Of a DNA stretch of 64,000 nt, positions 1-64,000 are shown piece after piece. Made by a program: the position numbers and the translations under genes. The stretch comes from Culturomica sp. (GTDB taxonomy: Bacteria; Bacteroidota; Bacteroidia; Bacteroidales; Marinifilaceae). Every line of letters starts with the position of its first letter. Positions within the stretch are counted from its first letter, which is position 1. Under the pieces are notes generated by a model, which had not been told where the DNA came from, did no database searches, and worked only from the letters and a program-made list of their open reading frames with translations. The stretch is from assembly GCA_031262745.1 (NCBI GenBank), contig JAISHE010000012.1, positions 38,706 through 102,705 of the forward strand, given 5' to 3'.

Positions 1-1074
1 GGTAACAAGCAATAAATCGCCAACAATTAACGGTTCTCTTTTGCCATGAAAAGATTCGCGTACCAAGTTACTCATTTTGCTGCATTCTGCATTAGAGTTA
101 CAAATCAGAGTTGCGTATTCATATCCATTTTCTTTTATTGCTTGAATATATTTAGTGTATAGTTCTATCTCAGATTGAAAAACATTTATACGATTATATC
201 CACGAAGCGGTAAAGGGTCAAAAGCTATTTGTTTGCCAAAATAACCACTATCAACATATTTTTTGGGAATGCTATCATTGTTACTATCTTGCCACAAATT
301 GCGAATAACAGATGCTGCTTTGAGAATATCATTATTTTCTTGTTGACGAAAAATCTCTGTAAGAGTATATTCTGTTACGGATACATTGTATTTCTTTCTA
401 AGATATTCCGCATCCAAAGCTGGAGATTCTTTTTGGTTAATAGGTGGCAATTGGCACGGGTCGCCCACGAAAATGAATTTTCCTTTTTTATCGTAATTCA
501 TAAGCGCGTCCAGCACATTTCCGTCCCCAATATTTGCCGTAGAGGTTTGAGGCGTTTTTTTGTCTGATACCATAGAGGCTTCATCTACAATATAGGTTAC
601 AACTTGTGTATTATCAATTTGTACTGCATCAAAATCGAGATACATTTGTCCGAAAGCATCAATTTGAGTGTTTGATTGTTTAATACTTTTATCTACATCT
701 TGGCTTAAGCCCACAAAACGATATACCAAGCTGTGTATTGTTTTTACATTGACAATAGTCTTGTCTGAAAGTATTTTAGCAACTCGTCCGGTCGAAGCCA
801 ATACAACAAAAGGAGGCTCTTTTTCTTCATTACCATATACTTGGGAATTGTTATCTTTTGTATCGGAATTCTCTTGAGACTTTTTCCAATCAGCATTCAA
901 TTTTTTTATAAATCCACCAATCAATGATGTTTTTCCCGTACCGGCATAGCCTTTTAGTACAAAAATTTTTGCTTTTGAATCTTGTTCAAATGCACATAAA
1001 GCATCAAATACCTTCGTTTGTTGCGAAGATAATTCAAAATCAAAATAATCCTTGTAAGTCTTTACATCATTCAT
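1..1074 (-). CDS. RecD/Pif1-like SF1 helicase, partial (runs off left edge)
   Basis: This gene is missing from the ORF track because it has no stop inside the window; translating the minus strand from the ATG at 1074 gives 358 residues without a stop. Walker A reads GYAGTGKTS (about residues 42-50), Walker B reads IVDEASM, and motif III reads GDPCQLPP, the usual set of superfamily 1B helicases of the RecD/Dda/Pif1 type. Such enzymes unwind DNA using ATP. The C-terminal helicase motifs lie beyond the window. The start is 10 bases after the csm6 stop on the same strand, so it is probably co-transcribed with the CRISPR-Cas operon. A helicase of this kind is not a standard csm operon member, so a link to CRISPR immunity is inference; it could be a housekeeping or phage-derived helicase read through by chance. 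Confidence 0.85.
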   Translation of the reverse strand, partial: MNDVKTYKDYFDFELSSQQTKVFDALCAFEQDSKAKIFVLKGYAGTGKTSLIGGFIKKLNADWKKSQENSDTKDNNSQVYGNEEKEPPFVVLASTGRVAKILSDKTIVNVKTIHSLVYRFVGLSQDVDKSIKQSNTQIDAFGQMYLDFDAVQIDNTQVVTYIVDEASMVSDKKTPQTSTANIGDGNVLDALMNYDKKGKFIFVGDPCQLPPINQKESPALDAEYLRKKYNVSVTEYTLTEIFRQQENNDILKAASVIRNLWQDSNNDSIPKKYVDSGYFGKQIAFDPLPLRGYNRINVFQSEIELYTKYIQAIKENGYEYATLICNSNAECSKMSNLVRESFHGKREPLIVGDLLLVT

Positions 1075-1084
1075 AGTTTACTCA

Positions 1085-2539
1085 TTATACTGCCGAACTT
1101 CTTATTTGCTCCTCAATCATTTTATTCAACGGTTCATACATATCTTCCCGTGGCAAGCCCCATGCATCTAAGCATTGCTCTACTAAACATTGATAATAGG
1201 GAAGTTCTTCCGCTAATGTCCTTTTATCAACATATTTGCCTTCGTGAGCAACTTTATTGCGTACTTCTCTTACGGCGTTTTGTTTCTTTTCCTTGTATGG
1301 AGAATATGTAAAATCCAAATACGGTAGTAACAAATTTGCCAATGGCTGTAATTCATGGAAAAAATCTTGCTCGGCAATCAAGTGGATGGCTAATGGTACG
1401 GAAGAATAATCATAAGGCTTTTCTTTGTTGCAATTATCCATTGCATATTTCCTTGTTATCGGACAGTTATGTTCGTCTTCGTTAATCCATTTAAATAGTA
1501 TGTCTTCTTTTCTATCTTTCCTCTTTCCAATACATTTTTCTATTTCTTTTTCTATAAGTTTTAAGCTGTTATCAATAAATTCTTCGTAAAATACGGCAAA
1601 ATCTAAGATGCTGTCACGAAAATTGCCAAGCAATAGTTTTCGATAGGCAACCAATAATGATTCTGATAAAAACAGATACTCTTTTTCTCCAAATAACTTA
1701 TACAAATCTTCTGAGAATGCTCTCTTACAAGGATTAACAGCCGATATAATGCAAATATTTTTTCTGTCTGCAAGATTTTCCTTTGAGTCCCATAATTTTC
1801 TTGTACGCTCCAAAACTCGATTAATTCGGAAATGAGCAAATGCCAATAAGTTTATGGTTTGGTTATCTGAAATACTATTCGCATTATATCCTAAAATATT
1901 CAACGCTGCCTCGTATTGACTTTTTCGGATAAGCGAAATTGCTTGTTCTTTATTAATAACATTCTTGTATTCGACTTGCGTTTTTTCTTCCACACTGCCG
2001 TCTTTTTTCGGATAAAGTATCTTCAATTGCGTGTCCGGTAACATAAATTCTGCCATAATTTTAGCTGCCGTTTTCTGTTGTCCCGTTCCTCCGGCATCGC
2101 AAAAAACAAAATCGGCATCTTTGAATTGCGCCAGCAAATCGGCATAAAGTTTTTGATAGAAGAGCAAAAGAGAATTTTCGTCGGTTACATTTCCTTGCAT
2201 CTCTTTCAACTCAACATCTTCAATAGCGTATTCTTGTCGGATGATTTCACGGATAATTTTACCTTCATATAAAGTGTCTTGTTTATTGAAGTTCGGATTA
2301 TCTTCCTGATTAGAAACGATAATTATCAGTTTATCAAAAGCATATTGCTTTAAAACCGTATCTAAAATGTTTAGTTGGATACTTTCTTTTTCCGCATCAA
2401 AGTTTTCCCAAAGAGCCTTCGTCCACTCTCGAAATGTTGAAGATGTGTTTGGACGATTATCTCGCTTTTCTAAGTCGGAATATAGTGTCCCTTTATATTT
2501 GATATTCCGATTTCCAATATTTGTTATCAGTATATTCAT
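1085..2539 (-). CDS. csm6: Csm6-like CARF-HEPN ribonuclease
   Basis: The 484-residue protein has an N-terminal Rossmann-like CARF region with a strand-glycine segment DAGGTGQQKT near residues 148-157, a helical middle, and a C-terminal HEPN domain with the catalytic RNKVAH motif (R-x4-H, residues 427-432). In type III systems, Csm6 is a non-specific ribonuclease switched on when cyclic oligoadenylate made by Cas10 binds the CARF dimer. The length fits Csm6. Its ATG overlaps the csm5 stop by four bases (ATGA), which indicates translational coupling. Both functional motifs look intact. Whether the CARF part also degrades its ligand cannot be read from sequence. Confidence 0.85.
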   Translation of the reverse strand: MNILITNIGNRNIKYKGTLYSDLEKRDNRPNTSSTFREWTKALWENFDAEKESIQLNILDTVLKQYAFDKLIIIVSNQEDNPNFNKQDTLYEGKIIREIIRQEYAIEDVELKEMQGNVTDENSLLLFYQKLYADLLAQFKDADFVFCDAGGTGQQKTAAKIMAEFMLPDTQLKILYPKKDGSVEEKTQVEYKNVINKEQAISLIRKSQYEAALNILGYNANSISDNQTINLLAFAHFRINRVLERTRKLWDSKENLADRKNICIISAVNPCKRAFSEDLYKLFGEKEYLFLSESLLVAYRKLLLGNFRDSILDFAVFYEEFIDNSLKLIEKEIEKCIGKRKDRKEDILFKWINEDEHNCPITRKYAMDNCNKEKPYDYSSVPLAIHLIAEQDFFHELQPLANLLLPYLDFTYSPYKEKKQNAVREVRNKVAHEGKYVDKRTLAEELPYYQCLVEQCLDAWGLPREDMYEPLNKMIEEQIRSSAV

Positions 2540-4128
2540 AATGATTTAATTTTTGATTCGAGTAATTCTAATCGTTTAATCCATTTATTCATCTTATTTA
2601 GTTTATGATTTACCAATTCCTGCTTTAACCATTCATAAAACTCTTTTGTCAGTTTACTATTTGTCAAAGACTGATTGACCAAGTTACCCCATTCCGACTG
2701 CATAGTGTTTGTGTACTTTTCTTTTTCTCGCTCGTCGGGAGATAAGTTCGCTAAACGCACCGATTCCGCTTGCTTGGCTTTTTCTGCTTCATCCATACAA
2801 TTTTGGATTTTGAGCAATAGACTTTCATGCTTATCATCGCAAGGTAAGATTTGCTTTGCTTTCAAAGCAAATTCTTTTGCTTCGCTATAGCTCTCTTGAT
2901 TGCATAAAGTCTCCGCTCGCAAAATCAGTTTGTCATACTCTGCCTTTGTCTTTTGTTTTTGTTCCGCCTTCTGCCGTTCAATAAGTTCCTTTTGTTTTTG
3001 AATTTCCGCTTCTCTTTTCTTTTTTTGCCCTTCCAACTTTATAGCAAAATCTTCATCTGAAATACATTGCAGACGTACAAAACCCATCAAATAGAATTTA
3101 TCATTGTAAATGGCTACTTTTCGGGATTTGTACCTTTGCTTACCATTTGCCGCAATACCTGTTTTCGAATAATCATCATATTGCCAGTCACCGGTAATCG
3201 AATGAAATCCGGAACCGGCGGACATTTTTAGAACACAAGCGGTATTGTCTTTCGGAATTTGCGCTCTAATTTTTTCCAAACCGACGATTATTTTATCCGT
3301 TTTGTCGGTATGATATTTTTTGAAGAAAGCAATTTCTTTATCAACGTAATCTACTGTATGCTCATTTATTATAGAAAACAATTGTTCTATCTTGAATAGT
3401 TCTTGTTTTTCTCTTTGCTTGATATGATCCATTTTCTTAAAAGCAGATTCCGACAACATCAATGAACAAACGCCTTTCTCATTCGGTAACAAGGATTCAT
3501 ACAAAGTATTGAAGCCTGTTGGTTGGTATTTGTCGGTTGTGCCATTACGAAATTCATGTTTCCACCCTCCATGCCAATCATTGCCACTGCCATGCAGATT
3601 AAATATTTTGGTGTTCACGATATTGGTCTTATCAAATTCCGCATCGGAAAACTTGATAAAACGCATCAGTTCGTCGCCATCTGCAGAGCTACCAAAATAC
3701 TTTTTTTCATCATCTTTATTTTTCAGTTCATCCTTGTCCAATAAATAATCCAAAATTACCGACCGAACAGCACCTTTTAACGAACTCCCCGGAATAATAG
3801 GTTTATTCGACAACTCATTCTTGACAAAGGCTTTAATATCATTGTCGCTATTGACCGGTAATTCAAACGAAGCATCGGAAATCGCATCCAATTTACCTCC
3901 TACCATTCCCAATATAGCCGCATGGTTTTTCTCGGCAAACAATGGACTCAATTCCTCCGGATTGATTCCGGCTTGAATCATTTTCTTCAAGTTGAGCAAG
4001 TAGGCTTTGCCGTTTTTTACAACATAATCCATGCCTTTTACCCAATCTCTTTCCGCCCCGGCGCCTATGCTCAGCGGGGATAAAACCGTGATTTCGAGAT
4101 TATATTTTTGATTCAACACTTTTTCCAT
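2536..4128 (-). CDS. csm5: Csm5 RAMP protein with long C-terminal extension
   Basis: This is the RAMP subunit expected near the crRNA 3' end of the type III-A effector. The N-terminal part (about residues 1-365) carries the RAMP fold start LEITVLSPLSIGAG and the glycine-rich loop IPGSSLKGAVR (112-122). Known Csm5 proteins are usually about 350-400 residues; this one has 530. The extra part is a charged, lysine/glutamate/glutamine-rich helix (about 366-400, coiled-coil-like), a TPR-like helical pair (about 397-432, with YSEAKEFALKAKQILP), and a further helical tail (about 450-530). The gene starts 4 bases after csm4 and overlaps csm6. The core call is firm by motif and operon position; the role of the extension is unknown. 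Confidence 0.85.
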   Translation of the reverse strand: MEKVLNQKYNLEITVLSPLSIGAGAERDWVKGMDYVVKNGKAYLLNLKKMIQAGINPEELSPLFAEKNHAAILGMVGGKLDAISDASFELPVNSDNDIKAFVKNELSNKPIIPGSSLKGAVRSVILDYLLDKDELKNKDDEKKYFGSSADGDELMRFIKFSDAEFDKTNIVNTKIFNLHGSGNDWHGGWKHEFRNGTTDKYQPTGFNTLYESLLPNEKGVCSLMLSESAFKKMDHIKQREKQELFKIEQLFSIINEHTVDYVDKEIAFFKKYHTDKTDKIIVGLEKIRAQIPKDNTACVLKMSAGSGFHSITGDWQYDDYSKTGIAANGKQRYKSRKVAIYNDKFYLMGFVRLQCISDEDFAIKLEGQKKKREAEIQKQKELIERQKAEQKQKTKAEYDKLILRAETLCNQESYSEAKEFALKAKQILPCDDKHESLLLKIQNCMDEAEKAKQAESVRLANLSPDEREKEKYTNTMQSEWGNLVNQSLTNSKLTKEFYEWLKQELVNHKLNKMNKWIKRLELLESKIKSL

Positions 4129-4132
4129 AACA

Positions 4133-5128
4133 CTACATTTTTATAGGAATAAAAAACGATTTACCACTTCGCCAAACAGGGTGTTCCAACTTTTGCTCGC
4201 CAAAGTCAATATCCGGCTTGAGATTGACAATTTTACCCATTATATCCACATCGTCGTCCAATTGAGCGGAAAACACCGAGCCGGGCGTGAAGGCATATAC
4301 GGCATTTTTCCTAAAGGTGTTGAATGGAGGCGTTGTCAGCCAACCACCGCGCCTCATAAAGTCGTAACCAACATCTTTGCCGGACAGCATCGTTTGCAAT
4401 TGTTCTTTCGATTGAGGAATAAACATGGATAACGCCAAGGCATAATCCGTTTCACGTTCGTCCGGCACGGCAATTTCTATCTCATCCGTATCATAAGTAA
4501 AAAATCCGTTGCCGACATTACGGTCGGTGCCGATTCCTTCGTACTGCAAAACATCAAGCGCTTCGTGAAGCAAATTCACCGCTCCACCCATAATGAAATA
4601 AAGCCCGGAATAGTCCTTGAAAAAGACTCTGTCCATATAAAACGGGCGGGCATCTTCGCCGGCTGTACGCGAAACGGCTACGCGAGGCGAAACTTCAGAG
4701 GTGATAAAGTCTTTATCTATCTCACAACTTGTCAAATATTCGCCTTTTACCTCCTTTTTATCGACATCAACAGTTGATTCATTAAGATACTTTTCAAAAA
4801 AACGAATATCCAGCCATTGTATTTTTTTCAACGACTTGGCATCCAAATCCGGATTTTCCCGTATGGATACCTTCTTGTAGGGCTTTGGCAAAAAATAGAC
4901 GGCTTGGCTATCTTTATCCTTCTGATAAAAAGGAAACAACGAACTGATAGTAAAGTCCAAATCGCCATCTTTCGGAATCGTTTTTCCGATTTTTGCCAAA
5001 CAAGCCGTCAATGCCGCATACATCGTGTCCGATTGAATGGTTTTCAAGCTGACGCCATAATCTTCCCGATTGTCGCCCAAATGTACCGGAGTGGTAAAAT
5101 GCAGTTTATATACGCCAAATTCAAGCAT
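4133..5128 (-). CDS. csm4: Csm4 RAMP protein
   Basis: Csm4 caps the 5' handle of the crRNA and contacts Cas10 in the type III-A complex. The N-terminus reads MLEFGVYKLHFTTPVHLGD, then SDTMYAALTACLA, a typical Csm4 opening, and the middle has a GIGTDRNVGNG glycine-rich segment. The product is 331 residues, normal for the family. The ORF track starts 18 bases further upstream at a TTG (5146); I prefer the ATG at 5128, which overlaps the csm3 stop by 8 bases (ATGCTTGA), a coupling like that seen elsewhere in this operon. Confidence 0.88.
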   Translation of the reverse strand: MLEFGVYKLHFTTPVHLGDNREDYGVSLKTIQSDTMYAALTACLAKIGKTIPKDGDLDFTISSLFPFYQKDKDSQAVYFLPKPYKKVSIRENPDLDAKSLKKIQWLDIRFFEKYLNESTVDVDKKEVKGEYLTSCEIDKDFITSEVSPRVAVSRTAGEDARPFYMDRVFFKDYSGLYFIMGGAVNLLHEALDVLQYEGIGTDRNVGNGFFTYDTDEIEIAVPDERETDYALALSMFIPQSKEQLQTMLSGKDVGYDFMRRGGWLTTPPFNTFRKNAVYAFTPGSVFSAQLDDDVDIMGKIVNLKPDIDFGEQKLEHPVWRSGKSFFIPIKM

Positions 5129-5813
5129 GGTCAAAGTATTTTTCAAATGAAATTTCTTCTTGCTTCAATTCGCTGAATTTGATTTGTCCGTAGCCACGCG
5201 AACCGCTACCGCCAAGGTAATCATTCTCAAGCGCTTTGATGCCTTTTTCGAGTAGTTCGCACAAAGCTTTACCGTCATTATCATCATCCCAAGCATTGAT
5301 AACAAATTCCACATCGAAAGACACTCCGGCGGGGATACGCTCGGTTTGCCGCGGGTGTTCGGCAGTGCCTTTCACGCGGTCAATCACATTCTCCCATTTT
5401 GCTTCTGTATAAGGCATATCCAAACTGTCGCAATTGCGCAATTGTTTAGCCGAATCATCAGTAAGATACGCATCCCGCACAATCAACTTTGAAGGCTGAT
5501 TGTCTTCGGAGTAACCAAATAAATTGTTGATTTTAATTTGCTCTGACGTTTTTGTCTTTCCCTCTTCCTTGTCTTTTTTCGACAATTTACCACCTCCGAC
5601 TTCCGGACTGCCTGCAATCTGTTCGAGCAAACAACGCATTTTGCCTTTGATGGAACTTCCCGGAATATACGGTTGATTGTCTTTGACGGCAATTTTTATC
5701 ACGGGATTATCAATACCGCCGATTTCGACATTTTCACTGCTGCCACCAATGTGCAAGCCGGTTACCAACTCCAATGTGGTGCTTACTTTTATTTTCTTTA
5801 CTAACTTTTTCAT
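5121..5813 (-). CDS. csm3: Csm3 RAMP backbone and target RNA nuclease
   Basis: Csm3 forms the repeated backbone of the type III-A complex and cuts target RNA every six nucleotides. The 230-residue protein shows LELVTGLHIGG at the start, the conserved aspartate region GGIDNPVIK (Asp about residue 35, matching the known catalytic loop), the lysine/glycine loop IPGSSIKGKMR, and a terminal GGSGSRGYGQI segment. All hallmark positions look intact, so slicer activity is expected. It lies between csm2 (13-base gap) and csm4 (8-base overlap). Confidence 0.93.
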   Translation of the reverse strand: MKKLVKKIKVSTTLELVTGLHIGGSSENVEIGGIDNPVIKIAVKDNQPYIPGSSIKGKMRCLLEQIAGSPEVGGGKLSKKDKEEGKTKTSEQIKINNLFGYSEDNQPSKLIVRDAYLTDDSAKQLRNCDSLDMPYTEAKWENVIDRVKGTAEHPRQTERIPAGVSFDVEFVINAWDDDNDGKALCELLEKGIKALENDYLGGSGSRGYGQIKFSELKQEEISFEKYFDHA

Positions 5814-5826
5814 TATTATTTATTTT

Positions 5827-6246
5827 TTAATTGTTATCACTGATTTTTCCTTCTTCAGCAGCTTTATGATAAGCTACAATCGCTTCAAAAATTTTGATGA
5901 AATTTTTGAATTGTTTTTCGTTAGATACGCTGTTAATTGCAGCACACATAACCTCATAGAAATCCGTTATTTTGGAGTTTCCTTTTGTTCTACCAACAGC
6001 GTATGCTAATTTCGGTTTCAGTAGGACAAAATCCGTCTCGTTATAACCAGACATTTGTTGTCGCTTTACTTCACCAAAAAACTTTCGGAGTTGATTGGTA
6101 GTAAGTTTTGACACTGTAATTTTGCCTCTGTCGCCCCTAACATCTGTGCCAAGATAGTTTCCAAACTTCTTGGCAAAATCAACGGATTTATCCGTTATCG
6201 TGTTTTTTATTTCCTCTTTGGGAAATTCATCTGTCCATTTACTCAT
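5827..6246 (-). CDS. csm2: Csm2 small subunit
   Basis: The 139-residue, helical, basic protein fits the type III-A small subunit Csm2, which lines the inner face of the effector and binds the crRNA-target duplex. A recognisable stretch is TTNQLRKFFGEVKR, followed by LLKPKLAYAVGR, both characteristic of the family. Its ATG overlaps the stop of the upstream RhuM gene by 8 bases, so csm2 translation is probably coupled to that gene. It is followed by csm3 after 13 bases. Confidence 0.88.
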   Translation of the reverse strand: MSKWTDEFPKEEIKNTITDKSVDFAKKFGNYLGTDVRGDRGKITVSKLTTNQLRKFFGEVKRQQMSGYNETDFVLLKPKLAYAVGRTKGNSKITDFYEVMCAAINSVSNEKQFKNFIKIFEAIVAYHKAAEEGKISDNN

Positions 6247-7255
6247 GATTACTTTTATTTAAATTATTAATATTCAGTTTTTTAATATCTTCTTCCAATT
6301 CGTTAAGGCTTTGTACATATTCAGCTTGTCGCAATGCCTGCCGATATTTTTCGTATTCGGCTTCTGACTTATGCAATGCTGTTTCGTGGCTGATAGACCC
6401 TGCATGTTTCAAAATCTCCCTGCCGTTCATTTGAAGAATAACATCCAAACGCGCTATCCAATCTTTCATATACATCGGAATATGCTGCTGCGCCATTGTT
6501 TCGGCAAATGCAAGATATTGCTCGACCAGTAAACCGAGCAGCCTCATTTCGTCTTCCGTTAGATAGTTTTTCGCTATGCTGACGTCCGTTTTCTTGACCG
6601 AAATTTCACTTTTTTTGTCATACGACTGCATTCCAAGAAGCGGCAGGCTCGCATCTACTCGTCGATACACCAATTCCGCCGCCGTCTGCCGACTTACCGC
6701 CCACAATAGTTTGTTCTGTACAATCTTGAAAAACAGGATTGTCCGTTCGTCTTTCGGGTCGTAATCAATGCTTGTCTTGTATATGTCTTTGATTTTCTGA
6801 TAGAAAAACCGCTCGGATAGGCGAATTTCGCGTATCCTTTCCTGCAATTCATTGAAATAATTCATCGAATTGCCGGTTTTGAAGCGGTCATCATTCAAGG
6901 TAAACCCTTTTACAATGTATTCCTTCAATCGTTGGGTTGCCCAAATGCGAAACTGCGTCGCAAGGCGTGATTTAATACGATAGCCAAGCGAAATAATCAT
7001 ATCCAGATTATAATACTCCATATCGTAGGTTTTTCCATTGCCGGCAACTGTTCGGAAATTCCGAACAGTTGAAATCCGGTTCAATTCTTCCTCCTCGAAT
7101 ATGTGCTTAATATGCTCGCTGATATTTGCTTTGCTCGATTGATACAGTTGAACCATCTGCGCCTGCGTAAGCCAAACGGTTTCATCCTCCAAACGGACAT
7201 CAATCTTGATTTCTCCGTTCTGGGATTCGTAAATCAGTATTTCGCTATTGTTCAT
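6239..7255 (-). CDS. RhuM-family protein inside the csm operon
   Basis: The 338-residue protein matches the RhuM (virulence protein, PF13310-type) family: an N-terminal segment with VRLEDETVWLTQAQMVQLY, ANISEHIKHI and YNLDMIISLGYRIKS, then FRIWATQRLKEYIVKGF, all family signatures. The molecular function of RhuM proteins is not established; the N-terminus looks like a DNA-binding helix-turn-helix region and the C-terminus is helical. It is not a known type III-A subunit, yet it sits between cas10 and csm2 with a 4-base ATGA overlap upstream and an 8-base overlap downstream, so it is locked into the polycistron. It may be a regulator, toxin-like accessory protein or recent insertion; the first two are inference. 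Confidence 0.85.
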   Translation of the reverse strand: MNNSEILIYESQNGEIKIDVRLEDETVWLTQAQMVQLYQSSKANISEHIKHIFEEEELNRISTVRNFRTVAGNGKTYDMEYYNLDMIISLGYRIKSRLATQFRIWATQRLKEYIVKGFTLNDDRFKTGNSMNYFNELQERIREIRLSERFFYQKIKDIYKTSIDYDPKDERTILFFKIVQNKLLWAVSRQTAAELVYRRVDASLPLLGMQSYDKKSEISVKKTDVSIAKNYLTEDEMRLLGLLVEQYLAFAETMAQQHIPMYMKDWIARLDVILQMNGREILKHAGSISHETALHKSEAEYEKYRQALRQAEYVQSLNELEEDIKKLNINNLNKSNHE

Positions 7256-9774
7256 AATGCTTCCTTTCTTAATTCTAATTCTGCCCAGCGGATTGCTAAA
7301 GTTATCAAATCATAGTTGCGAGGAGCTTGAAAAAGTTCATTTTTCAACTTTTCGCAAAAACCGGTAATTGCTGTATCCGATTTCTTCCTTTCTTGGAATC
7401 GGCTTAGGTAATAAATCGTGTGCCAAATATATTTTATATCACCGCGTTTCTTGATTTCTGCCAATTGCATAATCTTGTGAAGGAGAGAACGTGGTATTTG
7501 CTCGTTTTTGCAATAGTCGTAAAAATTATTTTTCCATTGCTTTACAAAGTCAAATTCCTCGTTCCAAGAAATTGTTTCGCCAAACATACAGAAAGCATTT
7601 TTAGCGTTATTATTGAATAACTTAGCCATATCTTCGGCTTCTCCGGCTAATTGCGCCGCTTTGGATATTGGAAATTTATTGCCTACAATGGCAATTCCAC
7701 CGGAAATAGAAATATCATCTCTACCAACAAACTTTGCAAATTCTGTGCGGATTTTGTGTGCAAATTCAATCAACTTATCCCAACGACCTACAGCAAAAAT
7801 ATCATCGCCACCGGAATACAGGATATTTACATCATCTTTGAATTCATTGGCGTTGCGAATTGTATTAAGGTAGCCACTGAAAAACCAGTCGAGCAAGAAC
7901 GACAGCGTAGCGTATGCTGCAAAACTTCTCTGCTCTTCGGGAAGTCCTTTTATGAATATGCTTCCCAGATTATCGACATCCATACGGAGCACACCGAGAA
8001 AACTTCCGCTTGACAATGCTGCAAAGTCTTTCATTTCTCCTTTTGGATTTAACGCCTGCTTGTTGCCGCCATAGAATTGGAAACCGAAAGAAACTTGTTG
8101 CCCCTGTAGTTTTTTCAAAAAGTCCGTATCGTTTATCTTTTTAATCAGCGTATAATCGGCAGAAGTAACCCTTGGTAGAGTGTCAAGCAAATAAGTATTC
8201 ACGCCAAACGATATGTTATTGCATTTTACATTATTGATAAGATATGTATTGTTTTCTACACCATTTTCCATTAGTAAATAATTAGCATCTTTAAGCGTTT
8301 GCCCTAATCCGGCTTGGAATTTTACGCTATTAAGAACGTATGGCGAATCGTTATCGGAAAGGCGAGTACATTCATTCCAAGCATTCCCTACTTTTGCCTC
8401 AATACCGGTTACAGCACAGATTTTCGCATCTTTGTCGAATACTATCGGCTCAAACATCGTATCAAAACTTTGTTCGATAAGTCTTTGAAATTTTCGATTT
8501 TTTTGCTCTGTCAGTTTATCTGCAAGCGTCTTCCACAAATCGCCAATTGCCTTAACATTGTCTTTTTCAATGTGGATTTCTTTTGAGTCCGCACAATATG
8601 CAAACGGCACATAAGCCATATTAATAGAAAGTTGTCCTTTCCAGTCGTTAAAAAGTTCCTGTTCAAATTCTTCCTTCAATTTCGCAATAGCAGCCTTTAT
8701 GTTATCCGTATTCGGCAGCAGCATATAAAATTTCCCGCCGGAAGAATAAACTACATTGCCGATATTGACGTCAATATCCGGATGCGATATGATTCGCTGT
8801 ATCACAGAATCCATCAAAAGTTGCAAGTAAAAAGAGCGTCCTTTCAAGCTAACCGCTGCTTTTTGTGAAGCAATATTATAGATAAATTTCTGAATACCTG
8901 ATAAATCTCCTCCTAACAGCATCACGGGGAAAACGCCGTCATCCACTTTTATGCGTTTGGTAGTTGAATTGAATGAAAAATCGTTGGGATTTTGTTCTTG
9001 ATACAGATACAAGCAATCTGCGAAAGCAGCTGTCGTCTTCAGATGCTCAAACAGACTTACATTTGCCATATCCACTGTGCTTGACGGGATGCACCATGCG
9101 TATTTTTTTAGCAAATAAAGCAAACTGTCGGCAAATCCCTTGAAACTGTCGGTAGGTAGATTGACAAAATCTTTTTCAAAAGCGTCCCCAAGGTCTTTGT
9201 ATTTTGTGTGATTATTTCCACTGTTACTTGTTATTATCTCTTTCGTGAAACATTTATCGGAAATTTCCAACGGCTGAAGCGGAAATGCGACGTTGGCATT
9301 GCCTTTGTTGATAGAATTGAAAATAGAATACAGCGGTATTTTTTTGTACTTATCATTGCCCCACTGGATATTATCCGCCTGATACTTATCTTCATCCTTC
9401 GGTATAAAGCGATCTATACCGGCGCTCCACCAGTCGGCAAGAGAAATCAATGCCGTAAGTTCCGAATCCGGTTTATGATGATATGCTGCTAAATGAACGA
9501 GTGATTGTTCAAATTTCTGCTCATTTTCGTATTTGATGCCAAGCGTTTGTTTAAAAATATTCTTGTGCTTTTCCAAAAATTCCGCTGTCCAGATGCAATG
9601 CTGATAACCGAAATTTCCACTTTGATTGAGCGGGCAGATGTATTCCGCAAGTTTGTTTGACATTGTTGATAAGTTGCTTCCATCTGAAGACAAACTATCG
9701 CTTGCCCGCTGATAAAACTTCCCAATGTCATGCAGCAAGGCTGCCAAATAAACATGTTCCCTGATTTTATCCAT
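7252..9774 (-). CDS. cas10: Cas10/Csm1, HD nuclease and cyclic oligoadenylate synthase
   Basis: Cas10 is the large signature subunit of type III CRISPR effectors. The 840-residue protein begins with an HD domain (LLHDIGKF, His-Asp near residues 15-16) for single-stranded DNA cleavage. A first Palm domain and the SFLGVLRMDVDNLGS segment precede the second Palm domain, whose catalytic SGGDDIFAVG has GGDD at residues 655-658, the site for making cyclic oligoadenylate. Both motifs are intact, so DNase activity and second-messenger synthesis are expected, consistent with the CARF-HEPN csm6 downstream. It starts 35 bases after cas6. The stop overlaps the ATG of the RhuM gene by four bases. Confidence 0.95.
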   Translation of the reverse strand: MDKIREHVYLAALLHDIGKFYQRASDSLSSDGSNLSTMSNKLAEYICPLNQSGNFGYQHCIWTAEFLEKHKNIFKQTLGIKYENEQKFEQSLVHLAAYHHKPDSELTALISLADWWSAGIDRFIPKDEDKYQADNIQWGNDKYKKIPLYSIFNSINKGNANVAFPLQPLEISDKCFTKEIITSNSGNNHTKYKDLGDAFEKDFVNLPTDSFKGFADSLLYLLKKYAWCIPSSTVDMANVSLFEHLKTTAAFADCLYLYQEQNPNDFSFNSTTKRIKVDDGVFPVMLLGGDLSGIQKFIYNIASQKAAVSLKGRSFYLQLLMDSVIQRIISHPDIDVNIGNVVYSSGGKFYMLLPNTDNIKAAIAKLKEEFEQELFNDWKGQLSINMAYVPFAYCADSKEIHIEKDNVKAIGDLWKTLADKLTEQKNRKFQRLIEQSFDTMFEPIVFDKDAKICAVTGIEAKVGNAWNECTRLSDNDSPYVLNSVKFQAGLGQTLKDANYLLMENGVENNTYLINNVKCNNISFGVNTYLLDTLPRVTSADYTLIKKINDTDFLKKLQGQQVSFGFQFYGGNKQALNPKGEMKDFAALSSGSFLGVLRMDVDNLGSIFIKGLPEEQRSFAAYATLSFLLDWFFSGYLNTIRNANEFKDDVNILYSGGDDIFAVGRWDKLIEFAHKIRTEFAKFVGRDDISISGGIAIVGNKFPISKAAQLAGEAEDMAKLFNNNAKNAFCMFGETISWNEEFDFVKQWKNNFYDYCKNEQIPRSLLHKIMQLAEIKKRGDIKYIWHTIYYLSRFQERKKSDTAITGFCEKLKNELFQAPRNYDLITLAIRWAELELRKEAL

Positions 9775-9809
9775 ATTATCTTTATTTTTAATTTACTCAT
9801 TATTAACCG

Positions 9810-10478
9810 CTAATCACTCATTCTCACCACCGTCCCAAACCCGTGGCTTGCTCCTTTTCCCAGCCCGATAAAGTTCGGCAGCGACACATTGCTTTTGAAT
9901 CGCACGTCGAAAGCCGCCAACTTCACGTCCTTGTAACGCATCGGCGACAGTGGCTGTACGTCGGTAATCGTGCAACTGACTTCCTGCTCGAAATGCACAC
10001 CCACGCCCTTGGCAAACGATAAGATATTACCGGTAAGGATTTTCTCCATCTGCTCCAAACGCTTTTTCAGACCCTCGGTCTGCTGATAGAGCGCATAATT
10101 GTCGCTGTTGAACGGCAACCATTTCCGCAGGGAATAGCTAAATTCGCTGTTCCAAACCTGCACCAAAGTCTGCTCGGCTTTCATCGTGTCGATTTCGAGC
10201 AGCGTTTCTTTCCTGCCCAGCACCACGCGTTGCTGGATATGACCAAAAAACTCACCAACGGCTTCCGTTCCTTCTTCGATACAGACCAGCGCCGCCCGCC
10301 GGTTGATGCGTTTGTATTGAATAAGCGGATAAGCATAACGAAGACCTTCGTCTGTATGGTTATGAAACAGCACATTATTGCTTTGCAATAAGGCATTGAC
10401 AGCGCCGCGAAAAGCCGAAATTCCGGTTTGTGGCAATTCATTTCTAAATTTTATTAGTAATACTCTGATTTTTTCCAT
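9810..10478 (-). CDS. cas6: Cas6 crRNA-processing endoribonuclease
   Basis: The 222-residue protein is the first gene of the CRISPR operon. It opens with a ferredoxin-like strand (MEKIRVLLIKFRNELP), has HTDEGLRYAYPLIQYKRI in the N-terminal half and ends with a glycine-rich loop GLGKGASHGFGTV, the signature of Cas6 RAMP nucleases, in a form common in Bacteroidota. Cas6 cleaves the repeat in pre-crRNA. The His at residue 39 or 41 could be catalytic, but this is a guess. The presence of cas6 implies a cognate CRISPR array, which is not in this window. Confidence 0.88.
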   Translation of the reverse strand: MEKIRVLLIKFRNELPQTGISAFRGAVNALLQSNNVLFHNHTDEGLRYAYPLIQYKRINRRAALVCIEEGTEAVGEFFGHIQQRVVLGRKETLLEIDTMKAEQTLVQVWNSEFSYSLRKWLPFNSDNYALYQQTEGLKKRLEQMEKILTGNILSFAKGVGVHFEQEVSCTITDVQPLSPMRYKDVKLAAFDVRFKSNVSLPNFIGLGKGASHGFGTVVRMSD

Positions 10479-10542
10479 AGATTATTAGAATAATAAACTA
10501 AAATATTTTTTTATGATATGATTTATCCAATAAGATAGGGTA

Positions 10543-10550
10543 CAAAGATA
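10543..10550 (-). promoter_or_regulatory. candidate -7 box for the cas operon
   Basis: On the minus strand the sequence reads TATCTTTG, matching the Bacteroidota -7 consensus TAnnTTTG, about 65 bases upstream of cas6. No clear TTG -33 element is visible at the usual distance, so the call rests on the -7 box and position. Confidence 0.45.
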
Positions 10551-10722
10551 ATAAAATCCATTACTTTGGAAATAATGAATAAATATATTTGAGTCATTAT
10601 TTAGTATAATATATAATGACATTTATTATCTTGTAGTTAAGATAGAGTGTTTAATCTAACTAATAACAATCAATATTATAAAATATATTGAGTTCTGTTT
10701 GTAAGGAATATAATAATAAAAA

Positions 10723-10809
10723 CAAAAGGTTGATAAAAGAAAAAACGTTCTGACAACCTTTTGCATTGTACCACCTATAAATTCCGGTTCAGGTTTCTTT
10801 TGGGTGGTA
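10723..10809. repeat. two consecutive inverted-repeat pairs
   Basis: CAAAAGGTTG (10723-10732) pairs with CAACCTTTTG (10754-10763), a perfect 10-bp match, and immediately after it TACCACC (10769-10775) pairs with GGTGGTA (10803-10809). Both have loops of 21-27 bases. The second is followed by TTATTTTTA on the plus strand. They could be RNA hairpins or protein-binding sites; no gene upstream explains them as terminators. Confidence 0.5.
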
Positions 10810-10889
10810 TTATTTTTACATTTGTGGGAGCATGAAAAGGGTAGTGGTGATTGCGACCGGAGTTCCGTAGTTTGTTATAGACAGACGTC

Positions 10890-10920
10890 AAAAAAAATGT
10901 CGGCAGTAAAAACTGCCGAC
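10890..10920 (-). terminator. rho-independent terminator of gapA
   Basis: A perfect 9-bp stem GTCGGCAGT/ACTGCCGAC with a 4-base loop is followed on the minus strand by a run of T (10890-10897). It lies 44 bases beyond the gapA stop. Confidence 0.9.
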
Positions 10921-10963
10921 ACCCAAATATTATAAATTATTAATCAAAATGAAAGAATCTATC

Positions 10964-11989
<1,026 letters not shown>

Positions 11990-12003
11990 TTATAAATTTA
12001 TTA

Positions 12004-12126
12004 TTAAATAGTTGATGTCGCAACCTGCGAATATGCCGGACATTTTTTATCAACACCGCATGAACATAAAGTTGCAACGGCTATTAAAGCCAAAGCTATA
12101 TAAACGTATATTTTCTTGTTTTTCAT
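12004..12126 (-). CDS. small lipoprotein (40 aa), not in ORF track
   Basis: Reading the minus strand from ATG at 12126 gives a 40-residue protein starting MKNKKIYVYIALALIAVATL and ending in TAA at 12004. It has a lysine-rich n-region, a hydrophobic core and a lipobox-like LCSC with Cys at residue 23, followed by GVDKKCPAYSQ. The KKCPAY ending resembles small lipoproteins I associate with Bacteroidales, though I cannot check this. A well-spaced -33/-7 promoter lies just upstream (12160-12190), and gapA follows after 35 bases, so the two are probably one transcript. The function is unknown; it could be a membrane-anchored small protein. Confidence 0.7.
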   Translation of the reverse strand: MKNKKIYVYIALALIAVATLCSCGVDKKCPAYSQVATSTI

Positions 12127-12159
12127 AAACTTACCTCTTTTGGGTTAAATTTGAACGTG

Positions 12160-12190
12160 CAAATATAGTTAAAAGAGAGGAAATACACAA
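12160..12190 (-). promoter_or_regulatory. -33/-7 promoter of lipoprotein-gapA
   Basis: On the minus strand TTG (12190-12188) is followed after 20 bases by TATATTTG (12167-12160), matching the Bacteroidota consensus TTG-N19-20-TAnnTTTG. The predicted start is about 30 bases before the lipoprotein ATG. Confidence 0.65.
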
Positions 12191-12348
12191 ATACTTATAC
12201 GCTATCAAGTGGGACTTGTTATGTGTTTTGTTAAAAATATTTATCCGATGTGGATTGTGGAGTAATTTAGTTTAAACGAGTTTTGTTTTTTAATCTATTA
12301 TTTATTAGTTTTTGGGCATCTTATAATATACTAACTAAACCTGAAAAT

Positions 12349-12717
12349 ATGGCTCAATTCTTTCCAACAAATCATCCTTTACTTTCAATAAAGCATGGAG
12401 GATGTTATTTCGTGTATAAACAGGAGAATATATTGTATATCAAAGCATCCGGAAGTTATTCGTTGTTCACTATGACAGATAAGCGTACCGTAACAGCTAC
12501 TTTTAATCTTTCCGAGATAAGAGGTAAATTGTCGGAAGATATTTTTATTCGTGTGCATCGTTCGGTGATACTTAATATTAATCATGTAACTAAATTTGTA
12601 GGAAATGTTATATTTGTCAATGATGAATATTTTCCGGTGGGTCGCAAGTTTCGTAAACCTCTTTTGCAACGACTTAATCTCTTAGGTAATTCCAATCGTT
12701 TGTTTGTCAGAGAATAA
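12349..12717 (+). CDS. LytTR-domain DNA-binding protein
   Basis: The protein consists almost wholly of a LytTR DNA-binding domain: ENILYIKASGSYSLF, then IFIRVHRSVILNINHV and FPVGRKFRKPLLQRL. LytTR domains bind DNA through beta strands and usually sit behind a receiver domain; here there is none, so it is a stand-alone regulator of 122 residues. The ORF track starts 66 bases earlier at a TTG; I chose the ATG at 12349 because the segment before it does not resemble the domain. Its targets are unknown. It precedes lptB by 74 bases, with a separate -7 box between them. Confidence 0.8.
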   Translation: MAQFFPTNHPLLSIKHGGCYFVYKQENILYIKASGSYSLFTMTDKRTVTATFNLSEIRGKLSEDIFIRVHRSVILNINHVTKFVGNVIFVNDEYFPVGRKFRKPLLQRLNLLGNSNRLFVRE

Positions 12718-12761
12718 TAGAGTAATTATACTATTTATTCGTTATTGCCGAAAATTTCCTC

Positions 12762-12769
12762 TAAATTTG
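12762..12769 (+). promoter_or_regulatory. candidate -7 box for lptB
   Basis: TAAATTTG matches TAnnTTTG, 22 bases before the lptB ATG, which would give a very short leader. A TTG occurs only 14 bases upstream, closer than usual. Confidence 0.45.
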
Positions 12770-12791
12770 TGGGGCAAAAAAATGTAAGAAT

Positions 12792-13562
12792 ATGATTCTA
12801 CGGGCAGAAAACTTAGTAAAAAAATATAAAAGCAGAACCGTTGTAAAAGACGTTTCGGTGGAAGTGGAACAGGGTGAAATTGTAGGACTGCTTGGACCCA
12901 ACGGTGCCGGTAAAACCACTTCTTTTTATATGATTGTCGGTTTGATTACGCCTAACGGCGGACGTATTTTTCTTGATAACAGAGAAATTACTAAGGAACC
13001 TGTTTATCGTCGTGCGCAGTTTGGTGTGGGTTATCTTGCGCAGGAGGCTTCCGTATTTCGTCGTTTGAGCGTTGAAGATAATATCAAAGCGGTTTTAGAA
13101 ATGACCAAGATGCCTAAATCGGAACAAAATCAACGGCTTGAAGAGATGCTTGATGAGTTCGGTTTGCAACACATACGTAAAAGTCTCGGTATACAGTTGT
13201 CGGGAGGCGAAAGACGGCGCACGGAGATTGCACGTGCTTTGTCGATACGTCCCAAGTTTATTTTGCTTGACGAACCTTTTGCAGGTGTTGACCCTATTGC
13301 GGTTGAAGACATTCAAAATATTGTAAGTAAACTCAAGGAAAAGAATATAGGTATATTGATAACCGACCATAATGTTCAGGAAACGCTTTCAATCACAGAT
13401 AGGGCGTATTTGCTCTATGACGGACGTATATTGCAGGCGGGAACTGCCGAGCAATTGGCAGATGATCCGGAAGTTAGGCGAGTGTATTTGGGAAGTAATT
13501 TTGAACTTCGTAAGAAAAAGAAACCCGACCAATCTTCCGTCCCTGATGAATTAATTCTTTGA
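12792..13562 (+). CDS. lptB: LPS export ABC transporter ATPase LptB
   Basis: LptB powers extraction of lipopolysaccharide from the inner membrane in the Lpt machine. The 256-residue protein has Walker [10 protein letters not shown] (about 35-43), Q-loop [15 protein letters not shown], the signature [15 protein letters not shown] and Walker [14 protein letters not shown], with the ITDHNV H-loop. The QEASVFRRL and LSGGERRR sequences are typical of LptB. No LptFG or LptC genes are adjacent. Its 3' end overlaps the convergent hydF by 12 bases. Confidence 0.92.
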
Positions 13563-14738
13563 TTGAAAGATTTCGACACTTCTTTCAAAAATTCCGTTCA
13601 TAAATGCGATAGCCATTCCGTAGTTGCTCACGGGGGTGTGGCTTTCAACAAAAGGTGAGATGCGCCTGCGCAGTTGTTGAGGTGTAACCATGCAGCCTCC
13701 GCATTGTATGACAAGAGAGTATTTTTCAAAATCCTCTATCGGTGATAAGCCCGAAATAAATGTAAAATTAAGCTTCTTGCCGGTGTATCTACCGAGCATG
13801 GCAGGCAATTTCACCCTTCCTATATCTTCGCATGAAACTTGGTGGGAGCAGGATTCCATGATCAGAACATTATCACCGTCTAATAAACCGTCAATTCTAC
13901 GAGTGCCTGCAATGTATTCTTCAAAATAGCCTTTATGACGAGCCATTATTATGCTGAAACTTGTGAGAGGAATTTCGAGAGGTAGTGTATCTGAAACATG
14001 TTTGAACACCTGACTGTCGGTAACGGCAAGGCGTGGATATAATCCTGTGTGTGAAAGAAAATGGGGCAGTTCTTCCGGTTGCAACGTGATGGCAATGCAA
14101 TGATTGTCGAGCACATCACGCATCACTTGCACCTGCGGTAATATAAGCCTGCCTGTCGGTGCCTCCGAATCAATCGGCGCAATCAACAAAACGATATCAT
14201 TCTTTTTAAGCAAATCGCCAAGCATAGGTGGCGTTTTTTCATTTTCATCAAGCTGCAGATTTTTAATAGCTTCGATTATCAAATCGGGATTGGAATCAGC
14301 TACGGAAAAGTCGATGACTTTCTTTTTATATTTCTGTTCCAACTTTTCTTTAAGAGTAGGGTTGAGCGGTGTTTGGTCGCATTTATTGTGTACCATTATA
14401 AAAGGTATATCCTTTGAAATCATAAACTCGCAGATCTCCTTTTCGGGTGCATCAAATTTATTGTCGGTGAACACAAAAACAGCAATGTCCGATTGTAAAA
14501 GCGATTGTTTTGTTTTTGAAATTCGTTGAGTGCCGAGTTCGCCGAAATCGTCAATACCGGCAGTATCTACCAAAACGGCATTTGCAAATCCGGGTATTTC
14601 GTAGCTTTTTTTAACTGGGTCGGTTGTAGTCCCCGGCGTATCCGAAACAATGGCTACGTTTTGACCGGTAATCAGGTTCATCATGGAACTTTTACCTGCG
14701 TTTCGTCTTCCGACAAATGCAATGTAGAGTTTTTTCAT
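13551..14738 (-). CDS. hydF: [FeFe]-hydrogenase maturation GTPase HydF
   Basis: HydF is the scaffold on which the diiron subcluster of [FeFe] hydrogenase is built before transfer to HydA. The 395-residue protein has an N-terminal Era/TrmE-like GTPase (P-loop [28 protein letters not shown]) and a C-terminal cluster domain with [12 protein letters not shown] and CGGCMV. The family pattern is often written CxH...HCxxC; here the residue before CGGC is Gln (IQCGGC) instead of His. No hydE, hydG or hydrogenase gene is in the window. The stop region overlaps lptB convergently. A TAATTTTG -7 box lies upstream (14782-14789). Confidence 0.92.
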
Positions 14739-14781
14739 TTGTTTTTATTTAATTGTCTCGTATTTTGTGATGCTGTTAGTG

Positions 14782-14789
14782 CAAAATTA
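14782..14789 (-). promoter_or_regulatory. candidate -7 box for hydF
   Basis: TAATTTTG on the minus strand fits TAnnTTTG, 44 bases before the hydF ATG. No clear -33 TTG. Confidence 0.35.
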
Positions 14790-14886
14790 GGAATAATTTC
14801 ACCTTAGTTAAATAATGGGTTCACTTTTTTACAATTATTACGTAGAAAATCGACAAACTTGTTTTCATTTTTCCGGCTCATTTTTA

Positions 14887-17085
14887 ATGATGAAAAAATT
14901 ATTTATCCTTATCGCTCTTGTGCTTTGTATTTTGGCGGATGTTTCTGCCGAGCGCAAAAAGGTGGGGCTTGTTTTGAGCGGTGGCGGGGCAAAGGGAGTT
15001 GCTCATATAGGGGTGATTAAAGTGTTGGAAGAAGCCGGAATACCTATAGATTATATTGCCGGCACGAGCATGGGAGCAATCATCGGAGGGTTGTACTCAA
15101 TAGGTTACGATTCTAAATACTTAGATAGTCTTGTGAGAAATCAAAATTGGACATTTGTTCTCAGCGATATGGTTTATCGCCACAACCAACCTTTTTCTCA
15201 GAAGGAGCGCAACGAATTGTATTTGCTTTCGGTGCCCATTTTCGGTAAGTCGGTGATTGATATTCCGGTTGGTTTTGTTGGCGGTCAAAACGTCAACAAT
15301 CTTTTCACGGAACTAACCTATGGTTATCAAGACAGCATGTCGTTCAAAGATCTGCCGATACCATACGCTTGTGTGGCAACGAATTTACTTGACGGTAGCG
15401 AAATGGTTTTGGAAAGCGGCATACTTCATTCGGCAATGCGTGCGAGCATGGCAATTCCGGGAGTATTTGCTCCTGTGATGATTGATTCGGTTATGCTCGT
15501 AGACGGCGGTATATCGAATAATTTTCCTGTTGACGTTGTTAGACGAATGGGTGCGGAGATTGTTATAGGTGTTGATGTTTCTTCGGAATTGCAGGATGTT
15601 TCGGAATTGAATTCCGCTTTAAGCGTGCTTGAACAATTAATATCCTTTCTCGGAATGGAAACTTACAATAAAAATCGTAAAGCCACCGATATTTATATGC
15701 AACCCGATATAGAACCTTATTCTGCCGCAAGCTTCGACCACGAAGCGATAGACACTCTCATTAGGAGAGGTGAGGAGGTTGCTCGCTCTCAATGGAATGA
15801 AATAATTAAGTTGAAAGAACTAATCGGTATTTCGGAGAGTGAAAAAATCAATACTCAAAAGCCTTATAAATATGTGTATGTGGACACTATTTACATAAAT
15901 TCCGTAAGCGTCGAAGGTGTTGCAAGTTCCGAAGCCCAATGGCTGCGTCGCAAATATGATATAGATGAAAAATGCAGGATGTCCGTAAAAGATTTGCGTA
16001 AGAAAGTAGACATGTTGTATGCCACGGGTTCATTCTCTTATGTTAATTATTCGGTTACCAACAGCAAAGAAGCCGGTAAAAAAGATGTTATCCTTACGGT
16101 GAAGCCCAAGCGTGGTAATCTTCTGAATATCGGTTTCCGTTTTGATAATGAAGATAAGGCGGCACTTCTTTTGAATACTACAATAACTCCCCGCAGATTG
16201 CCTAATATGCAATTTGAATTGACCGGCAGATTAAGCGTCAATCCCTATGTTCGCACGGATTTTTATATCGGCAACAGCCTAAAACGAAAGTTGGGAATTT
16301 CTTACATGTATAAATACAACGATATTGATTTGTATGAAAAGGGTAAAAAGACAGACAATTTAACTTATTCCTACCATTTTGGCGAACTTAGTTTTGCAGA
16401 CCTTTATATAAGTAATTTCAAATTTCTTTTAAGTTGTCGTTATGAGGCTTATAACTTGGATGACTATCTGACTTCCAACGATAAGATGCGCAACATGCGT
16501 AAATATTCCGACTATTTCAGCTACAATGTTCGCACGCTTTACGACACCTACGATAAAAAGTATTACCCCAATATGGGAATAGGTTTTAAAGCCGGTTATT
16601 CATTATACACCGATGATTTACTTGATTTTGAGAAGACGTTTTCTGCAATCAATATGAATTTTGCTTCTGCTCTTTCTTTGACAAATCGTTTTTGTGTGTT
16701 GCCGGAAATTAATGGTAGGATACTTATAGGAGATGACATACCTTTTGTGTATCAAAACTTTGCCGGCGGTATGGTTGCAAGCCGTTATCTCCGTCAGCAA
16801 CTTGCTTTTAGAGGTGTGCGCTATTTGGAAAAATTCGACAATGTTTTAATCGAAGGAGGCTTGCAGCTGCGCTATCGCATGGGCAGTCGCCACTATTTTC
16901 ATGTGGCAGGCAATTATATGGTTAACGATAATAATTTTTTCAGCATATTCGACGGTAGCACGGTTATAGGTGCATCCTTAGGTTATTCCTACGATTTGTT
17001 GATAGGTCCTATGGATATTGTTTTTAGCATTTCCGACAGAGATAATAAATTGGGATTTTACTTTGACTTGGGTTATTTTTTCTAA
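14887..17085 (+). CDS. patatin-like phospholipase with POTRA and outer-membrane barrel
   Basis: This is a PlpD/RssA-type type Vd-like protein. After a signal peptide (MMKKLFILIALVLCILADVS) it has a patatin domain with the oxyanion glycine motif SGGGAKG, nucleophile elbow GTSMG and the catalytic DGGISNNFP, then a POTRA-like segment (about residues 330-400) and a C-terminal Omp85-type beta barrel ending in Phe (LGYFF). Catalytic motifs are intact, so lipid hydrolysis at the cell envelope is plausible. The ORF track starts 72 bases earlier; the ATG at 14887 or 14890 gives a clean signal peptide. It heads a same-strand series with apbE and another barrel protein. Confidence 0.88.
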   Translation: MMKKLFILIALVLCILADVSAERKKVGLVLSGGGAKGVAHIGVIKVLEEAGIPIDYIAGTSMGAIIGGLYSIGYDSKYLDSLVRNQNWTFVLSDMVYRHNQPFSQKERNELYLLSVPIFGKSVIDIPVGFVGGQNVNNLFTELTYGYQDSMSFKDLPIPYACVATNLLDGSEMVLESGILHSAMRASMAIPGVFAPVMIDSVMLVDGGISNNFPVDVVRRMGAEIVIGVDVSSELQDVSELNSALSVLEQLISFLGMETYNKNRKATDIYMQPDIEPYSAASFDHEAIDTLIRRGEEVARSQWNEIIKLKELIGISESEKINTQKPYKYVYVDTIYINSVSVEGVASSEAQWLRRKYDIDEKCRMSVKDLRKKVDMLYATGSFSYVNYSVTNSKEAGKKDVILTVKPKRGNLLNIGFRFDNEDKAALLLNTTITPRRLPNMQFELTGRLSVNPYVRTDFYIGNSLKRKLGISYMYKYNDIDLYEKGKKTDNLTYSYHFGELSFADLYISNFKFLLSCRYEAYNLDDYLTSNDKMRNMRKYSDYFSYNVRTLYDTYDKKYYPNMGIGFKAGYSLYTDDLLDFEKTFSAINMNFASALSLTNRFCVLPEINGRILIGDDIPFVYQNFAGGMVASRYLRQQLAFRGVRYLEKFDNVLIEGGLQLRYRMGSRHYFHVAGNYMVNDNNFFSIFDGSTVIGASLGYSYDLLIGPMDIVFSISDRDNKLGFYFDLGYFF

Positions 17086-17092
17086 TTTTGAA

Positions 17093-17100
17093 GCATATTT
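17093..17100 (+). promoter_or_regulatory. candidate -7 box for apbE
   Basis: TAATTTTG, 15 bases before the apbE ATG, with TTG 22 bases upstream (17068-17070). Spacing is slightly long, and the gene may instead be read from upstream. Confidence 0.35.
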
Positions 17101-17115
17101 TAATTCAAATGATTT

Positions 17116-18099
17116 ATGCGTTTAATATTGCTTGCCTTTTCTTTGATTTGTCTTTTCGGGTGCAATGAGTTGAAGTATAATTATATGAACGGTAAGGTTT
17201 TCGGCACTTATTACAGTGTTGTCTACCGGTCAGACAAGTCTTTAGATTCTGCAATCATTATGCAAATGCGGAAAGTTGATAATTCTCTTTCTATTTTTAA
17301 TCCTAATTCCACTATTTCTAAAATTAATAATTCTTTGGAAAGCGAAACGGATTCGCTTATGGACATTATTTTACCTGTAGCTCTGAATGTGTATACGGCA
17401 ACCAACGGGGCATTCGACATGACGGTCGGTAAATTAGTGAATGCTTGGGGCTTCGGCTATCGCAATGAGGAAATACCTTCCCAAGCTAAGATTGATTCTC
17501 TTCTCAGGTTTACCGGCATGGACAAACTGCACATTGAAACGGGCAAAGTGGTCAAGAATAACGAGGCTGTTGAATTGGACGGAGGAGCGATAGCCAAAGG
17601 TTTGGGGGTGGATTTGGTGGCGGAATATCTGGAAAGTATGGGAGTGGAAAACTACATGGTGGATATAGGCGGAGAAGTGAGAGTGAAAGGGGAGAGCGAA
17701 AAACGTCGTAAATGGCGAATAGGTATAGATAAACCTCAGGATAACCTTGCAACGAGGGAAATATCCGTATTGTTGCAACTGTCCGAAGGTGCGCTTGCCA
17801 CTTCCGGCAACTACCGTAATTTCTACACCAAAGACGGTAAGAAATATGCCCACACTATTGACCCTCGCACCGGTCAACCTGTACAAACGGACATAATCAG
17901 TTCCACCGTTTATGCTAAAAGTTGCATGATTGCCGACGCTTATGCTACGGCTTTTATGGTGATGGGATTGGATAAAAGCTACAAACTCGTGGAAGCGGAC
18001 ACTGCGCTTGAAGCCTGTTTTATGTATGAACAAAACGACACAGTGAAAATCCGTATGACGGAGGGTTTTAAGAAACTTGTCTTAAAAGACGTGTATTAA
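17116..18099 (+). CDS. apbE: FAD:protein FMN transferase ApbE (lipoprotein)
   Basis: ApbE attaches FMN covalently to threonine residues of target flavoproteins such as Nqr/Rnf subunits outside the cytoplasm. The 327-residue protein has a lipoprotein signal (LICLFGCNE), the FGTYYSVV start, VDNSLSIFNPNSTISKIN, the FAD-binding DGGAIAKGLGVD and the C-terminal AHTIDPRTGQPV and ADAYATAFMVMG. All are characteristic family segments. No Nqr or Rnf genes are nearby. The next gene starts 9 bases after the stop. Confidence 0.93.
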   Translation: MRLILLAFSLICLFGCNELKYNYMNGKVFGTYYSVVYRSDKSLDSAIIMQMRKVDNSLSIFNPNSTISKINNSLESETDSLMDIILPVALNVYTATNGAFDMTVGKLVNAWGFGYRNEEIPSQAKIDSLLRFTGMDKLHIETGKVVKNNEAVELDGGAIAKGLGVDLVAEYLESMGVENYMVDIGGEVRVKGESEKRRKWRIGIDKPQDNLATREISVLLQLSEGALATSGNYRNFYTKDGKKYAHTIDPRTGQPVQTDIISSTVYAKSCMIADAYATAFMVMGLDKSYKLVEADTALEACFMYEQNDTVKIRMTEGFKKLVLKDVY

Positions 18100-18108
18100 A
18101 AGGAGACA

Positions 18109-19980
18109 ATGCGCAAACAACTGCTTTTATATATATTGTTTATTTTAAGCATTTCCTTCGGAGAAAAAAGTTTTGCAAATCTACCGGACACCATACAAAG
18201 AACTCCCATTGTTTTTGAAGCCGACAGTTTAATACGCGATAGCCTGCATTATGAATATAAGAGAATAAAGGAGATTGCTTATAGAACCACTCTCACAAAA
18301 GAACTTTACCGATTAATTTTCACTAATCCGAGTTCAAAACGTATAGGCGTCATGTCCACTCAAAACAGTGAAGACCGCTTCATTCCATACAAAGGTAAGC
18401 AAATACGCAATATTGAAGTGGAAATATTGCCTCCTTACGGTAGTAGTTTTAACGACTCCACCGACAAAAAAGAGGACTTGCCGCCTTTGGAAAGATTGGC
18501 AAACACTGTGCATATCAAGACTGCTCCAAAGGTAATCTTAAATCAAATGACAATTAAACCTAATGATTACGTGAGACCGTTTGAGTTTGTACAAAATGAA
18601 CTTCTTCTGCGCCGACTTCCTTACATTTCCGACATCACGATACTTATTGCAAAAGTGGAAAGCGATACCAATATGGTGGATTTGACCGTTATTTGCAAAG
18701 ATGACTTCTCTTGGGGGATAGAATTGAGTTCCAACTTTATCAACACCTTAAAGGTCTATCTTAAAAATAAAAACTTTCTCCGACGCGGGCATGAATTTGA
18801 ATATGATTTTATATATAAAGGTAACAACGAGAAAGTGTGGGGCAATCGCATCAACTATGCGATAAGAAATCTTTTCAAAACCCACTTTGATTTGCTTGGC
18901 AGCTATCGCAATGATTATATTTCTAAGGAAATGTACGGAGAACTTCACCTCCCTTTCCTCACGTCTGCAAGTAAATTTGCAGGTGGAGTATCCTACACCC
19001 GCGCTTTTCGGCAGGAACATTTGCCGGAGCTTAATGTTGAATACACCGTTGAACCTTTTAACTACCGTATGACGGATGTTTGGCTGGGACGTTCCTACCT
19101 TTTGTCGGAAGACACGCGCTACACGTCTAATATATATTTAACCGGACGTTATGTGAACATAGATTTCCACAAGCGACCTCATGTGTCGAGAGGAGCCAAT
19201 CAATTCTACTATAATCGCAATCTTTATTATCTCTCTCTCACGTATAGAAATGTGCGCTACTATAAAACAAATCTCGTTTACGACTTCGGGCGCACGGAAG
19301 ATGTGCCGGTTGGTTTCTACGGTAGCGTGATAACAGGCTATGAAAACAACGATTTCACCAAATCGGGTTACTTGGGAGCGGAAATGAAATGGTCTATGCT
19401 CGACAATAATATGCACAACTACTATGGATTTGATGTTGCAATGGCATCTTATATAAATGACGAAGGATTTGAGAGAGGTCTTTTAAAAGCCGGTTTCAGC
19501 CATATCAGCGACTTGAAAAAAATAGGAGACCACCGTATACGTTTCTACGAGAATGTCAAATACATACGTGGCTACAAACGTTACTACGGTAATTATCTTT
19601 ATTTCACCGACGAAAACATCATCGGATTTAGCTCCGACACTTTGAGAGGACATCAAAAGTTGTCGGTATCGTTAGCATCATCTCTGTTTTTGCCGCATAT
19701 CAACAAAGGTTTTCGCACCTCCGTAATGGCAAATCTGGATTTCGGTTTGCTCACGGACGAACACAATCCTTTGTTTGACAGCAAAGCATATTGGGGGATA
19801 GGCGCAGCCGTTAACTTTCGCAACGACAATCTGGTGTTTAAAAACATTATAGTGCGTTTCACTTGCTATATAAATGCGCCGAGTGATATAAATATGTTCT
19901 ATATTTCTCTCGATAATCAATATGACCGTAAATTCTACGACTACGAAGTCCATAAACCCGGTGTGATAGAATACAAATGA
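18109..19980 (+). CDS. POTRA-containing outer-membrane beta-barrel protein (Omp85-like)
   Basis: The 623-residue protein has a signal peptide (LLLYILFILSISFGEKSFA), a proline-rich N-terminal region, one clear POTRA-like unit (about residues 130-200; KPNDYVRPFEFVQNELLLRR then LPYISDITILIAKVE), and a C-terminal half rich in alternating aromatic strands. This layout resembles TamA/ShlB-type Omp85 relatives found in Bacteroidota, usually left as uncharacterised. It lacks extra POTRA repeats, so it is unlikely to be BamA. It lies 9 bases after apbE and probably shares its transcript. Substrate is unknown. Confidence 0.7.
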   Translation: MRKQLLLYILFILSISFGEKSFANLPDTIQRTPIVFEADSLIRDSLHYEYKRIKEIAYRTTLTKELYRLIFTNPSSKRIGVMSTQNSEDRFIPYKGKQIRNIEVEILPPYGSSFNDSTDKKEDLPPLERLANTVHIKTAPKVILNQMTIKPNDYVRPFEFVQNELLLRRLPYISDITILIAKVESDTNMVDLTVICKDDFSWGIELSSNFINTLKVYLKNKNFLRRGHEFEYDFIYKGNNEKVWGNRINYAIRNLFKTHFDLLGSYRNDYISKEMYGELHLPFLTSASKFAGGVSYTRAFRQEHLPELNVEYTVEPFNYRMTDVWLGRSYLLSEDTRYTSNIYLTGRYVNIDFHKRPHVSRGANQFYYNRNLYYLSLTYRNVRYYKTNLVYDFGRTEDVPVGFYGSVITGYENNDFTKSGYLGAEMKWSMLDNNMHNYYGFDVAMASYINDEGFERGLLKAGFSHISDLKKIGDHRIRFYENVKYIRGYKRYYGNYLYFTDENIIGFSSDTLRGHQKLSVSLASSLFLPHINKGFRTSVMANLDFGLLTDEHNPLFDSKAYWGIGAAVNFRNDNLVFKNIIVRFTCYINAPSDINMFYISLDNQYDRKFYDYEVHKPGVIEYK

Positions 19981-20006
19981 TTGTAGGGATATATAAAATT
20001 TCCTGC

Positions 20007-20014
20007 TACCTTTG
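20007..20014 (+). promoter_or_regulatory. candidate -7 box for lolD
   Basis: TACCTTTG, about 43 bases before the lolD start, with a TTG 23 bases upstream (19981-19983). Confidence 0.5.
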
Positions 20015-20056
20015 CAACTATAAAAAAAATACTATTGTTAATAAAAATCATCACGC

Positions 20057-20710
20057 ATGATTCAGGCAAAAGGAATAGTTAAAAATTACGGTGATCTGCG
20101 GGTGTTGAAAGGCATTGATTTAACCGTAGCCGACAGGGAAATAATTTCGATAGTGGGAGCAAGCGGTGCCGGAAAAAGCACCTTGCTTCATATCATCGGC
20201 ACCTTAGATAAACCGGATGAGGGCGAAATTTTGTTTGACAATAAGAACATAGCTCAACTTTCGCCTAAAAAGATGTCCGACTTCCGCAATAGAAACATTG
20301 GTTTCGTATTTCAATTCCACCATTTATTGCCGGAATTCACAGCCATAGAAAACGTATGTATGCCGGCTTGGATTCAAGGTGTAGCCAAGAAAGAAGCGGA
20401 GAAGGAAGCGTTGCGACTTTTGGAATTGTTGGGACTTAAAGATCGTATCTTTCATAAACCGAATGAATTGTCGGGTGGAGAACAGCAGCGAGTGTCGGTG
20501 GCGAGAGCTCTCATAAATCATCCGAAAGTGGTTTTAGCCGATGAACCTTCGGGTAATTTGGACACCAACACTAAGAATGAACTCCATAAATTGTTCTTCT
20601 TCTTGCGTGAACAGTTGGGACAAACTTTTATAATCGTAACCCACGATACTGAATTGGCGGAAATGTCCGACAGGCAAATAAGAATGAATGACGGCATAAT
20701 CGTTCAATAA
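20057..20710 (+). CDS. lolD: lipoprotein-releasing system ATPase LolD
   Basis: The 217-residue protein is an ABC ATPase of the LolD/MacB class: Walker [10 protein letters not shown], the class-specific [16 protein letters not shown], signature [15 protein letters not shown] and Walker [13 protein letters not shown]. LolD drives release of lipoproteins from the inner membrane with LolC/E. A matching LolC/E-type permease is encoded 20 kb away at 40546-41760, so the complex is split in this genome. The assignment to LolD over related exporters is by sequence style only. Confidence 0.85.
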
Positions 20711-20724
20711 CCAACTTAATTTTA

Positions 20725-20732
20725 TATATTTG
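20725..20732 (+). promoter_or_regulatory. candidate -7 box for the FKBP genes
   Basis: TATATTTG, 27 bases before the ATG of the first FKBP gene; no obvious -33 TTG. Confidence 0.5.
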
Positions 20733-20758
20733 CACACTCAAAAATTAAATAAATATTT

Positions 20759-21361
20759 ATGAAGTACACTGAAAAATTAGACAAAATCAGCTATGGTTTA
20801 GGCTTGAGTATTGCAAGCAATCTCATATCATCGGGAGTGAAAACGATTAATCCCGAAGCATTCGATGCAGGTATGTCTGCCGTATTCAACGGAGAAATGC
20901 CTGAAATATCACCCGAAGAATTGAACAAAATCTTACAAGATTATTTTGAAGAACTGCAAAACACTCAGGGCGATGCGGCAAAGATTGCAGGCAATGAATT
21001 TCTTGCTGCAAACAAAGATAAAGAAGGAATTGTTACGCTTCCGAGCGGATTGCAATATAAAGTTTTGAAAGCCGGCAACGGCAAAAAGCCTTCTGCGAAT
21101 GACACCGTGCAGGTGCACTACGAAGGACGCCTTATAAACGGCAGCGTGTTTGATTCATCCGTTAAGCGCGGTCAGCCGGCGGAATTTCCTGTTAACGGAG
21201 TGATTGCAGGTTGGGTGGAAGCATTACAACTTATGACGGAAGGTTCCAAGTGGGAACTTTACATACCTTCCAATCTTGCTTACGGCTCACGCGGTGCCGG
21301 TCAAATGATAGGACCTAACGAAACACTTATATTTGAAGTCGAATTATTGAAAATTGTCTAA
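20759..21361 (+). CDS. FKBP-type peptidyl-prolyl cis-trans isomerase, cytoplasmic-type
   Basis: The 200-residue protein pairs an N-terminal helical dimerisation region (SYGLGLSIASNLISSG, as in FkpA/Mip) with a C-terminal FKBP domain: VQVHYEGRLINGSVFDSS, VIAGWVEALQLM and LAYGSRGAG...IGPNETLIFEVELL. It speeds proline isomerisation during folding. No signal peptide is evident, so it is probably cytoplasmic. A paralogue with a lipoprotein signal follows 18 bases later, suggesting a tandem duplication with division between compartments. Confidence 0.93.
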   Translation: MKYTEKLDKISYGLGLSIASNLISSGVKTINPEAFDAGMSAVFNGEMPEISPEELNKILQDYFEELQNTQGDAAKIAGNEFLAANKDKEGIVTLPSGLQYKVLKAGNGKKPSANDTVQVHYEGRLINGSVFDSSVKRGQPAEFPVNGVIAGWVEALQLMTEGSKWELYIPSNLAYGSRGAGQMIGPNETLIFEVELLKIV

Positions 21362-21379
21362 TTATAAATAACTATTAAA

Positions 21380-22108
21380 ATGAAAATCTTAAATCTCTTT
21401 TTGGTTGCATTAGCTATGAACTTCCTTGTTTCATGCAATAGAGCAACTACTTCAACGGAAGCTACTCTTAAAAACGAAAGAGATAGCGCCAGCTTTTTCG
21501 CAGGATACTTTTTGGGACAAAGTTTAAGCAGCACCGATATGACGGAGCCTAACATGGAAGCTGTCCTTGCCGGTATGAACTCAGCTTTGCAGAAAAAGGA
21601 CATAGGAGTGAATCCTTACGTAATGAATTCCGTTATCATCAACTACGGACAAAAAAAACGTGCTGCTCTTGCAATTACAAACCTTGAAAAAGGCAAAAAA
21701 TTCTTAGAAGAAAATGCAAAACGTTCGGGAGTTGTGGTTATAGAAGACAGCATACAGTATGAAGTTATCACTGAGGGTAACGGTTCTAAACCCGTTGCAA
21801 CCGATGAAGTGAAAGTTCATTATGAAGGCAAGTTGATTGACGGAACTGTTTTTGATTCCTCTATCGAAAGAGGAGAACCTGTTACATTTCCTTTAAATCG
21901 TGTCATCCCCGGTTGGACGAAAGCATTGCAACACATGCCCGTAGGTTCAAAATGGAAAATATTCATCCCTTCAAAAGAAGCTTACGGTCCGCAAGGTGCA
22001 CAAGGCTCTATAGGACCTAATGAAACTCTTATTTTTGAAGTGGAACTTCTTGAAATTGTTCCTCCCAAAGCTCCTACCGCACCGGAAGTCAGTGCTCCTA
22101 AAAGATAA
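21380..22108 (+). CDS. FKBP-type peptidyl-prolyl isomerase lipoprotein
   Basis: The 242-residue paralogue of the preceding gene carries a lipobox (LVSCNRA, Cys near residue 19), so it should be membrane-anchored and act on exported proteins. The FKBP domain is complete: VKVHYEGKLIDGTVFDSS, VIPGWTKALQHM, YGPQGAQGSIGPNETLIFEVEL. The tail is Pro/Ala-rich (PPKAPTAPEV). It sits between the first FKBP gene and a DUF3127 gene, all closely spaced, as one operon that ends in a strong terminator. Confidence 0.93.
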   Translation: MKILNLFLVALAMNFLVSCNRATTSTEATLKNERDSASFFAGYFLGQSLSSTDMTEPNMEAVLAGMNSALQKKDIGVNPYVMNSVIINYGQKKRAALAITNLEKGKKFLEENAKRSGVVVIEDSIQYEVITEGNGSKPVATDEVKVHYEGKLIDGTVFDSSIERGEPVTFPLNRVIPGWTKALQHMPVGSKWKIFIPSKEAYGPQGAQGSIGPNETLIFEVELLEIVPPKAPTAPEVSAPKR

Positions 22109-22114
22109 ACCGCT

Positions 22115-22495
22115 ATGAACTACGAAATAACAGGTAAACTCTCTGTCAAAGAGGACATTCAGAAAATTAGCGAACGTTTTCAAAAGAGGGATTTCGTGAT
22201 TGAAGTTGAAAACGAAAAAAATCCTCAATGGAATGATTTTGTGAAGTTTCAACTTATACAGGACAGATGCGACTTGCTTAATAATTTCACTGTGAATGAA
22301 CCTGTAAAAGTGTTTTTTAACGTCAGAGGACGAAAGTGGGAAAATAACGGTCAAACGAGCTATTTCACAAACCTTGAAGCATGGCGACTTGAAAAAATAG
22401 ACGCTGCTACGGTTAAAGAAAACCTCCCGCCTATGCCGGAATACACTGTGGAAGATATTCCACCCATTATGGAGGCAGACGATTTGCCGTTTTAA
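22115..22495 (+). CDS. DUF3127 domain protein
   Basis: The 126-residue protein matches the DUF3127 family of Bacteroidota: ITGKLSVKEDIQKIS, FQKRDFVIEVENE, then FVKFQLIQDRCDLL and FFNVRGRKWENNG. The pattern of short strands suggests an OB-like or beta-barrel fold, which has been linked by some to nucleic-acid binding, but function is not established. It has an acidic, proline-rich C-terminal tail (IMEADDLPF) that looks like a single-stranded-DNA-binding protein tip. It is 6 bases after the FKBP lipoprotein gene. Confidence 0.8.
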   Translation: MNYEITGKLSVKEDIQKISERFQKRDFVIEVENEKNPQWNDFVKFQLIQDRCDLLNNFTVNEPVKVFFNVRGRKWENNGQTSYFTNLEAWRLEKIDAATVKENLPPMPEYTVEDIPPIMEADDLPF

Positions 22496-22513
22496 ATAAT
22501 CGTTCTTAGAATT

Positions 22514-22553
22514 AATCGGAGTTGTCCAAACAGGCAACTCCGATTTCTTTTTT
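22514..22553 (+). terminator. rho-independent terminator of the FKBP-DUF3127 operon
   Basis: ATCGGAGTTG (22515-22524) pairs with CAACTCCGAT (22535-22544), followed by TTCTTTTTT. It lies 19 bases after the DUF3127 stop. Confidence 0.92.
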
Positions 22554-22743
22554 GTGCAACGGAAAATTTAAAAATGAAGGCAATTTTTTATAATAACATC
22601 AGAAGAAAAATTTCTCTATCGGCAAAATTATTTGGCGTGGGTAATATAACTTTTGGTACATGTGCCAAATAGATTGTGATTTAACTATTGTCCGCTTTTT
22701 TTTAAGATTTTAACAAGCAATTAGTATTATTTGGGGAAATTTG

Positions 22744-22751
22744 TATCTTTG
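22744..22751 (+). promoter_or_regulatory. -7 box almost touching the ATG of the transporter operon
   Basis: TATCTTTG ends 5 bases before the ATG at 22757. If transcription starts about 5-7 bases past the box, the mRNA would be leaderless or nearly so. No -33 TTG at the normal distance is obvious. The 200 bases upstream hold no gene. Confidence 0.5.
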
Positions 22752-22756
22752 CGTTC

Positions 22757-23659
22757 ATGAATATTCGCATTGAAGGATTAAGCAAGGTTTATAAGGGTGG
22801 ACACAAGGCTTTGAATGAGGTGAGTTTTGATGTGGAGCCGGGTATGTTCGGGTTGTTGGGACCTAACGGAGCCGGTAAGACTACTTTGATGCGTATAATG
22901 ACTCTTTTGCAAGATGCCACTTCCGGCACGATTTATTTCGATGATTATGATATTAGGCGAGATAGGAAGGCAATACGTTCCTTGCTTGGTTATTTGCCGC
23001 AGGATTTCCGTTTTTTTGAGAAGTTTAAAACATGGGAATTTCTGGATTACGGTGCCGCATTAGCCGGTGTAAAAAACAAAGGCAAGAGAAGGGAAATTGT
23101 TGATGAAATGCTGAGGAAGGTGGGATTGTTTGAGGTGAGGGATCGCTGGTCGAATAAGCTTTCGGGCGGTATGAAACGTCGGCTCGGCATTGCGCAGGCT
23201 ATAATCGGCAGTCCGAAGGTGATTATAGTGGATGAACCCACGACGGGTTTGGATCCTGAGGAGAGGATACGTTTTAGGAATATTCTTACGGATATAAGCG
23301 ATAATGACGTTGTTATTATTCTTTCCACTCATATTGTGGGTGATATTTCGAGCAGTTGTAAACGAGTGGCATTGTTGAACAGGGGCGAACTTCGTTTTCA
23401 AGGCACGCCGGATGAATTGGTTTCATTGGCAAGGGGAAAGGTTTGGGAGATTTTTGTTTCCGACGATGAGTTTAAATTAGTGAAGGAGAGGTATCCGATA
23501 ATTTCAACAATACCGTCTGACGGCGGTTGGGAAGTGCAGGTGGTGGCGGAGGACTTGGGCGGTTTTAAGGGCAAGATGATAGACCCTAATATAGAGCATG
23601 CCTATGTTTATTTTATGGATTTTCTATTGCAGGATAAAATGAATATGAATCTTGTATGA
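22757..23659 (+). CDS. ABC transporter ATP-binding protein
   Basis: The 300-residue ABC ATPase opens with IRIEGLSKVY (A-loop Tyr), then Walker [14 protein letters not shown]-loop GYLPQDF, signature LSGGMKRRLGIAQ, Walker B VIIVDEPTTGLDP and H-loop LSTH. It is of the ABC-2 exporter type. Its sequence is very close in style to the ATPase fused to the RND pump in gene 32748-37493, so the two are probably paralogues. It overlaps the next permease gene by 4 bases and should power it. First gene of a seven-gene export operon. Confidence 0.92.
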   Translation: MNIRIEGLSKVYKGGHKALNEVSFDVEPGMFGLLGPNGAGKTTLMRIMTLLQDATSGTIYFDDYDIRRDRKAIRSLLGYLPQDFRFFEKFKTWEFLDYGAALAGVKNKGKRREIVDEMLRKVGLFEVRDRWSNKLSGGMKRRLGIAQAIIGSPKVIIVDEPTTGLDPEERIRFRNILTDISDNDVVIILSTHIVGDISSSCKRVALLNRGELRFQGTPDELVSLARGKVWEIFVSDDEFKLVKERYPIISTIPSDGGWEVQVVAEDLGGFKGKMIDPNIEHAYVYFMDFLLQDKMNMNLV

Positions 23660-26600
23660 ACCTGCATAATATAAATACCATAGCAAATTACGAATCTAAA
23701 TTGCTCCGCAGAGGGTGGTTGTTTCGGATATTTGCGCTTTTGGCGATTGTGGTTTTCATTATTTTTGATTTAGCCCAATATTCACGGGTTTTTTGGCAAT
23801 ATTCGGACGTTTGGAATTATATAGGTTTGAGTTCCATAATTTCTTATTCTTCAAACTACAGCTATAACATTTTTCAGGCAGTTATTTTAATTTTTCTTGC
23901 CGGCGGTTTCATAAAAAGGGATAAGAAATTAGACACGGCGGAGGTGATTTATGTGCGTCCGATGAGTAATTCCGATTATGTTTTCGGGAAGATATGGGGA
24001 GTTGTGAGGGTGTTTCTTGTATTGAATTTTGTGATATTGTTCATAGGCATGTTTGTGAACGTTGTGGTGGTTGCGTCGCCGTTTAATCCTCTCTATTATT
24101 TGTTTTATCTTTTCACGATAAGTTTACCGACGCTGCTTATGGTGCTCGGTTTGTCGTTTGCACTGATGTCGGTGTTGCGTAATCAGGCAATCACTTTTAT
24201 ACTGATGCTCGGATTTACCGGTATTCTGCTTTTTTATGTTAAAGCCGATGTTTACTGTTTGTTTGACCTTTACGGTAACGAGTTGCCTGCGATTTTTTCG
24301 GATGTAACCGGTCATGTGAATTTGGATCTTTACCTTCGGCAGCGGGCGTTGTATGTGTTTTTCGGCTTGGGATTTATTTTTCTCACTATTGCTTTGATGA
24401 ATCGTTTGCCGTTGCGTCCTTGGAAAACGAAAGTGTTGGTGGCGGTAGCCTGCATGCTGTTTTTTATAGGAACGTTTGAGTCTTGGTTGTATGTGAAGCA
24501 TTTTGAAGACATAATAGAAGTTCGTAATTATTATAGAGAAGTTTACAATCAATATGCCGATGTGCCGAAAGCAAAGGTTGAGACAAATGAACTCGTTGTT
24601 GAGCGTGATGGCGGAGCTTTGAATGTAGAAAGTCGGCTCACACTTTTGAATGATAGCTTGCGAGATATTGATAGAATAATACTTTACTTAAATCCGACGT
24701 TGGACGTGAAGTCAATCACTGTGGACGGCGAGGCTGTGAATTTCAAGCGTGAAGGGCAGGTGGTTATTGCGAAACGGGAAATTGCGAAAAATACAAGTGC
24801 CGTGTTGACGATAAGGTATCGAGGCGTTCCGGATGAGAATGTGTGTTATGCGGATATTGATGATGATGTTTATTTAAAGAAACCGGAGTTTAGCGATTTT
24901 TTCTACGGCAAACGCTATATCTATGTGGGTGATGTTTTAACGCTTTTGACGCCGGAAGCCTTATGGTATCCCGTTACGGAAACTCCCGTGAACCCGTCAA
25001 AGCCTTATGTTTTACGTAAAAATTTCACTCATTATAATTTGAAGTATGTGAATACCGGCGGGAAGACCGTCATTTCTCAGGGTGATAAAAAAGTTTTCGG
25101 CGATACGGTTAATTTCACTAATTCACAACCGCTCACGGGTATCAGCCTTGCTGTCGGCGACTACGAGACACGCTCCGTAACGGTGGACAGCGTGGATTAC
25201 GAGATTAATTTCTTTAAAGGTCATGATTTCTTTTCAAAACATTTTAACCTTTTGCAGGACACTTTGCCGGCTTTGATTAGGGAAGTGAGAAATTCTACGG
25301 AAATCAGCAAGAATCGCGATTATCTCTTTTCAAAATTCGTCATGGTGGAAACTCCTATTCATTTCACGACTTATGTGAGGAACTGGAAGGGCTACACGGA
25401 GTTTGTGCAACCGGAATTAGTATTTATGCCCGAAAGAGGCGTAGGAACTTCATCCGATTTCACGGCAATGACAAAGCGCACCAAAGACTGGCGCAGGAGA
25501 GATGCTTCATTGGACGACAGCGAAGTGCAGGTGCAAGTGTTCAAGGATTATATCAAATTGACTTTTTTGGATGAAGCAGGCACGCAGGTGCTTGCGAGTG
25601 CGTCGGCAGATGTTAATCAACGTAATGTCGGTGCTATGTTTTTTGACCATACGGGTTTTCTGTATTCGGAGAAATATCCTGTTGCCGACATTGTGATTAA
25701 CGCAATGCAAAATGTTTCTGCGACTGATGAGCAAACGATGGCGTGGTTGTTTGGCGGCAGTGCTATTTCGGATAAATTGCGTGCCAATATGTATTTGAGC
25801 GACCACAGTTTCAGTGCCGCCTTGTCGGATAAAAATATTAAGGCACCGGTGTTGTATGAGCTTGTGAAGATGAAAAGTTTATATTTGAAATACTACGTGC
25901 TTGCACAAATATCAAACGAATCGTTTAAGAAATTCCTTAAAGAAACAAGTAAGCATTACATTTTTAGCGAATATCCATTCTCCGCTTTTGTGAAAGATTT
26001 TGAAAAGGAATACGGTATTAATCTTTCCGAATTTTTGGAAGGGTGGTACAATGTTGACCACACACCGATTGTTGAAATCGAAGATGTGGAAACGTATAAA
26101 GTTGTGAAAGACGATTTCACAAAGTATCAATTGCGTTTTAAAGTGATTAACCGCTCACCTCAGGATGCCGTTATTTCCGTTAAGGTACAAAGTGCGGGCG
26201 GCGGATTCGGTAATTCGATGAGTATAACGGTAACTTCGAGCGGTGGAATAGTTGTAGGAAACGGAGGAGGTACATCTGCGGAACCGGATTATTATATTAT
26301 TCCGGCAAACAGTGCCAATGAAATCAAAATAATTAATGACGATCGTCCGAATAGTTTGAGTGTAAATACAAATATTTCGGGAAATATTCCAATGGAGTAT
26401 TCCTATAATTTTTCAAGAGTCGACCGCGAGACATCAGACACCGCCGTTGGCATGTTTCCCGTTAGTATGCGATTTCTCAATAAAAATCAAGGTGAAATAA
26501 TCGTAGACAACGAGGATGCGGGTTTCAAAACAATATCGGGTAATAAGAAACGTGCTTTGAAAGAGTTTTTTCACGAGGAAGACGAGGATAAGTATAAAAC

Positions 26601-27075
26601 GTATTCAAATTGGAATCAACCCTACACGTGGACGGCTACGATAGGAGACAAGTGTTACGGTTTGCCCGTACATTCGGCGGTGTATAAACGCAAAGGCGAC
26701 GGTAGGAACAAAGTCGAATGGCAGGCAGAATTACCGGAAGATAATTATTATGAAATATCTATATGGAATGTGAAATTCGATATGGGATTTAATATTGGTC
26801 GCAGAAACCGTCAAGGGGATGCGAATAACCACACTTATACTATAACTAATAACGACAATGATGTGGAAACTGTGGCGATTGATATTAATCAGGAGGAAAA
26901 CGGTTGGGTATCACTCGGAAGTTTTTACCTTGAAAAAGGTGATGTTATCATTTCGCTTGGTGATAATGTAAGCGGTGGATATGTGGTGGCGGATGCTGTG
27001 AAAATCACTCCTCCGCGCAAAATGCAACAACACGACAATCGCCCTCAAAGACCGGAAAGAAGTAGGAACAATTAA
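23656..27075 (+). CDS. ABC-2 permease fused to degenerate M1-peptidase-like and golvesin-like domains
   Basis: The 1139-residue protein starts with about six membrane helices of an ABC-2 permease (residues about 20-280), then a large extracytoplasmic region resembling the M1 aminopeptidase architecture (an N-terminal beta domain, YADIDDDVYLKKP, LYFV-like core, FLEGWY). I see no HExxH zinc motif, so the peptidase part looks inactive. The C-terminal about 120 residues (YEISIWNV...NGWVSLGSFYLEKGD...VVADAVKI) resemble a golvesin/xanthan-lyase-type beta domain. Permease-M1 fusions are known in Bacteroidota; the added golvesin-like domain and lost motif are what stand out here. The gene is coupled to the ATPase by a 4-base overlap. 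Confidence 0.78.
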   Translation: MNLHNINTIANYESKLLRRGWLFRIFALLAIVVFIIFDLAQYSRVFWQYSDVWNYIGLSSIISYSSNYSYNIFQAVILIFLAGGFIKRDKKLDTAEVIYVRPMSNSDYVFGKIWGVVRVFLVLNFVILFIGMFVNVVVVASPFNPLYYLFYLFTISLPTLLMVLGLSFALMSVLRNQAITFILMLGFTGILLFYVKADVYCLFDLYGNELPAIFSDVTGHVNLDLYLRQRALYVFFGLGFIFLTIALMNRLPLRPWKTKVLVAVACMLFFIGTFESWLYVKHFEDIIEVRNYYREVYNQYADVPKAKVETNELVVERDGGALNVESRLTLLNDSLRDIDRIILYLNPTLDVKSITVDGEAVNFKREGQVVIAKREIAKNTSAVLTIRYRGVPDENVCYADIDDDVYLKKPEFSDFFYGKRYIYVGDVLTLLTPEALWYPVTETPVNPSKPYVLRKNFTHYNLKYVNTGGKTVISQGDKKVFGDTVNFTNSQPLTGISLAVGDYETRSVTVDSVDYEINFFKGHDFFSKHFNLLQDTLPALIREVRNSTEISKNRDYLFSKFVMVETPIHFTTYVRNWKGYTEFVQPELVFMPERGVGTSSDFTAMTKRTKDWRRRDASLDDSEVQVQVFKDYIKLTFLDEAGTQVLASASADVNQRNVGAMFFDHTGFLYSEKYPVADIVINAMQNVSATDEQTMAWLFGGSAISDKLRANMYLSDHSFSAALSDKNIKAPVLYELVKMKSLYLKYYVLAQISNESFKKFLKETSKHYIFSEYPFSAFVKDFEKEYGINLSEFLEGWYNVDHTPIVEIEDVETYKVVKDDFTKYQLRFKVINRSPQDAVISVKVQSAGGGFGNSMSITVTSSGGIVVGNGGGTSAEPDYYIIPANSANEIKIINDDRPNSLSVNTNISGNIPMEYSYNFSRVDRETSDTAVGMFPVSMRFLNKNQGEIIVDNEDAGFKTISGNKKRALKEFFHEEDEDKYKTYSNWNQPYTWTATIGDKCYGLPVHSAVYKRKGDGRNKVEWQAELPEDNYYEISIWNVKFDMGFNIGRRNRQGDANNHTYTITNNDNDVETVAIDINQEENGWVSLGSFYLEKGDVIISLGDNVSGGYVVADAVKITPPRKMQQHDNRPQRPERSRNN

Positions 27076-27087
27076 ACAAAGTGATAT

Positions 27088-28557
27088 ATGTTTAGAAATT
27101 TAATAATCGTAGCGGCATTGATTTTTGGAGTGAACGGAGCATCGGCACAGGAGGTGCTGACGCTTGAAAAGGCTTTGGAAATAGCTTTTCAAAACAGTCC
27201 TTCGCTCATACAGAGTAAATTGAGTTTGCAACAAAGCGAGTTGAATTTGGCAGCTCAAAAATCATCGCTTAAATCGCAATTTTCATTGAATGTTGATCCG
27301 TTCAATTATTCTCGCAGCAATACGTATGACGATATAAACAGTAGCTGGTATGATAGGGAAGTTATGTCGTCATCGGCTTCTCTCGGAATAGTGCAACCTA
27401 TAAAATTCACCGACGGAACGATTTCTTTGATGAATAATGTGCAATGGCAGAAAGCGAAGAACCATTCTTATGGCGGTAGCAATACTTCTTTTACTCATGA
27501 CCTTTTGTTGCGTTTGGAGCAACCTCTTTTCACCTATAATCGCACTAAGATGACACTGCGTGAATTGGAATTTGCTTTGGAAACGGCTCGATTGAATTAC
27601 TCTCTTCAACAATTGAATATCGAAAGGAATGTAACTACTAATTTTTATGACGTTTATAAAAGTCAACGGGAATTGAGTATTGCCCGTGAGGAATATGCCA
27701 ATCAAAAGCAAAATTACGAAATCATAAAATCTAAAGTGGAAGCCGGTTTGGTGGCTGCCGAAGAATTGTATCAGGCGGAAGTGAACTTGGCAACAAGTGA
27801 ATCGTCTCTATATTCTCAGGAAATAAACTACGAAAATAATAAGGACAATTTCAAAATATTGTTGGGTATCTCGATAGATGAAGATATTGCAGTGTTGCCC
27901 AATATTCAGGTTACTCAGGTGAACGTGAGTGTTGACCAAGCTGTTAAATACGGATTAGAGCAGCGTATGGAAATCCGTCAACAACAAATAGTGATCGAGA
28001 GAGATCTTTTCAGCATAATCAGAGCCAATTCGGAAAACGAATTTAAAGGTAGTATCTCGGCTCAGGTGGGTTTAAACTTTCTCGGAGAGAAGGTGAAAAA
28101 CATGTATGACAAACCTACCGACAGTGAACAAATCGGAATTAGTTTCACAATACCGCTCTATGATTGGGGAGCAAAAAAAGCACGGGTCGAATCGAGTGAA
28201 TTGGCAAAAGAGTCGGACGAAGTGAATTTGGAAGAGCAGAAGAAAGAAATAGTTGTCGGCATAAGACAAATCTGTAGAAACATACCGGTGCTTATAAATC
28301 AGGTTAACATTCAGAAAAAAAGCGTCGAAAATGCCGAAAGAACTTATGAAATTAACCTTGAAAAATATCGTAACGGCAATCTCACAGGTATGCAATTGCA
28401 ACAATATCAAACGCAGTTGACAGATGCCAAACAGTCCTACACGAATGCGATTATTAACTACAAAATAGAACTTCTTAATCTCAAAATACAAACTTTGTGG
28501 AATTTTGAAACCGATACCACTTACCTTCCTGTGGATTTATTGAAAACTAATAAATGA
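27088..28557 (+). CDS. TolC-family outer-membrane efflux protein
   Basis: The 489-residue protein has a signal peptide (IVAALIFGVNGASAQE) and the two long helical-repeat halves of TolC: LTLEKALEIAFQNSPSL near the N-terminus and EINLEKYRNGNLTGMQLQQ near the end. It would form the outer-membrane exit duct for the adaptor and RND pumps downstream. It follows the permease gene by 12 bases and overlaps the adaptor gene by 4 bases. Confidence 0.9.
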   Translation: MFRNLIIVAALIFGVNGASAQEVLTLEKALEIAFQNSPSLIQSKLSLQQSELNLAAQKSSLKSQFSLNVDPFNYSRSNTYDDINSSWYDREVMSSSASLGIVQPIKFTDGTISLMNNVQWQKAKNHSYGGSNTSFTHDLLLRLEQPLFTYNRTKMTLRELEFALETARLNYSLQQLNIERNVTTNFYDVYKSQRELSIAREEYANQKQNYEIIKSKVEAGLVAAEELYQAEVNLATSESSLYSQEINYENNKDNFKILLGISIDEDIAVLPNIQVTQVNVSVDQAVKYGLEQRMEIRQQQIVIERDLFSIIRANSENEFKGSISAQVGLNFLGEKVKNMYDKPTDSEQIGISFTIPLYDWGAKKARVESSELAKESDEVNLEEQKKEIVVGIRQICRNIPVLINQVNIQKKSVENAERTYEINLEKYRNGNLTGMQLQQYQTQLTDAKQSYTNAIINYKIELLNLKIQTLWNFETDTTYLPVDLLKTNK

Positions 28558-28580
28558 TAATAATACAAAACCGATATACC

Positions 28581-29639
28581 ATGAAAACCTGTTTGAAAAC
28601 AATGAGCCTACTCGCTGCCGGTGTGTTACTTTATGCTTGCGGCGGAAACCAGACAAACAATGTATCCGACACCACAACTCCCGTGTGGATTGAGGATGTG
28701 GCGATGCGCACTATTGAAGAATATGTTACTGTTACCGGCACGGCAAAGGCTGCCAAATCTGTGGAACTGAAATCGGAAACCGCCGGTGCCTACATTTTGC
28801 AGGTTAATCCTCGAACAGGTAAACCTTATCAGTTAGGAGATGTTGTGGATAAAGATGAGGTGATAATAAAATTAGAAAACAGAGAATACGAAAACGGTAT
28901 CCAATTGGAAAGTAAAAAACTGCAAGTGGACATTACCGAAAAAGAGTGGGAAGGTCAGAAAAATGTGATGCAAAAAGGCGGAGCTACTCAAAAGGAAGTG
29001 AATTCAGCCGAAACATCCTACATAAATGCCAAACTGGATTTGGAAAATGCTTATATAAGTCTTGCAAAGATGAGTATCAAAGCTCCGTTTAAGGGAGTCA
29101 TTGTGAGCTTGCCTTATTTCACCCCCCGTATTGAAACGGCTACCGGTACTGTGATGGCAACTATTATGGATTACAGTAAAATGTATGTGGAAACACAATT
29201 TCCCGAAAATTCCATCACAAAATTGCAAATAGGTCAGGATGTTTATATAACGAACTACAATATTAAAACCGATACTTTAAAAGGTAAACTCACTCAAATA
29301 TCTCCGGCGATAAGCGAAGATACCCGCACTTTCTCAGGTTTTATTGAAATTGAAAATCCGCAATTGAAGTTGCGTCCGGGTATGTTTGCCAAAGCCGATG
29401 TGATTACCGTGAAAAAAGAGAATGTGCTTTCCATTCCGAAGGATATAATTCTTTCAAGGCGTGGAAATCGCACCGTGTTCACCGTTGATCGGTCTACGGC
29501 TATGGAGAAGAATATTAAAACCGGAATAAGTGATTCCAAATACATTGAAGTAACCTCCGGACTTGCATTGGATGATAAAGTGGTTGTAAAAGGTTACGAA
29601 TGGTTGCGCAATGAAAGCAAAGTGAAAGTCATGCGTTAA
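28581..29639 (+). CDS. RND efflux periplasmic adaptor (lipoprotein)
   Basis: This membrane-fusion protein should bridge the RND pumps and TolC. It has a lipoprotein signal (LLAAGVLLYACGGN), a barrel-sandwich half (VTVTGTAKAAKSVELKSETAG), a short hairpin (KEVNSAETSYINAKLDLENAY) and a beta-barrel domain (LRPGMFAKADVI). The ORF track begins at the ATG at 28554, which overlaps the tolC stop; the ATG at 28581 gives the better lipoprotein signal (352 residues). Either start is possible. Confidence 0.9.
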   Translation: MKTCLKTMSLLAAGVLLYACGGNQTNNVSDTTTPVWIEDVAMRTIEEYVTVTGTAKAAKSVELKSETAGAYILQVNPRTGKPYQLGDVVDKDEVIIKLENREYENGIQLESKKLQVDITEKEWEGQKNVMQKGGATQKEVNSAETSYINAKLDLENAYISLAKMSIKAPFKGVIVSLPYFTPRIETATGTVMATIMDYSKMYVETQFPENSITKLQIGQDVYITNYNIKTDTLKGKLTQISPAISEDTRTFSGFIEIENPQLKLRPGMFAKADVITVKKENVLSIPKDIILSRRGNRTVFTVDRSTAMEKNIKTGISDSKYIEVTSGLALDDKVVVKGYEWLRNESKVKVMR

Positions 29640-29652
29640 GATTTAAAGGAAG

Positions 29653-32600
29653 ATGAATCAGATAGTAAAATTTGCAGTAAAATATCCGGTAACGGTTTTG
29701 ATGCTCACATTGGCAATCTGCCTTTTGGGTATGATTTCCTATAATAAGTTGGGTACCGACTTATTTCCGGATATGAAAAATCCCGCTCTCTACATTGATT
29801 TGCAGGCGGGTGAGCGACCGCCCGAAGAGATGGAGCGGCAGTTTGTGAAAAACATCGAAGCCATTGCAGCCCGTCAGGACGGAGTGCAAAACGTTTATTC
29901 GGAAAGTAGTGTAGGTTATGCACAAATTACCGTCGAATATGATTGGGAACAGGATATGGATGCGGCTTATCTTGATTTGCAACGTTCTTTGGCTACGATA
30001 ACCGCTAACAGTGAAATCACTTCTCTAAATGTTATGCGTTATGATGCCAATGCATCGCCGGTGATGACTATCGCTTTGCGCCATAAGGAAATTCAGGACA
30101 TGAATGAGTTGCGGAAGATTGCAGAAAATTATATGCGCAACGAACTTGTGAGGCTTGACGGAGTTGCCGACATTCAATTGAACGGTCAGGAAACCGCAAT
30201 TGTTAAGGTTAAAACCGACCCTTATCTTTTGGAGGCTTATAATCTCACTGTTGATGCAATTTCCAATAGAATCGAGGAACTTTTGCAAAATGTTTCCGGC
30301 GGAACAATAGTTAACGAAGATATTCAATACACTATAAAAGGTGTGAACATTGTAAAGAATCTGGAAGACATTAGTGATGTCATAGTTACTTTCAAAGATA
30401 ATTCATCTGCTGCAAATACAACGACTAATAACGGCACAACGGCAACTACGACTTCTTCAACGAAAGCACCGGTGTATCTTAAAGATGTGGCGATTGTGGA
30501 GCTTGCCAACCAAGATCCCGAAAACATTGTACGTTTCAACGGTACCAGAAGCATAGGTTTGAGTATCTACAAGGAAAATAAGTACAACACCGTGAAAGTG
30601 GTTGAAACGATTAACGAGAAACTCAACGAATTGCGTCGCAGCATGCCTGCTTATGAGTTTGATGTTGTGAGTGATCAGGGTACTTTCATCAAATCAGCCG
30701 TCGATGAGGTTAAAGATTCCGCACTTATGGGCATAGTGCTTGCGGTGATAATTATATATGTGTTTTTAAGGCGGATAAACACCACTTTGATTGTGTCATT
30801 GTCTATACCGGTATCAATTATTGCAACTTTCAATTTGATGTATTTCAGCGGTTTAACGCTAAATATAATGACACTTGGAGGTTTGGCACTTGGCGCAGGA
30901 ATGTTGGTTGACAATGCAATTGTGGTAACGGAAAATATTTTCCGAAATCTTCAAAACGGTATGTCGCCCAAAGAGGCGGCAATTAAAGGCACTTCGGAAG
31001 TGGGTGGTGCAATCACATCTTCAACGTTAACAACTATTGTTGTATTTCTCCCTATAATCTACGTTCACGGTGCGGCGGGCGAACTGTTCAAGGAACAGGC
31101 TTGGGTGGTTACTTTTTCACTTATTTCCTCGCTTTTTGTGGCTATATTGTTGCTCCCGATGTTGGCTTCCAAGTTTTTTAAGAAAACCGACAAGGCTGTT
31201 AATGCTATACAGTTTAAAGGTTATGCACGTTTTGTGGGACGTCTTTTAAAACGTCGTTGGACGGTCATCGGAAGTGCGATTGTATTGACGGTAGCGGCTT
31301 ATTTTTTATTGCCTTTGATAGGAATGGAATTTATGCCGCGTGCAGAGTCGAAAGAGTTTAATGTAATGCTTTCGCTTAAACCCGGAAGCAGGTTACAAAC
31401 TACGGATTATGCCGCAGCTTCGGTTGAAGCGGTTTTGCAAGATATTGCCGGAGATGATTTGGAATGGGTTTACATTCTTTCAGGTCCGTCTAACACCGAA
31501 AACGAAGTGGGTAAAAAAGCCGAAGATGAAAGCAGGTCGCAATTGAAAGTGAAATTGCGTAAAGAAAGCAAAACCGATGCCGGTGAATTAATCTCCAAGC
31601 TTATTTATAACACCAATTTGCCCGATGATGTGGAGATTACATACGAAAAAGAACAATCGGCATTGCAAAGTGTTCTCGGTACGGAGACAGCACCGGTTGT
31701 TGTGGAAATTAAGGGTGAAGAACTTGATGTGCTCGAAAGACTTTCGCAAGAGGTGAAGGAGAAAATGACGGGTATAGACGGTATCTACGAAATAAAAACT
31801 ACTATGGAGAAAGGTGCACCGGAAGTTGATTTATCAATAGACCGTTTAAGAAGCGGTATTTACGGTATTGATATTTCCGGCGTTGCACAACAGGTGTGTG
31901 CAAAATTGGAGGGTAAATCTGCCGGTTCATTTGACAGAGGAGGTGAGCAAGTAGGTATAGAAATACGAGTGCCTGAAATTACATTCAATGAACTTTCCGA
32001 TGTGGAAATCGTGCAGGGCGAAAAGAAGTACCGACTTGGAGAAATTGCCGAACTTTCAATAGTCAGTGCTCCGAAAGAAATTATTCGCAACAATCAAAGT
32101 CGCATTGTTCAGGTTACGGCTTTATTAGATAGTAAATTGACGCTTAGTAAAATCACTCCTAAAATAGAAACTGTTTTAAGTTCTGTCGATTTTCCTTCCG
32201 GATATTTTGCAAAAATCACCGGTGAAGAAGAAAAGCGTGCAGAGTCATTCGGCGGATTAAGTTTCGCACTTCTTCTTTCGATAATCTTGGTTTACATGGT
32301 TATGGCGGCGCAGTTTGAATCGCTTCGTCATCCGTTCACCATTTTATTAACCATTCCGCTTGCATTTGTGGGTACGATTTTCACGTTCCTGCTCACCGGT
32401 TCCACGCTTAATATGATGGCTTTCATCGGAATTATAATGCTTGCCGGTATAGCAGTCAACAGTTCGATAATACTTGTGGATAGGATAAATCAGTTGAAAG
32501 CGGAAGGCTTGCCGCTTGCGGATGCAATTCAAACGGCTTCTTCTCAAAGGATACGCCCGATTTTAATGACGGCATTAAGTACGATACTTGCTTTGCTGCC

Positions 32601-32742
32601 GATGTGTTTTGGTTTTGGCGAAGGAGCATCCTTGCGTTCTCCTATGGCACTTGCTGTTATAGGCGGTTTAATAACTGCTACTCTTCTAACTTTGATAGTT
32701 ATTCCCTGTGTTTATTTTGTGATAGATAAAAAATCCAAATAA
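29653..32742 (+). CDS. RND efflux permease (first of pair)
   Basis: The 1029-residue protein has the RND layout: 12 membrane helices and two large periplasmic loops, with LFPDMKNPALYIDLQA and GLALGAGMLVDNAIVV. The TM4 motif has Asp-Asn (residues 420-421) where AcrB has Asp-Asp, and TM10 has Asn (936, GIAVNSSIILVD) where AcrB has the proton-relay Lys. Such D-N/N members are common among non-AcrB RND branches. A poly-Thr/Ser/Asn linker (TTTNNGTTATTTSSTK) lies in the first periplasmic loop. It is 13 bases after the adaptor gene and 5 before the fused RND-ABC gene. Confidence 0.93.
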   Translation: MNQIVKFAVKYPVTVLMLTLAICLLGMISYNKLGTDLFPDMKNPALYIDLQAGERPPEEMERQFVKNIEAIAARQDGVQNVYSESSVGYAQITVEYDWEQDMDAAYLDLQRSLATITANSEITSLNVMRYDANASPVMTIALRHKEIQDMNELRKIAENYMRNELVRLDGVADIQLNGQETAIVKVKTDPYLLEAYNLTVDAISNRIEELLQNVSGGTIVNEDIQYTIKGVNIVKNLEDISDVIVTFKDNSSAANTTTNNGTTATTTSSTKAPVYLKDVAIVELANQDPENIVRFNGTRSIGLSIYKENKYNTVKVVETINEKLNELRRSMPAYEFDVVSDQGTFIKSAVDEVKDSALMGIVLAVIIIYVFLRRINTTLIVSLSIPVSIIATFNLMYFSGLTLNIMTLGGLALGAGMLVDNAIVVTENIFRNLQNGMSPKEAAIKGTSEVGGAITSSTLTTIVVFLPIIYVHGAAGELFKEQAWVVTFSLISSLFVAILLLPMLASKFFKKTDKAVNAIQFKGYARFVGRLLKRRWTVIGSAIVLTVAAYFLLPLIGMEFMPRAESKEFNVMLSLKPGSRLQTTDYAAASVEAVLQDIAGDDLEWVYILSGPSNTENEVGKKAEDESRSQLKVKLRKESKTDAGELISKLIYNTNLPDDVEITYEKEQSALQSVLGTETAPVVVEIKGEELDVLERLSQEVKEKMTGIDGIYEIKTTMEKGAPEVDLSIDRLRSGIYGIDISGVAQQVCAKLEGKSAGSFDRGGEQVGIEIRVPEITFNELSDVEIVQGEKKYRLGEIAELSIVSAPKEIIRNNQSRIVQVTALLDSKLTLSKITPKIETVLSSVDFPSGYFAKITGEEEKRAESFGGLSFALLLSIILVYMVMAAQFESLRHPFTILLTIPLAFVGTIFTFLLTGSTLNMMAFIGIIMLAGIAVNSSIILVDRINQLKAEGLPLADAIQTASSQRIRPILMTALSTILALLPMCFGFGEGASLRSPMALAVIGGLITATLLTLIVIPCVYFVIDKKSK

Positions 32743-32747
32743 CCTTT

Positions 32748-35700
32748 ATGGAGAAATTGATAAACCGTAGAGTACTAATTTCCATGATTTTCATCGGCTT
32801 GACGCTGATGGGATATTTTTCTTATAGATTTCTTTCTATGGAATTGTATCCCAATGCGGAGTTACCGATGTTGAATGTGCAAATCACCGCTACTCAGGAG
32901 TTGGATCCTTCATACATTGAAACCAAAGCGGCTGCGCCGATGGAAGGCGTTATAAGTACTATCGAAGGTGTAGAAAAGCTGGAAACCCGTATTTCCACTC
33001 GTATGGCTTCAATTACGGTTACTTTCACAAAAGATACGGATATAAAATATGCTTTTCTCAAGTTAGATGAAAAGATAAAAACAGCTTCGACAACGCTTCC
33101 GGAGAAGTTTCGTGTTACTGTTAATAAGACTTCTACGGGAATGGTGAGTTCGCAATTTATGACGGTCTTCGTGCTCAGTAATGAAGATGTTGATTATGTT
33201 CGTAACATCACCGACAAGGATATTGCACCTGCGCTTGAAAATGTTGACGGAGTTGCAGGAGTGATGGTCATCGGAGGACGGCAGAAAAGCATAGAAATAA
33301 TTGTTGATAAGGAAAAATGTGAAGCACTCGGAATAAACCGTTCACAAATCAGTTCGCTTATTGCTTCAAATATGGAGAATAAGACGTTTGTGGGGCAGGT
33401 TTTCGATAATAATCAACGTTATTTTGTGAATATTACGGCAGAATATCTGAAAACGGATGATATAGGTAACATAGTTGTCGGTGAGGGACCTTTGTTGCTT
33501 AAAGATATTGCAGACATAAATTTCGGTGTAAAAGAAGAAGAATCATATTCGCGTGTTGACGGCAAAGAAGTGGTTACCTGTGTCATAGCTCGTTCACCTC
33601 AAGAAAATATAATACGGCTTTCCGAGCGCGTGAGAGCAGAAATTGACAAGCTTAACACGGAATTGGCATCAAAAGATGTGAAAATAGATGTGGATACCGA
33701 CATGGCTGAAACCATGAGCAGCAATTTGAATAAGATTGTAGACCTTGCAATAAGCGGTGCATTGCTCGCAATTTTTATTCTCTACCTTTTTCTGAGAAAT
33801 TTCCGTATTGTTTGCATAATTGCTTTTGCAATTCCGATTTCCGTATTTTCTGCGTTTTATCTTTTTTATCTTTCCGGAATTAGTATTAATACGCTCACAC
33901 TCACCGGTATCGCCTTAGCTATAGGTATGCTTCTTGACAATTCTATTGTGGTTATGGAGAATATTTTCAGGCTGCGTTCTGCCGGTATGTCGTCAAAAGA
34001 CGCCTCCGTGAAAGGTACAAAAGAAGTGTGGAAATCAATATTTGCTTCAACTTTAACTACAATTACGGTTTTTCTACCGTTTCTTTTTTCCGATAATTTC
34101 CTGTTGAAATTGATAGGTGAGCATGTAGGTATTTCAATCATATCAACGCTTGGAGTTTCGTTAATTGTAGCTTTAATGTTGATACCGATGGCTGTTAATT
34201 ATTTTATGAGTCGACATGATAAGGAAACGGTGAATTTGAGTACACTTTCTCCTTACAGCAGACCGGTGCAGGCATATCTGGCAATACTTAAAACGGCTCT
34301 CCGCAAGCCTGCACAGGTGGTGCTCGGTTCACTTTTGCTTTTCCTTATTTTGCTTGCATTGACACTTACTCTTTCGCTTAATACATTGAGAGATGTTGAA
34401 GCCGATACTTTTCAGGTTTATACCACATCTCCCGCCGGTTACACTCTTGAACGTACCGATGAGATGATTCGTCGTTACGAAGAAGAGTTGATGAAGATGG
34501 AGGAAATTGAGCGAATAACTTCAAAAGTTTATGCTACCGAAGCAAATGTAACGGTGAAACTCAAAGAGGATTTTGAAAAAATCAATAGAAAAGATTTATC
34601 TTCCTTGAAAAATACCGTTATAGGTACGGCTCGCTATTTAAGGATATACGATGTTAGTCTTGAAGCAAGATCAACCAGTGAAAATTTTCAGGGAGGAGGT
34701 GATAACGGTTTACTCGGTGGTGGCGGTGAACTTCTTAGGATGATGGGATTGGGTTCGCAAACGGAAAAGGTTGTGATCAAAGGACAAGACTTTAAAAGTA
34801 TGGAGAACCTTGCGGAATATATTCAATACCAACTGAGAGAATTAAGTAATATACGTAATGCCAACGTGAGTTCATCACGAGGTACGCCCGAAGCCCGTAT
34901 CATGTTTGATCAGTATCTGATGGGAATTAATGATGTTACTCCCATGAATGTTCTAACAGAACTTAACAACTTTGCTCCGGAGAATGTTACTAACATGCAG
35001 TACAAAGCCGGAGATGAAGAATACGACATTATAATCAAAGACAAGCAGGTTGTGGAAATAGGTGATGAGGAGGATAAGGAGGCTGTACGTACTTTGGACG
35101 AACTGCGCAACCTTGAAGTTGCAAATACTAATCGTTCAATGGTTGGTTTGCAGAATTTCAGTGGCATCAACCTCACTCGCGGCAAAGGTAGTATCACTCG
35201 CATAAATCAGGAGAAAGAGATAGAAGTTCGTTACAGTTTCAATTCCGAGATAAACGAATCGAAACAGTTTTTGACCGATGCACGCCGAGAAGTGGATGAT
35301 TTGATACAGTCGCTTGATGTTCCGGCAGGACTTGCCGTAGAGGTTGTTCACGAGGAGGATACTTATGGCGATTTCAGTTTTCTTTTTCTTGCGGCTCTAA
35401 TTATCATCTACATGATTTTGGCTTCGGTATTCGAATCGATGAGTGCGCCGATAGTGCTTATGTTTGCAATACCGCTTGCGGGCATAGGTTCGTTGCTTGC
35501 GCTGATGTTCACGGGCACTTCTTTGATGAACACAAATGTTCTGATCGGTTTCCTCATTCTCATTGGGATTGTTGTGAACAACAGTATAATTTTAATTGAT
35601 TATACATCGATTTTGCGTCGTCGTGGCTACCGCAAAGTGAGAGCTCTTATAACGGCAGGAATGTCGCGCTTGCGACCGATTTTGATAACAGCCATAACAA

Positions 35701-37493
35701 CTATTGTAGCAATGATACCGCTTGCGCTCGGTAAGGGCGAATACGTTTCGGGACTTGGTGCACCGTTTGCAATCACCGTTATCGGTGGTTTGGCGATGAG
35801 CACATTACTTACGCTTGTTGTTATACCCACACTTTATTCCGGTTTGGAAGATGCTCTTAAACGCTTGCGCACTCAGAGTATTACATTAAAAATCATTCAA
35901 TTCCTGTTGATGATTACTACTGCTACTTTGATATTTGTTTATATCGATGCTCTTTGGTGGAGAATAGCTTGCCTGATTTTGGCTGTGATACTTGTGCCGG
36001 CAGTTACATGGTTTGTCGACGGTAGTTTAAGGCGTGCAAGTAGCGGTATAATTCCGGAAGATGAAGAAATAGAGATACGTATAGAAAATCTTGTGAAAAT
36101 TTACGGTCGTCCGTCGGAATTTGCACGCGAATGGATTTCCGGTAAACGCATTAGAGAGCGTTTGGGTATCAAAGATGAATATAAACGTCCGCAAGATTTG
36201 TTAGTTCTTCTTTGGCTTTTGCCGCTCACTATCGGTTTTTATTACTTCGGATATTTTTATCAAACAATTGCTTTTTGGGCTATCGTAGGAGTAGTGTCGG
36301 CATGGTTATGTACAATTAAAGTGCTTACGATTTTTATGAATTTCGCACAATGGCACAGGAAAACTTTCTGGCTTAAAACGATCTACGTCATTTGGTTTGC
36401 TATATATTACATATTGCCGTTTATGACGATTGTGTGGGCTATGATGAAATTCCTGAGCGGAATGGCGGTGATACTTGGTTTGTTGTGGTATCTCGGCATT
36501 TTGGTGAAGCATCTTTCCGACAAAATACACAAGCGCAATATAAATATTGACCTCATTGACGGTGATTTTAGAATGTTGCGTAAAGCTTTCTACCGCTTTG
36601 CAACCAAAGTGCCGCTCATAGGCTACCGCAAGCAACCGTTTAAAGCTCTTAACGCTGTTTCAATGGAAATACGGACGGGAATGTTCGGATTGTTGGGACC
36701 TAACGGAGCAGGAAAGACAACACTTATGCGAATAATATGCGGTGTTTTTGAACAAAGTTACGGCAAGATATTTGTTAACGGCATAGACACTCAAAAGAAA
36801 CGTGAGGAATTGCAGGGATTAATCGGTTACCTGCCTCAAGAGTTCGGTACCTACGAAAATCTTACCTCATGGGAATTTCTTGAATATCAAGCACTATTAA
36901 AAGGTATCACGAATAAAGAAACAAGGCATGCACGCATTAAAGAAGTGCTCGAAGCGGTGCACCTATACGAAAACAAGGATAAGAAAATCGGAGGTTTCTC
37001 AGGAGGTATGAAACAACGCATAGGAATAGCACAGACTTTGCTTAACCTGCCGCGTATATTGGTTGTGGACGAACCTACGGCAGGTTTGGATCCGCGTGAA
37101 AGGATCCGTTTCCGCAACCTACTCGTGGAACTTTCACGTAGTCGCATTGTGATATTCTCAACGCATATTATAGAAGATATTTCAAGTTCATGTAATCAGG
37201 TAGCAGTTATTGATAAAGGTAGTGTTAAATATTTCGGCACTCCTTACGAAATGGTTAATATAGCCAAAGATGTTATATGGGTATTTGAAGTAAGTCCGCA
37301 GGAATTTGAGGAACTTTCGTCGCAACTTTTGATTGTTCACCATATTCGTATAGGCGACGTTATACGCGTGCGTTGTTTGTCGGAACAGAAGCCTTTACCG
37401 CAGGCACAACGTGCTAATCCGCTCTTGGAAGATTCTTATTTATGGCTTTTGCGTTCCGTGAAATTGGAAAATAATGAAGAAATAATCACCTGA
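32748..37493 (+). CDS. RND permease fused to ABC ATPase
   Basis: The 1581-residue protein has an RND permease at residues about 1-1040 (LYPNAELPMLNVQIT; GMLLDNSIVV with Asp397-Asn; GIVVNNSIILIDY with Asn944), two extra helices (about 1045-1095), the ABC A-loop strand IRIENLVKIYG (1110-1120), about 178 residues that include four or five membrane helices (about 1135-1265), and then the rest of an ABC ATPase: KALNAVS (from 1299), Walker A GPNGAGKT (1317-1324), GYLPQEF, SGGMKQR, VVDEPTAGLDP and STHI. All ATPase motifs look intact. The ABC-2 permease gene follows by 5 bases and may be its partner. The RND and ABC halves are in one open frame without a stop. Confidence 0.9.
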   Translation: MEKLINRRVLISMIFIGLTLMGYFSYRFLSMELYPNAELPMLNVQITATQELDPSYIETKAAAPMEGVISTIEGVEKLETRISTRMASITVTFTKDTDIKYAFLKLDEKIKTASTTLPEKFRVTVNKTSTGMVSSQFMTVFVLSNEDVDYVRNITDKDIAPALENVDGVAGVMVIGGRQKSIEIIVDKEKCEALGINRSQISSLIASNMENKTFVGQVFDNNQRYFVNITAEYLKTDDIGNIVVGEGPLLLKDIADINFGVKEEESYSRVDGKEVVTCVIARSPQENIIRLSERVRAEIDKLNTELASKDVKIDVDTDMAETMSSNLNKIVDLAISGALLAIFILYLFLRNFRIVCIIAFAIPISVFSAFYLFYLSGISINTLTLTGIALAIGMLLDNSIVVMENIFRLRSAGMSSKDASVKGTKEVWKSIFASTLTTITVFLPFLFSDNFLLKLIGEHVGISIISTLGVSLIVALMLIPMAVNYFMSRHDKETVNLSTLSPYSRPVQAYLAILKTALRKPAQVVLGSLLLFLILLALTLTLSLNTLRDVEADTFQVYTTSPAGYTLERTDEMIRRYEEELMKMEEIERITSKVYATEANVTVKLKEDFEKINRKDLSSLKNTVIGTARYLRIYDVSLEARSTSENFQGGGDNGLLGGGGELLRMMGLGSQTEKVVIKGQDFKSMENLAEYIQYQLRELSNIRNANVSSSRGTPEARIMFDQYLMGINDVTPMNVLTELNNFAPENVTNMQYKAGDEEYDIIIKDKQVVEIGDEEDKEAVRTLDELRNLEVANTNRSMVGLQNFSGINLTRGKGSITRINQEKEIEVRYSFNSEINESKQFLTDARREVDDLIQSLDVPAGLAVEVVHEEDTYGDFSFLFLAALIIIYMILASVFESMSAPIVLMFAIPLAGIGSLLALMFTGTSLMNTNVLIGFLILIGIVVNNSIILIDYTSILRRRGYRKVRALITAGMSRLRPILITAITTIVAMIPLALGKGEYVSGLGAPFAITVIGGLAMSTLLTLVVIPTLYSGLEDALKRLRTQSITLKIIQFLLMITTATLIFVYIDALWWRIACLILAVILVPAVTWFVDGSLRRASSGIIPEDEEIEIRIENLVKIYGRPSEFAREWISGKRIRERLGIKDEYKRPQDLLVLLWLLPLTIGFYYFGYFYQTIAFWAIVGVVSAWLCTIKVLTIFMNFAQWHRKTFWLKTIYVIWFAIYYILPFMTIVWAMMKFLSGMAVILGLLWYLGILVKHLSDKIHKRNINIDLIDGDFRMLRKAFYRFATKVPLIGYRKQPFKALNAVSMEIRTGMFGLLGPNGAGKTTLMRIICGVFEQSYGKIFVNGIDTQKKREELQGLIGYLPQEFGTYENLTSWEFLEYQALLKGITNKETRHARIKEVLEAVHLYENKDKKIGGFSGGMKQRIGIAQTLLNLPRILVVDEPTAGLDPRERIRFRNLLVELSRSRIVIFSTHIIEDISSSCNQVAVIDKGSVKYFGTPYEMVNIAKDVIWVFEVSPQEFEELSSQLLIVHHIRIGDVIRVRCLSEQKPLPQAQRANPLLEDSYLWLLRSVKLENNEEIIT

Positions 37494-37498
37494 TAGGC

Positions 37499-38200
37499 AT
37501 GAAACAGTTTTTATCCAATATATTGAAACTCACTCAATACAACATCAAGATAATCTTCGGTAATAAATTTATCTACTTTGTTTTGAGTGCTGTAGTATTG
37601 TTCGTTATAACTTCAATATTGAATTTGATGTCTAATAACGAGTTTATGGAATCCACAGCCTATAACGTTTTGCTTGTTCCCTCAATATTGATAATTTTTT
37701 ATCCTATGTGTTTCGGCATACAAAACGATCAGGATGCTAAGATTATAGAAATAATTTTCGGGATACCGAACTACCGTTATAAAGTGTGGCTTTTTCGTTT
37801 GCTCATTGCTTACGTGATTTGTTTTGTGATTACATTCTTTCTCGCTGCTTTGACAAATTGGTTATTAGTGGAGATATCCGTTACGGAACTAACGTTGCAG
37901 GTGATGGTGCCGGCTTTTTTGATCGGTACGCTTTCGTTTATGTTTAGCACCATTGTTCGCAACGGTAGTGGTACTGCCGTGATAATAATTATTATAGGAT
38001 TAGTATTCTTTATTTGGAGTGCTTTTTTGGCAACAAGCAAATGGAATATCTTTATAAATCCGTTTGACTTACCTTCTAATATGAACCCGATTCTTTTTAA
38101 AAGTTTACTTGTAGATAATCGTTTGATAATGCTCACGGCATCGGTTATAGCCATGTTAATCGGTCTCTACAAAACACAAGAACGGGAGAAATATATTTGA
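37499..38200 (+). CDS. ABC-2-type permease subunit
   Basis: The 233-residue protein is almost all membrane, with six helices (for example FIYFVLSAVVLFVITSIL, VWLFRLLIAYVICFVITFF, GTAVIIIIIGLVFFIW), the layout of a short ABC-2 permease. It follows the RND-ABC fusion by 5 bases and is last in the operon, so it most likely works with the fused ATPase. Substrate is unknown. It converges with the DUF1460 gene, 14 bases apart. Confidence 0.8.
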   Translation: MKQFLSNILKLTQYNIKIIFGNKFIYFVLSAVVLFVITSILNLMSNNEFMESTAYNVLLVPSILIIFYPMCFGIQNDQDAKIIEIIFGIPNYRYKVWLFRLLIAYVICFVITFFLAALTNWLLVEISVTELTLQVMVPAFLIGTLSFMFSTIVRNGSGTAVIIIIIGLVFFIWSAFLATSKWNIFINPFDLPSNMNPILFKSLLVDNRLIMLTASVIAMLIGLYKTQEREKYI

Positions 38201-38214
38201 GTTTTATGTAAGGT

Positions 38215-39075
38215 TTATTTTTGGAATGAATCTTCTATCGGATTTAGTCGTCCCACCATGATTCCGGTTTGGGTGGAATTTCGGAGGAGATAATTTTCAA
38301 GAGTTTCGGAAGAGATAACAACCTTTTTCTCACGTGATGAAGCATGCATTAAAAACAGTTTTCCATTCTTGCGATAAGCGATACCGACATGACTTGTGTC
38401 AAGACCTTTTAAATTAGTTGTGATTAAAATAATATCTCCGGATTTAATCAGATAATCATATTTTTCAAGCTTGTTTTTGGGAATATAAAAATGTTTTCTC
38501 GCATTGTTCTCATTTTCAATTTTCTTCATTTTCTTTTGCAATGCGGGAGATGATTTTAATGCCGAATAACTCTCCGGATGAGTGGTCATGTAATAAACCT
38601 TATCCTTATATACAACATCCTTAGGTGTGATATTTTTAACAATGGAACGTTTGTTCATGTCGTGCAACCAATCGGAAGAATAATGCAGGCGGGAAGTGTA
38701 GTCAATGATCTTGCCGTTGCGGTAGCGTATTTTAACAATATTACGGATAAAATCTTCTATTGAAGAAGAATTGTAATGATTTAAAAAAGAAAGTGCGATC
38801 ACGGTTTCTACGAATGTAACACAATCCAAACCGGAAAGATCTATTACCGGAGATTCTTTGTTTTCAGCACCATTGAGAGTGCCGCCGATATAAGGTGTAT
38901 TAAGGAAAAAGCTACCGATAACCGGAACTCTTGCGCTCACCGGAAGACTTTTTAAGTTATTGTCTTCGGCATATTTCCAAAATCTTTCAAACACTGCACT
39001 ATCCTGAGGAGATATGTTCACAGCTTGTGCAACAACAGAGCAAATAAGTAAATATATCAACAATAAAGTGCGCAT
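38215..39075 (-). CDS. DUF1460 family protein, NlpC/P60-like amidase
   Basis: DUF1460 proteins are periplasmic NlpC/P60-like enzymes, and characterised members act as N-acetylmuramoyl-L-alanine amidases. The protein has a signal peptide (TLLLIYLLICSVVAQA), the catalytic cysteine in LSGLDCVTFVETVIA and a histidine in DTSHVGIAY. The ORF track starts at a GTG at 39150 inside pheS; the ATG at 39075, 10 bases after the pheS stop, gives the signal peptide and 286 residues. It is likely co-transcribed with pheS and involved in cell-wall recycling or remodelling. Confidence 0.85.
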   Translation of the reverse strand: MRTLLLIYLLICSVVAQAVNISPQDSAVFERFWKYAEDNNLKSLPVSARVPVIGSFFLNTPYIGGTLNGAENKESPVIDLSGLDCVTFVETVIALSFLNHYNSSSIEDFIRNIVKIRYRNGKIIDYTSRLHYSSDWLHDMNKRSIVKNITPKDVVYKDKVYYMTTHPESYSALKSSPALQKKMKKIENENNARKHFYIPKNKLEKYDYLIKSGDIILITTNLKGLDTSHVGIAYRKNGKLFLMHASSREKKVVISSETLENYLLRNSTQTGIMVGRLNPIEDSFQK

Positions 39076-39085
39076 ACGAGGGAAA

Positions 39086-40105
39086 TTAGATAGCTGCCGT
39101 AAACTGTTGCAAAAAACGAATATCGTTTTCAAAAAACAATCGCAGATCACGTACTCCGTATTTCAGCATTGTTATGCGTTCAATGCCCATACCGAGCGCA
39201 AAACCGGAGTATTTATTTTTGTCGATACCGTTGAGTTCAAGTACATTAGGATGCACCATCCCGCAACCCATTATTTCCAGCCAGCCGGTGTGTTTGCATA
39301 CGTTGCAACCTTTGCCTTTGCACAATGAGCAAGTTACGTCCATTTCGGCAGATGGTTCGGTGAAAGGGAAAAATGACGGACGAAGGCGTACTTCCGTGTC
39401 CTGACCGAAAAACTCTTTTGCAAAGTATGAAAGTGTCTGTTTTAAATCTGCAAAAGAAACATTTTCATCTATGTATAAAGCCTCAATCTGGTGAAAAATA
39501 CAGTGAGCACGTGCAGAAATTGCTTCATTTCGGAAAACTCTGCCGGGCGTAACCACACGAATAGGCAAGTCATAACTTTCCATGTCGCGCACCTGTGTTG
39601 AGGAAGTGTGGGTATGCAATAGAATATCAGGGTTTTTACTTATAAAAAAAGTGTCCTGCATATCGCGGGCGGGATGTTCTTCTGCAAAATTCAAAGCCGA
39701 AAAATTATGCCAATCATCTTCAATTTCAGGTCCTTCCGAGATAACAAATCCCAAGCGGTCGAAAATAGAAAGAATCTCATTTCTCACAATCGAAAGCGGA
39801 TGACGACTTCCCAATTGTTCGGGATCACCCGGAAGAGTGAGGTCTATACCTGATTGTTCGGTAGTAACGTTTTGAGCAGCTTCCTTTAATTCGTTTACCT
39901 TGTTCAAAGCAGTTTCTTTTAATTGATTCAAAGATTGACCTATGGCTTTCTTTTGTTCAACGGGAACGTTTTTGAAATCTTCAAATAAAGCTGCAATTGT
40001 ACCTTTTTTACTGAGGTGTTTAATACGAAATTCTTCAATAAGGGCAGGGTCTGTTGATGAGAAATTACCAATTTCGGTCATCAGTTGCTTTATGTTATCT
40101 AACAT
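39086..40105 (-). CDS. pheS: phenylalanine-tRNA ligase alpha subunit
   Basis: PheS with PheT charges tRNA-Phe. The 339-residue protein shows class II motifs: GSRHPLSIVRNEI, GPEIEDDWHNFSALN, PARDMQDTFFI, RVFRNEAISARAHCIFHQIEALYI, and motif 3 GFALGMGIERITMLKYG. All are standard. pheT is not adjacent, which is common in Bacteroidota. A TACTTTTG -7 box lies upstream. Confidence 0.97.
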   Translation of the reverse strand: MLDNIKQLMTEIGNFSSTDPALIEEFRIKHLSKKGTIAALFEDFKNVPVEQKKAIGQSLNQLKETALNKVNELKEAAQNVTTEQSGIDLTLPGDPEQLGSRHPLSIVRNEILSIFDRLGFVISEGPEIEDDWHNFSALNFAEEHPARDMQDTFFISKNPDILLHTHTSSTQVRDMESYDLPIRVVTPGRVFRNEAISARAHCIFHQIEALYIDENVSFADLKQTLSYFAKEFFGQDTEVRLRPSFFPFTEPSAEMDVTCSLCKGKGCNVCKHTGWLEIMGCGMVHPNVLELNGIDKNKYSGFALGMGIERITMLKYGVRDLRLFFENDIRFLQQFTAAI

Positions 40106-40135
40106 CTTGAAAAGTATACTTAGTTTAAAGTGTTA

Positions 40136-40143
40136 CAAAAGTA
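40136..40143 (-). promoter_or_regulatory. candidate -7 box for pheS
   Basis: TACTTTTG on the minus strand, about 30 bases before the pheS ATG; no clear -33. Confidence 0.45.
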
Positions 40144-40150
40144 GTTATTT

Positions 40151-40549
40151 TCACAAAGACTTTTTTCTTGTGAGTTTGTTTTTTATGTTTTTAGCAATAG
40201 GGTAGGCTAAACAACCGACTATTGCACCGAGAAAATCAGCGATTAAATCGTAGATGTCTCCGCTACGTTTGAAATAATGTTCTTGCAGTATTTCCAAGAC
40301 ACCGCCGTAGATAAATGCCACCGCCACCGCTGTTACGTAGATTACACTTTGCCTCCATTTGGTTTGATATTCAAATTCATTGCAAAGCAAAAGTGCCATC
40401 ACAAAAAACATACCGAAGTGAACAATTTTGTCAAAGTGAGGGATAAGAGATATTTGGGGCACATCACGAGCAGGAACAGTGGTAAGCACAAATATCACTA
40501 TAGCCCACAAAATGTTTCTTGTTAACAATATGACGGTTATTTTTTTCAT
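40151..40549 (-). CDS. VanZ-like family membrane protein
   Basis: The 132-residue protein has four predicted membrane helices and the VanZ-like signature FDKIVHFGMFFVMALLL, then YGGVLEILQEHYFKRSGDIYDLIADFLGAIVG. VanZ-like proteins are small membrane proteins; VanZ itself gives teicoplanin resistance, but most relatives have no known role. The start overlaps the LolC/E-type gene stop by 4 bases, so the two are coupled. Confidence 0.85.
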   Translation of the reverse strand: MKKITVILLTRNILWAIVIFVLTTVPARDVPQISLIPHFDKIVHFGMFFVMALLLCNEFEYQTKWRQSVIYVTAVAVAFIYGGVLEILQEHYFKRSGDIYDLIADFLGAIVGCLAYPIAKNIKNKLTRKKSL

Positions 40550-41760
40550 AATCCTTCTGACAAACGGTTTACTAAATATTTTACGGGGAAATACGATGCG
40601 GCAAATCCGATTACTAAAACCGATAAGAATACGACTACAACATCGGTGATGAGTATTTCAACCGGATATGCGGCAATGAGATAAGTGCCGTTACCTAATT
40701 GTAAAAAGCCGTATTCCTGTTGCAACCAACAAATGGAAACACCGATAATTAAACCTACAAGTCCTCCCAGAATTGTTATCAAATTGCCTTCCGTGCGAAA
40801 AATGGAAATGATATGACTTTTCGACATACCCAAAGCCTGATATATTTTCAAGTCCTCACGTTTATCGAAAATCAACATTGAAATGGAACCTATAATATTA
40901 AACGAAGCAATTAAAAGAATGAATGTAAGTATTAGGAAGATGACCAATTTTTCGGATTTCATCATGGCATAAAAAGAACGATTAAGTTCGTATTTGTCAA
41001 CAACCTTGTAAGTATCGCTCAGAGCGTTTTCAAGAGTTGTTTTAACGTTTTTCATGTCGTTGACATCTTCAAGACGAATTTCTATTTTTGAAATCTCATC
41101 ACCTGTTCTAAAAAGTTTGCGTGCAAAGTCGATATGTGTTATAAGTAATTTTTCGTCAATTTCGTTTTGAGTGGAAAGGAAACCGGCAGGATAGAGATAT
41201 TCTGTGTAAAGAGCAGAGGCACTCATGGCTGATGAAGCTTGCTTGTTGGGATAATAGAGTTGCATCGGAGTGAGAAAATTCAGACCGATGCCAAGTTCCG
41301 CTGCAACACCGTAGCCGGTTACTCCATAGAAAATGTCGCCTTTTTTCAGGTTAAAATTACCTTGTACTATGCTTTCTCCTATGCCTGTTTTTTCTGCATA
41401 ATCATCGGTTACACCTTTTAGTCTCACCGGTTTTAAACGGTTTTCATATTTCAGCAGAGCATTTTCTTCAACCACCGAATAAAAGTAATCAATACGTTTC
41501 TCTTGTTGCAGGATTTTATACACTTCATCGTCAAAAACGGCAAATTTACCATTAACCGGTGCCACCGTCAAATCGGGAGTTAAACTGCTCATTGAACTTT
41601 GCAGAAACAGATCAATGCCGTTGAAAACGGAAAGGATTGTAATCAATGCAGCTGTTCCGACAGCAACACCAACAACGCTGATAGTTGAAATGATATTGAT
41701 TGCATTTCGCTTTTTCTTTGAAAACAAATAACGTTTGGCTACAAATAACGGCAGACGCAT
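40546..41760 (-). CDS. LolC/LolE-type lipoprotein-releasing permease (FtsX-like)
   Basis: The 404-residue protein has the LolC/E layout: an N-terminal helix in RNAINIISTISVVGVAVGTAALITILSVFNGI, a large periplasmic MacB-like domain, then three C-terminal helices including the FtsX motif ISMLIFDKREDLKIYQALGMS. With an ATPase such as LolD (20057-20710 here), it would free lipoproteins for transport to the outer membrane. Bacteroidota often have one permease forming a homodimer. It starts 4 bases after rbfA and overlaps the vanZ-like gene. Confidence 0.88.
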   Translation of the reverse strand: MRLPLFVAKRYLFSKKKRNAINIISTISVVGVAVGTAALITILSVFNGIDLFLQSSMSSLTPDLTVAPVNGKFAVFDDEVYKILQQEKRIDYFYSVVEENALLKYENRLKPVRLKGVTDDYAEKTGIGESIVQGNFNLKKGDIFYGVTGYGVAAELGIGLNFLTPMQLYYPNKQASSAMSASALYTEYLYPAGFLSTQNEIDEKLLITHIDFARKLFRTGDEISKIEIRLEDVNDMKNVKTTLENALSDTYKVVDKYELNRSFYAMMKSEKLVIFLILTFILLIASFNIIGSISMLIFDKREDLKIYQALGMSKSHIISIFRTEGNLITILGGLVGLIIGVSICWLQQEYGFLQLGNGTYLIAAYPVEILITDVVVVFLSVLVIGFAASYFPVKYLVNRLSEGL

Positions 41761-41764
41761 GAGA

Positions 41765-42100
41765 TTACTTTAAAAGTTCGTCTATTTTGTTAATATAATC
41801 CAAACTGTCATCAATGAAGAAACGCAATTCGGGTATTATTCGCATTTGTTTTCCCACTCTTTTGCCAAGCATGTAGCGGATGTTTTTATTAAACTTTTCT
41901 AACGATGCCATCGTTCCTTCCGCCTTGGAAGAAGGGAAAATACTGAGGTAAACTTTGGCATAAGAAAGATCGGGACTGACTCTAACCGTTGTAACGGACA
42001 ACATACTGCCCACCGTATATTCTTTACATTCATTTCCGAACAGATCACTCAATTCCTTTTGTATCAGCCGTGAAACTTTGTTTTGTCTAATCGAATCCAT
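41765..42100 (-). CDS. rbfA: ribosome-binding factor A
   Basis: RbfA helps mature the 16S rRNA 5' end in the 30S subunit. The 111-residue protein has RQNKVSRLIQKELSDLF, TVTRVSPDLSYAKVYLS-like TTVRVSPDLSYAKVYLSIFP, and RIIPELRFFIDDSLDYINKIDELL, the usual single KH-like domain. It has its own promoter (TATCTTTG) facing the tRNA promoter. Confidence 0.94.
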   Translation of the reverse strand: MDSIRQNKVSRLIQKELSDLFGNECKEYTVGSMLSVTTVRVSPDLSYAKVYLSIFPSSKAEGTMASLEKFNKNIRYMLGKRVGKQMRIIPELRFFIDDSLDYINKIDELLK

Positions 42101-42121
42101 ACTCGCAAAATTTTTTCAGCG

Positions 42122-42129
42122 CAAAGATA
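42122..42129 (-). promoter_or_regulatory. -7 box for rbfA
   Basis: TATCTTTG on the minus strand, 22 bases before the rbfA ATG, arranged back to back with the tRNA promoter. Confidence 0.55.
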
Positions 42130-42150
42130 CTATAATAAATCCATTTTTAT

Positions 42151-42158
42151 TACATTTG
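42151..42158 (+). promoter_or_regulatory. -7 box for tRNA-Pro
   Basis: TACATTTG, 23 bases before the tRNA 5' end; divergent from the rbfA box with 21 bases between them. Confidence 0.55.
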
Positions 42159-42181
42159 CAGCCTCATTGAGTTGCGATGAA

Positions 42182-42254
42182 CGAGATGTAGCGCAGTTGG
42201 TAGCGCGCCACGTTCGGGACGTGGAGGCCGCTGGTTCAAGTCCAGTCATCTCGA
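42182..42254 (+). tRNA. tRNA-Pro (anticodon CGG)
   Basis: A full cloverleaf is visible: acceptor arms CGAGATG/CATCTCG, D-arm with AGCGCAGTTGGTAGCG, anticodon stem CCACG/CGTGG with loop TTCGGGA (anticodon CGG), and T-arm CTGGTTCAAGTCCAG. The 3' CCA is not encoded. It reads proline codon CCG. Confidence 0.95.
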
Positions 42255-42265
42255 CAATTAATATG

Positions 42266-42300
42266 TGGCTTCGATGGCAAAGTTTGTCGAAGCCATTTTT
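42266..42300 (+). terminator. terminator after tRNA-Pro
   Basis: GGCTTCGA (42267-42274) pairs with TCGAAGCC (42287-42294), followed by ATTTTTATTT. It separates the tRNA from speA, whose ATG is 24 bases on. Confidence 0.85.
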
Positions 42301-42323
42301 ATTTACGGTTAATTGTTTTTGAA

Positions 42324-44216
42324 ATGAGAAAATGGAGCATTGACGATTCAGCCGAATTATACAACATCAACGGCTGGGGTGTAGACTATTTTTCAATTAA
42401 CGAAAAGGGACATGTGGCAGTAACTCCCAAACCCGGTGGACCTTCTGTAGATCTCAAAGAACTTTTAGACGAATTGCAAGTGCGTGATGTTTCAACACCT
42501 GTGTTGTTGCGATTTCCGGATATACTTGACAATCGTATAGAAAAAATTCATAATTGCTTTGCTTCTGCTGCGGCAGAATATGGCTACAATGCTAAAAATT
42601 ATATAATTTACCCGATAAAGGTAAACCAAATGCGTCCGGTTGTGGAAGAAATTGTTAGCTACGGCAACAAGTTCAACATCGGCTTGGAAGCCGGCTCAAA
42701 GCCGGAATTGCACGCTATTCTTTCGATTGATATTGACAACGATGCAATGATTATTTGCAACGGTTATAAGGACGAAAGCTACATAGAACTTGCTCTGCTT
42801 GCACAGAAAATGGGTAAACATGTGTTTATTGTTGTGGAAAAGATAGTTGAGTTGAAAAACATTGCTAAAATGGCAAAGAAACTCAAAGTGAAACCAAACA
42901 TAGGCATACGCATAAAACTTGCAAGTTCCGGTAGCGGTAAATGGGAAGAATCGGGAGGCGATGTAAGTAAATTCGGCTTAAATTCGAGTGAATTGCTTGA
43001 TGCACTTGATATTTTGGATAAAAACAATATGAACGACTGCCTGCAACTCATTCATTTCCACATCGGAAGTCAAGTTACAAACATTCGTCGCATTAAAACG
43101 GCTTTGAGAGAAGCATCTTATTTTTATGTAGAACTGCAAAAGTTGGGCTACGACGTTAAATTCGTAGATATAGGCGGTGGACTTGGGGTTGACTACGACG
43201 GAAGTCGCTCGGCTACATCCGGCAACAGCATGAACTACACCATTCAAGAATACGTTAACGATGCAATTTCGTCGCTTGTTGACGTTTGCGAAAAGAATGA
43301 TTTAAAACAACCGAATATTATAACCGAATCGGGACGTGCTCTCACTGCTCACCATTCCGTGTTGGTTTTTGAGGCTCTTGCAAGCACTCATTTGCCGGTT
43401 TACGGTGAGAATGAAACTATACCCGAAGACGCTCATGAATTGGTTAGAGAACTTTACGATTTGTGGGAAAATCTTACCCAGCCGCGAATGCTCGAAACAT
43501 GGCATGATGCAATGCAGGCAAGAGAAGAGGCGTTGAATCTTTTCAATCTCGGCTTGGTGAATCTTGACACGCGTGCACTTGTTGAAAGGCTTTTCTGGAC
43601 AATTGCAAGAGATGTTTATGAAATGTCCAAAGATACGAAACATGCCCCCGAAGAGTTGAAAAAGATTGCTAAGTTGTTGCCGGATAAATATTTCTGCAAC
43701 TTTTCTCTCTTTCAATCGCTACCGGATTCTTGGGCGATTGACCAGATTTTTCCGATAATTCCGATAAGCAGATTAAATGAACAACCGACTAAATCGGCTA
43801 CACTTCAAGATGTTACATGCGACTCCGATGGAAAGATAGATAACTTTATCTCAACCCGTAATTTTTCTTACCATTTGCCGGTGCATGAATTAAGCGGTAA
43901 GGAATCGTATTATCTCGGTGTATTTCTCGTTGGTGCTTATCAGGAGATTTTAGGTGATTTGCACAACTTGTTCGGCGACACCAATGCCGTACACATCAAG
44001 ATTAAGGACAACTCTTATTCTGTGGATAAGATTATTGAGGGCGAAACTATTGCAGATGTACTCGAATATGTACAGTTTAATCCCAAAAAGATGGCTCGTG
44101 ATGTTGAAGTTAGCGTTATGACTTCCGTGAAAAAGGGCGTTATATCAGTGGAAGAGGGACGTGAATTCCTATCCAATTATAGGTCGGGTCTTTACGGCTA
44201 CACATATCTTGAATAA
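42324..44216 (+). CDS. speA: biosynthetic arginine decarboxylase
   Basis: SpeA turns arginine into agmatine for polyamine synthesis, using PLP. The 630-residue length is typical. The PLP lysine lies in IIYPIKVNQMRPVVEEI, followed by GLEAGSKPELHA, IGIRIKLASSGSGKWEESGGD, LIHFHIGSQVTN and FVDIGGGLGVDYDGS, all characteristic of the group IV decarboxylase. The C-terminal catalytic aspartate region and DVEVSVMTS segment are present. The next gene follows by 16 bases. An arginine deiminase-like gene begins 20 kb away at the window end, a second arginine-using enzyme. Confidence 0.96.
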   Translation: MRKWSIDDSAELYNINGWGVDYFSINEKGHVAVTPKPGGPSVDLKELLDELQVRDVSTPVLLRFPDILDNRIEKIHNCFASAAAEYGYNAKNYIIYPIKVNQMRPVVEEIVSYGNKFNIGLEAGSKPELHAILSIDIDNDAMIICNGYKDESYIELALLAQKMGKHVFIVVEKIVELKNIAKMAKKLKVKPNIGIRIKLASSGSGKWEESGGDVSKFGLNSSELLDALDILDKNNMNDCLQLIHFHIGSQVTNIRRIKTALREASYFYVELQKLGYDVKFVDIGGGLGVDYDGSRSATSGNSMNYTIQEYVNDAISSLVDVCEKNDLKQPNIITESGRALTAHHSVLVFEALASTHLPVYGENETIPEDAHELVRELYDLWENLTQPRMLETWHDAMQAREEALNLFNLGLVNLDTRALVERLFWTIARDVYEMSKDTKHAPEELKKIAKLLPDKYFCNFSLFQSLPDSWAIDQIFPIIPISRLNEQPTKSATLQDVTCDSDGKIDNFISTRNFSYHLPVHELSGKESYYLGVFLVGAYQEILGDLHNLFGDTNAVHIKIKDNSYSVDKIIEGETIADVLEYVQFNPKKMARDVEVSVMTSVKKGVISVEEGREFLSNYRSGLYGYTYLE

Positions 44217-44232
44217 TACTTTCAAGTGAGCA

Positions 44233-44766
44233 ATGGTTATCAGGAAGTTATTTAGATTTGAAAGTGCCCACATAGTGAGGAATTGCTATTCCGAGCGATG
44301 CAGGGAAAACATTCACGGTCATTCCTACACAGCCGAAATTTTCATCACTTCCGATAAGCTTGATAAGGGTTTTATGGTTATGGATTTTTCGCTTCTCTAC
44401 CTTGTGAAAGAATTGATTGATAGCTTCGATCATTCTTATTTGCTTTGGAATGAGGAGAATGATGATTTCAAATCTTTTATTCGCAATTATAGTGCAAGGG
44501 TTATCGAACTGCCCTTTTCACCCACTGCCGAAACTATTTCCATAATGCTGTTTGCTTTGATAGACAGGATTTTGAGTAATATGGAATTTAAAAACGGAGA
44601 AGGTAACGTGCAACTTTCTGCCGTAAGAATACATGAAACCGTTACCGGCTATGCCGAAGCCACGAGAGCAGATTGGGGTATGCTACCATTTGATATTCGG
44701 GACATTCGTTTCTCCGAAGGCATACGCAACGTTTGGCAGAATGATATTTTGAGCCGTATCGGATAA
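44233..44766 (+). CDS. 6-pyruvoyl-tetrahydropterin synthase/QueD-like protein
   Basis: The 177-residue protein has the T-fold enzyme motifs: the zinc histidine in FRFESAHIV, the catalytic Cys-to-HGH segment CRENIHGHSYTAEI, MVMDFSLL and DHSYLLW, then PTAETI and a glutamate in RIHET. In bacteria such proteins are usually 6-carboxytetrahydropterin synthases of the queuosine pathway (QueD), although PTPS-like members in other pathways look similar. It is 16 bases after speA; no queC or queE gene is adjacent, so the pathway is uncertain. Confidence 0.82.
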   Translation: MVIRKLFRFESAHIVRNCYSERCRENIHGHSYTAEIFITSDKLDKGFMVMDFSLLYLVKELIDSFDHSYLLWNEENDDFKSFIRNYSARVIELPFSPTAETISIMLFALIDRILSNMEFKNGEGNVQLSAVRIHETVTGYAEATRADWGMLPFDIRDIRFSEGIRNVWQNDILSRIG

Positions 44767-44845
44767 GTTTCTGATATAATCTATTTGAAATATTACTTTA
44801 TTCTGTATAAATAGTTTGTTATTTAGCTAATTATAGAATATTTTA

Positions 44846-44853
44846 TATCTTTG
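44846..44853 (+). promoter_or_regulatory. candidate -7 box before the AAA/DUF4143 gene
   Basis: TATCTTTG, placing the likely transcript start near 44860, just at the beginning of the 31-bp repeats, so these would lie in the 5' leader. Confidence 0.5.
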
Positions 44854-44859
44854 CAGTTG

Positions 44860-44948
44860 AATCCAAACTTTGGATTTACATGTATTTTGAAAGTTGCACT
44901 TTGGATTTACATGTATTTTGAAAGTTATACTTTGAATTTGCATAAAAT
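44860..44948 (+). repeat. 31-bp tandem repeat (2 full copies plus a degenerate third) with palindromic start
   Basis: Units start at 44867, 44898 and 44929, exactly 31 bases apart; the first two differ only at the end (TTGC versus TTAT), and the third is partial (ACTTTGAATTTGCATAAAAT). The first copy is preceded by AATCCAAA, which makes a 17-base palindrome with the start of unit 1 (44860-44876). The array ends 12 bases before the ATG of the AAA ATPase gene. Confidence 0.85.
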
Positions 44949-44959
44949 ATAAAATAAGG

Positions 44960-46099
44960 ATGTACAATAGAAAGCAGACATTTATTAATTCGGGAAACGA
45001 AAGCATATTCTTATGGGGAGTAAGGCAGACAGGGAAAAGCACTTTATTGAAGCAAATTTTTCCGGATGCCTTATGGTATGATTTGTTGCTTTCGAGTGAT
45101 TACAAACGACTGTTGGACAACAACGGATTGATTCGTGAGCGTATTTTGGCAGATGAGAGTATAAAAACAGTTGTTATAGATGAAATTCAACGTTTGCCCG
45201 AATTGCTCAATGAAGTTCAGTGGCTGATTGTTAATAAGGGTATACGTTTTATTTTGAGCGGTTCAAGTCCGCGTAGAATACGGCAATCGGGGGCAAACCT
45301 GCTTGGCGGAAGGGCATTACGCTATGAACTTTACCCGCTTGTGAGTGCGGAGATTCCGGATTTTGACTTGATAAGGGCATTAAATCACGGACTTTTGCCC
45401 AAAATCTATGATGCAAACAATCACACAAAATTGCTTGATGCTTATATCGGAAATTATTTGCAAGATGAGATTGTGGCGGAAGCGAAGTTAAGAAACGTGG
45501 ACATTTTTAACCGTTTTCTGCAAATAGCTGCAATAACTAACGGTGAAATAGTGAATTATACCAATATTGCCACCGAAACATCCGTGAGTACGACCACTGT
45601 TAAAGAATATTTTCAAATATTGCAGGACACTCTTTTGGGACGTTATTTACCTTCGTTTCAGAAAAGACCTAAACGCCGTGTGGTAATGGCTCCGAAGTTT
45701 TATTTGTGTGATGTCGGTATCGTTAATTCGTTGCTTAAACGCAGTAAAATAGATTTTGGTACGGAAATTTTCGGCAAGGCATTCGAGCATTTCATATATC
45801 AGGAAATTTATGCACACAGCAGCTATTCGGGTTTGGAATATGCAATTTCTTATTGGCGAACAAGTTCCGGTTTTGAGGTTGATTTTGTACTTGGCGATCA
45901 CCAAGTTGCCATTGAAGTGAAATCAAGCGATAATGTAAATTCACGCAATTTAAAGGGACTTCGTGCCTTTGCCGAAGAATATTCTGTTGAAAAACTGATT
46001 GCCGTGAGCAATGATCCTTATCCGAGACTAACGGATAGCATTCTGATTTTGCCGTGGAAAGTGTTTTTGCAGCGGTTGTGGAGTAGGGAAATAATTTAG
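44960..46099 (+). CDS. AAA ATPase with DUF4143 domain
   Basis: The 379-residue protein has an AAA_14 ATPase (Walker A GVRQTGKSTLLKQ, Walker B VVIDEIQRLPEL, arginine segment LSGSSPRRIRQSGANLLGGRA) and a C-terminal DUF4143 domain with an endonuclease-like FEVDFVLGDHQVAIEVKSS motif (D-x14-ExK style). Such proteins are common, often in variable regions; their role is not established, and the C-terminus resembles a restriction-like fold. It starts 12 bases after the 31-bp repeats. The following KilA-N gene also suggests an accessory region. Confidence 0.88.
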   Translation: MYNRKQTFINSGNESIFLWGVRQTGKSTLLKQIFPDALWYDLLLSSDYKRLLDNNGLIRERILADESIKTVVIDEIQRLPELLNEVQWLIVNKGIRFILSGSSPRRIRQSGANLLGGRALRYELYPLVSAEIPDFDLIRALNHGLLPKIYDANNHTKLLDAYIGNYLQDEIVAEAKLRNVDIFNRFLQIAAITNGEIVNYTNIATETSVSTTTVKEYFQILQDTLLGRYLPSFQKRPKRRVVMAPKFYLCDVGIVNSLLKRSKIDFGTEIFGKAFEHFIYQEIYAHSSYSGLEYAISYWRTSSGFEVDFVLGDHQVAIEVKSSDNVNSRNLKGLRAFAEEYSVEKLIAVSNDPYPRLTDSILILPWKVFLQRLWSREII

Positions 46100-46109
46100 C
46101 GAAAAATGA

Positions 46110-46117
46110 TACTTTTG
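46110..46117 (+). promoter_or_regulatory. candidate -7 box for the KilA-N gene
   Basis: TACTTTTG, 14 bases before the ATG at 46132; no clear -33. Confidence 0.4.
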
Positions 46118-46131
46118 TATACACAATAATC

Positions 46132-46950
46132 ATGATAAAAACTATGGCAAAAATTAATGTAAAAGGAACGGAGATAACGATAATTTCGTTTGACGAAAGA
46201 GATTATATTTCGCTGACGGATATTGCAAAAGTGAAAAATCCTGACGCAAATGCTGTTATTGCTAATTGGATGCGAAATAGAAATACTATTGAGTATCTTG
46301 GCATTTGGGAATATTTGTATAATCCGCATTTTAAACCCCTCGAATTCGAGGGGTTTAAAAACGAAGCGGGAGCAAATGCTTTTACGCTTTCTCCTCAAAA
46401 ATGGATAGAAAGCACAAATGCGATTGGGATTCTGTCAAAATCGGGTCGCTATGGCGGAACTTATGCTCATAAGGATATTGCATTCAAATTTGCAAGTTGG
46501 ATTTCTGTTGAATTTGAATTGTATATTGTCAAAGAATTCCAACGCCTCAAAGAAGAAGAACAAAAACAACTCGGTTGGTCGGCAAAGCGAGAATTGGCGA
46601 AAATCAATTACCACATTCATACCGCAGCAATCAAGCAAAACCTTATTCCGCCTGAGCTTACGCCACAACAAACTTCCATAATCTATGCCAACGAAGCCGA
46701 TGTGCTGAATGTTGCGCTGTTTGGAATGACCGCAAAGCAATGGCGCGAAGCAAACACCGAACTCAAAGGCAACATTCGTGATTATGCCGGCATCAACGAA
46801 CTGATATGCTTATCGAACATGGAGAACATTAATGCAGTAATGATACAAGAAAACATTATCCAGAGCGAAAGACTTATAAAACTCAACCAAATAGCCATTC
46901 AACAAATGCGGGTTTTGCAAGGAGTGGAAAGTAGACGTTTGTTAAAATAA
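46132..46950 (+). CDS. KilA-N domain protein
   Basis: The 272-residue protein has an N-terminal KilA-N domain: DYISLTDIAKVKNPDANAVI, then NWMRNRNTIEYLGIWE and GGTYAHKDIAFKFASWIS, which are clear family signatures of phage-derived DNA-binding proteins. The C-terminal half is helical (AKRELAKINYHIHTAAIK, YANEADVLNVALFG). An internal ATG at 46147 gives MAKINVKGTE as an alternative start. A fragment resembling the residue 155-180 region recurs at 47113-47180, indicating a partial duplicate. Confidence 0.88.
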   Translation: MIKTMAKINVKGTEITIISFDERDYISLTDIAKVKNPDANAVIANWMRNRNTIEYLGIWEYLYNPHFKPLEFEGFKNEAGANAFTLSPQKWIESTNAIGILSKSGRYGGTYAHKDIAFKFASWISVEFELYIVKEFQRLKEEEQKQLGWSAKRELAKINYHIHTAAIKQNLIPPELTPQQTSIIYANEADVLNVALFGMTAKQWREANTELKGNIRDYAGINELICLSNMENINAVMIQENIIQSERLIKLNQIAIQQMRVLQGVESRRLLK

Positions 46951-47112
46951 CAATACTATTATAATTATTGGTGTAATAGACAGAGGTCGGCATTTTTTTT
47001 GTTCTGCCTTTCAGGCAGTAGCAAGGAGTGTATGCTTTACTACCATAGACGAGCGTAGCGTTGCCTACGGCAGTTAGCGAACCATGCGAAGATCTTTGCA
47101 ACCTTTGCGATA

Positions 47113-47180
47113 AAAAAATCAATTACCACATTCATACCTGCTGCTATTAAGCAAAACCTTATTCTGCCGGAACTTCCCCT
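47113..47180 (+). pseudogene. KilA-N gene fragment
   Basis: The stretch AAATCAATTACCACATTCAT and the following codons match the KilA-N gene at about 46604-46660 with only a few changes (INYHIHTAAIKQNL becomes INYHIHTCCYKQNL-like). The match fades at both ends; there is no start and no long frame. It looks like the remnant of a tandem copy or a past recombination. Confidence 0.7.
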
Positions 47181-47190
47181 TATCAAAAGT

Positions 47191-47230
47191 AACGAGGGCA
47201 TGTCGTTTTGGACACACCCTCGTTTTTGAT
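47191..47230. terminator. bidirectional terminator between KilA-N fragment and PEGA gene
   Basis: AACGAGGG (47191-47198) pairs with CCCTCGTT (47217-47224), with a further TGTC/GACA inner pairing. A T-run TTTTTGATTTT follows on the plus strand; on the minus strand it lies 11 bases past the PEGA lipoprotein stop. Confidence 0.75.
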
Positions 47231-47240
47231 TTTAGAATTT

Positions 47241-48023
47241 TTAATAGACTTTGGGTACCAATTCAAAGAAGCCGCTGATTTCCTGTTGATCAATTGCTTG
47301 GCGAACATTAAATCGTTTCACTTGATCTTCATAACCACTTTTAGTTACCTTTATTTCAATCGTTACATCACGTGAATTTTCGTAGGTAAGTCCTAAAATA
47401 TTAAACGAGCGAGTTTCTTCGTAGGGGGTACTTGTCAGATACAGTTCGTTTGTGTTTTTGACAACAGCCGGTATGCTGGAAATGACTCTCCAAAAGATTC
47501 GTGCTCCGCGAGGATCCGAATCGAAGTACCAACGAATAATCGTTCTTTCCAATTCCGTATCGCCGGGGGTGTCGCGAGTAACCATATTTTGCGCCTCGCC
47601 GGCTTTAATGGTGGGATCGGCGATGTATGATTTGACTTCGGCGATACTTGGTTTGAATTCATAGAATACATCAGGATTTGCATATTTCCAAAATGCACCG
47701 GTACCAAGGTCAATTAATCCACCAGGGATACCACCCAGAAGAATATTACCGATAACTACCGGATTGAATGACCCATTAACTTTGACTTCTCCATCTTCAT
47801 ACCCTTGTTTTTGAAGGGTAATAGTTGCCACTTTTTTCCGTGGAACTTTAACTTCAGCGGGAGTTATCACTCGCTTATCTTCTCCATTTACAAACACTCT
47901 TGCTCCTGATGGTATTGAAGAGATCGACATTGCCTGTTTACTGCCGGAAAGAATTGTTGCGCATGAATTAAAAGTCATTGCTGTTATAATGCCCACAATT
48001 CCTATAAAAAGTAATCGTTTCAT
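47241..48023 (-). CDS. PEGA-domain lipoprotein
   Basis: The 260-residue protein has a lipoprotein signal (TAMTFNSCATI, Cys near 21) and a PEGA-domain start: SISSIPSGARVFVNGEDK, TPAEVKVPRKK, ITLQKQGYEDGEVKV. A second PEGA-like unit is visible (DSDPRGARIFWRVI, TKSGYEDQVKRFNV). PEGA domains are short beta modules found on surface or envelope proteins. It is unlinked in function to neighbours. The region upstream carries a structured RNA candidate on the same strand. Confidence 0.75.
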   Translation of the reverse strand: MKRLLFIGIVGIITAMTFNSCATILSGSKQAMSISSIPSGARVFVNGEDKRVITPAEVKVPRKKVATITLQKQGYEDGEVKVNGSFNPVVIGNILLGGIPGGLIDLGTGAFWKYANPDVFYEFKPSIAEVKSYIADPTIKAGEAQNMVTRDTPGDTELERTIIRWYFDSDPRGARIFWRVISSIPAVVKNTNELYLTSTPYEETRSFNILGLTYENSRDVTIEIKVTKSGYEDQVKRFNVRQAIDQQEISGFFELVPKVY

Positions 48024-48116
48024 TTTTTTTTAGTTGTTTTACGTCCACTCCTTAAGCAGACATTAAGTTAAAATAAAAGCTAATCGATTGTCCCTGATTA
48101 TTTTGGATATACACAT

Positions 48117-48151
48117 AAAAAAAGCGCGGACAAAACTCAATTTATCTGCGC
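48117..48151 (-). terminator. terminator of the small RNA candidate
   Basis: GCGCGGACAAAACTC and the facing AATTTATCTGCGC form a long stem with one mismatch (48124-48151), followed on the minus strand by seven T (48123-48117). Confidence 0.85.
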
Positions 48152-48385
48152 TACGAGGATCTGGACTTCCTAAACAACCAAATAACGAGTAAAGTCCACG
48201 CCTGAGGTGTGAACGTTTACACCTATTTCTTGGTTGTTTTTTGAAATTGTCCAGATTTCGTAAACGCAAGAATACAAGCTAAACGCTTTTTCCAAAATAT
48301 CTTAAAATGTGTACATCAACACACGTTTTTTAATCCATAATCATTTATATTTAAAGGTTACATTCAAATCACTATAAGTTTATGA
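48117..48385 (-). ncRNA. highly structured small RNA candidate
   Basis: On the minus strand, a promoter (TTG-N19-TAACTTTG, 48392-48421) would start a transcript near 48385. It contains an 8-bp stem ATCTGGAC/GTCCAGAT (48159-48166 with 48249-48256), a 10-bp stem AAACAACCAA/TTGGTTGTTT (48172-48181 with 48230-48239), and an apical hairpin AGGTGT/ACACCT (48205-48210 with 48219-48224), nested one inside the next with bulges, and then a terminator hairpin with T7. The overall shape, one long interrupted hairpin, recalls 6S-type RNAs, but this is an impression. No ORF is supported. The 5' about 120 bases show little structure. Confidence 0.65.
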
Positions 48386-48391
48386 CAATTG

Positions 48392-48421
48392 CAAAGTTAG
48401 ATATTTTTTAATAAAATACAA
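48392..48421 (-). promoter_or_regulatory. -33/-7 promoter of the small RNA candidate
   Basis: TTG (48421-48419), 19-base spacer, TAACTTTG (48399-48392) on the minus strand; a full match to the Bacteroidota consensus. Confidence 0.65.
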
Positions 48422-48617
48422 TTTTTATGCAATTTTTGAAAATAATTACTCTCCAATGGTGTAATTATGCTTGCAAAATTCACTTCCGTTGTCGTAATTG
48501 AAAACTCCCTCCACCCATTTTTGGCACAAAAAAGACAAAAACATAAAAAAATCGAAAAAAAACCTACGTCTAAATGAAAAAGGAAATAAATTGTCGATAT
48601 GAAATAAAAGAATTTTT

Positions 48618-48923
48618 ATGAAAACGTCCAAAACATTCATTAAATCACACATTTCAAGTTGCTTATCGTCGACAATACTTGGAAGATTGTCGACAGCATT
48701 CACAAGATTGTCGACAGCATTTATAAGATTGTCGACAGCATTCACAAGATTGTCGACAGCATTCATAAGATTGTCGACAGTATTCGTAAGATTGTCGACA
48801 GCATTCATAAGATTGTCGACAACATTCGTAAGATTGTCGACATCATTCGTAAGATTGTCGACAATCATGCAACTATCTAACACACAAAGAAAGTCGGTAA
48901 AAATCAATTGTATAATTATTTAA
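48618..48923 (+). CDS. heptad-repeat ORF (uncertain coding status)
   Basis: This 101-codon plus-strand frame is carried by a 21-bp minisatellite and reads RLSTAFI/T repeats. A minus-strand frame (48446-48907; VDNLxNA repeats) and another plus frame (KIVDSIH) are also open, because a stop-free 21-bp unit keeps all frames open. I favour the plus frame because it starts with a normal ATG, ends 11 bases before a DF[VI]P gene, and mirrors the arrangement at 62506-63505, where an analogous repeat ORF precedes the same gene family. Coding is not certain. Confidence 0.35.
   Translation: MKTSKTFIKSHISSCLSSTILGRLSTAFTRLSTAFIRLSTAFTRLSTAFIRLSTVFVRLSTAFIRLSTTFVRLSTSFVRLSTIMQLSNTQRKSVKINCIII
48683..48871 (+). 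repeat. 21-bp minisatellite, 9 units
   Basis: AAGATTGTCGAC recurs at 48683 and every 21 bases up to 48851, each unit holding the palindrome GTCGAC; units differ at two to four positions. An inverted copy (GTCGACAAT) lies just before the array, and the last unit ends in ATTGTCGACAAT. Confidence 0.95.
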
Positions 48924-48934
48924 ATTTTTTTATT

Positions 48935-49096
48935 ATGAATAATAAAGACTTTGTACCAAAGAAAGACACTGAATTCAACATTTTTCAGAAAGGTGTAATG
49001 ACCCCTGTAAAAGCCATAGTCCCGTACCGGTACCGACAAGCCGGCTGGTTACTAAACTGCGCTTCCTACGGCAGCCGGATACGCCATTATATATAG
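48935..49096 (+). pseudogene. truncated DF[VI]P-family gene
   Basis: The ATG at 48935 gives 53 residues. The first 25 (NNKDFVPKKDTEFNIFQKGV) match the start of the 222-residue protein at 62837 (DFIPGADAQFNTFQ). After MTPVKAIV the sequence is unrelated and ends in an inverted-repeat stretch with GCCGGCTGG and CAGCCGG. It looks like a gene cut short by insertion or recombination. Confidence 0.6.
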
Positions 49097-49170
49097 TTTC
49101 CGTCTATTATGCTTATTTTGAAACAAATTAACACATCCTTCCGTTCAACAAAAATTAACATTTGAATTGG

Positions 49171-50295
49171 ATGGAAAGAAATATTATACTTGTTGCGACA
49201 GCAATTATTTTGCTTTATTCATGTAAAGATAAAGTTCGTAGAGAGGAAGTGATTGTGGATATGCAGCCTGTTGCCACCGAGCAAGTTGAAATATATGGCG
49301 AATATGTCGGTAGGATTAGAGCTATGAGTTTTGTTGAAGTCAGGGCGAGGGTAGAAGGCTACCTTGAAAAGATGCTTTTTGAAGAAGGTAAGCGAGTGGA
49401 ACAAAACAAACCTTTATTCATGATTGACCAAACCGTGTATAAAGCTAAGCGCGACAGGGCTGCCGCACAATTGCAAAAGGATTTGGCACAGGAAGCAAAG
49501 ACTAAACGCGATGTTGAGCGTTTGCGACCTTTATACGAGCAACATGCCGCAAGTCAGTTGGACTTGGATAATGCGGTTGCTGCCTATGAAAGTGCTCATG
49601 CAAATGTGGCAATGAGCCGTGCAGACCTTGCTCAGGCTGATTTGGAATTGAGCTACACGGTGGTGAAATCACCGACTTCCGGCTATATAGGCGAAAGGAC
49701 GGTGGACGTTGGTGCTTTGGTGGGTCCGGGTTCAAAATCGTTGCTCGCCACAATTGTCAAAAGCGACACGGTGTTGGTTGATTTCAGCTTGACGGCTTTG
49801 GATTATTTGCGCAGTCAGGAAAGAGATGTGCGATTGGGAGAGCAGGACACCAATCGTTCATGGCAACCTACGGTGAGCGTAACACTTGCCGATAATTCGG
49901 TTTATCCTATGCAAGGAATTGTGGACTTTGCCGATCCGCAAGTGGATCCTCAAACAGGCACATTCGGAGTGCGTGCCGCCCTTCCTAATCCTGATCAAAA
50001 ACTATTGCCCGGACAGTTTACAAGGGTTAAACTGCTGCTTGATGTGCGTGAAAATGCTGTGGTTATACCGATAAGAGCTTTGGTGGTGGAAAAGGGTGGT
50101 GCCTATGTTTATGTGGTGCATGCCGACAGCACAGCCGAAAGGCGTTTCATCGAAATAGGTCCTGAGGTAAACAATAAAGTTGTGGTGGAAAGAGGACTTA
50201 GTGAAGGCGAAATAATAGTAACGGAAGGTTATCATAAACTTTCTCCCGGAGTGTTTGCTATTCAGGCAAAGAAAGAAGATGAACAAGCAAATTGA
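49171..50295 (+). CDS. AcrA-type RND periplasmic adaptor (lipoprotein)
   Basis: This membrane-fusion protein has a lipoprotein signal (ATAIILLYSCKDK), a barrel-sandwich first half (VEVRARVEGYLEKMLFEEG), an alpha-hairpin (AAAQLQKDLAQEAKTKRDVERL...ASQLDLDNAVAAYESAHANV), a second half with VVKSPTSGYIGERTVDVGALV and a barrel domain ending LLPGQFTRVKLLL. The ORF track starts with TTG at 49162; the ATG at 49171 gives 374 residues with a clean signal. It is followed by RND and OMF genes, forming a complete tripartite pump. Confidence 0.93.
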   Translation: MERNIILVATAIILLYSCKDKVRREEVIVDMQPVATEQVEIYGEYVGRIRAMSFVEVRARVEGYLEKMLFEEGKRVEQNKPLFMIDQTVYKAKRDRAAAQLQKDLAQEAKTKRDVERLRPLYEQHAASQLDLDNAVAAYESAHANVAMSRADLAQADLELSYTVVKSPTSGYIGERTVDVGALVGPGSKSLLATIVKSDTVLVDFSLTALDYLRSQERDVRLGEQDTNRSWQPTVSVTLADNSVYPMQGIVDFADPQVDPQTGTFGVRAALPNPDQKLLPGQFTRVKLLLDVRENAVVIPIRALVVEKGGAYVYVVHADSTAERRFIEIGPEVNNKVVVERGLSEGEIIVTEGYHKLSPGVFAIQAKKEDEQAN

Positions 50296-50301
50296 TAGCC
50301 G

Positions 50302-53300
50302 ATGAAGCCTTCATTTTTCATTGATAGACCGATTTTTTCATCGGTAATTTCTATTCTGATAGTTTTGATAGGTGTGATTGCAATGTATATGTTGCCGGTG
50401 GATCAATATCCGCAGATAACTCCGCCTGTTGTAAAAGTTTCGGCTTCATATCCGGGCGCAAGTGCCATGACTGTTGCCCAAGCTGTGGCAACTCCCATAG
50501 AGCAGGAACTTAACGGAACGCCGGGGATGTTATACATGGAGTCGAATTCTTCTAACACCGGCGGACTTTCCGTGAATATAACTTTTGACATTTCTACCGA
50601 TCCGGCTTTGGCTGCCGTTGAGGTACAAAATAGAGTGAAACTTGCAGAATCACGCTTGCCGGCAGAAGTGGTGCAAAACGGTGTGTCCGTTGAACAGCAA
50701 TCACTCAGTCAGTTGATGACCATCTGTCTGAAATCTTCCGTTGAACGTTTTGATGAGGTTTATTTGAGCAATTACGCAACTATCAATGTTTTGGATATAC
50801 TTCGTCGTTTGCCGGGTGTGGGACGTGTTTCAAACATCGGTAGTCGCTACTACGGTATGGATATTTGGGTAATGCCCGACCGTATGGCTAATTTCGGCTT
50901 GACGGTGAAGGATATACAAGATGCTTTAAAGGATCAAAACCGTGAATCGGCAGCCGGAGTTTTAGGTCAGCAACCTATGACGGGCATTGATATAACGATC
51001 CCGATTGCAACTAAGGGACGACTTTCTACGGTTCAGGAATTTGAAGAGATAGTTGTGAAAGTAAAGTCCGACGGCTCGATTATTCGACTGAAAGATGTGG
51101 CAAGAGTTGCGCTCGAAGCATCTTCTTATTCTACGGAAAGCGGTATCAACGGTGAAAATGCGGCAGTGTTGGGCATCTATATGTTGCCCGGTGCGAACGC
51201 TTTGGAGGTGGCAACTAATGTGAAAACGGCTATGGAAGAAATCAGCCGCAATATGCCGGAAGGAATTTTCTATGAGGTACCTTTTGATATAACCACTTAT
51301 ATTTCCGAATCGGTTCACGAGGTGTATAAAACGCTTTTTGAAGCTTTGTTTCTCGTGATACTTGTGGTGTTTCTTTCACTTCAAAATTGGCGGGCATCGG
51401 TTGTACCGCTCGTAGCGGTTCCCATTTCGCTTATAGGTACTTTCGGAGCGATGTATGTGCTTGGTTTTTCTTTGAACATGCTAACGCTGTTGGGGCTTGT
51501 GCTCGCAATCGGTATAGTTGTGGACGATGCTATTGTTGTGGTGGAAGCTGTGGAAAATTATATGGAAAAGGACAGACTTTCGCCTCGTGAGGCAACGAAA
51601 AAAGCAATGAACGGTTTGAGCGGTGCTTTGATAGCAACTTCTTTGGTGCTGGTGGCTGTTTTTGTTCCCGTTAGTTTTCTCGGTGGTATCACCGGCATGC
51701 TTTATCGGCAGTTTGCAATCACAATAGCGGTGTCGGTACTGATTTCTACCGTTGTGGCACTCACTTTAAGTCCTGCCATGTGTGCCGTTATTTTGCGACC
51801 GTCAAAAAGTGAAAATAAAAAAGTATGGCTATTTCGTAAAATAAACGAATGGCTGAATGTAGGCAACACAAAATATCTCAAAATAATAGAATTAGCTGTT
51901 GTAAGGCATAAAAGAGTGCTTGCCGGTTTTGGGATTTTATTGATAGCAATTTTCGTTATGAACAAAATTGTGCCGAGCAGTTTCCTACCCGAAGAAGATC
52001 AAGGTTATTTCAGCGTGGAACTTGAATTGCCGGAAGGTGCAACTCTCGACCGCACGAGAGTCGTTGCCGACAGAGCAATTGCATATCTTACGAAGCATAA
52101 AGCCGTTGAATATGTTCTAAACGTTACGGGAAGCAGCAATCGCGTAGGCACCAATCAAGCCCGTGCTTTGCTTACCGTTATACTCAAACCTTGGGATGAG
52201 CGTGGAATGAAGATTCAAAAAGTTATGGATGATGTGAAAAAAGAGTTCTACAACTATCCGGAAGCCAAAGTTTATCTTTCCACGCCTCCGGTGGTGCCGG
52301 GTCTCGGCTCGTCGGGAGGTTTTGAAATGCAAGTGGAAGCACGCGGAGATGCAAGCTATGCACAATTGTTTAAATCAGTGGATACTTTGTTTTATCATGC
52401 TTCTCGTGATAAAAAATTGTCGGGAATGTCGTCTTCTTTGCAGTCGGAAATTCCGCAATTATATTTCGATGTGGATAGAGACAAAGCCAAATTGCTGGGC
52501 ATACCGCTTGCCGATATTTATTCCACAATGAAAGCCTACACCGGTTCTGTATATGTGAATGATTTTAATATGTTTAATCGTATTTATAGGGTGTACATAC
52601 AGGCAGATGCACCGTTTAGAGCACGCCCCGACAATCTTAATTTCTACTTTGTGAGATCATCTTCCGGAGAAATGATTAACCTGACGGCTTTGGGGAATGC
52701 CGAGTATAGCACTGGTCCGGGGAATATACGTCGTTTTAATATGTTTAACACGGCTGTTGTAAGAGGTAATGCGGCTTCCGGTTACAGTTCGGGAGAGGCA
52801 ATGGATAGAATCGAAGAATTGGCTACCGAACTTTTACCTGAAAATATAGGCATAGAGTGGAGCGGACTTTCCTATCAGGAAAAAAACGCAGAAGGGCAAT
52901 TGGGAATAGTATTGTTGCTCGTTTTATCGTTTGTGTTTTTATTTCTCGCTGCTTTGTATGAAAGTTGGTTGATACCGGCTGCGGTGCTGCTTTCGTTGCC
53001 TGTTGCTGCTTTGGGTGCCTATTTGGGTATCGGAGTGTTCGGACTTGAAAATGATGTTTATTTTCAAATAGGCTTGGTAACTTTGGTGGGTTTGGCGGCA
53101 AAGAATGCAATATTAATTGTGGAATTTGCAAAAGTTGACATGGAAAACGGAGCAAGTGCATTGGATGCGGCTTTAAATGCAGCGAGACAACGTTTCCGAC
53201 CGATATTGATGACGTCTTTGGCTTTTATTCTCGGCTTATTACCGTTGGTGTTGGCAGCAGGACCGGGTTCGGCAAGTAGGCATTCGCTCGGTACGGGAGT

Positions 53301-53430
53301 TTTCTTCGGAATGTTGGCTGCCGTAACGGCAGGAATTGTTATGGTTCCGTTCTTCTTTGTGATAATCAATAAAGCAAAGCAAAAATTTTCGGATAAGCTA
53401 AGAGATTTACTACATAAATACGAACTCTAA
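50302..53430 (+). CDS. AcrB-type RND multidrug efflux permease
   Basis: The 1042-residue protein is an HAE1-type RND pump: FIDRPIFSSVISILIVL, DQYPQITPPVVKVSASYPGA, TM4 motif IVVDDAIVVVEAVENY with Asp408-Asp409 and TM10 GLAAKNAILIVEF with the proton-relay Lys. All three AcrB relay residues are present, unlike the pumps of the first export operon. It exports hydrophobic compounds using the proton gradient. Coupled by overlapping stop/start (TAATG) to the OMF gene. Confidence 0.96.
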   Translation: MKPSFFIDRPIFSSVISILIVLIGVIAMYMLPVDQYPQITPPVVKVSASYPGASAMTVAQAVATPIEQELNGTPGMLYMESNSSNTGGLSVNITFDISTDPALAAVEVQNRVKLAESRLPAEVVQNGVSVEQQSLSQLMTICLKSSVERFDEVYLSNYATINVLDILRRLPGVGRVSNIGSRYYGMDIWVMPDRMANFGLTVKDIQDALKDQNRESAAGVLGQQPMTGIDITIPIATKGRLSTVQEFEEIVVKVKSDGSIIRLKDVARVALEASSYSTESGINGENAAVLGIYMLPGANALEVATNVKTAMEEISRNMPEGIFYEVPFDITTYISESVHEVYKTLFEALFLVILVVFLSLQNWRASVVPLVAVPISLIGTFGAMYVLGFSLNMLTLLGLVLAIGIVVDDAIVVVEAVENYMEKDRLSPREATKKAMNGLSGALIATSLVLVAVFVPVSFLGGITGMLYRQFAITIAVSVLISTVVALTLSPAMCAVILRPSKSENKKVWLFRKINEWLNVGNTKYLKIIELAVVRHKRVLAGFGILLIAIFVMNKIVPSSFLPEEDQGYFSVELELPEGATLDRTRVVADRAIAYLTKHKAVEYVLNVTGSSNRVGTNQARALLTVILKPWDERGMKIQKVMDDVKKEFYNYPEAKVYLSTPPVVPGLGSSGGFEMQVEARGDASYAQLFKSVDTLFYHASRDKKLSGMSSSLQSEIPQLYFDVDRDKAKLLGIPLADIYSTMKAYTGSVYVNDFNMFNRIYRVYIQADAPFRARPDNLNFYFVRSSSGEMINLTALGNAEYSTGPGNIRRFNMFNTAVVRGNAASGYSSGEAMDRIEELATELLPENIGIEWSGLSYQEKNAEGQLGIVLLLVLSFVFLFLAALYESWLIPAAVLLSLPVAALGAYLGIGVFGLENDVYFQIGLVTLVGLAAKNAILIVEFAKVDMENGASALDAALNAARQRFRPILMTSLAFILGLLPLVLAAGPGSASRHSLGTGVFFGMLAAVTAGIVMVPFFFVIINKAKQKFSDKLRDLLHKYEL

Positions 53431-54785
53431 TGAAAGCGAACTCAATCATATATGTTCTAATATTAAGCTTTGCTTTTGTTTCATGCAAGGTGGGTAGTAA
53501 ATACGGCAAGCATGAAATGAATTTACCTGCTTCGCTTGACACTGCTTCGCAACAAGGTTTGATTTCGATAGGAGAATTGCAATGGAAAGATGTTTTTCGC
53601 GATAGTGTGTTGCAACTGATGATTTCCGAATCACTCACGTTGAATAAGGATATGTTGATAGCTGTAGCTAAGGTTAAAGAAGCAAAAGCTATGCAACGCA
53701 CAACGAGAGCCGACATTTTTCCGAGTGTGGGAGCAAAACTTGCCGGTGAAAGGGAGTATGCCGTCTCAGGAAGTAACACTTTTGAAGCGAAAGCATTGTT
53801 GTCGTGGGAAGTGGATTTATGGGGCAAATTGCGTTGGGCGGATCAGGCTGCGCTTGCAGCTTACATGCAAACAGTTGAGGGAGTTAATGCCTTACGTCTC
53901 ACGCTTATTGCAGACGTTGTTTCCGCTTATTTTGAATTGATTGCTTTGGACGGAGAGTTGAGCATTGTAAAACAGACTCTTGAAGCACAGCGTAAAAGCA
54001 TGGAGTTGGTGAGACTGCGTTTTGAGGGAGGTATCACGTCTGAAACCGTTCTACGACAATCGCAGGTGGAGCTTGCTAAAACCGAAAATCTTCTACCTAC
54101 TTTGGAACGTTCAATTCGCTTGAAAGAGAATGAACTTAGTTTACTAATAGGGAAATATCCCCACAAGATTGTGAGAAATGCGGATATTCGTTTTCAAACT
54201 TCTTTGGATACTTTGCCTGTGGGCTTACCTTCGGAACTATTGGAAAGGCGTCCCGATATTCGTCAGGCGGATTATCAACTTCGTGAAGCTAATGCCGAAA
54301 TAGGTGTTGCCTACGCTTCTATGTTTCCAAGCATTAGTCTCACGGGTCAATACGGTTTTGAAAGCTCCGAACTCTCGGATTTACTTTCCGGCAATTACTT
54401 CGATATAGCCGGTCAACTATTGGCACCGATTTTCAATGCCGGTAAAAATCGTGCGCGTTTACGTGCTAAAAAAGCTGTTTTTGAACAAAAAGTTTACGCC
54501 TACGAAAAGACCGTATTGACGGCGTTTAAGGAAGTTAACGATGCTTTACTTTCCCTACGAAAGACAAAGGAAATCAAAAAGTCTTATTTCGATTTGCAAT
54601 CTTCCGCAAGTGTCTATTTGGAGTTGGCTAAATTACAATATATCAACGGAGTAATTGATTATCTTGATGTGCTTGATGCGCAGCGTGTTTATTTTGACGC
54701 TCGCACCGGTTATAATAATGCTGCTCGCGATGAACTTTTAGACCTTGTCATGCTCTACAAATCACTTGGCGGAGGTTGGAAATGA
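53430..54785 (+). CDS. OprM/NodT-type outer-membrane efflux lipoprotein
   Basis: The 451-residue outer-membrane factor has a lipobox (AFVSCKVGSK), VDLWGKLRWADQAALAAY, LIALDGELSIVKQTLEAQR, VGLPSELLERRPDIRQADYQLREANAEIGVAYASMFPSI and the C-terminal LAKLQYINGVIDYLDVLDAQR, all of the NodT/OprM family. It completes the tripartite pump and overlaps the RND stop by one base. Confidence 0.94.
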   Translation: MKANSIIYVLILSFAFVSCKVGSKYGKHEMNLPASLDTASQQGLISIGELQWKDVFRDSVLQLMISESLTLNKDMLIAVAKVKEAKAMQRTTRADIFPSVGAKLAGEREYAVSGSNTFEAKALLSWEVDLWGKLRWADQAALAAYMQTVEGVNALRLTLIADVVSAYFELIALDGELSIVKQTLEAQRKSMELVRLRFEGGITSETVLRQSQVELAKTENLLPTLERSIRLKENELSLLIGKYPHKIVRNADIRFQTSLDTLPVGLPSELLERRPDIRQADYQLREANAEIGVAYASMFPSISLTGQYGFESSELSDLLSGNYFDIAGQLLAPIFNAGKNRARLRAKKAVFEQKVYAYEKTVLTAFKEVNDALLSLRKTKEIKKSYFDLQSSASVYLELAKLQYINGVIDYLDVLDAQRVYFDARTGYNNAARDELLDLVMLYKSLGGGWK

Positions 54786-54856
54786 AATAAAATTATATTA
54801 TTGAAACCTTTTAAGTCGGAATATAGTAAAAAGTAGAAATTTAATAAAATAAAATC

Positions 54857-55132
54857 ATGGAACACAATGTAATACACGTAGCATCAAAGAATGCTTTTGT
54901 TATCGAAGAAAACGGTCATCAGGCTTATGTTTTATACAAAATCTTCGGAGACGTAATGGATATTCAGCACACAATTGTGCCGGAAGAATTACAAAACAGC
55001 GGAGTCGGTTCGGCTTTGGTGAAAGCAGCTTTGGAATTTAGTGAAAAATCAGGTTTGAAAGTGGAGCCTTCTTGTCCTTTTGCTCGTGCCTACATGGCAA
55101 GACATAAAGAGTATCAGCATTTGATGGCTTAA
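54857..55132 (+). CDS. small GNAT-like acetyltransferase (NATD1 type)
   Basis: The 91-residue protein has the short GNAT fold of the NATD1/YjdJ group: VIEENGHQAYVLYKIF, the beta-bulge-helix QHTIVPEELQNSGVGSALVKAALEFS with the acetyl-CoA-binding QNSGVGS and CPFARAYMARHKEY at the end. Its substrate is not known. It is monocistronic and ends in a bidirectional terminator. Confidence 0.9.
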   Translation: MEHNVIHVASKNAFVIEENGHQAYVLYKIFGDVMDIQHTIVPEELQNSGVGSALVKAALEFSEKSGLKVEPSCPFARAYMARHKEYQHLMA

Positions 55133-55141
55133 TCCAAAAAT

Positions 55142-55182
55142 AAAACCGGTAGTTACCATAACAGCTACCGGTTTTGTTTTTT
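55142..55182. terminator. bidirectional terminator between acetyltransferase and TPR genes
   Basis: AAAACCGGTAG (55142-55152) pairs perfectly with CTACCGGTTTT (55165-55175). T-rich tails lie on both sides, between two convergent genes. Confidence 0.92.
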
Positions 55183-55197
55183 AATACACTACCTTAA

Positions 55198-56154
55198 TTA
55201 AATAGGTGAATTTTTGTATAAACTTGCATAGTTGTTAGGGGTGCTGCTATACTCGTCGGCAAATTCTTCAATTTCACGACTTTTTGCAAAATCCGTTTGC
55301 GCACCTTCAATATCGCCCATATTCTCCTTAACTTCTCCTCGCATAGCCCAAATAATGTAGGATTCGGGATTGGTGTCTAAAGCTTCTGTGAGAAATTCTA
55401 CGGCTTCCTGCGCTTTGCCGTTTTCCATTAAAGCACGTCCTTTTTCGGCATAAGCCTGTTCATTAAAAGGATTTATTTCAATCACGCGGTCATAATCAAT
55501 CAATGCTTCTTTTATTTTGTCCTTAGCTTTGTGGATTTTTGCACGCAGCAACATCGCATTTTCATTTTCGGGAGATATTTTTAGAATCTTGGTTATATCT
55601 GCCGACACGCGGTTATGGTGTTCTTTGCGTTCAAAGTTTATTTCGGATCTCATCAGATAAGCATTGATACATTCGGGAGCAATTTCAATGACATTTGTAA
55701 GATGCACGACAGCTTCTTCCGTTTGATTCAGATCTCTGTAAGCCTGTGCAAGCATCAAATAACTTTTGGTCGTTTCCGGTTCCAATGCGATAGCGTTTTT
55801 ACAGTCAGCGATGGTTTCTTCATATTCTTTAAGTTGCAGGAAAAGTTCTGCACGATTGATATAGTTTAAAGCATTGTCAGGCTCCATACCGATTAGTTTG
55901 GAGTAGATACTTATTGCATCTTCTTTGAAATCCTCCGATTTGTAGGCAAGAGCAAGATAATTCAGCACTTCGCTGTCCTCCCTTATGTGTAAAGCCCTTT
56001 CAAAACACAGTACAGCATATTTTATTTTACCCATTTTCAGAGCTTTGATACCGTCGTATTTAAAGATGTCAAAGTTTTTTTTCAGATTTTTCTCGTTGAT
56101 TATTTCTTCTGTTTTGTCTTTTTTACTAAAAAGAGAGGTGAAAAAATTTGCCAT
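55198..56154 (-). CDS. tetratricopeptide-repeat protein
   Basis: The 318-residue protein is made of about seven TPR units (AVLCFERALHIREDSEVLNYLALAYKS; ALNYINRAELFLQLKEYEETIADCKNAIALEP; EAVVHLTNVIEIAPECINAYLMRSE; AYAEKGRALMENGKAQEAVEFLTEALDTNP). TPRs mediate protein-protein contact. It has no signal peptide; a short N-terminal hydrophobic stretch (FFTSLFSKK) is weak. Partner unknown. Converges with the acetyltransferase gene. Confidence 0.88.
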   Translation of the reverse strand: MANFFTSLFSKKDKTEEIINEKNLKKNFDIFKYDGIKALKMGKIKYAVLCFERALHIREDSEVLNYLALAYKSEDFKEDAISIYSKLIGMEPDNALNYINRAELFLQLKEYEETIADCKNAIALEPETTKSYLMLAQAYRDLNQTEEAVVHLTNVIEIAPECINAYLMRSEINFERKEHHNRVSADITKILKISPENENAMLLRAKIHKAKDKIKEALIDYDRVIEINPFNEQAYAEKGRALMENGKAQEAVEFLTEALDTNPESYIIWAMRGEVKENMGDIEGAQTDFAKSREIEEFADEYSSTPNNYASLYKNSPI

Positions 56155-56241
56155 TATTACTCGTTTTTTATAGAGGTCTTATTTTTTTTGCGAAAATAGT
56201 AAAAATATTTATCTTTACGCCTCAATGAGTTTATTAATAAT

Positions 56242-58344
56242 ATGAATATAGATATGAAGAAAACGTTTGTTATGATTGCTTTGGCTGTTAGTATGGGAGC
56301 CTGTTGCTGTGATGAAAAAGTTGAAAATCCGTTTTTCACCGACTACACAACTCCTTTTGGAGTACCACCCTTTGAAGAGATTAAGTTAAAACACTATATG
56401 CCCGCCTTTGAACGGGGTATGGAAGAGCAAAATAAGGAGATTGAGGCTATTGTTTCAAATAAGTCTGCTGATTTTGAAAATACGATAGTGGCACTTGATC
56501 AATCCGGAAAGTTATTAAGGAAAGTAAGTTCTGTTCTTTATGGACAAAACTCCGCTAATACTTCCGATTCGATGCAGATGATAGTTAAGGAATTATCTCC
56601 TAAACTTTCAAAACACGATGATGATATTTATCTGAATGAGGCACTTTTTGCAAAAGTGAAGGAAGTATATGAAAAGAAAGATAAACTGAATTTGGATAAA
56701 GAACAGTCTAAACTTCTCGAAGAAACCTATAAAGATTTTGTGAGAAGCGGTGCTAATTTGGCTGCCGAAAAACAAACTCGTTTGAGAGAATTAAACAGTA
56801 GACTCTCTCTTTTGCAACTCACTTTCGGTCAAAACATGTTGAAGGAAACCAATGCCTTTAAATTGGTTGTTGACAAAGCCGAAGATTTGTCGGGACTTTC
56901 CGAAGCGCAGATTGCAACGGCAGCCGAAACTGCCAAAGCTGCCGGAATGGAAGGTAAATGGGTGTTCACGTTGCATAATCCGAGCATAATGCCGTTTTTG
57001 CAATATTCCGACAAACGTGATTTGAGAGAAAAAATATTTAATGCTTATATAAATAGAGGTAACAACAATAACGAGAATGACAATAAAGCTGTTGTTAAGG
57101 AGTTGGTTACTCTGCGTTTGGAAAAGGCGAAACTCATGGGATATGAAGATTATGCCGCATTTGTTTTGGAAGAACGCATGGCAAAGAATGCCGATAATGT
57201 TTATAAACTTCTATACGACGTGTGGACGCCTGCATTAGTGCAAACAAAGAAGGAACTTGCCGAGATGACGAAATTGATGCCCAAAGCGGAAGGTACATTA
57301 AAAGGTTGGGATTGGAGTTATTACAGTGATAAGGTGAAAGGTAGCAAGTTTAATTTTGATGAAAACGAATTGCGTCCTTATTTGAAGTTGGAAAATGTGC
57401 GTGAAGGGATGTTTTATGTTGCCAACAAATTGTATGGCATAACGTTCACTCAACTTTCAAATATTCCTCTGCCTCATCCCGAAGCAACGGCTTTTGAGTG
57501 CAAGGATAAAGACGGCACTCATCTCGGAGTGCTCTACTTTGACTTCTTCCCGAGAGAAAGCAAGAGAGGCGGTGCATGGTGCGGCACTTATCGTTCACAA
57601 ACTTACAAAGACGGAGTGCGCTTGGCACCGGTGGTAACCATAGTTTGTAATTTCACTAAGCCTTCCGGTGATAAACCGGCACTTTTGAATGCCGACGAAG
57701 CAGAAACCATGTTTCATGAATTCGGTCATGCTTTGCACAATTTATTTAAGGATGTTCATTACTACGGTGTTTCCGGTGTTCCGCGTGATTTTGTGGAACT
57801 ACCTTCGCAGATTATGGAGCATTGGGTGTTCCAACCGGAAGTATTGAAAGTGTATGCCAAACATTATCAGACCGGCGAGGTTATACCTGCCGAACTACTC
57901 AAAAAATTGGATGCAAGTTCTAAATTCGGTCAAGGTTTTGCCACTTCGGAATATGTGGAAGCTTCCGTATTGGATATGGATTTACATGTGTTGAAGTCAA
58001 TACCTGCAGATTTTAATGTATTGACTTTTGAAAACGATGTGATGAAGAAAATGGGAGCATTGAGCCAGATACCGCCTCGCTACCGTTCAACGTATTTCAA
58101 CCACACAATGGGTGGAGGCTACACAGCCGGTTACTACAGTTATTTGTGGTCGGAAGTTCTTGATTGCGATGCTTTTGAGGCTTTTGTCGAAACAGGTAAT
58201 ATTTTTGATCCCGCCACAGCCGATAAATTCCGTAAGTATATTCTAACTCCGGGAGGTATTGATGATGCCGAAACGATGTATGTTAACTTCCGTGGCAAGG
58301 AAGCCGGTATCGATCCGCTGTTAAAGAACAGGGGATTGAAGTAA
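56242..58344 (+). CDS. dcp: M3-family peptidyl-dipeptidase Dcp (lipoprotein)
   Basis: The 700-residue protein is a zinc oligopeptidase of the M3 family, with the HExxH motif in MFHEFGHALHNLF (about residues 492-496), the downstream glutamate in FVELPSQIMEHW and RYRSTYFNHTMGGGYTAGYYSYLW. It removes dipeptides from peptide C-termini. A lipobox (AVSMGACCC) places it on the envelope. The ATG at 56254 (MKKTFVMIALA) is an equally good start that gives a classic signal peptide. A terminator follows. Confidence 0.93.
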   Translation: MNIDMKKTFVMIALAVSMGACCCDEKVENPFFTDYTTPFGVPPFEEIKLKHYMPAFERGMEEQNKEIEAIVSNKSADFENTIVALDQSGKLLRKVSSVLYGQNSANTSDSMQMIVKELSPKLSKHDDDIYLNEALFAKVKEVYEKKDKLNLDKEQSKLLEETYKDFVRSGANLAAEKQTRLRELNSRLSLLQLTFGQNMLKETNAFKLVVDKAEDLSGLSEAQIATAAETAKAAGMEGKWVFTLHNPSIMPFLQYSDKRDLREKIFNAYINRGNNNNENDNKAVVKELVTLRLEKAKLMGYEDYAAFVLEERMAKNADNVYKLLYDVWTPALVQTKKELAEMTKLMPKAEGTLKGWDWSYYSDKVKGSKFNFDENELRPYLKLENVREGMFYVANKLYGITFTQLSNIPLPHPEATAFECKDKDGTHLGVLYFDFFPRESKRGGAWCGTYRSQTYKDGVRLAPVVTIVCNFTKPSGDKPALLNADEAETMFHEFGHALHNLFKDVHYYGVSGVPRDFVELPSQIMEHWVFQPEVLKVYAKHYQTGEVIPAELLKKLDASSKFGQGFATSEYVEASVLDMDLHVLKSIPADFNVLTFENDVMKKMGALSQIPPRYRSTYFNHTMGGGYTAGYYSYLWSEVLDCDAFEAFVETGNIFDPATADKFRKYILTPGGIDDAETMYVNFRGKEAGIDPLLKNRGLK

Positions 58345-58380
58345 AATACTAAAATTGAGATATTAGTGTTAGTAAATATT

Positions 58381-58429
58381 AGCCGCCCCGTCCCCTAAGA
58401 TATTATTTGAAGGAGACGGGGCTATTTTT
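58381..58429 (+). terminator. terminator after dcp
   Basis: CCCCGTC (58386-58392) pairs with GACGGGG (58415-58421), extended by AGC/GCT, and is followed by TTTTT. It overlaps the extra 5' codons of the next ORF in the track, which shows that the real start of that gene is later. Confidence 0.85.
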
Positions 58430-58448
58430 AACCATAAAATTTAAAGCT

Positions 58449-59315
58449 ATGAAATTTGTTGATCCTTCGGAACTGATTGTTAACAATGACGGTAGTATAT
58501 TTCATCTTCATTTATTGCCGGAAGAATTGGCTGACACGGTAATTTTAGTCGGTGATCCCAACAGAGTTGCCACAGTTGCAGCCTATTTTGATAAAATCGA
58601 GATACAAAAGAATAATAGAGAATTTTTCACTTGCACCGGTATCTACAAGGGAAAGAGGATGACGGTGCTTTCCACCGGCATAGGCACAGATAATATCGAC
58701 ATCGTTTTGACGGAGTTAGATGCTTTGGCAAATATTGATTTGAAGAAGCGCATGCCGAAAGAGGGACACCGTAAGTTGCGCATTGTCAGGCTGGGCACCA
58801 GCGGTTCCGTCCAACCGGATATTGAGTTGGGCGTTATGGTGAGTGCTCATATAAGCGTTGGTTTTGACGGTTTGTTAAGTTTTTATGCCGGACGTAATGA
58901 AGTGTCGTTAAAGGATTATGAGGAGGCTTTCGTTAGACATACCAACTATAATCCGCTTTGTGCACGACCTTATTTTGTGGAAAATTCACGTGAATTGATA
59001 GAGCTTTTTGCCGATGCAACGCTTGAAGGTATAACAATTTCCACTCCGGGGTTCTATGGTCCTCAGGGGCGTTCTTTGCGTCTTCCTCTCGCAGATCCTC
59101 AACTTAATGACAAGATTGAAACCTTTCGTCATAACGGTAAACGCTTAACAAATTTTGAAATGGAAAGTTCTGCGGTTGCCGGATTATCCCGATTGTTGGG
59201 ACATGATTCGTTGACAATATGCACAATCATAGATAATAGATTTATGAAGTCAATGAATGTGGATTATAAAAAGTCTATTGCCATGATGATCGAAATGGCA
59301 TTGGAAAAGTTGTAG
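58449..59315 (+). CDS. nucleoside phosphorylase (uridine phosphorylase type)
   Basis: The 288-residue protein belongs to the PNP/UDP phosphorylase family: VILVGDPNRVATVAAYF, STGIGTDNIDIVLTEL, RLGTSGSVQPDI and the nucleoside-binding FEMESSAVAGLSRLLGHDS. It cleaves nucleosides with phosphate for salvage. Whether uridine or purine nucleosides are used cannot be decided. The ORF track starts at a TTG inside the terminator; the ATG at 58449 is preferred. The TAG stop (59313-59315) lies within the first bases of a GTAGGGGC repeat. Confidence 0.88.
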   Translation: MKFVDPSELIVNNDGSIFHLHLLPEELADTVILVGDPNRVATVAAYFDKIEIQKNNREFFTCTGIYKGKRMTVLSTGIGTDNIDIVLTELDALANIDLKKRMPKEGHRKLRIVRLGTSGSVQPDIELGVMVSAHISVGFDGLLSFYAGRNEVSLKDYEEAFVRHTNYNPLCARPYFVENSRELIELFADATLEGITISTPGFYGPQGRSLRLPLADPQLNDKIETFRHNGKRLTNFEMESSAVAGLSRLLGHDSLTICTIIDNRFMKSMNVDYKKSIAMMIEMALEKL

Positions 59316-59512
59316 GGGCGTATGGCATACGCCCGAAAAATCAACAATGGATTGAAATACCCCAACAATGTCGCTAACCCTCGTAGGGGCAACCCTTGTG
59401 GTTGCCCTATTGTTATTTGGGACAACCATATCATTTTGGGCAACCACAAGGGTTGCCCCTACGATTGACAATGGGTTTAAACCCATTGTTATTGTATGCC
59501 ATACGCCCGTAC
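59312..59512. repeat. nested inverted-repeat element (GTAGGGGC family)
   Basis: Three nested arm pairs are visible: outer GGGCGTATGGCATAC (59316-59330) with GTATGCCATACGCCC (59494-59508), middle AACAATGG (59343-59350) with CCATTGTT (59483-59490), and inner 26-bp perfect arms starting CGTAGGGGCAACC (59382-59407 with 59438-59463). No transposase gene or coding frame is supported; a plus-strand ORF in the track is a by-product of the repeat. Confidence 0.9.
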
Positions 59513-59567
59513 ATTACAGGCGTTGCGGGTATTATATTGTGGGGCGTGAAAATTTTTCTAACATTAT

Positions 59568-59601
59568 TTTGCGGATATTAAAAATTATTTTTTTACATTT
59601 G
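59568..59601 (+). promoter_or_regulatory. candidate promoter of the FGE-sulfatase/FISUMP gene
   Basis: TTTG (59568-59571), 22-base spacer, TACATTTG (59594-59601). The spacing is slightly long. It would give a leader of about 170-210 bases; nothing else in 59513-59771 is supported. Confidence 0.5.
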
Positions 59602-59816
59602 CATCGCAATAGTTTCCTTGCAAAAACCATGGTTAATTTCGCCTCTTTTTTTCCCTTTTTCGGTCTCTTCCGTTTTCATTTTGGTATGATGTAATTGTTT
59701 AAAAATATTGCAGTTAGCCTCTTTTTGCAAACAACCCTATTTCATTGATTTTCATCGATTTTTGGGGCTAAAAAACCCATGGATTTCGAAATTTTTTAAT
59801 TTGTGGCTGTATCCTG

Positions 59817-62501
59817 TTGAGCACAAATGTTTTAGCTAATAATGTGAGGTTCAATTCAAAGCCGTCTGTTTTTTTAAGCGGCGACACTGTAATGATTTCA
59901 TTTTCATTGTCTTGGGATCATGCTTGGCGAGATGACTTTAATTGGGACGCAGTTTGGGTTTTTGGGAAGTATACAGTGGGTATGGAGGACACTTGGCACC
60001 ACCTAAAGCTCTTACCCTCAGGATATTTAGCACCTTCGGACTTCACTTATGACGTGGGAAAGACAGATGCTTCGCGTGCGGGCGGAGTCTTCCTTATGCG
60101 TGCTGATCAAGGCAGTGGAAACGTTAATAATCAGACGTTTACAATCAAAACAATGCGTTCCGATTTTGGTAATATTGCCGACACAAGTATTGCAAACAAT
60201 GACGTTTTCCTTTCTCTTTCTGCCGTTGAAATGGTGTACATTCCTTACGGGGGCTATTATTTGGGCGACGGAGCAACTCAAAATCGTTTGGGCAGCAATA
60301 ACGGCGGAATGATTGCTGTGAACAGCGAAGATGCTCTGAATGTTTATCCTATTACAGCCGGAAGTGAGGGTGCAGCGAAAAGTTTACCTGCCACGTATCC
60401 CAAAGGCTACAAGGGTTTCTACTGTATGAAATATGAAGTGAGTCAGGAACAGTACGTAAGTTTTCTCAACAATTTGACAAGAACGCAGCAAAAGGCTCGT
60501 ATCGGAAATAATCTTGATGAATTAAAGGTAGGAGAGTACGTTTTCGGCGATAAATCGCAGCCAAGTTATAGAAACGGTATTTGCGTGCTTGCGAATGCTT
60601 CCGATAAGCCGGCAGTTTTCGGTTGTAATCTTAATCCTGCTGCACCTTACTTTGGCGAGGACGACGGTAAGTGTATTGCTTGTAATTATCTCACGCCTGC
60701 TGATATGTTGGCTTATTGCGACTGGGCATGTTTGCGTCCGATGAGCGAGCTGGAATATGAAAAGGCTTGCCGCAGACCTTATCCTCAACCGGCACTCGGA
60801 GGAGAGTTCGTTTGGAACTCTGCGAGCGGCGTTAGCAGTTTGAGCGGAGCGGGTTCCCTGCTCAACGCCGGAAGAATCAATGAGAAGCCATCTTTGGCTG
60901 CAACTAACGTCAATTATAATAATGGTAGTCTGGGACCTGTTCGCAGTGCGAGTTTCGGCACTTCAAGTTCGACACAAGCGCAGGCAGGGGCATCGTTTTG
61001 GGGTTTGATGGAGATGAGCGGTAATGTGGCAGAGCTTTGCTATTCCGTTGATGCTACAACTTTTAATACTTCCGATATATATGCTTCTCATGGTAACGGC
61101 GCAATAAACGCAAACGGAACAAGCGACATTGCCGCAAGTGTTTGGGCAAACACAGCCGCTTCTTTTATTGCTAAGGGCGGAAGTTTTGCAAGTGGAAACA
61201 CAGATGAGTTAATGATTTCGGACAGGACGAGAGCTACGGTTACCGACACAAGGGATAGCACAATGGGCTTTCGAGCCGTTCACACGTTTGGCAGCAGTAG
61301 TGCGGTGGTAAATCCGGGCATAATTAAAGTTTCTGCGATAAGTTGTCCTGATGCAGCGATAATAGTTTCCGACAGCGTGCAGGGAAGCGCAACGTGGAAT
61401 GGAGCTGTGGTGAGTACGAAAGTAAGCTATCTTTGGTATGTTCAAAAAGGAGCATCTACTACTTGGGAATTGATACCGAATGAAACTTCGGAGTCTGTAA
61501 GCTACATTCAGGGAAGTTTTAGCGGAGCAAGTTTGGCATTGAAGTTTAAGCGCAAAGCTATCACGGCATTGGGCGAAGCTTCGGTAACTGTTACAACAAC
61601 CATACCTAATCTTACAATTTCGTTTAGTCCGGTAAGCAGTACACTTAAGTCTTGTGATGTAAATTTAATTACTGCGAGTGTCCCTTACACATCCGGTACA
61701 TCAACTTACAGTTGGATAACAGAAACGGGCACTAAAACGGGAGCAAGTTATACTCCTGTTTACGGAGATTTCAGGGACGGTAATTTAACTAATGGCAATA
61801 AAACAGTTGAGTGCAATGTCGCAATGAGTGGCTGTCGCAATAGTGCTAATCTAAGTGTTACGGTTATTGCTGTTGAAACCGGAACTCCAATTAATTTCAC
61901 CTGCGGCAATAACTTTACGGACATCAGGAACAGTCAGATTTATCCTACGGTAAAGATAGGCAGTCAGTGTTGGATGAGGAAGAATATGAACATAGGTGCA
62001 CGTATAAACGGTGGCAATTTAACAGCTCATAAAACAGCGGGTATTCAAAAGATATGTAATAATAATGATGAAAATAATTGCACTACTTACGGCGGTCTTT
62101 ACAGTTGGGCGGAGGTAGTTAATGGAGAAAATGTGGCTTTGGGAAATATCAATAGTGCTACCGACTTTAATAGGAAGTGCACATTTGACGGTAGCAGGCA
62201 CACACAGGGTATTTGTCCTGATGGTTGGCATGTTCCAAGCGATGCAGAGGCTACAATATTAGCAAATTATGTAGGATGGACTAAAAATAGTTTAAATGGA
62301 AGTGGTTGGCAAGGACTTTATGGTGGTGAATGGAATGAAATTTTTTGCTGCATAGGTGCATGGGGAGCCGTGTGGTCATCATCAAATTATGGTTCTTACA
62401 GTGCGTGGCAGCAGCTAAGTATAGGTTCTTCAGAAACTAATGTCTTACGACAAACATTTCCTAAGTCGAAAGGTAATGCTGTCCGTTGTCTTTTAAATTA
62501 G
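59817..62501 (+). CDS. surface protein with FGE-sulfatase and FISUMP domains (5' end uncertain)
   Basis: The protein (894 residues from a TTG) has an FGE-sulfatase (formylglycine-generating-like) module at about residues 150-490 (YPKGYKGFYCMKYEVSQEQYVSFLN; FWGLMEMSGNVAELCYS; MGFRAVHTFG), a middle of Ig-like repeats, and a C-terminal Fibrobacter major paralogous (FISUMP) domain (QIYPTVKIGSQCWMRKNMNIG; GICPDGWHVPS; NAVRCLLN). The open frame continues upstream to a stop at 59769 and encodes a signal-peptide-like stretch (NFLICGCILLSTNVLA) but has no ATG. An ATG at 59779 lies in another frame across a T6 run. It is probably secreted. Function not known. Confidence 0.75.
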   Translation: MSTNVLANNVRFNSKPSVFLSGDTVMISFSLSWDHAWRDDFNWDAVWVFGKYTVGMEDTWHHLKLLPSGYLAPSDFTYDVGKTDASRAGGVFLMRADQGSGNVNNQTFTIKTMRSDFGNIADTSIANNDVFLSLSAVEMVYIPYGGYYLGDGATQNRLGSNNGGMIAVNSEDALNVYPITAGSEGAAKSLPATYPKGYKGFYCMKYEVSQEQYVSFLNNLTRTQQKARIGNNLDELKVGEYVFGDKSQPSYRNGICVLANASDKPAVFGCNLNPAAPYFGEDDGKCIACNYLTPADMLAYCDWACLRPMSELEYEKACRRPYPQPALGGEFVWNSASGVSSLSGAGSLLNAGRINEKPSLAATNVNYNNGSLGPVRSASFGTSSSTQAQAGASFWGLMEMSGNVAELCYSVDATTFNTSDIYASHGNGAINANGTSDIAASVWANTAASFIAKGGSFASGNTDELMISDRTRATVTDTRDSTMGFRAVHTFGSSSAVVNPGIIKVSAISCPDAAIIVSDSVQGSATWNGAVVSTKVSYLWYVQKGASTTWELIPNETSESVSYIQGSFSGASLALKFKRKAITALGEASVTVTTTIPNLTISFSPVSSTLKSCDVNLITASVPYTSGTSTYSWITETGTKTGASYTPVYGDFRDGNLTNGNKTVECNVAMSGCRNSANLSVTVIAVETGTPINFTCGNNFTDIRNSQIYPTVKIGSQCWMRKNMNIGARINGGNLTAHKTAGIQKICNNNDENNCTTYGGLYSWAEVVNGENVALGNINSATDFNRKCTFDGSRHTQGICPDGWHVPSDAEATILANYVGWTKNSLNGSGWQGLYGGEWNEIFCCIGAWGAVWSSSNYGSYSAWQQLSIGSSETNVLRQTFPKSKGNAVRCLLN

Positions 62502-62505
62502 GTCA

Positions 62506-62817
62506 ATGATTGAAAAATTGAGTTATAAATTTATGTCGGCGAGCAGCTCACTTATACAATTCAAGGATTCGCTTGTACAATTGAGCGTTCCGCTTGTACA
62601 ATTCAAAGACTCGCTTGCACAATTGAGTGGCTCGCTTGTACAATTCAAAGATTCGCTTGCACAATTGAGTGTTCCGCTTGTACAATTCAAAGACTCACTT
62701 GTGCAATTGAGTGGCTCGCTTGTACAATTCAAAGACTCACTTGTACAATTGAAAGTTCGGCGAAATATCCAAAGAGTATTTCAAACTCGCCCGAAGATTG
62801 GGCGGAATTTTATATAA
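62506..62817 (+). CDS. heptad-repeat ORF, probable coiled coil
   Basis: The 103-residue frame reads repeats of LVQFKDS and LVQLSGS/AQLSVPL, with hydrophobic residues at heptad positions a and d, so a coiled coil is likely if translated. The start ATG is 5 bases after the previous stop, and it ends 19 bases before a conserved DF[IV]P gene. The repeat DNA keeps other frames open too (a minus frame, LNCTSEP), so coding is supported mainly by position. Confidence 0.45.
   Translation: MIEKLSYKFMSASSSLIQFKDSLVQLSVPLVQFKDSLAQLSGSLVQFKDSLAQLSVPLVQFKDSLVQLSGSLVQFKDSLVQLKVRRNIQRVFQTRPKIGRNFI
62556..62758 (+). repeat. 21/42-bp tandem repeat
   Basis: ACAATTCAA recurs at 62556, 62598, 62640, 62682 and 62724 (42-bp steps); each unit is two related 21-bp halves (ACAATTCAA.. 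and ACAATTGA.., each ending CGCTTGT). Same period as the array at 48683. Confidence 0.92.
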
Positions 62818-62836
62818 ACCACTAATAGTTAATATT

Positions 62837-63505
62837 ATGAGTACAATGGATTTTATTCCGGGCGCAGATGCCCAATTCAACACTTTCCAGAGTGTTGTTG
62901 TAAATTCAGTTGAAAAGAATGCGGAATTGTGGCTTATCCCCGCAGATGTTGTTACGGATGTGGCAGCACTTCGAGCCAAGTGGGAATCGGCATATTCCGT
63001 AGTAGAGAACCCGGCAACGAAGACAAGCGTAGCCGTACAGGCGAAGAATTCCGCCCGTAATGAGTATGAGAAGCAATTACGCATGTTGCTAAAATCTTAC
63101 ATCACCTACAATCCCAAAGTGAGCGATGAGGATAAAATGGCTATGGGCTTGCCGTTGCACAAAACCACTCGCACGCCTGTACCCGTACCTGATACAGTTC
63201 CCGACGTAACGGAGATAGACCGCAATATGATACGTTGCATCACGCTTTATTTCCGCGATTCGGGTAGCGACCATCGCGCCAAACCTGCGGGTGTTCAGGG
63301 AGCAGTGGTAAAGTGGATATTGAGCGATACGCCACCAAGCGGCATAGACGTGTTCACTCATTCCGCCTTAGACACCAAGTCGCCCATAACGTTGGAGTTC
63401 ACGGAGCAGGAGCGCGGTAAGGTTGTCTATTTTGCCCTCGCTTGGCAAAACACCAAAGGCGAGATGGGACATTTCGGCGAGATACAAAGCAGCATAGTGC
63501 CGTAG
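62837..63505 (+). CDS. conserved protein of unknown function (DF[VI]P family)
   Basis: I do not recognise a named function. The 222-residue protein begins MSTMDFIPGADAQFNTFQSVV, has a helical N-terminal half (LRAKWESAYSVVE, AVQAKNSARNEYEKQLRMLLKSYI), a proline-rich linker (KTTRTPVPVPDTVPDV), then a beta-rich end (ITLYFRDSGSDHRAKPAG, VVKWILSDTPPS, GKVVYFALAWQNTKGEMG) like a fibronectin or Ig-type module. The ATG at 62837 is preferred over the TTG of the track. The TAG stop (63503-63505) lies in a GTAGGGGC repeat. A truncated relative is at 48935. Confidence 0.8.
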   Translation: MSTMDFIPGADAQFNTFQSVVVNSVEKNAELWLIPADVVTDVAALRAKWESAYSVVENPATKTSVAVQAKNSARNEYEKQLRMLLKSYITYNPKVSDEDKMAMGLPLHKTTRTPVPVPDTVPDVTEIDRNMIRCITLYFRDSGSDHRAKPAGVQGAVVKWILSDTPPSGIDVFTHSALDTKSPITLEFTEQERGKVVYFALAWQNTKGEMGHFGEIQSSIVP

Positions 63506-63531
63506 GGGCAACCCTTGTGGTTGCCCCTACG
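63501..63531. repeat. GTAGGGGC-family hairpin
   Basis: CGTAGGGGCAAC pairs with GTTGCCCCTACG around a 7-base loop; same core as the inner arms of the element at 59382. Confidence 0.9.
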
Positions 63532-63695
63532 AGGGGAAATACCATGAAAATGGTTGGGCGTATGGTATAACGCCTCTGATGAGGTAGCAACAGGCAGATG
63601 GACTTTTGTCCGAGCGGATTAAACTTTTTTAGTAAGTGTTTGAGGTTTATGAAGCAAGAACAATGTTCATCTGCTTTTTTGTGGGCGGTAATTCC

Positions 63696-63771
63696 GTAGG
63701 GGCGTTGCATGCAACGCCCAAAAACAATGAAAATATGCACAGCACATGGGCGTTGCATGCAACGCCCCTAC
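63696..63771. repeat. GTAGGGGC-family inverted repeat with palindromic arms
   Basis: Perfect 24-bp arms (63696-63719 and 63748-63771) built as GTAGGGGC + GTTGCATGCAAC-type core + GCCC, each arm itself nearly palindromic, separated by 28 bases. Confidence 0.92.
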
Positions 63772-63872
63772 ATCCTGAGAGATTGCGAACATGTTTGGAG
63801 GAGCTGCCGGCTTGTCGGCTGGCAGGTTAAACCAATAACAATTCCGTAGATAATGATTAAATTTTAAATTAG

Positions 63873-63880
63873 TATCTTTG
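63873..63880 (+). promoter_or_regulatory. -7 box for the arginine deiminase-like gene
   Basis: TATCTTTG, 26 bases before the ATG at 63907; no TTG at the usual -33 distance. Confidence 0.55.
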
Positions 63881-63906
63881 TAATTCAAATCAAGAATGTT
63901 TAAAAT

Positions 63907-64000
63907 ATGAATTCTATTGTTGGAGTAAACGTACAATCGGAAATCGGGAAATTGCAAGGAGTAATTATACACACTCCGGGTGAGGAAGTAGAAAATATGA
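63907..64000 (+). CDS. arginine deiminase-like protein, partial (N-terminus)
   Basis: Only 31 codons are inside the window and the ORF track omits them. They read GVNVQSEIGKLQGVIIHTPG then EEVENM, which matches the N-terminal start of arginine deiminases (SEIGKLxxVLLHxPGEExENL). The enzyme would hydrolyse arginine to citrulline and ammonia. The catalytic residues lie further on, so the call rests on this one segment. Confidence 0.7.
   Translation, partial: MNSIVGVNVQSEIGKLQGVIIHTPGEEVENM

Follow-up and report, generated by a model that had tools for sequence, protein, structure and literature searches.

The window analysed here, a stretch of 64,000 nucleotides, belongs to a 2.1 Mb draft genome of the Bacteroidales that is 97% complete. 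On the minus strand, read 5′ to 3′, a promoter (48,422-48,392) is followed by a leader of about 90 nt, a conserved RNA core (48,291-48,117) ending in a run of seven T, a spacer of 93 nt and a lipoprotein gene. By its sequence the promoter is of the sigma-ABfr type: the -33 element ATTG (48,422-48,419), which agrees with TTTG in three of four bases, lies 19 nt ahead of a -7 box TAACTTTG (48,399-48,392) that matches the Bacteroidota consensus TAnnTTTG, and transcription would be expected to start near position 48,385. The gene (47,241-48,023, minus strand) encodes a protein of 260 residues with a PEGA domain (MKRLLFIG...NSCATILSGSKQ...) and is the presumed target of the RNA. Farther upstream, between the RNA promoter and a divergent RND efflux operon, a 21-bp unit, AAGATTGTCGACAGCATTCAT, is repeated in tandem 8.6 times (48,683-48,863).

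The leader contains a motif, GATTATGGATTAA (48,330-48,342, minus strand), which is the window form of a conserved TTGCCTATGnnnTAA and could be either a minimal open reading frame, ATG-GAT-TAA, or a DNA motif. In the wider family described below, 42 of 81 short-type copies have a conserved TTTGCCTATGnnnTAA some 45 nt ahead of the core. In 76% of cases its ATG runs into a stop after no more than three codons, against 35% for other nearby ATGs; since a DNA motif explains this excess equally well, a start-stop frame serving as a leader peptide was rejected. An attenuator built on an amino-acid leader peptide was also rejected, the upstream frame being very short (mostly one to three codons), variable in its second codon and present in about half of the short-type copies. 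Closer to the core, the sequence allows a hairpin, GTGTGTTGATGTACACAT (48,307-48,324, minus strand), the 3′ arm of which has a second possible partner in ATGTGTA, immediately beyond the T-run. For this second pairing, which spans the T-run, covariation is weak in short-type copies (z = -4.1) and absent in long-type ones (z = -0.5).

The core itself was delimited with a covariance model, R1, built from 14 copies of the RNA, which matches positions 48,291-48,119 with 160 bits; the rest of the T-run completes it. Its strand has a folding energy of -56.2 kcal/mol (z = -6.0), which none of 200 shuffles equalled. The 5′ domain (48,212-48,287) consists of helix D5a (AGCGUUU:AAACGUU), helix X:Y (UAUUCUUG:CAAGAAAUA) and hairpin A (48,243-48,259), in which GAAAU and AUUUC enclose CUGGACA; folded alone, it forms the expected hairpin at -18.4 kcal/mol. 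The 3′ domain (48,117-48,201) is an intrinsic terminator, with a stem GCGUGGAC:GUCCGCGC, helix Z:W (UUAUUUG:CAGAUAA) and hairpin B, which holds AGUCCAGA between AGGA and UCCU. Its 3′ end reads GCGC...GUCCGCGC and then the seven T (48,123-48,117), and by itself this domain folds into the terminator hairpin at -31.1 kcal/mol. At least seven T in the 10 nt after the terminator stem are found in 107 of 114 family members. A more local terminator, GCGGA:UCCGC beside the T-run, was discarded in favor of this stem (c:d), as by eye it is not conserved across members. Where the two domains adjoin, a hairpin termed P5 (48,194-48,214; GUUCACACC/GGCGUGGAC) is proposed as the antiterminator, and GCGUGGAC is common to P5 and the terminator.

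Three further helices connect the 5′ and 3′ domains. P2i (within 48,148-48,267) joins GCGUUUACGA (48,267-48,258) to UCGUAGCGC (48,156-48,148), P4 (within 48,172-48,239) joins AAACAACCAA (48,239-48,230) to UUGGUUGUUU (48,181-48,172), and in P3 the loop of hairpin A (CUGGAC) pairs with that of hairpin B (GUCCAG, within 48,156-48,171). The whole rod of the window copy has a predicted energy of -61.1 kcal/mol, and with tertiary contacts excluded it surpasses two separate hairpins by 11.6 kcal/mol in this copy and by 19 on average. Because the predicted energies favor the rod, the terminator state would need help or kinetics. The preliminary description of positions 48,117-48,421 had proposed a promoter, nested stems and a terminator with seven T. 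All three are upheld, the promoter now with a strand, which had not been named, and the stems as one of two alternative folds. Its statement that no supported gene is present holds for those positions themselves, but it overlooked the same-strand lipoprotein gene just beyond the T-run.

By BLAST, a second copy of the RNA was found in the same genome (78% identical), together with copies in 5 of the 17 genera of the taxonomic family. R1 identified nine copies in the source genome at E < 1e-4, and matches in 30 of 60 genomes of the taxonomic family, one of which has up to 35 copies. Across the order, 166 of 393 Bacteroidales genomes (97 of 205 genera) carry matches, as do 48 of 393 genomes sampled across Bacteroidota, most of them members of the same class but of other families, and two of them from outside the class. 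The RNA had at first been considered possibly group-specific; instead, its family spans the phylum. An exact 22-base pattern, searched in named genomes, returned 74 stretches from Prevotellaceae, Alistipes, Rikenella, Muribaculaceae, Barnesiella, Coprobacter, Tannerella, Dysgonomonas sp. 511, Paludibacteraceae, Lentimicrobiaceae and unnamed Bacteroidales, and from one record labelled Synergistales, which is probably mis-binned. R1 matched all 74, either at full length or truncated at an end (one was cut by the end of a contig). One genome, G016, has at least 35 copies, several of them before a multi-copy gene for a giant surface protein (NNIRVDGKTRVV...RDDFNWDAAW); many of its copies (L115-L120, L128-L139) are at contig ends, often within 200 nt.

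The position of the copies relative to genes was counted for 142 copies with at least 450 nt of downstream sequence, gene starts and signal peptides being called by simple rules. The next open reading frame is on the same strand in 136 of them, at a median distance of 65 nt (within 20-150 nt in 104), while a same-strand neighbor is found upstream in 73 of 127; six of the 142 Bacteroidales copies have no close same-strand gene. TAnnTTTG occurs within 150 nt upstream of 89 of 113 members, against 17.8 in shuffled sequences, and its two-box form in 44 against 2.4. In the first 60 nt of the spacer, it occurs in one of 113, against 5.0 in shuffles. Such position, orientation and lack of a spacer promoter are consistent with an RNA that would be transcribed together with the gene behind it. 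Nine members belonging to other families of the phylum were inspected, and in eight of them TAnnTTTG lies no more than 62 nt upstream of the core. In copies from other classes the next open reading frame is 227-513 nt away in five of the nine inspected, and none was found for one; three copies (L223, L225 and L228) lie 227-275 nt before genes with N-termini resembling those of SusC-like TonB receptors. Distances of 200-500 nt in some of the distant copies speak against strict cis action.

The downstream genes are diverse. The PEGA lipoprotein is patchy, being present in 6 of 60 genomes of the taxonomic family, and its four clear homologues in other genera (G059, G017, G051 and G016) all lie behind the RNA. 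Starts resembling signal peptides were called in 83 of 104 downstream proteins, compared with 124 of 449 other open reading frames within the examined loci (28%) and 13 of 109 upstream neighbors. Target families include BspA-type LRR, FGE-sulfatase, Fib_succ_major, BACON, outer-membrane barrel, PEGA and lipocalin-like proteins, and some targets, such as TerD and serine recombinases, are cytosolic. As the targets have a surface location in common rather than a pathway, they do not suggest a ligand. Five scanned downstream proteins of the G016 group have an FGE-sulfatase domain, a fold that is also used by targets of diversity-generating retroelements. One copy in the source genome (L109, C27:11249-11432) is followed after 82 nt by several TerD-like genes (MAINL...) in a row, and in two genomes the RNA precedes serine recombinase genes with Resolvase/Recombinase domains (L194:2606-3955 and L171:3783-4976), the two being 80% identical.

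These positions bear on whether the RNA is a multi-copy family of small RNAs, in which the terminator would always work, a product of about 270 nt would act in trans, through base-pairing or by binding a protein, and the genes downstream would be mere neighbors with promoters of their own. The RNA's own promoter and strong terminator would suit such a family, as would the few copies with no close same-strand gene and the many paralogues per genome, which recall the FopS family of Bacteroides (PMC11697453). The FopS/GibS RNAs of Bacteroides thetaiotaomicron likewise form a multi-copy family with sigma-ABfr promoters, and they regulate the expression of outer-membrane proteins (PMC11697453). However, FopS RNAs are trans-acting molecules of 65-70 nt with a conserved seed (PMC11697453). 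The present family showed no seed that is both conserved and unpaired, its variable segments being paired within the RNA, and its length and architecture (about 170 nt plus leader, in a cis position) set it apart from FopS/GibS. Moreover, the RNA accompanies the same lipoprotein family across genera, and its copies precede gene starts on the same strand, from which no intervening promoter separates them, so a free-standing small RNA gene is the less likely reading and action in trans is, in our view, unlikely. The preliminary description was right in proposing a promoter-driven, structured RNA and less so if by small RNA a separate gene is meant, although termination could still give rise to a short product that accumulates.

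The evidence for two exclusive arrangements of the RNA comes from covariation. Compensatory changes among relatives had been named beforehand as a check on the structure, and they are abundant. The alignment of 14 sequences has double-sided changes in 21 of 38 pairs and 91.7% of its cells paired, and the covariation score of these homologues is 0.462, against 0.211 ± 0.015 after shuffling and at most 0.118 with the partners slid. For 114 sequences, filtered by similarity (alignment score ratio of at most 0.82) so that kinship is reduced but still present, the duplex energy of matched strands was compared with that obtained when strands were exchanged among members of one subgroup. The pairs of the rod gave z values of -31.9 (P2i), -19.4 (P3), -33.5 (P4), -9.6 (Y:Z) and -12.8 (P5). 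Those of the domain hairpins gave -9.2 (X:Y), -10.3 (Z:W), -11.4 (terminator c:d), -8.2 (D5a), -7.6 (B-stem) and -3.5 (A-stem), whereas seven unrelated strand pairs ranged from -0.5 to +2.8. Because the rod pairs were used to fit the alignment, it is biased toward them; the domain-hairpin pairs are absent from the alignment model, so their covariation was not built in. Both arrangements covary separately in the short-loop (82) and long-loop (32) subgroups.

P3 has 7 bp with 99.5% of cells paired and 261 double-sided against 3 single-sided changes; the loci found with the 22-base pattern add no variation in P3 or the B-stem, as the pattern fixes one version of each. P5 is paired in 95% of cells. 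Double-sided changes are seen in 42 cells of P5 and in 40 of the terminator stem, so that both of these competing helices covary. Since the terminator stem (GCGUGGG:CCCACGC) and P5 both use the strand GCGUGG, they are mutually exclusive. Two elements of the minimum-energy fold were not retained: the X:W pairing does not covary (z = -0.7) and the closing stem P1 (AAGCG:CGCUU) does so little (z = -3.0), which means that the closed rod as predicted is not fully right. The bases of P2i, P3 and P4 are largely distinct from those of X:Y and Z:W, and in the copies inspected closely these helices meet flush. It follows that the two sets either coexist, in a knotted fold with two four-way junctions, or alternate.

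Taken together with the position of the genes, this argues that the RNA is probably an uncatalogued class of leader RNA in Bacteroidota which acts by transcription attenuation and decides whether the surface or secreted-protein genes behind it are read. An intrinsic terminator at its 3′ end is indicated by the fold, the T-run and the covarying stem; that termination or read-through is regulated, and in which direction, is our inference. Transcribed from its own housekeeping-sigma promoter, the RNA would make up the 5′ end of the downstream gene's mRNA, and P5 would form early in the nascent chain. In the first arrangement, the 3′ half would become a long interrupted hairpin ending in GCGUGG:CCACGC and the U-run, an intrinsic terminator at which the polymerase stops. 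The 5′ half would be a matching hairpin docked onto it through the loop-loop helix P3 and the internal-loop helices P2i and P4, and the docked hairpins would help the 3′ arm to capture GCGUGG from P5. In the second arrangement, GCGUGG would be held in the early-forming P5 within the long rod, so that the terminator could not form and the polymerase would read into the gene. Some signal, whether a small molecule, a protein, an ion or the speed of folding, would shift the balance between the two. More speculatively, and with doubt prevailing, the RNA may be a riboswitch-like class of the whole phylum, in which near-symmetrical hairpins docked by a loop-loop helix and two internal-loop helices at flush four-way junctions form a knotted fold that sets the terminator and exerts global control over surface proteins.

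By analogy with EAR/put RNA and the UpxY leaders of Bacteroides, the RNA could also be a leader that does not switch, namely a processive antiterminator, a stabilizer of the transcript or a loading site for a NusG paralogue, with the T-run as its target or by-product. A long and strongly conserved RNA between promoter and gene would agree with this, as would the many unrelated targets with no common metabolite. However, such an element would have no need for the strand that P5 and the terminator share and that two-sided compensatory change maintains, and the EAR-type family of Rfam, epsC (RF01735), gave no match here. We therefore hold a non-switching leader to be quite improbable.

Far less probable is a mobile DNA element, MITE- or cassette-like, with inverted repeats recognized as DNA, that spreads promoters and genes and for which the RNA fold is incidental. 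The number of copies per genome, the many contig ends and the patchy, accessory nature of the targets could point that way, and so could the almost purely Watson-Crick helices P2i, P3 and P4, as in DNA repeats (0-2.8% G-U; practically none in P3 and under 3% in P2i and P4). Yet the other helices contain 10-21% G-U, an RNA signature, the copies keep a single orientation relative to the gene with T-run and promoter conserved, and the closest two copies in the source genome are just 78% identical. Narrow queries of viral contigs (one exact pattern) and of phages and plasmids (BLASTn) returned no family hits, and a phage or plasmid origin was discarded accordingly; a mobile cassette or attC-like site was considered as well, and the evidence did not support it. 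For an attenuating leader, the near-absence of G-U in P2i, P3 and P4, which vary strongly in sequence, leans, if anything, toward docking contacts.

Comparison with known RNAs sets the family further apart. A scan of the whole window against Rfam 15 (4227 families) returned a tRNA as the sole match, and at the locus nothing meaningful appeared at E values of up to 10, 6S and Bacteroidales-1 included. The element was not matched by Rfam in 13 relatives or in nine members that represent other families of the phylum, and Flavo-1 (RF01705) did not match members from other families of the class. The proposal of a structured regulatory RNA new to Rfam is thus borne out for the window copy and 22 relatives. 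A resemblance to 6S RNA had also been suggested. 6S RNA, which usually has a single, free-standing gene, associates with the RNA polymerase holoenzyme and is the template for pRNA. The long interrupted hairpin and similar length are alike, but the comparison fails because no 6S family matches, Bacteroidales-1 (RF01693) and 6S-Flavo (RF01685) among them, and the genome has a separate 6S candidate on another contig; some nine copies per genome, fixed in cis beside the starts of different genes, make even a divergent 6S RNA so unlikely that we dismiss it. That candidate (G000, C27:15147-15331, L021) scores 37.7 bits with Bacteroidales-1, below the gathering score of 60, and may be a divergent 6S RNA or a weak match.

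In the literature we found no description of this RNA, though it may be among the thousands of unnamed motifs that a 2021 screen predicted (PMC8040213). A study of Flavobacterium psychrophilum lists structured 5′ regions without Rfam hits, and these may or may not include it (PMC9723704). DUF805 (RF03081) and DUF805b (RF02914) are listed in Rfam as cis-regulatory leader motifs of 35-68 positions and match other bases than the present RNA; at L093:1700-1858, a family copy is immediately followed by DUF805b and DUF805 RNAs.

The closest parallels are the terminator/antiterminator leaders, such as amino-acid attenuators, T-boxes and transcriptional riboswitches. These too have a promoter, a structured leader and a close downstream gene, with one strand common to the antiterminator (here P5) and the U-run terminator (here c:d). 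Unlike them, the present RNA has no leader peptide of specific residues and no match to a T-box or known aptamer, and it combines two matching hairpins joined by three helices with targets that are surface proteins of many pathways. c-di-GMP riboswitches also recur within a genome, where they precede many genes that encode surface and extracellular proteins. The style of regulon is similar here and serves as a lead only, as the RNA has no Rfam match to those families and differs from them in size and structure.

Bacteroidota are dominant in the guts of animals, where interactions with diet, phages and the host are decided by their surface proteins. To our knowledge, few leader RNAs have been known in this phylum. 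The class described here is absent from Rfam 15 and occurs in about 40% of the sampled Bacteroidales genomes, and named carriers such as Dysgonomonas sp. 511, Alistipes and Prevotella offer test loci. As the structure is bistable and covaries, stem-swap mutations can test the mechanism directly. Should the switch prove real, many surface and secreted proteins of a cell would be under the control of one signal.
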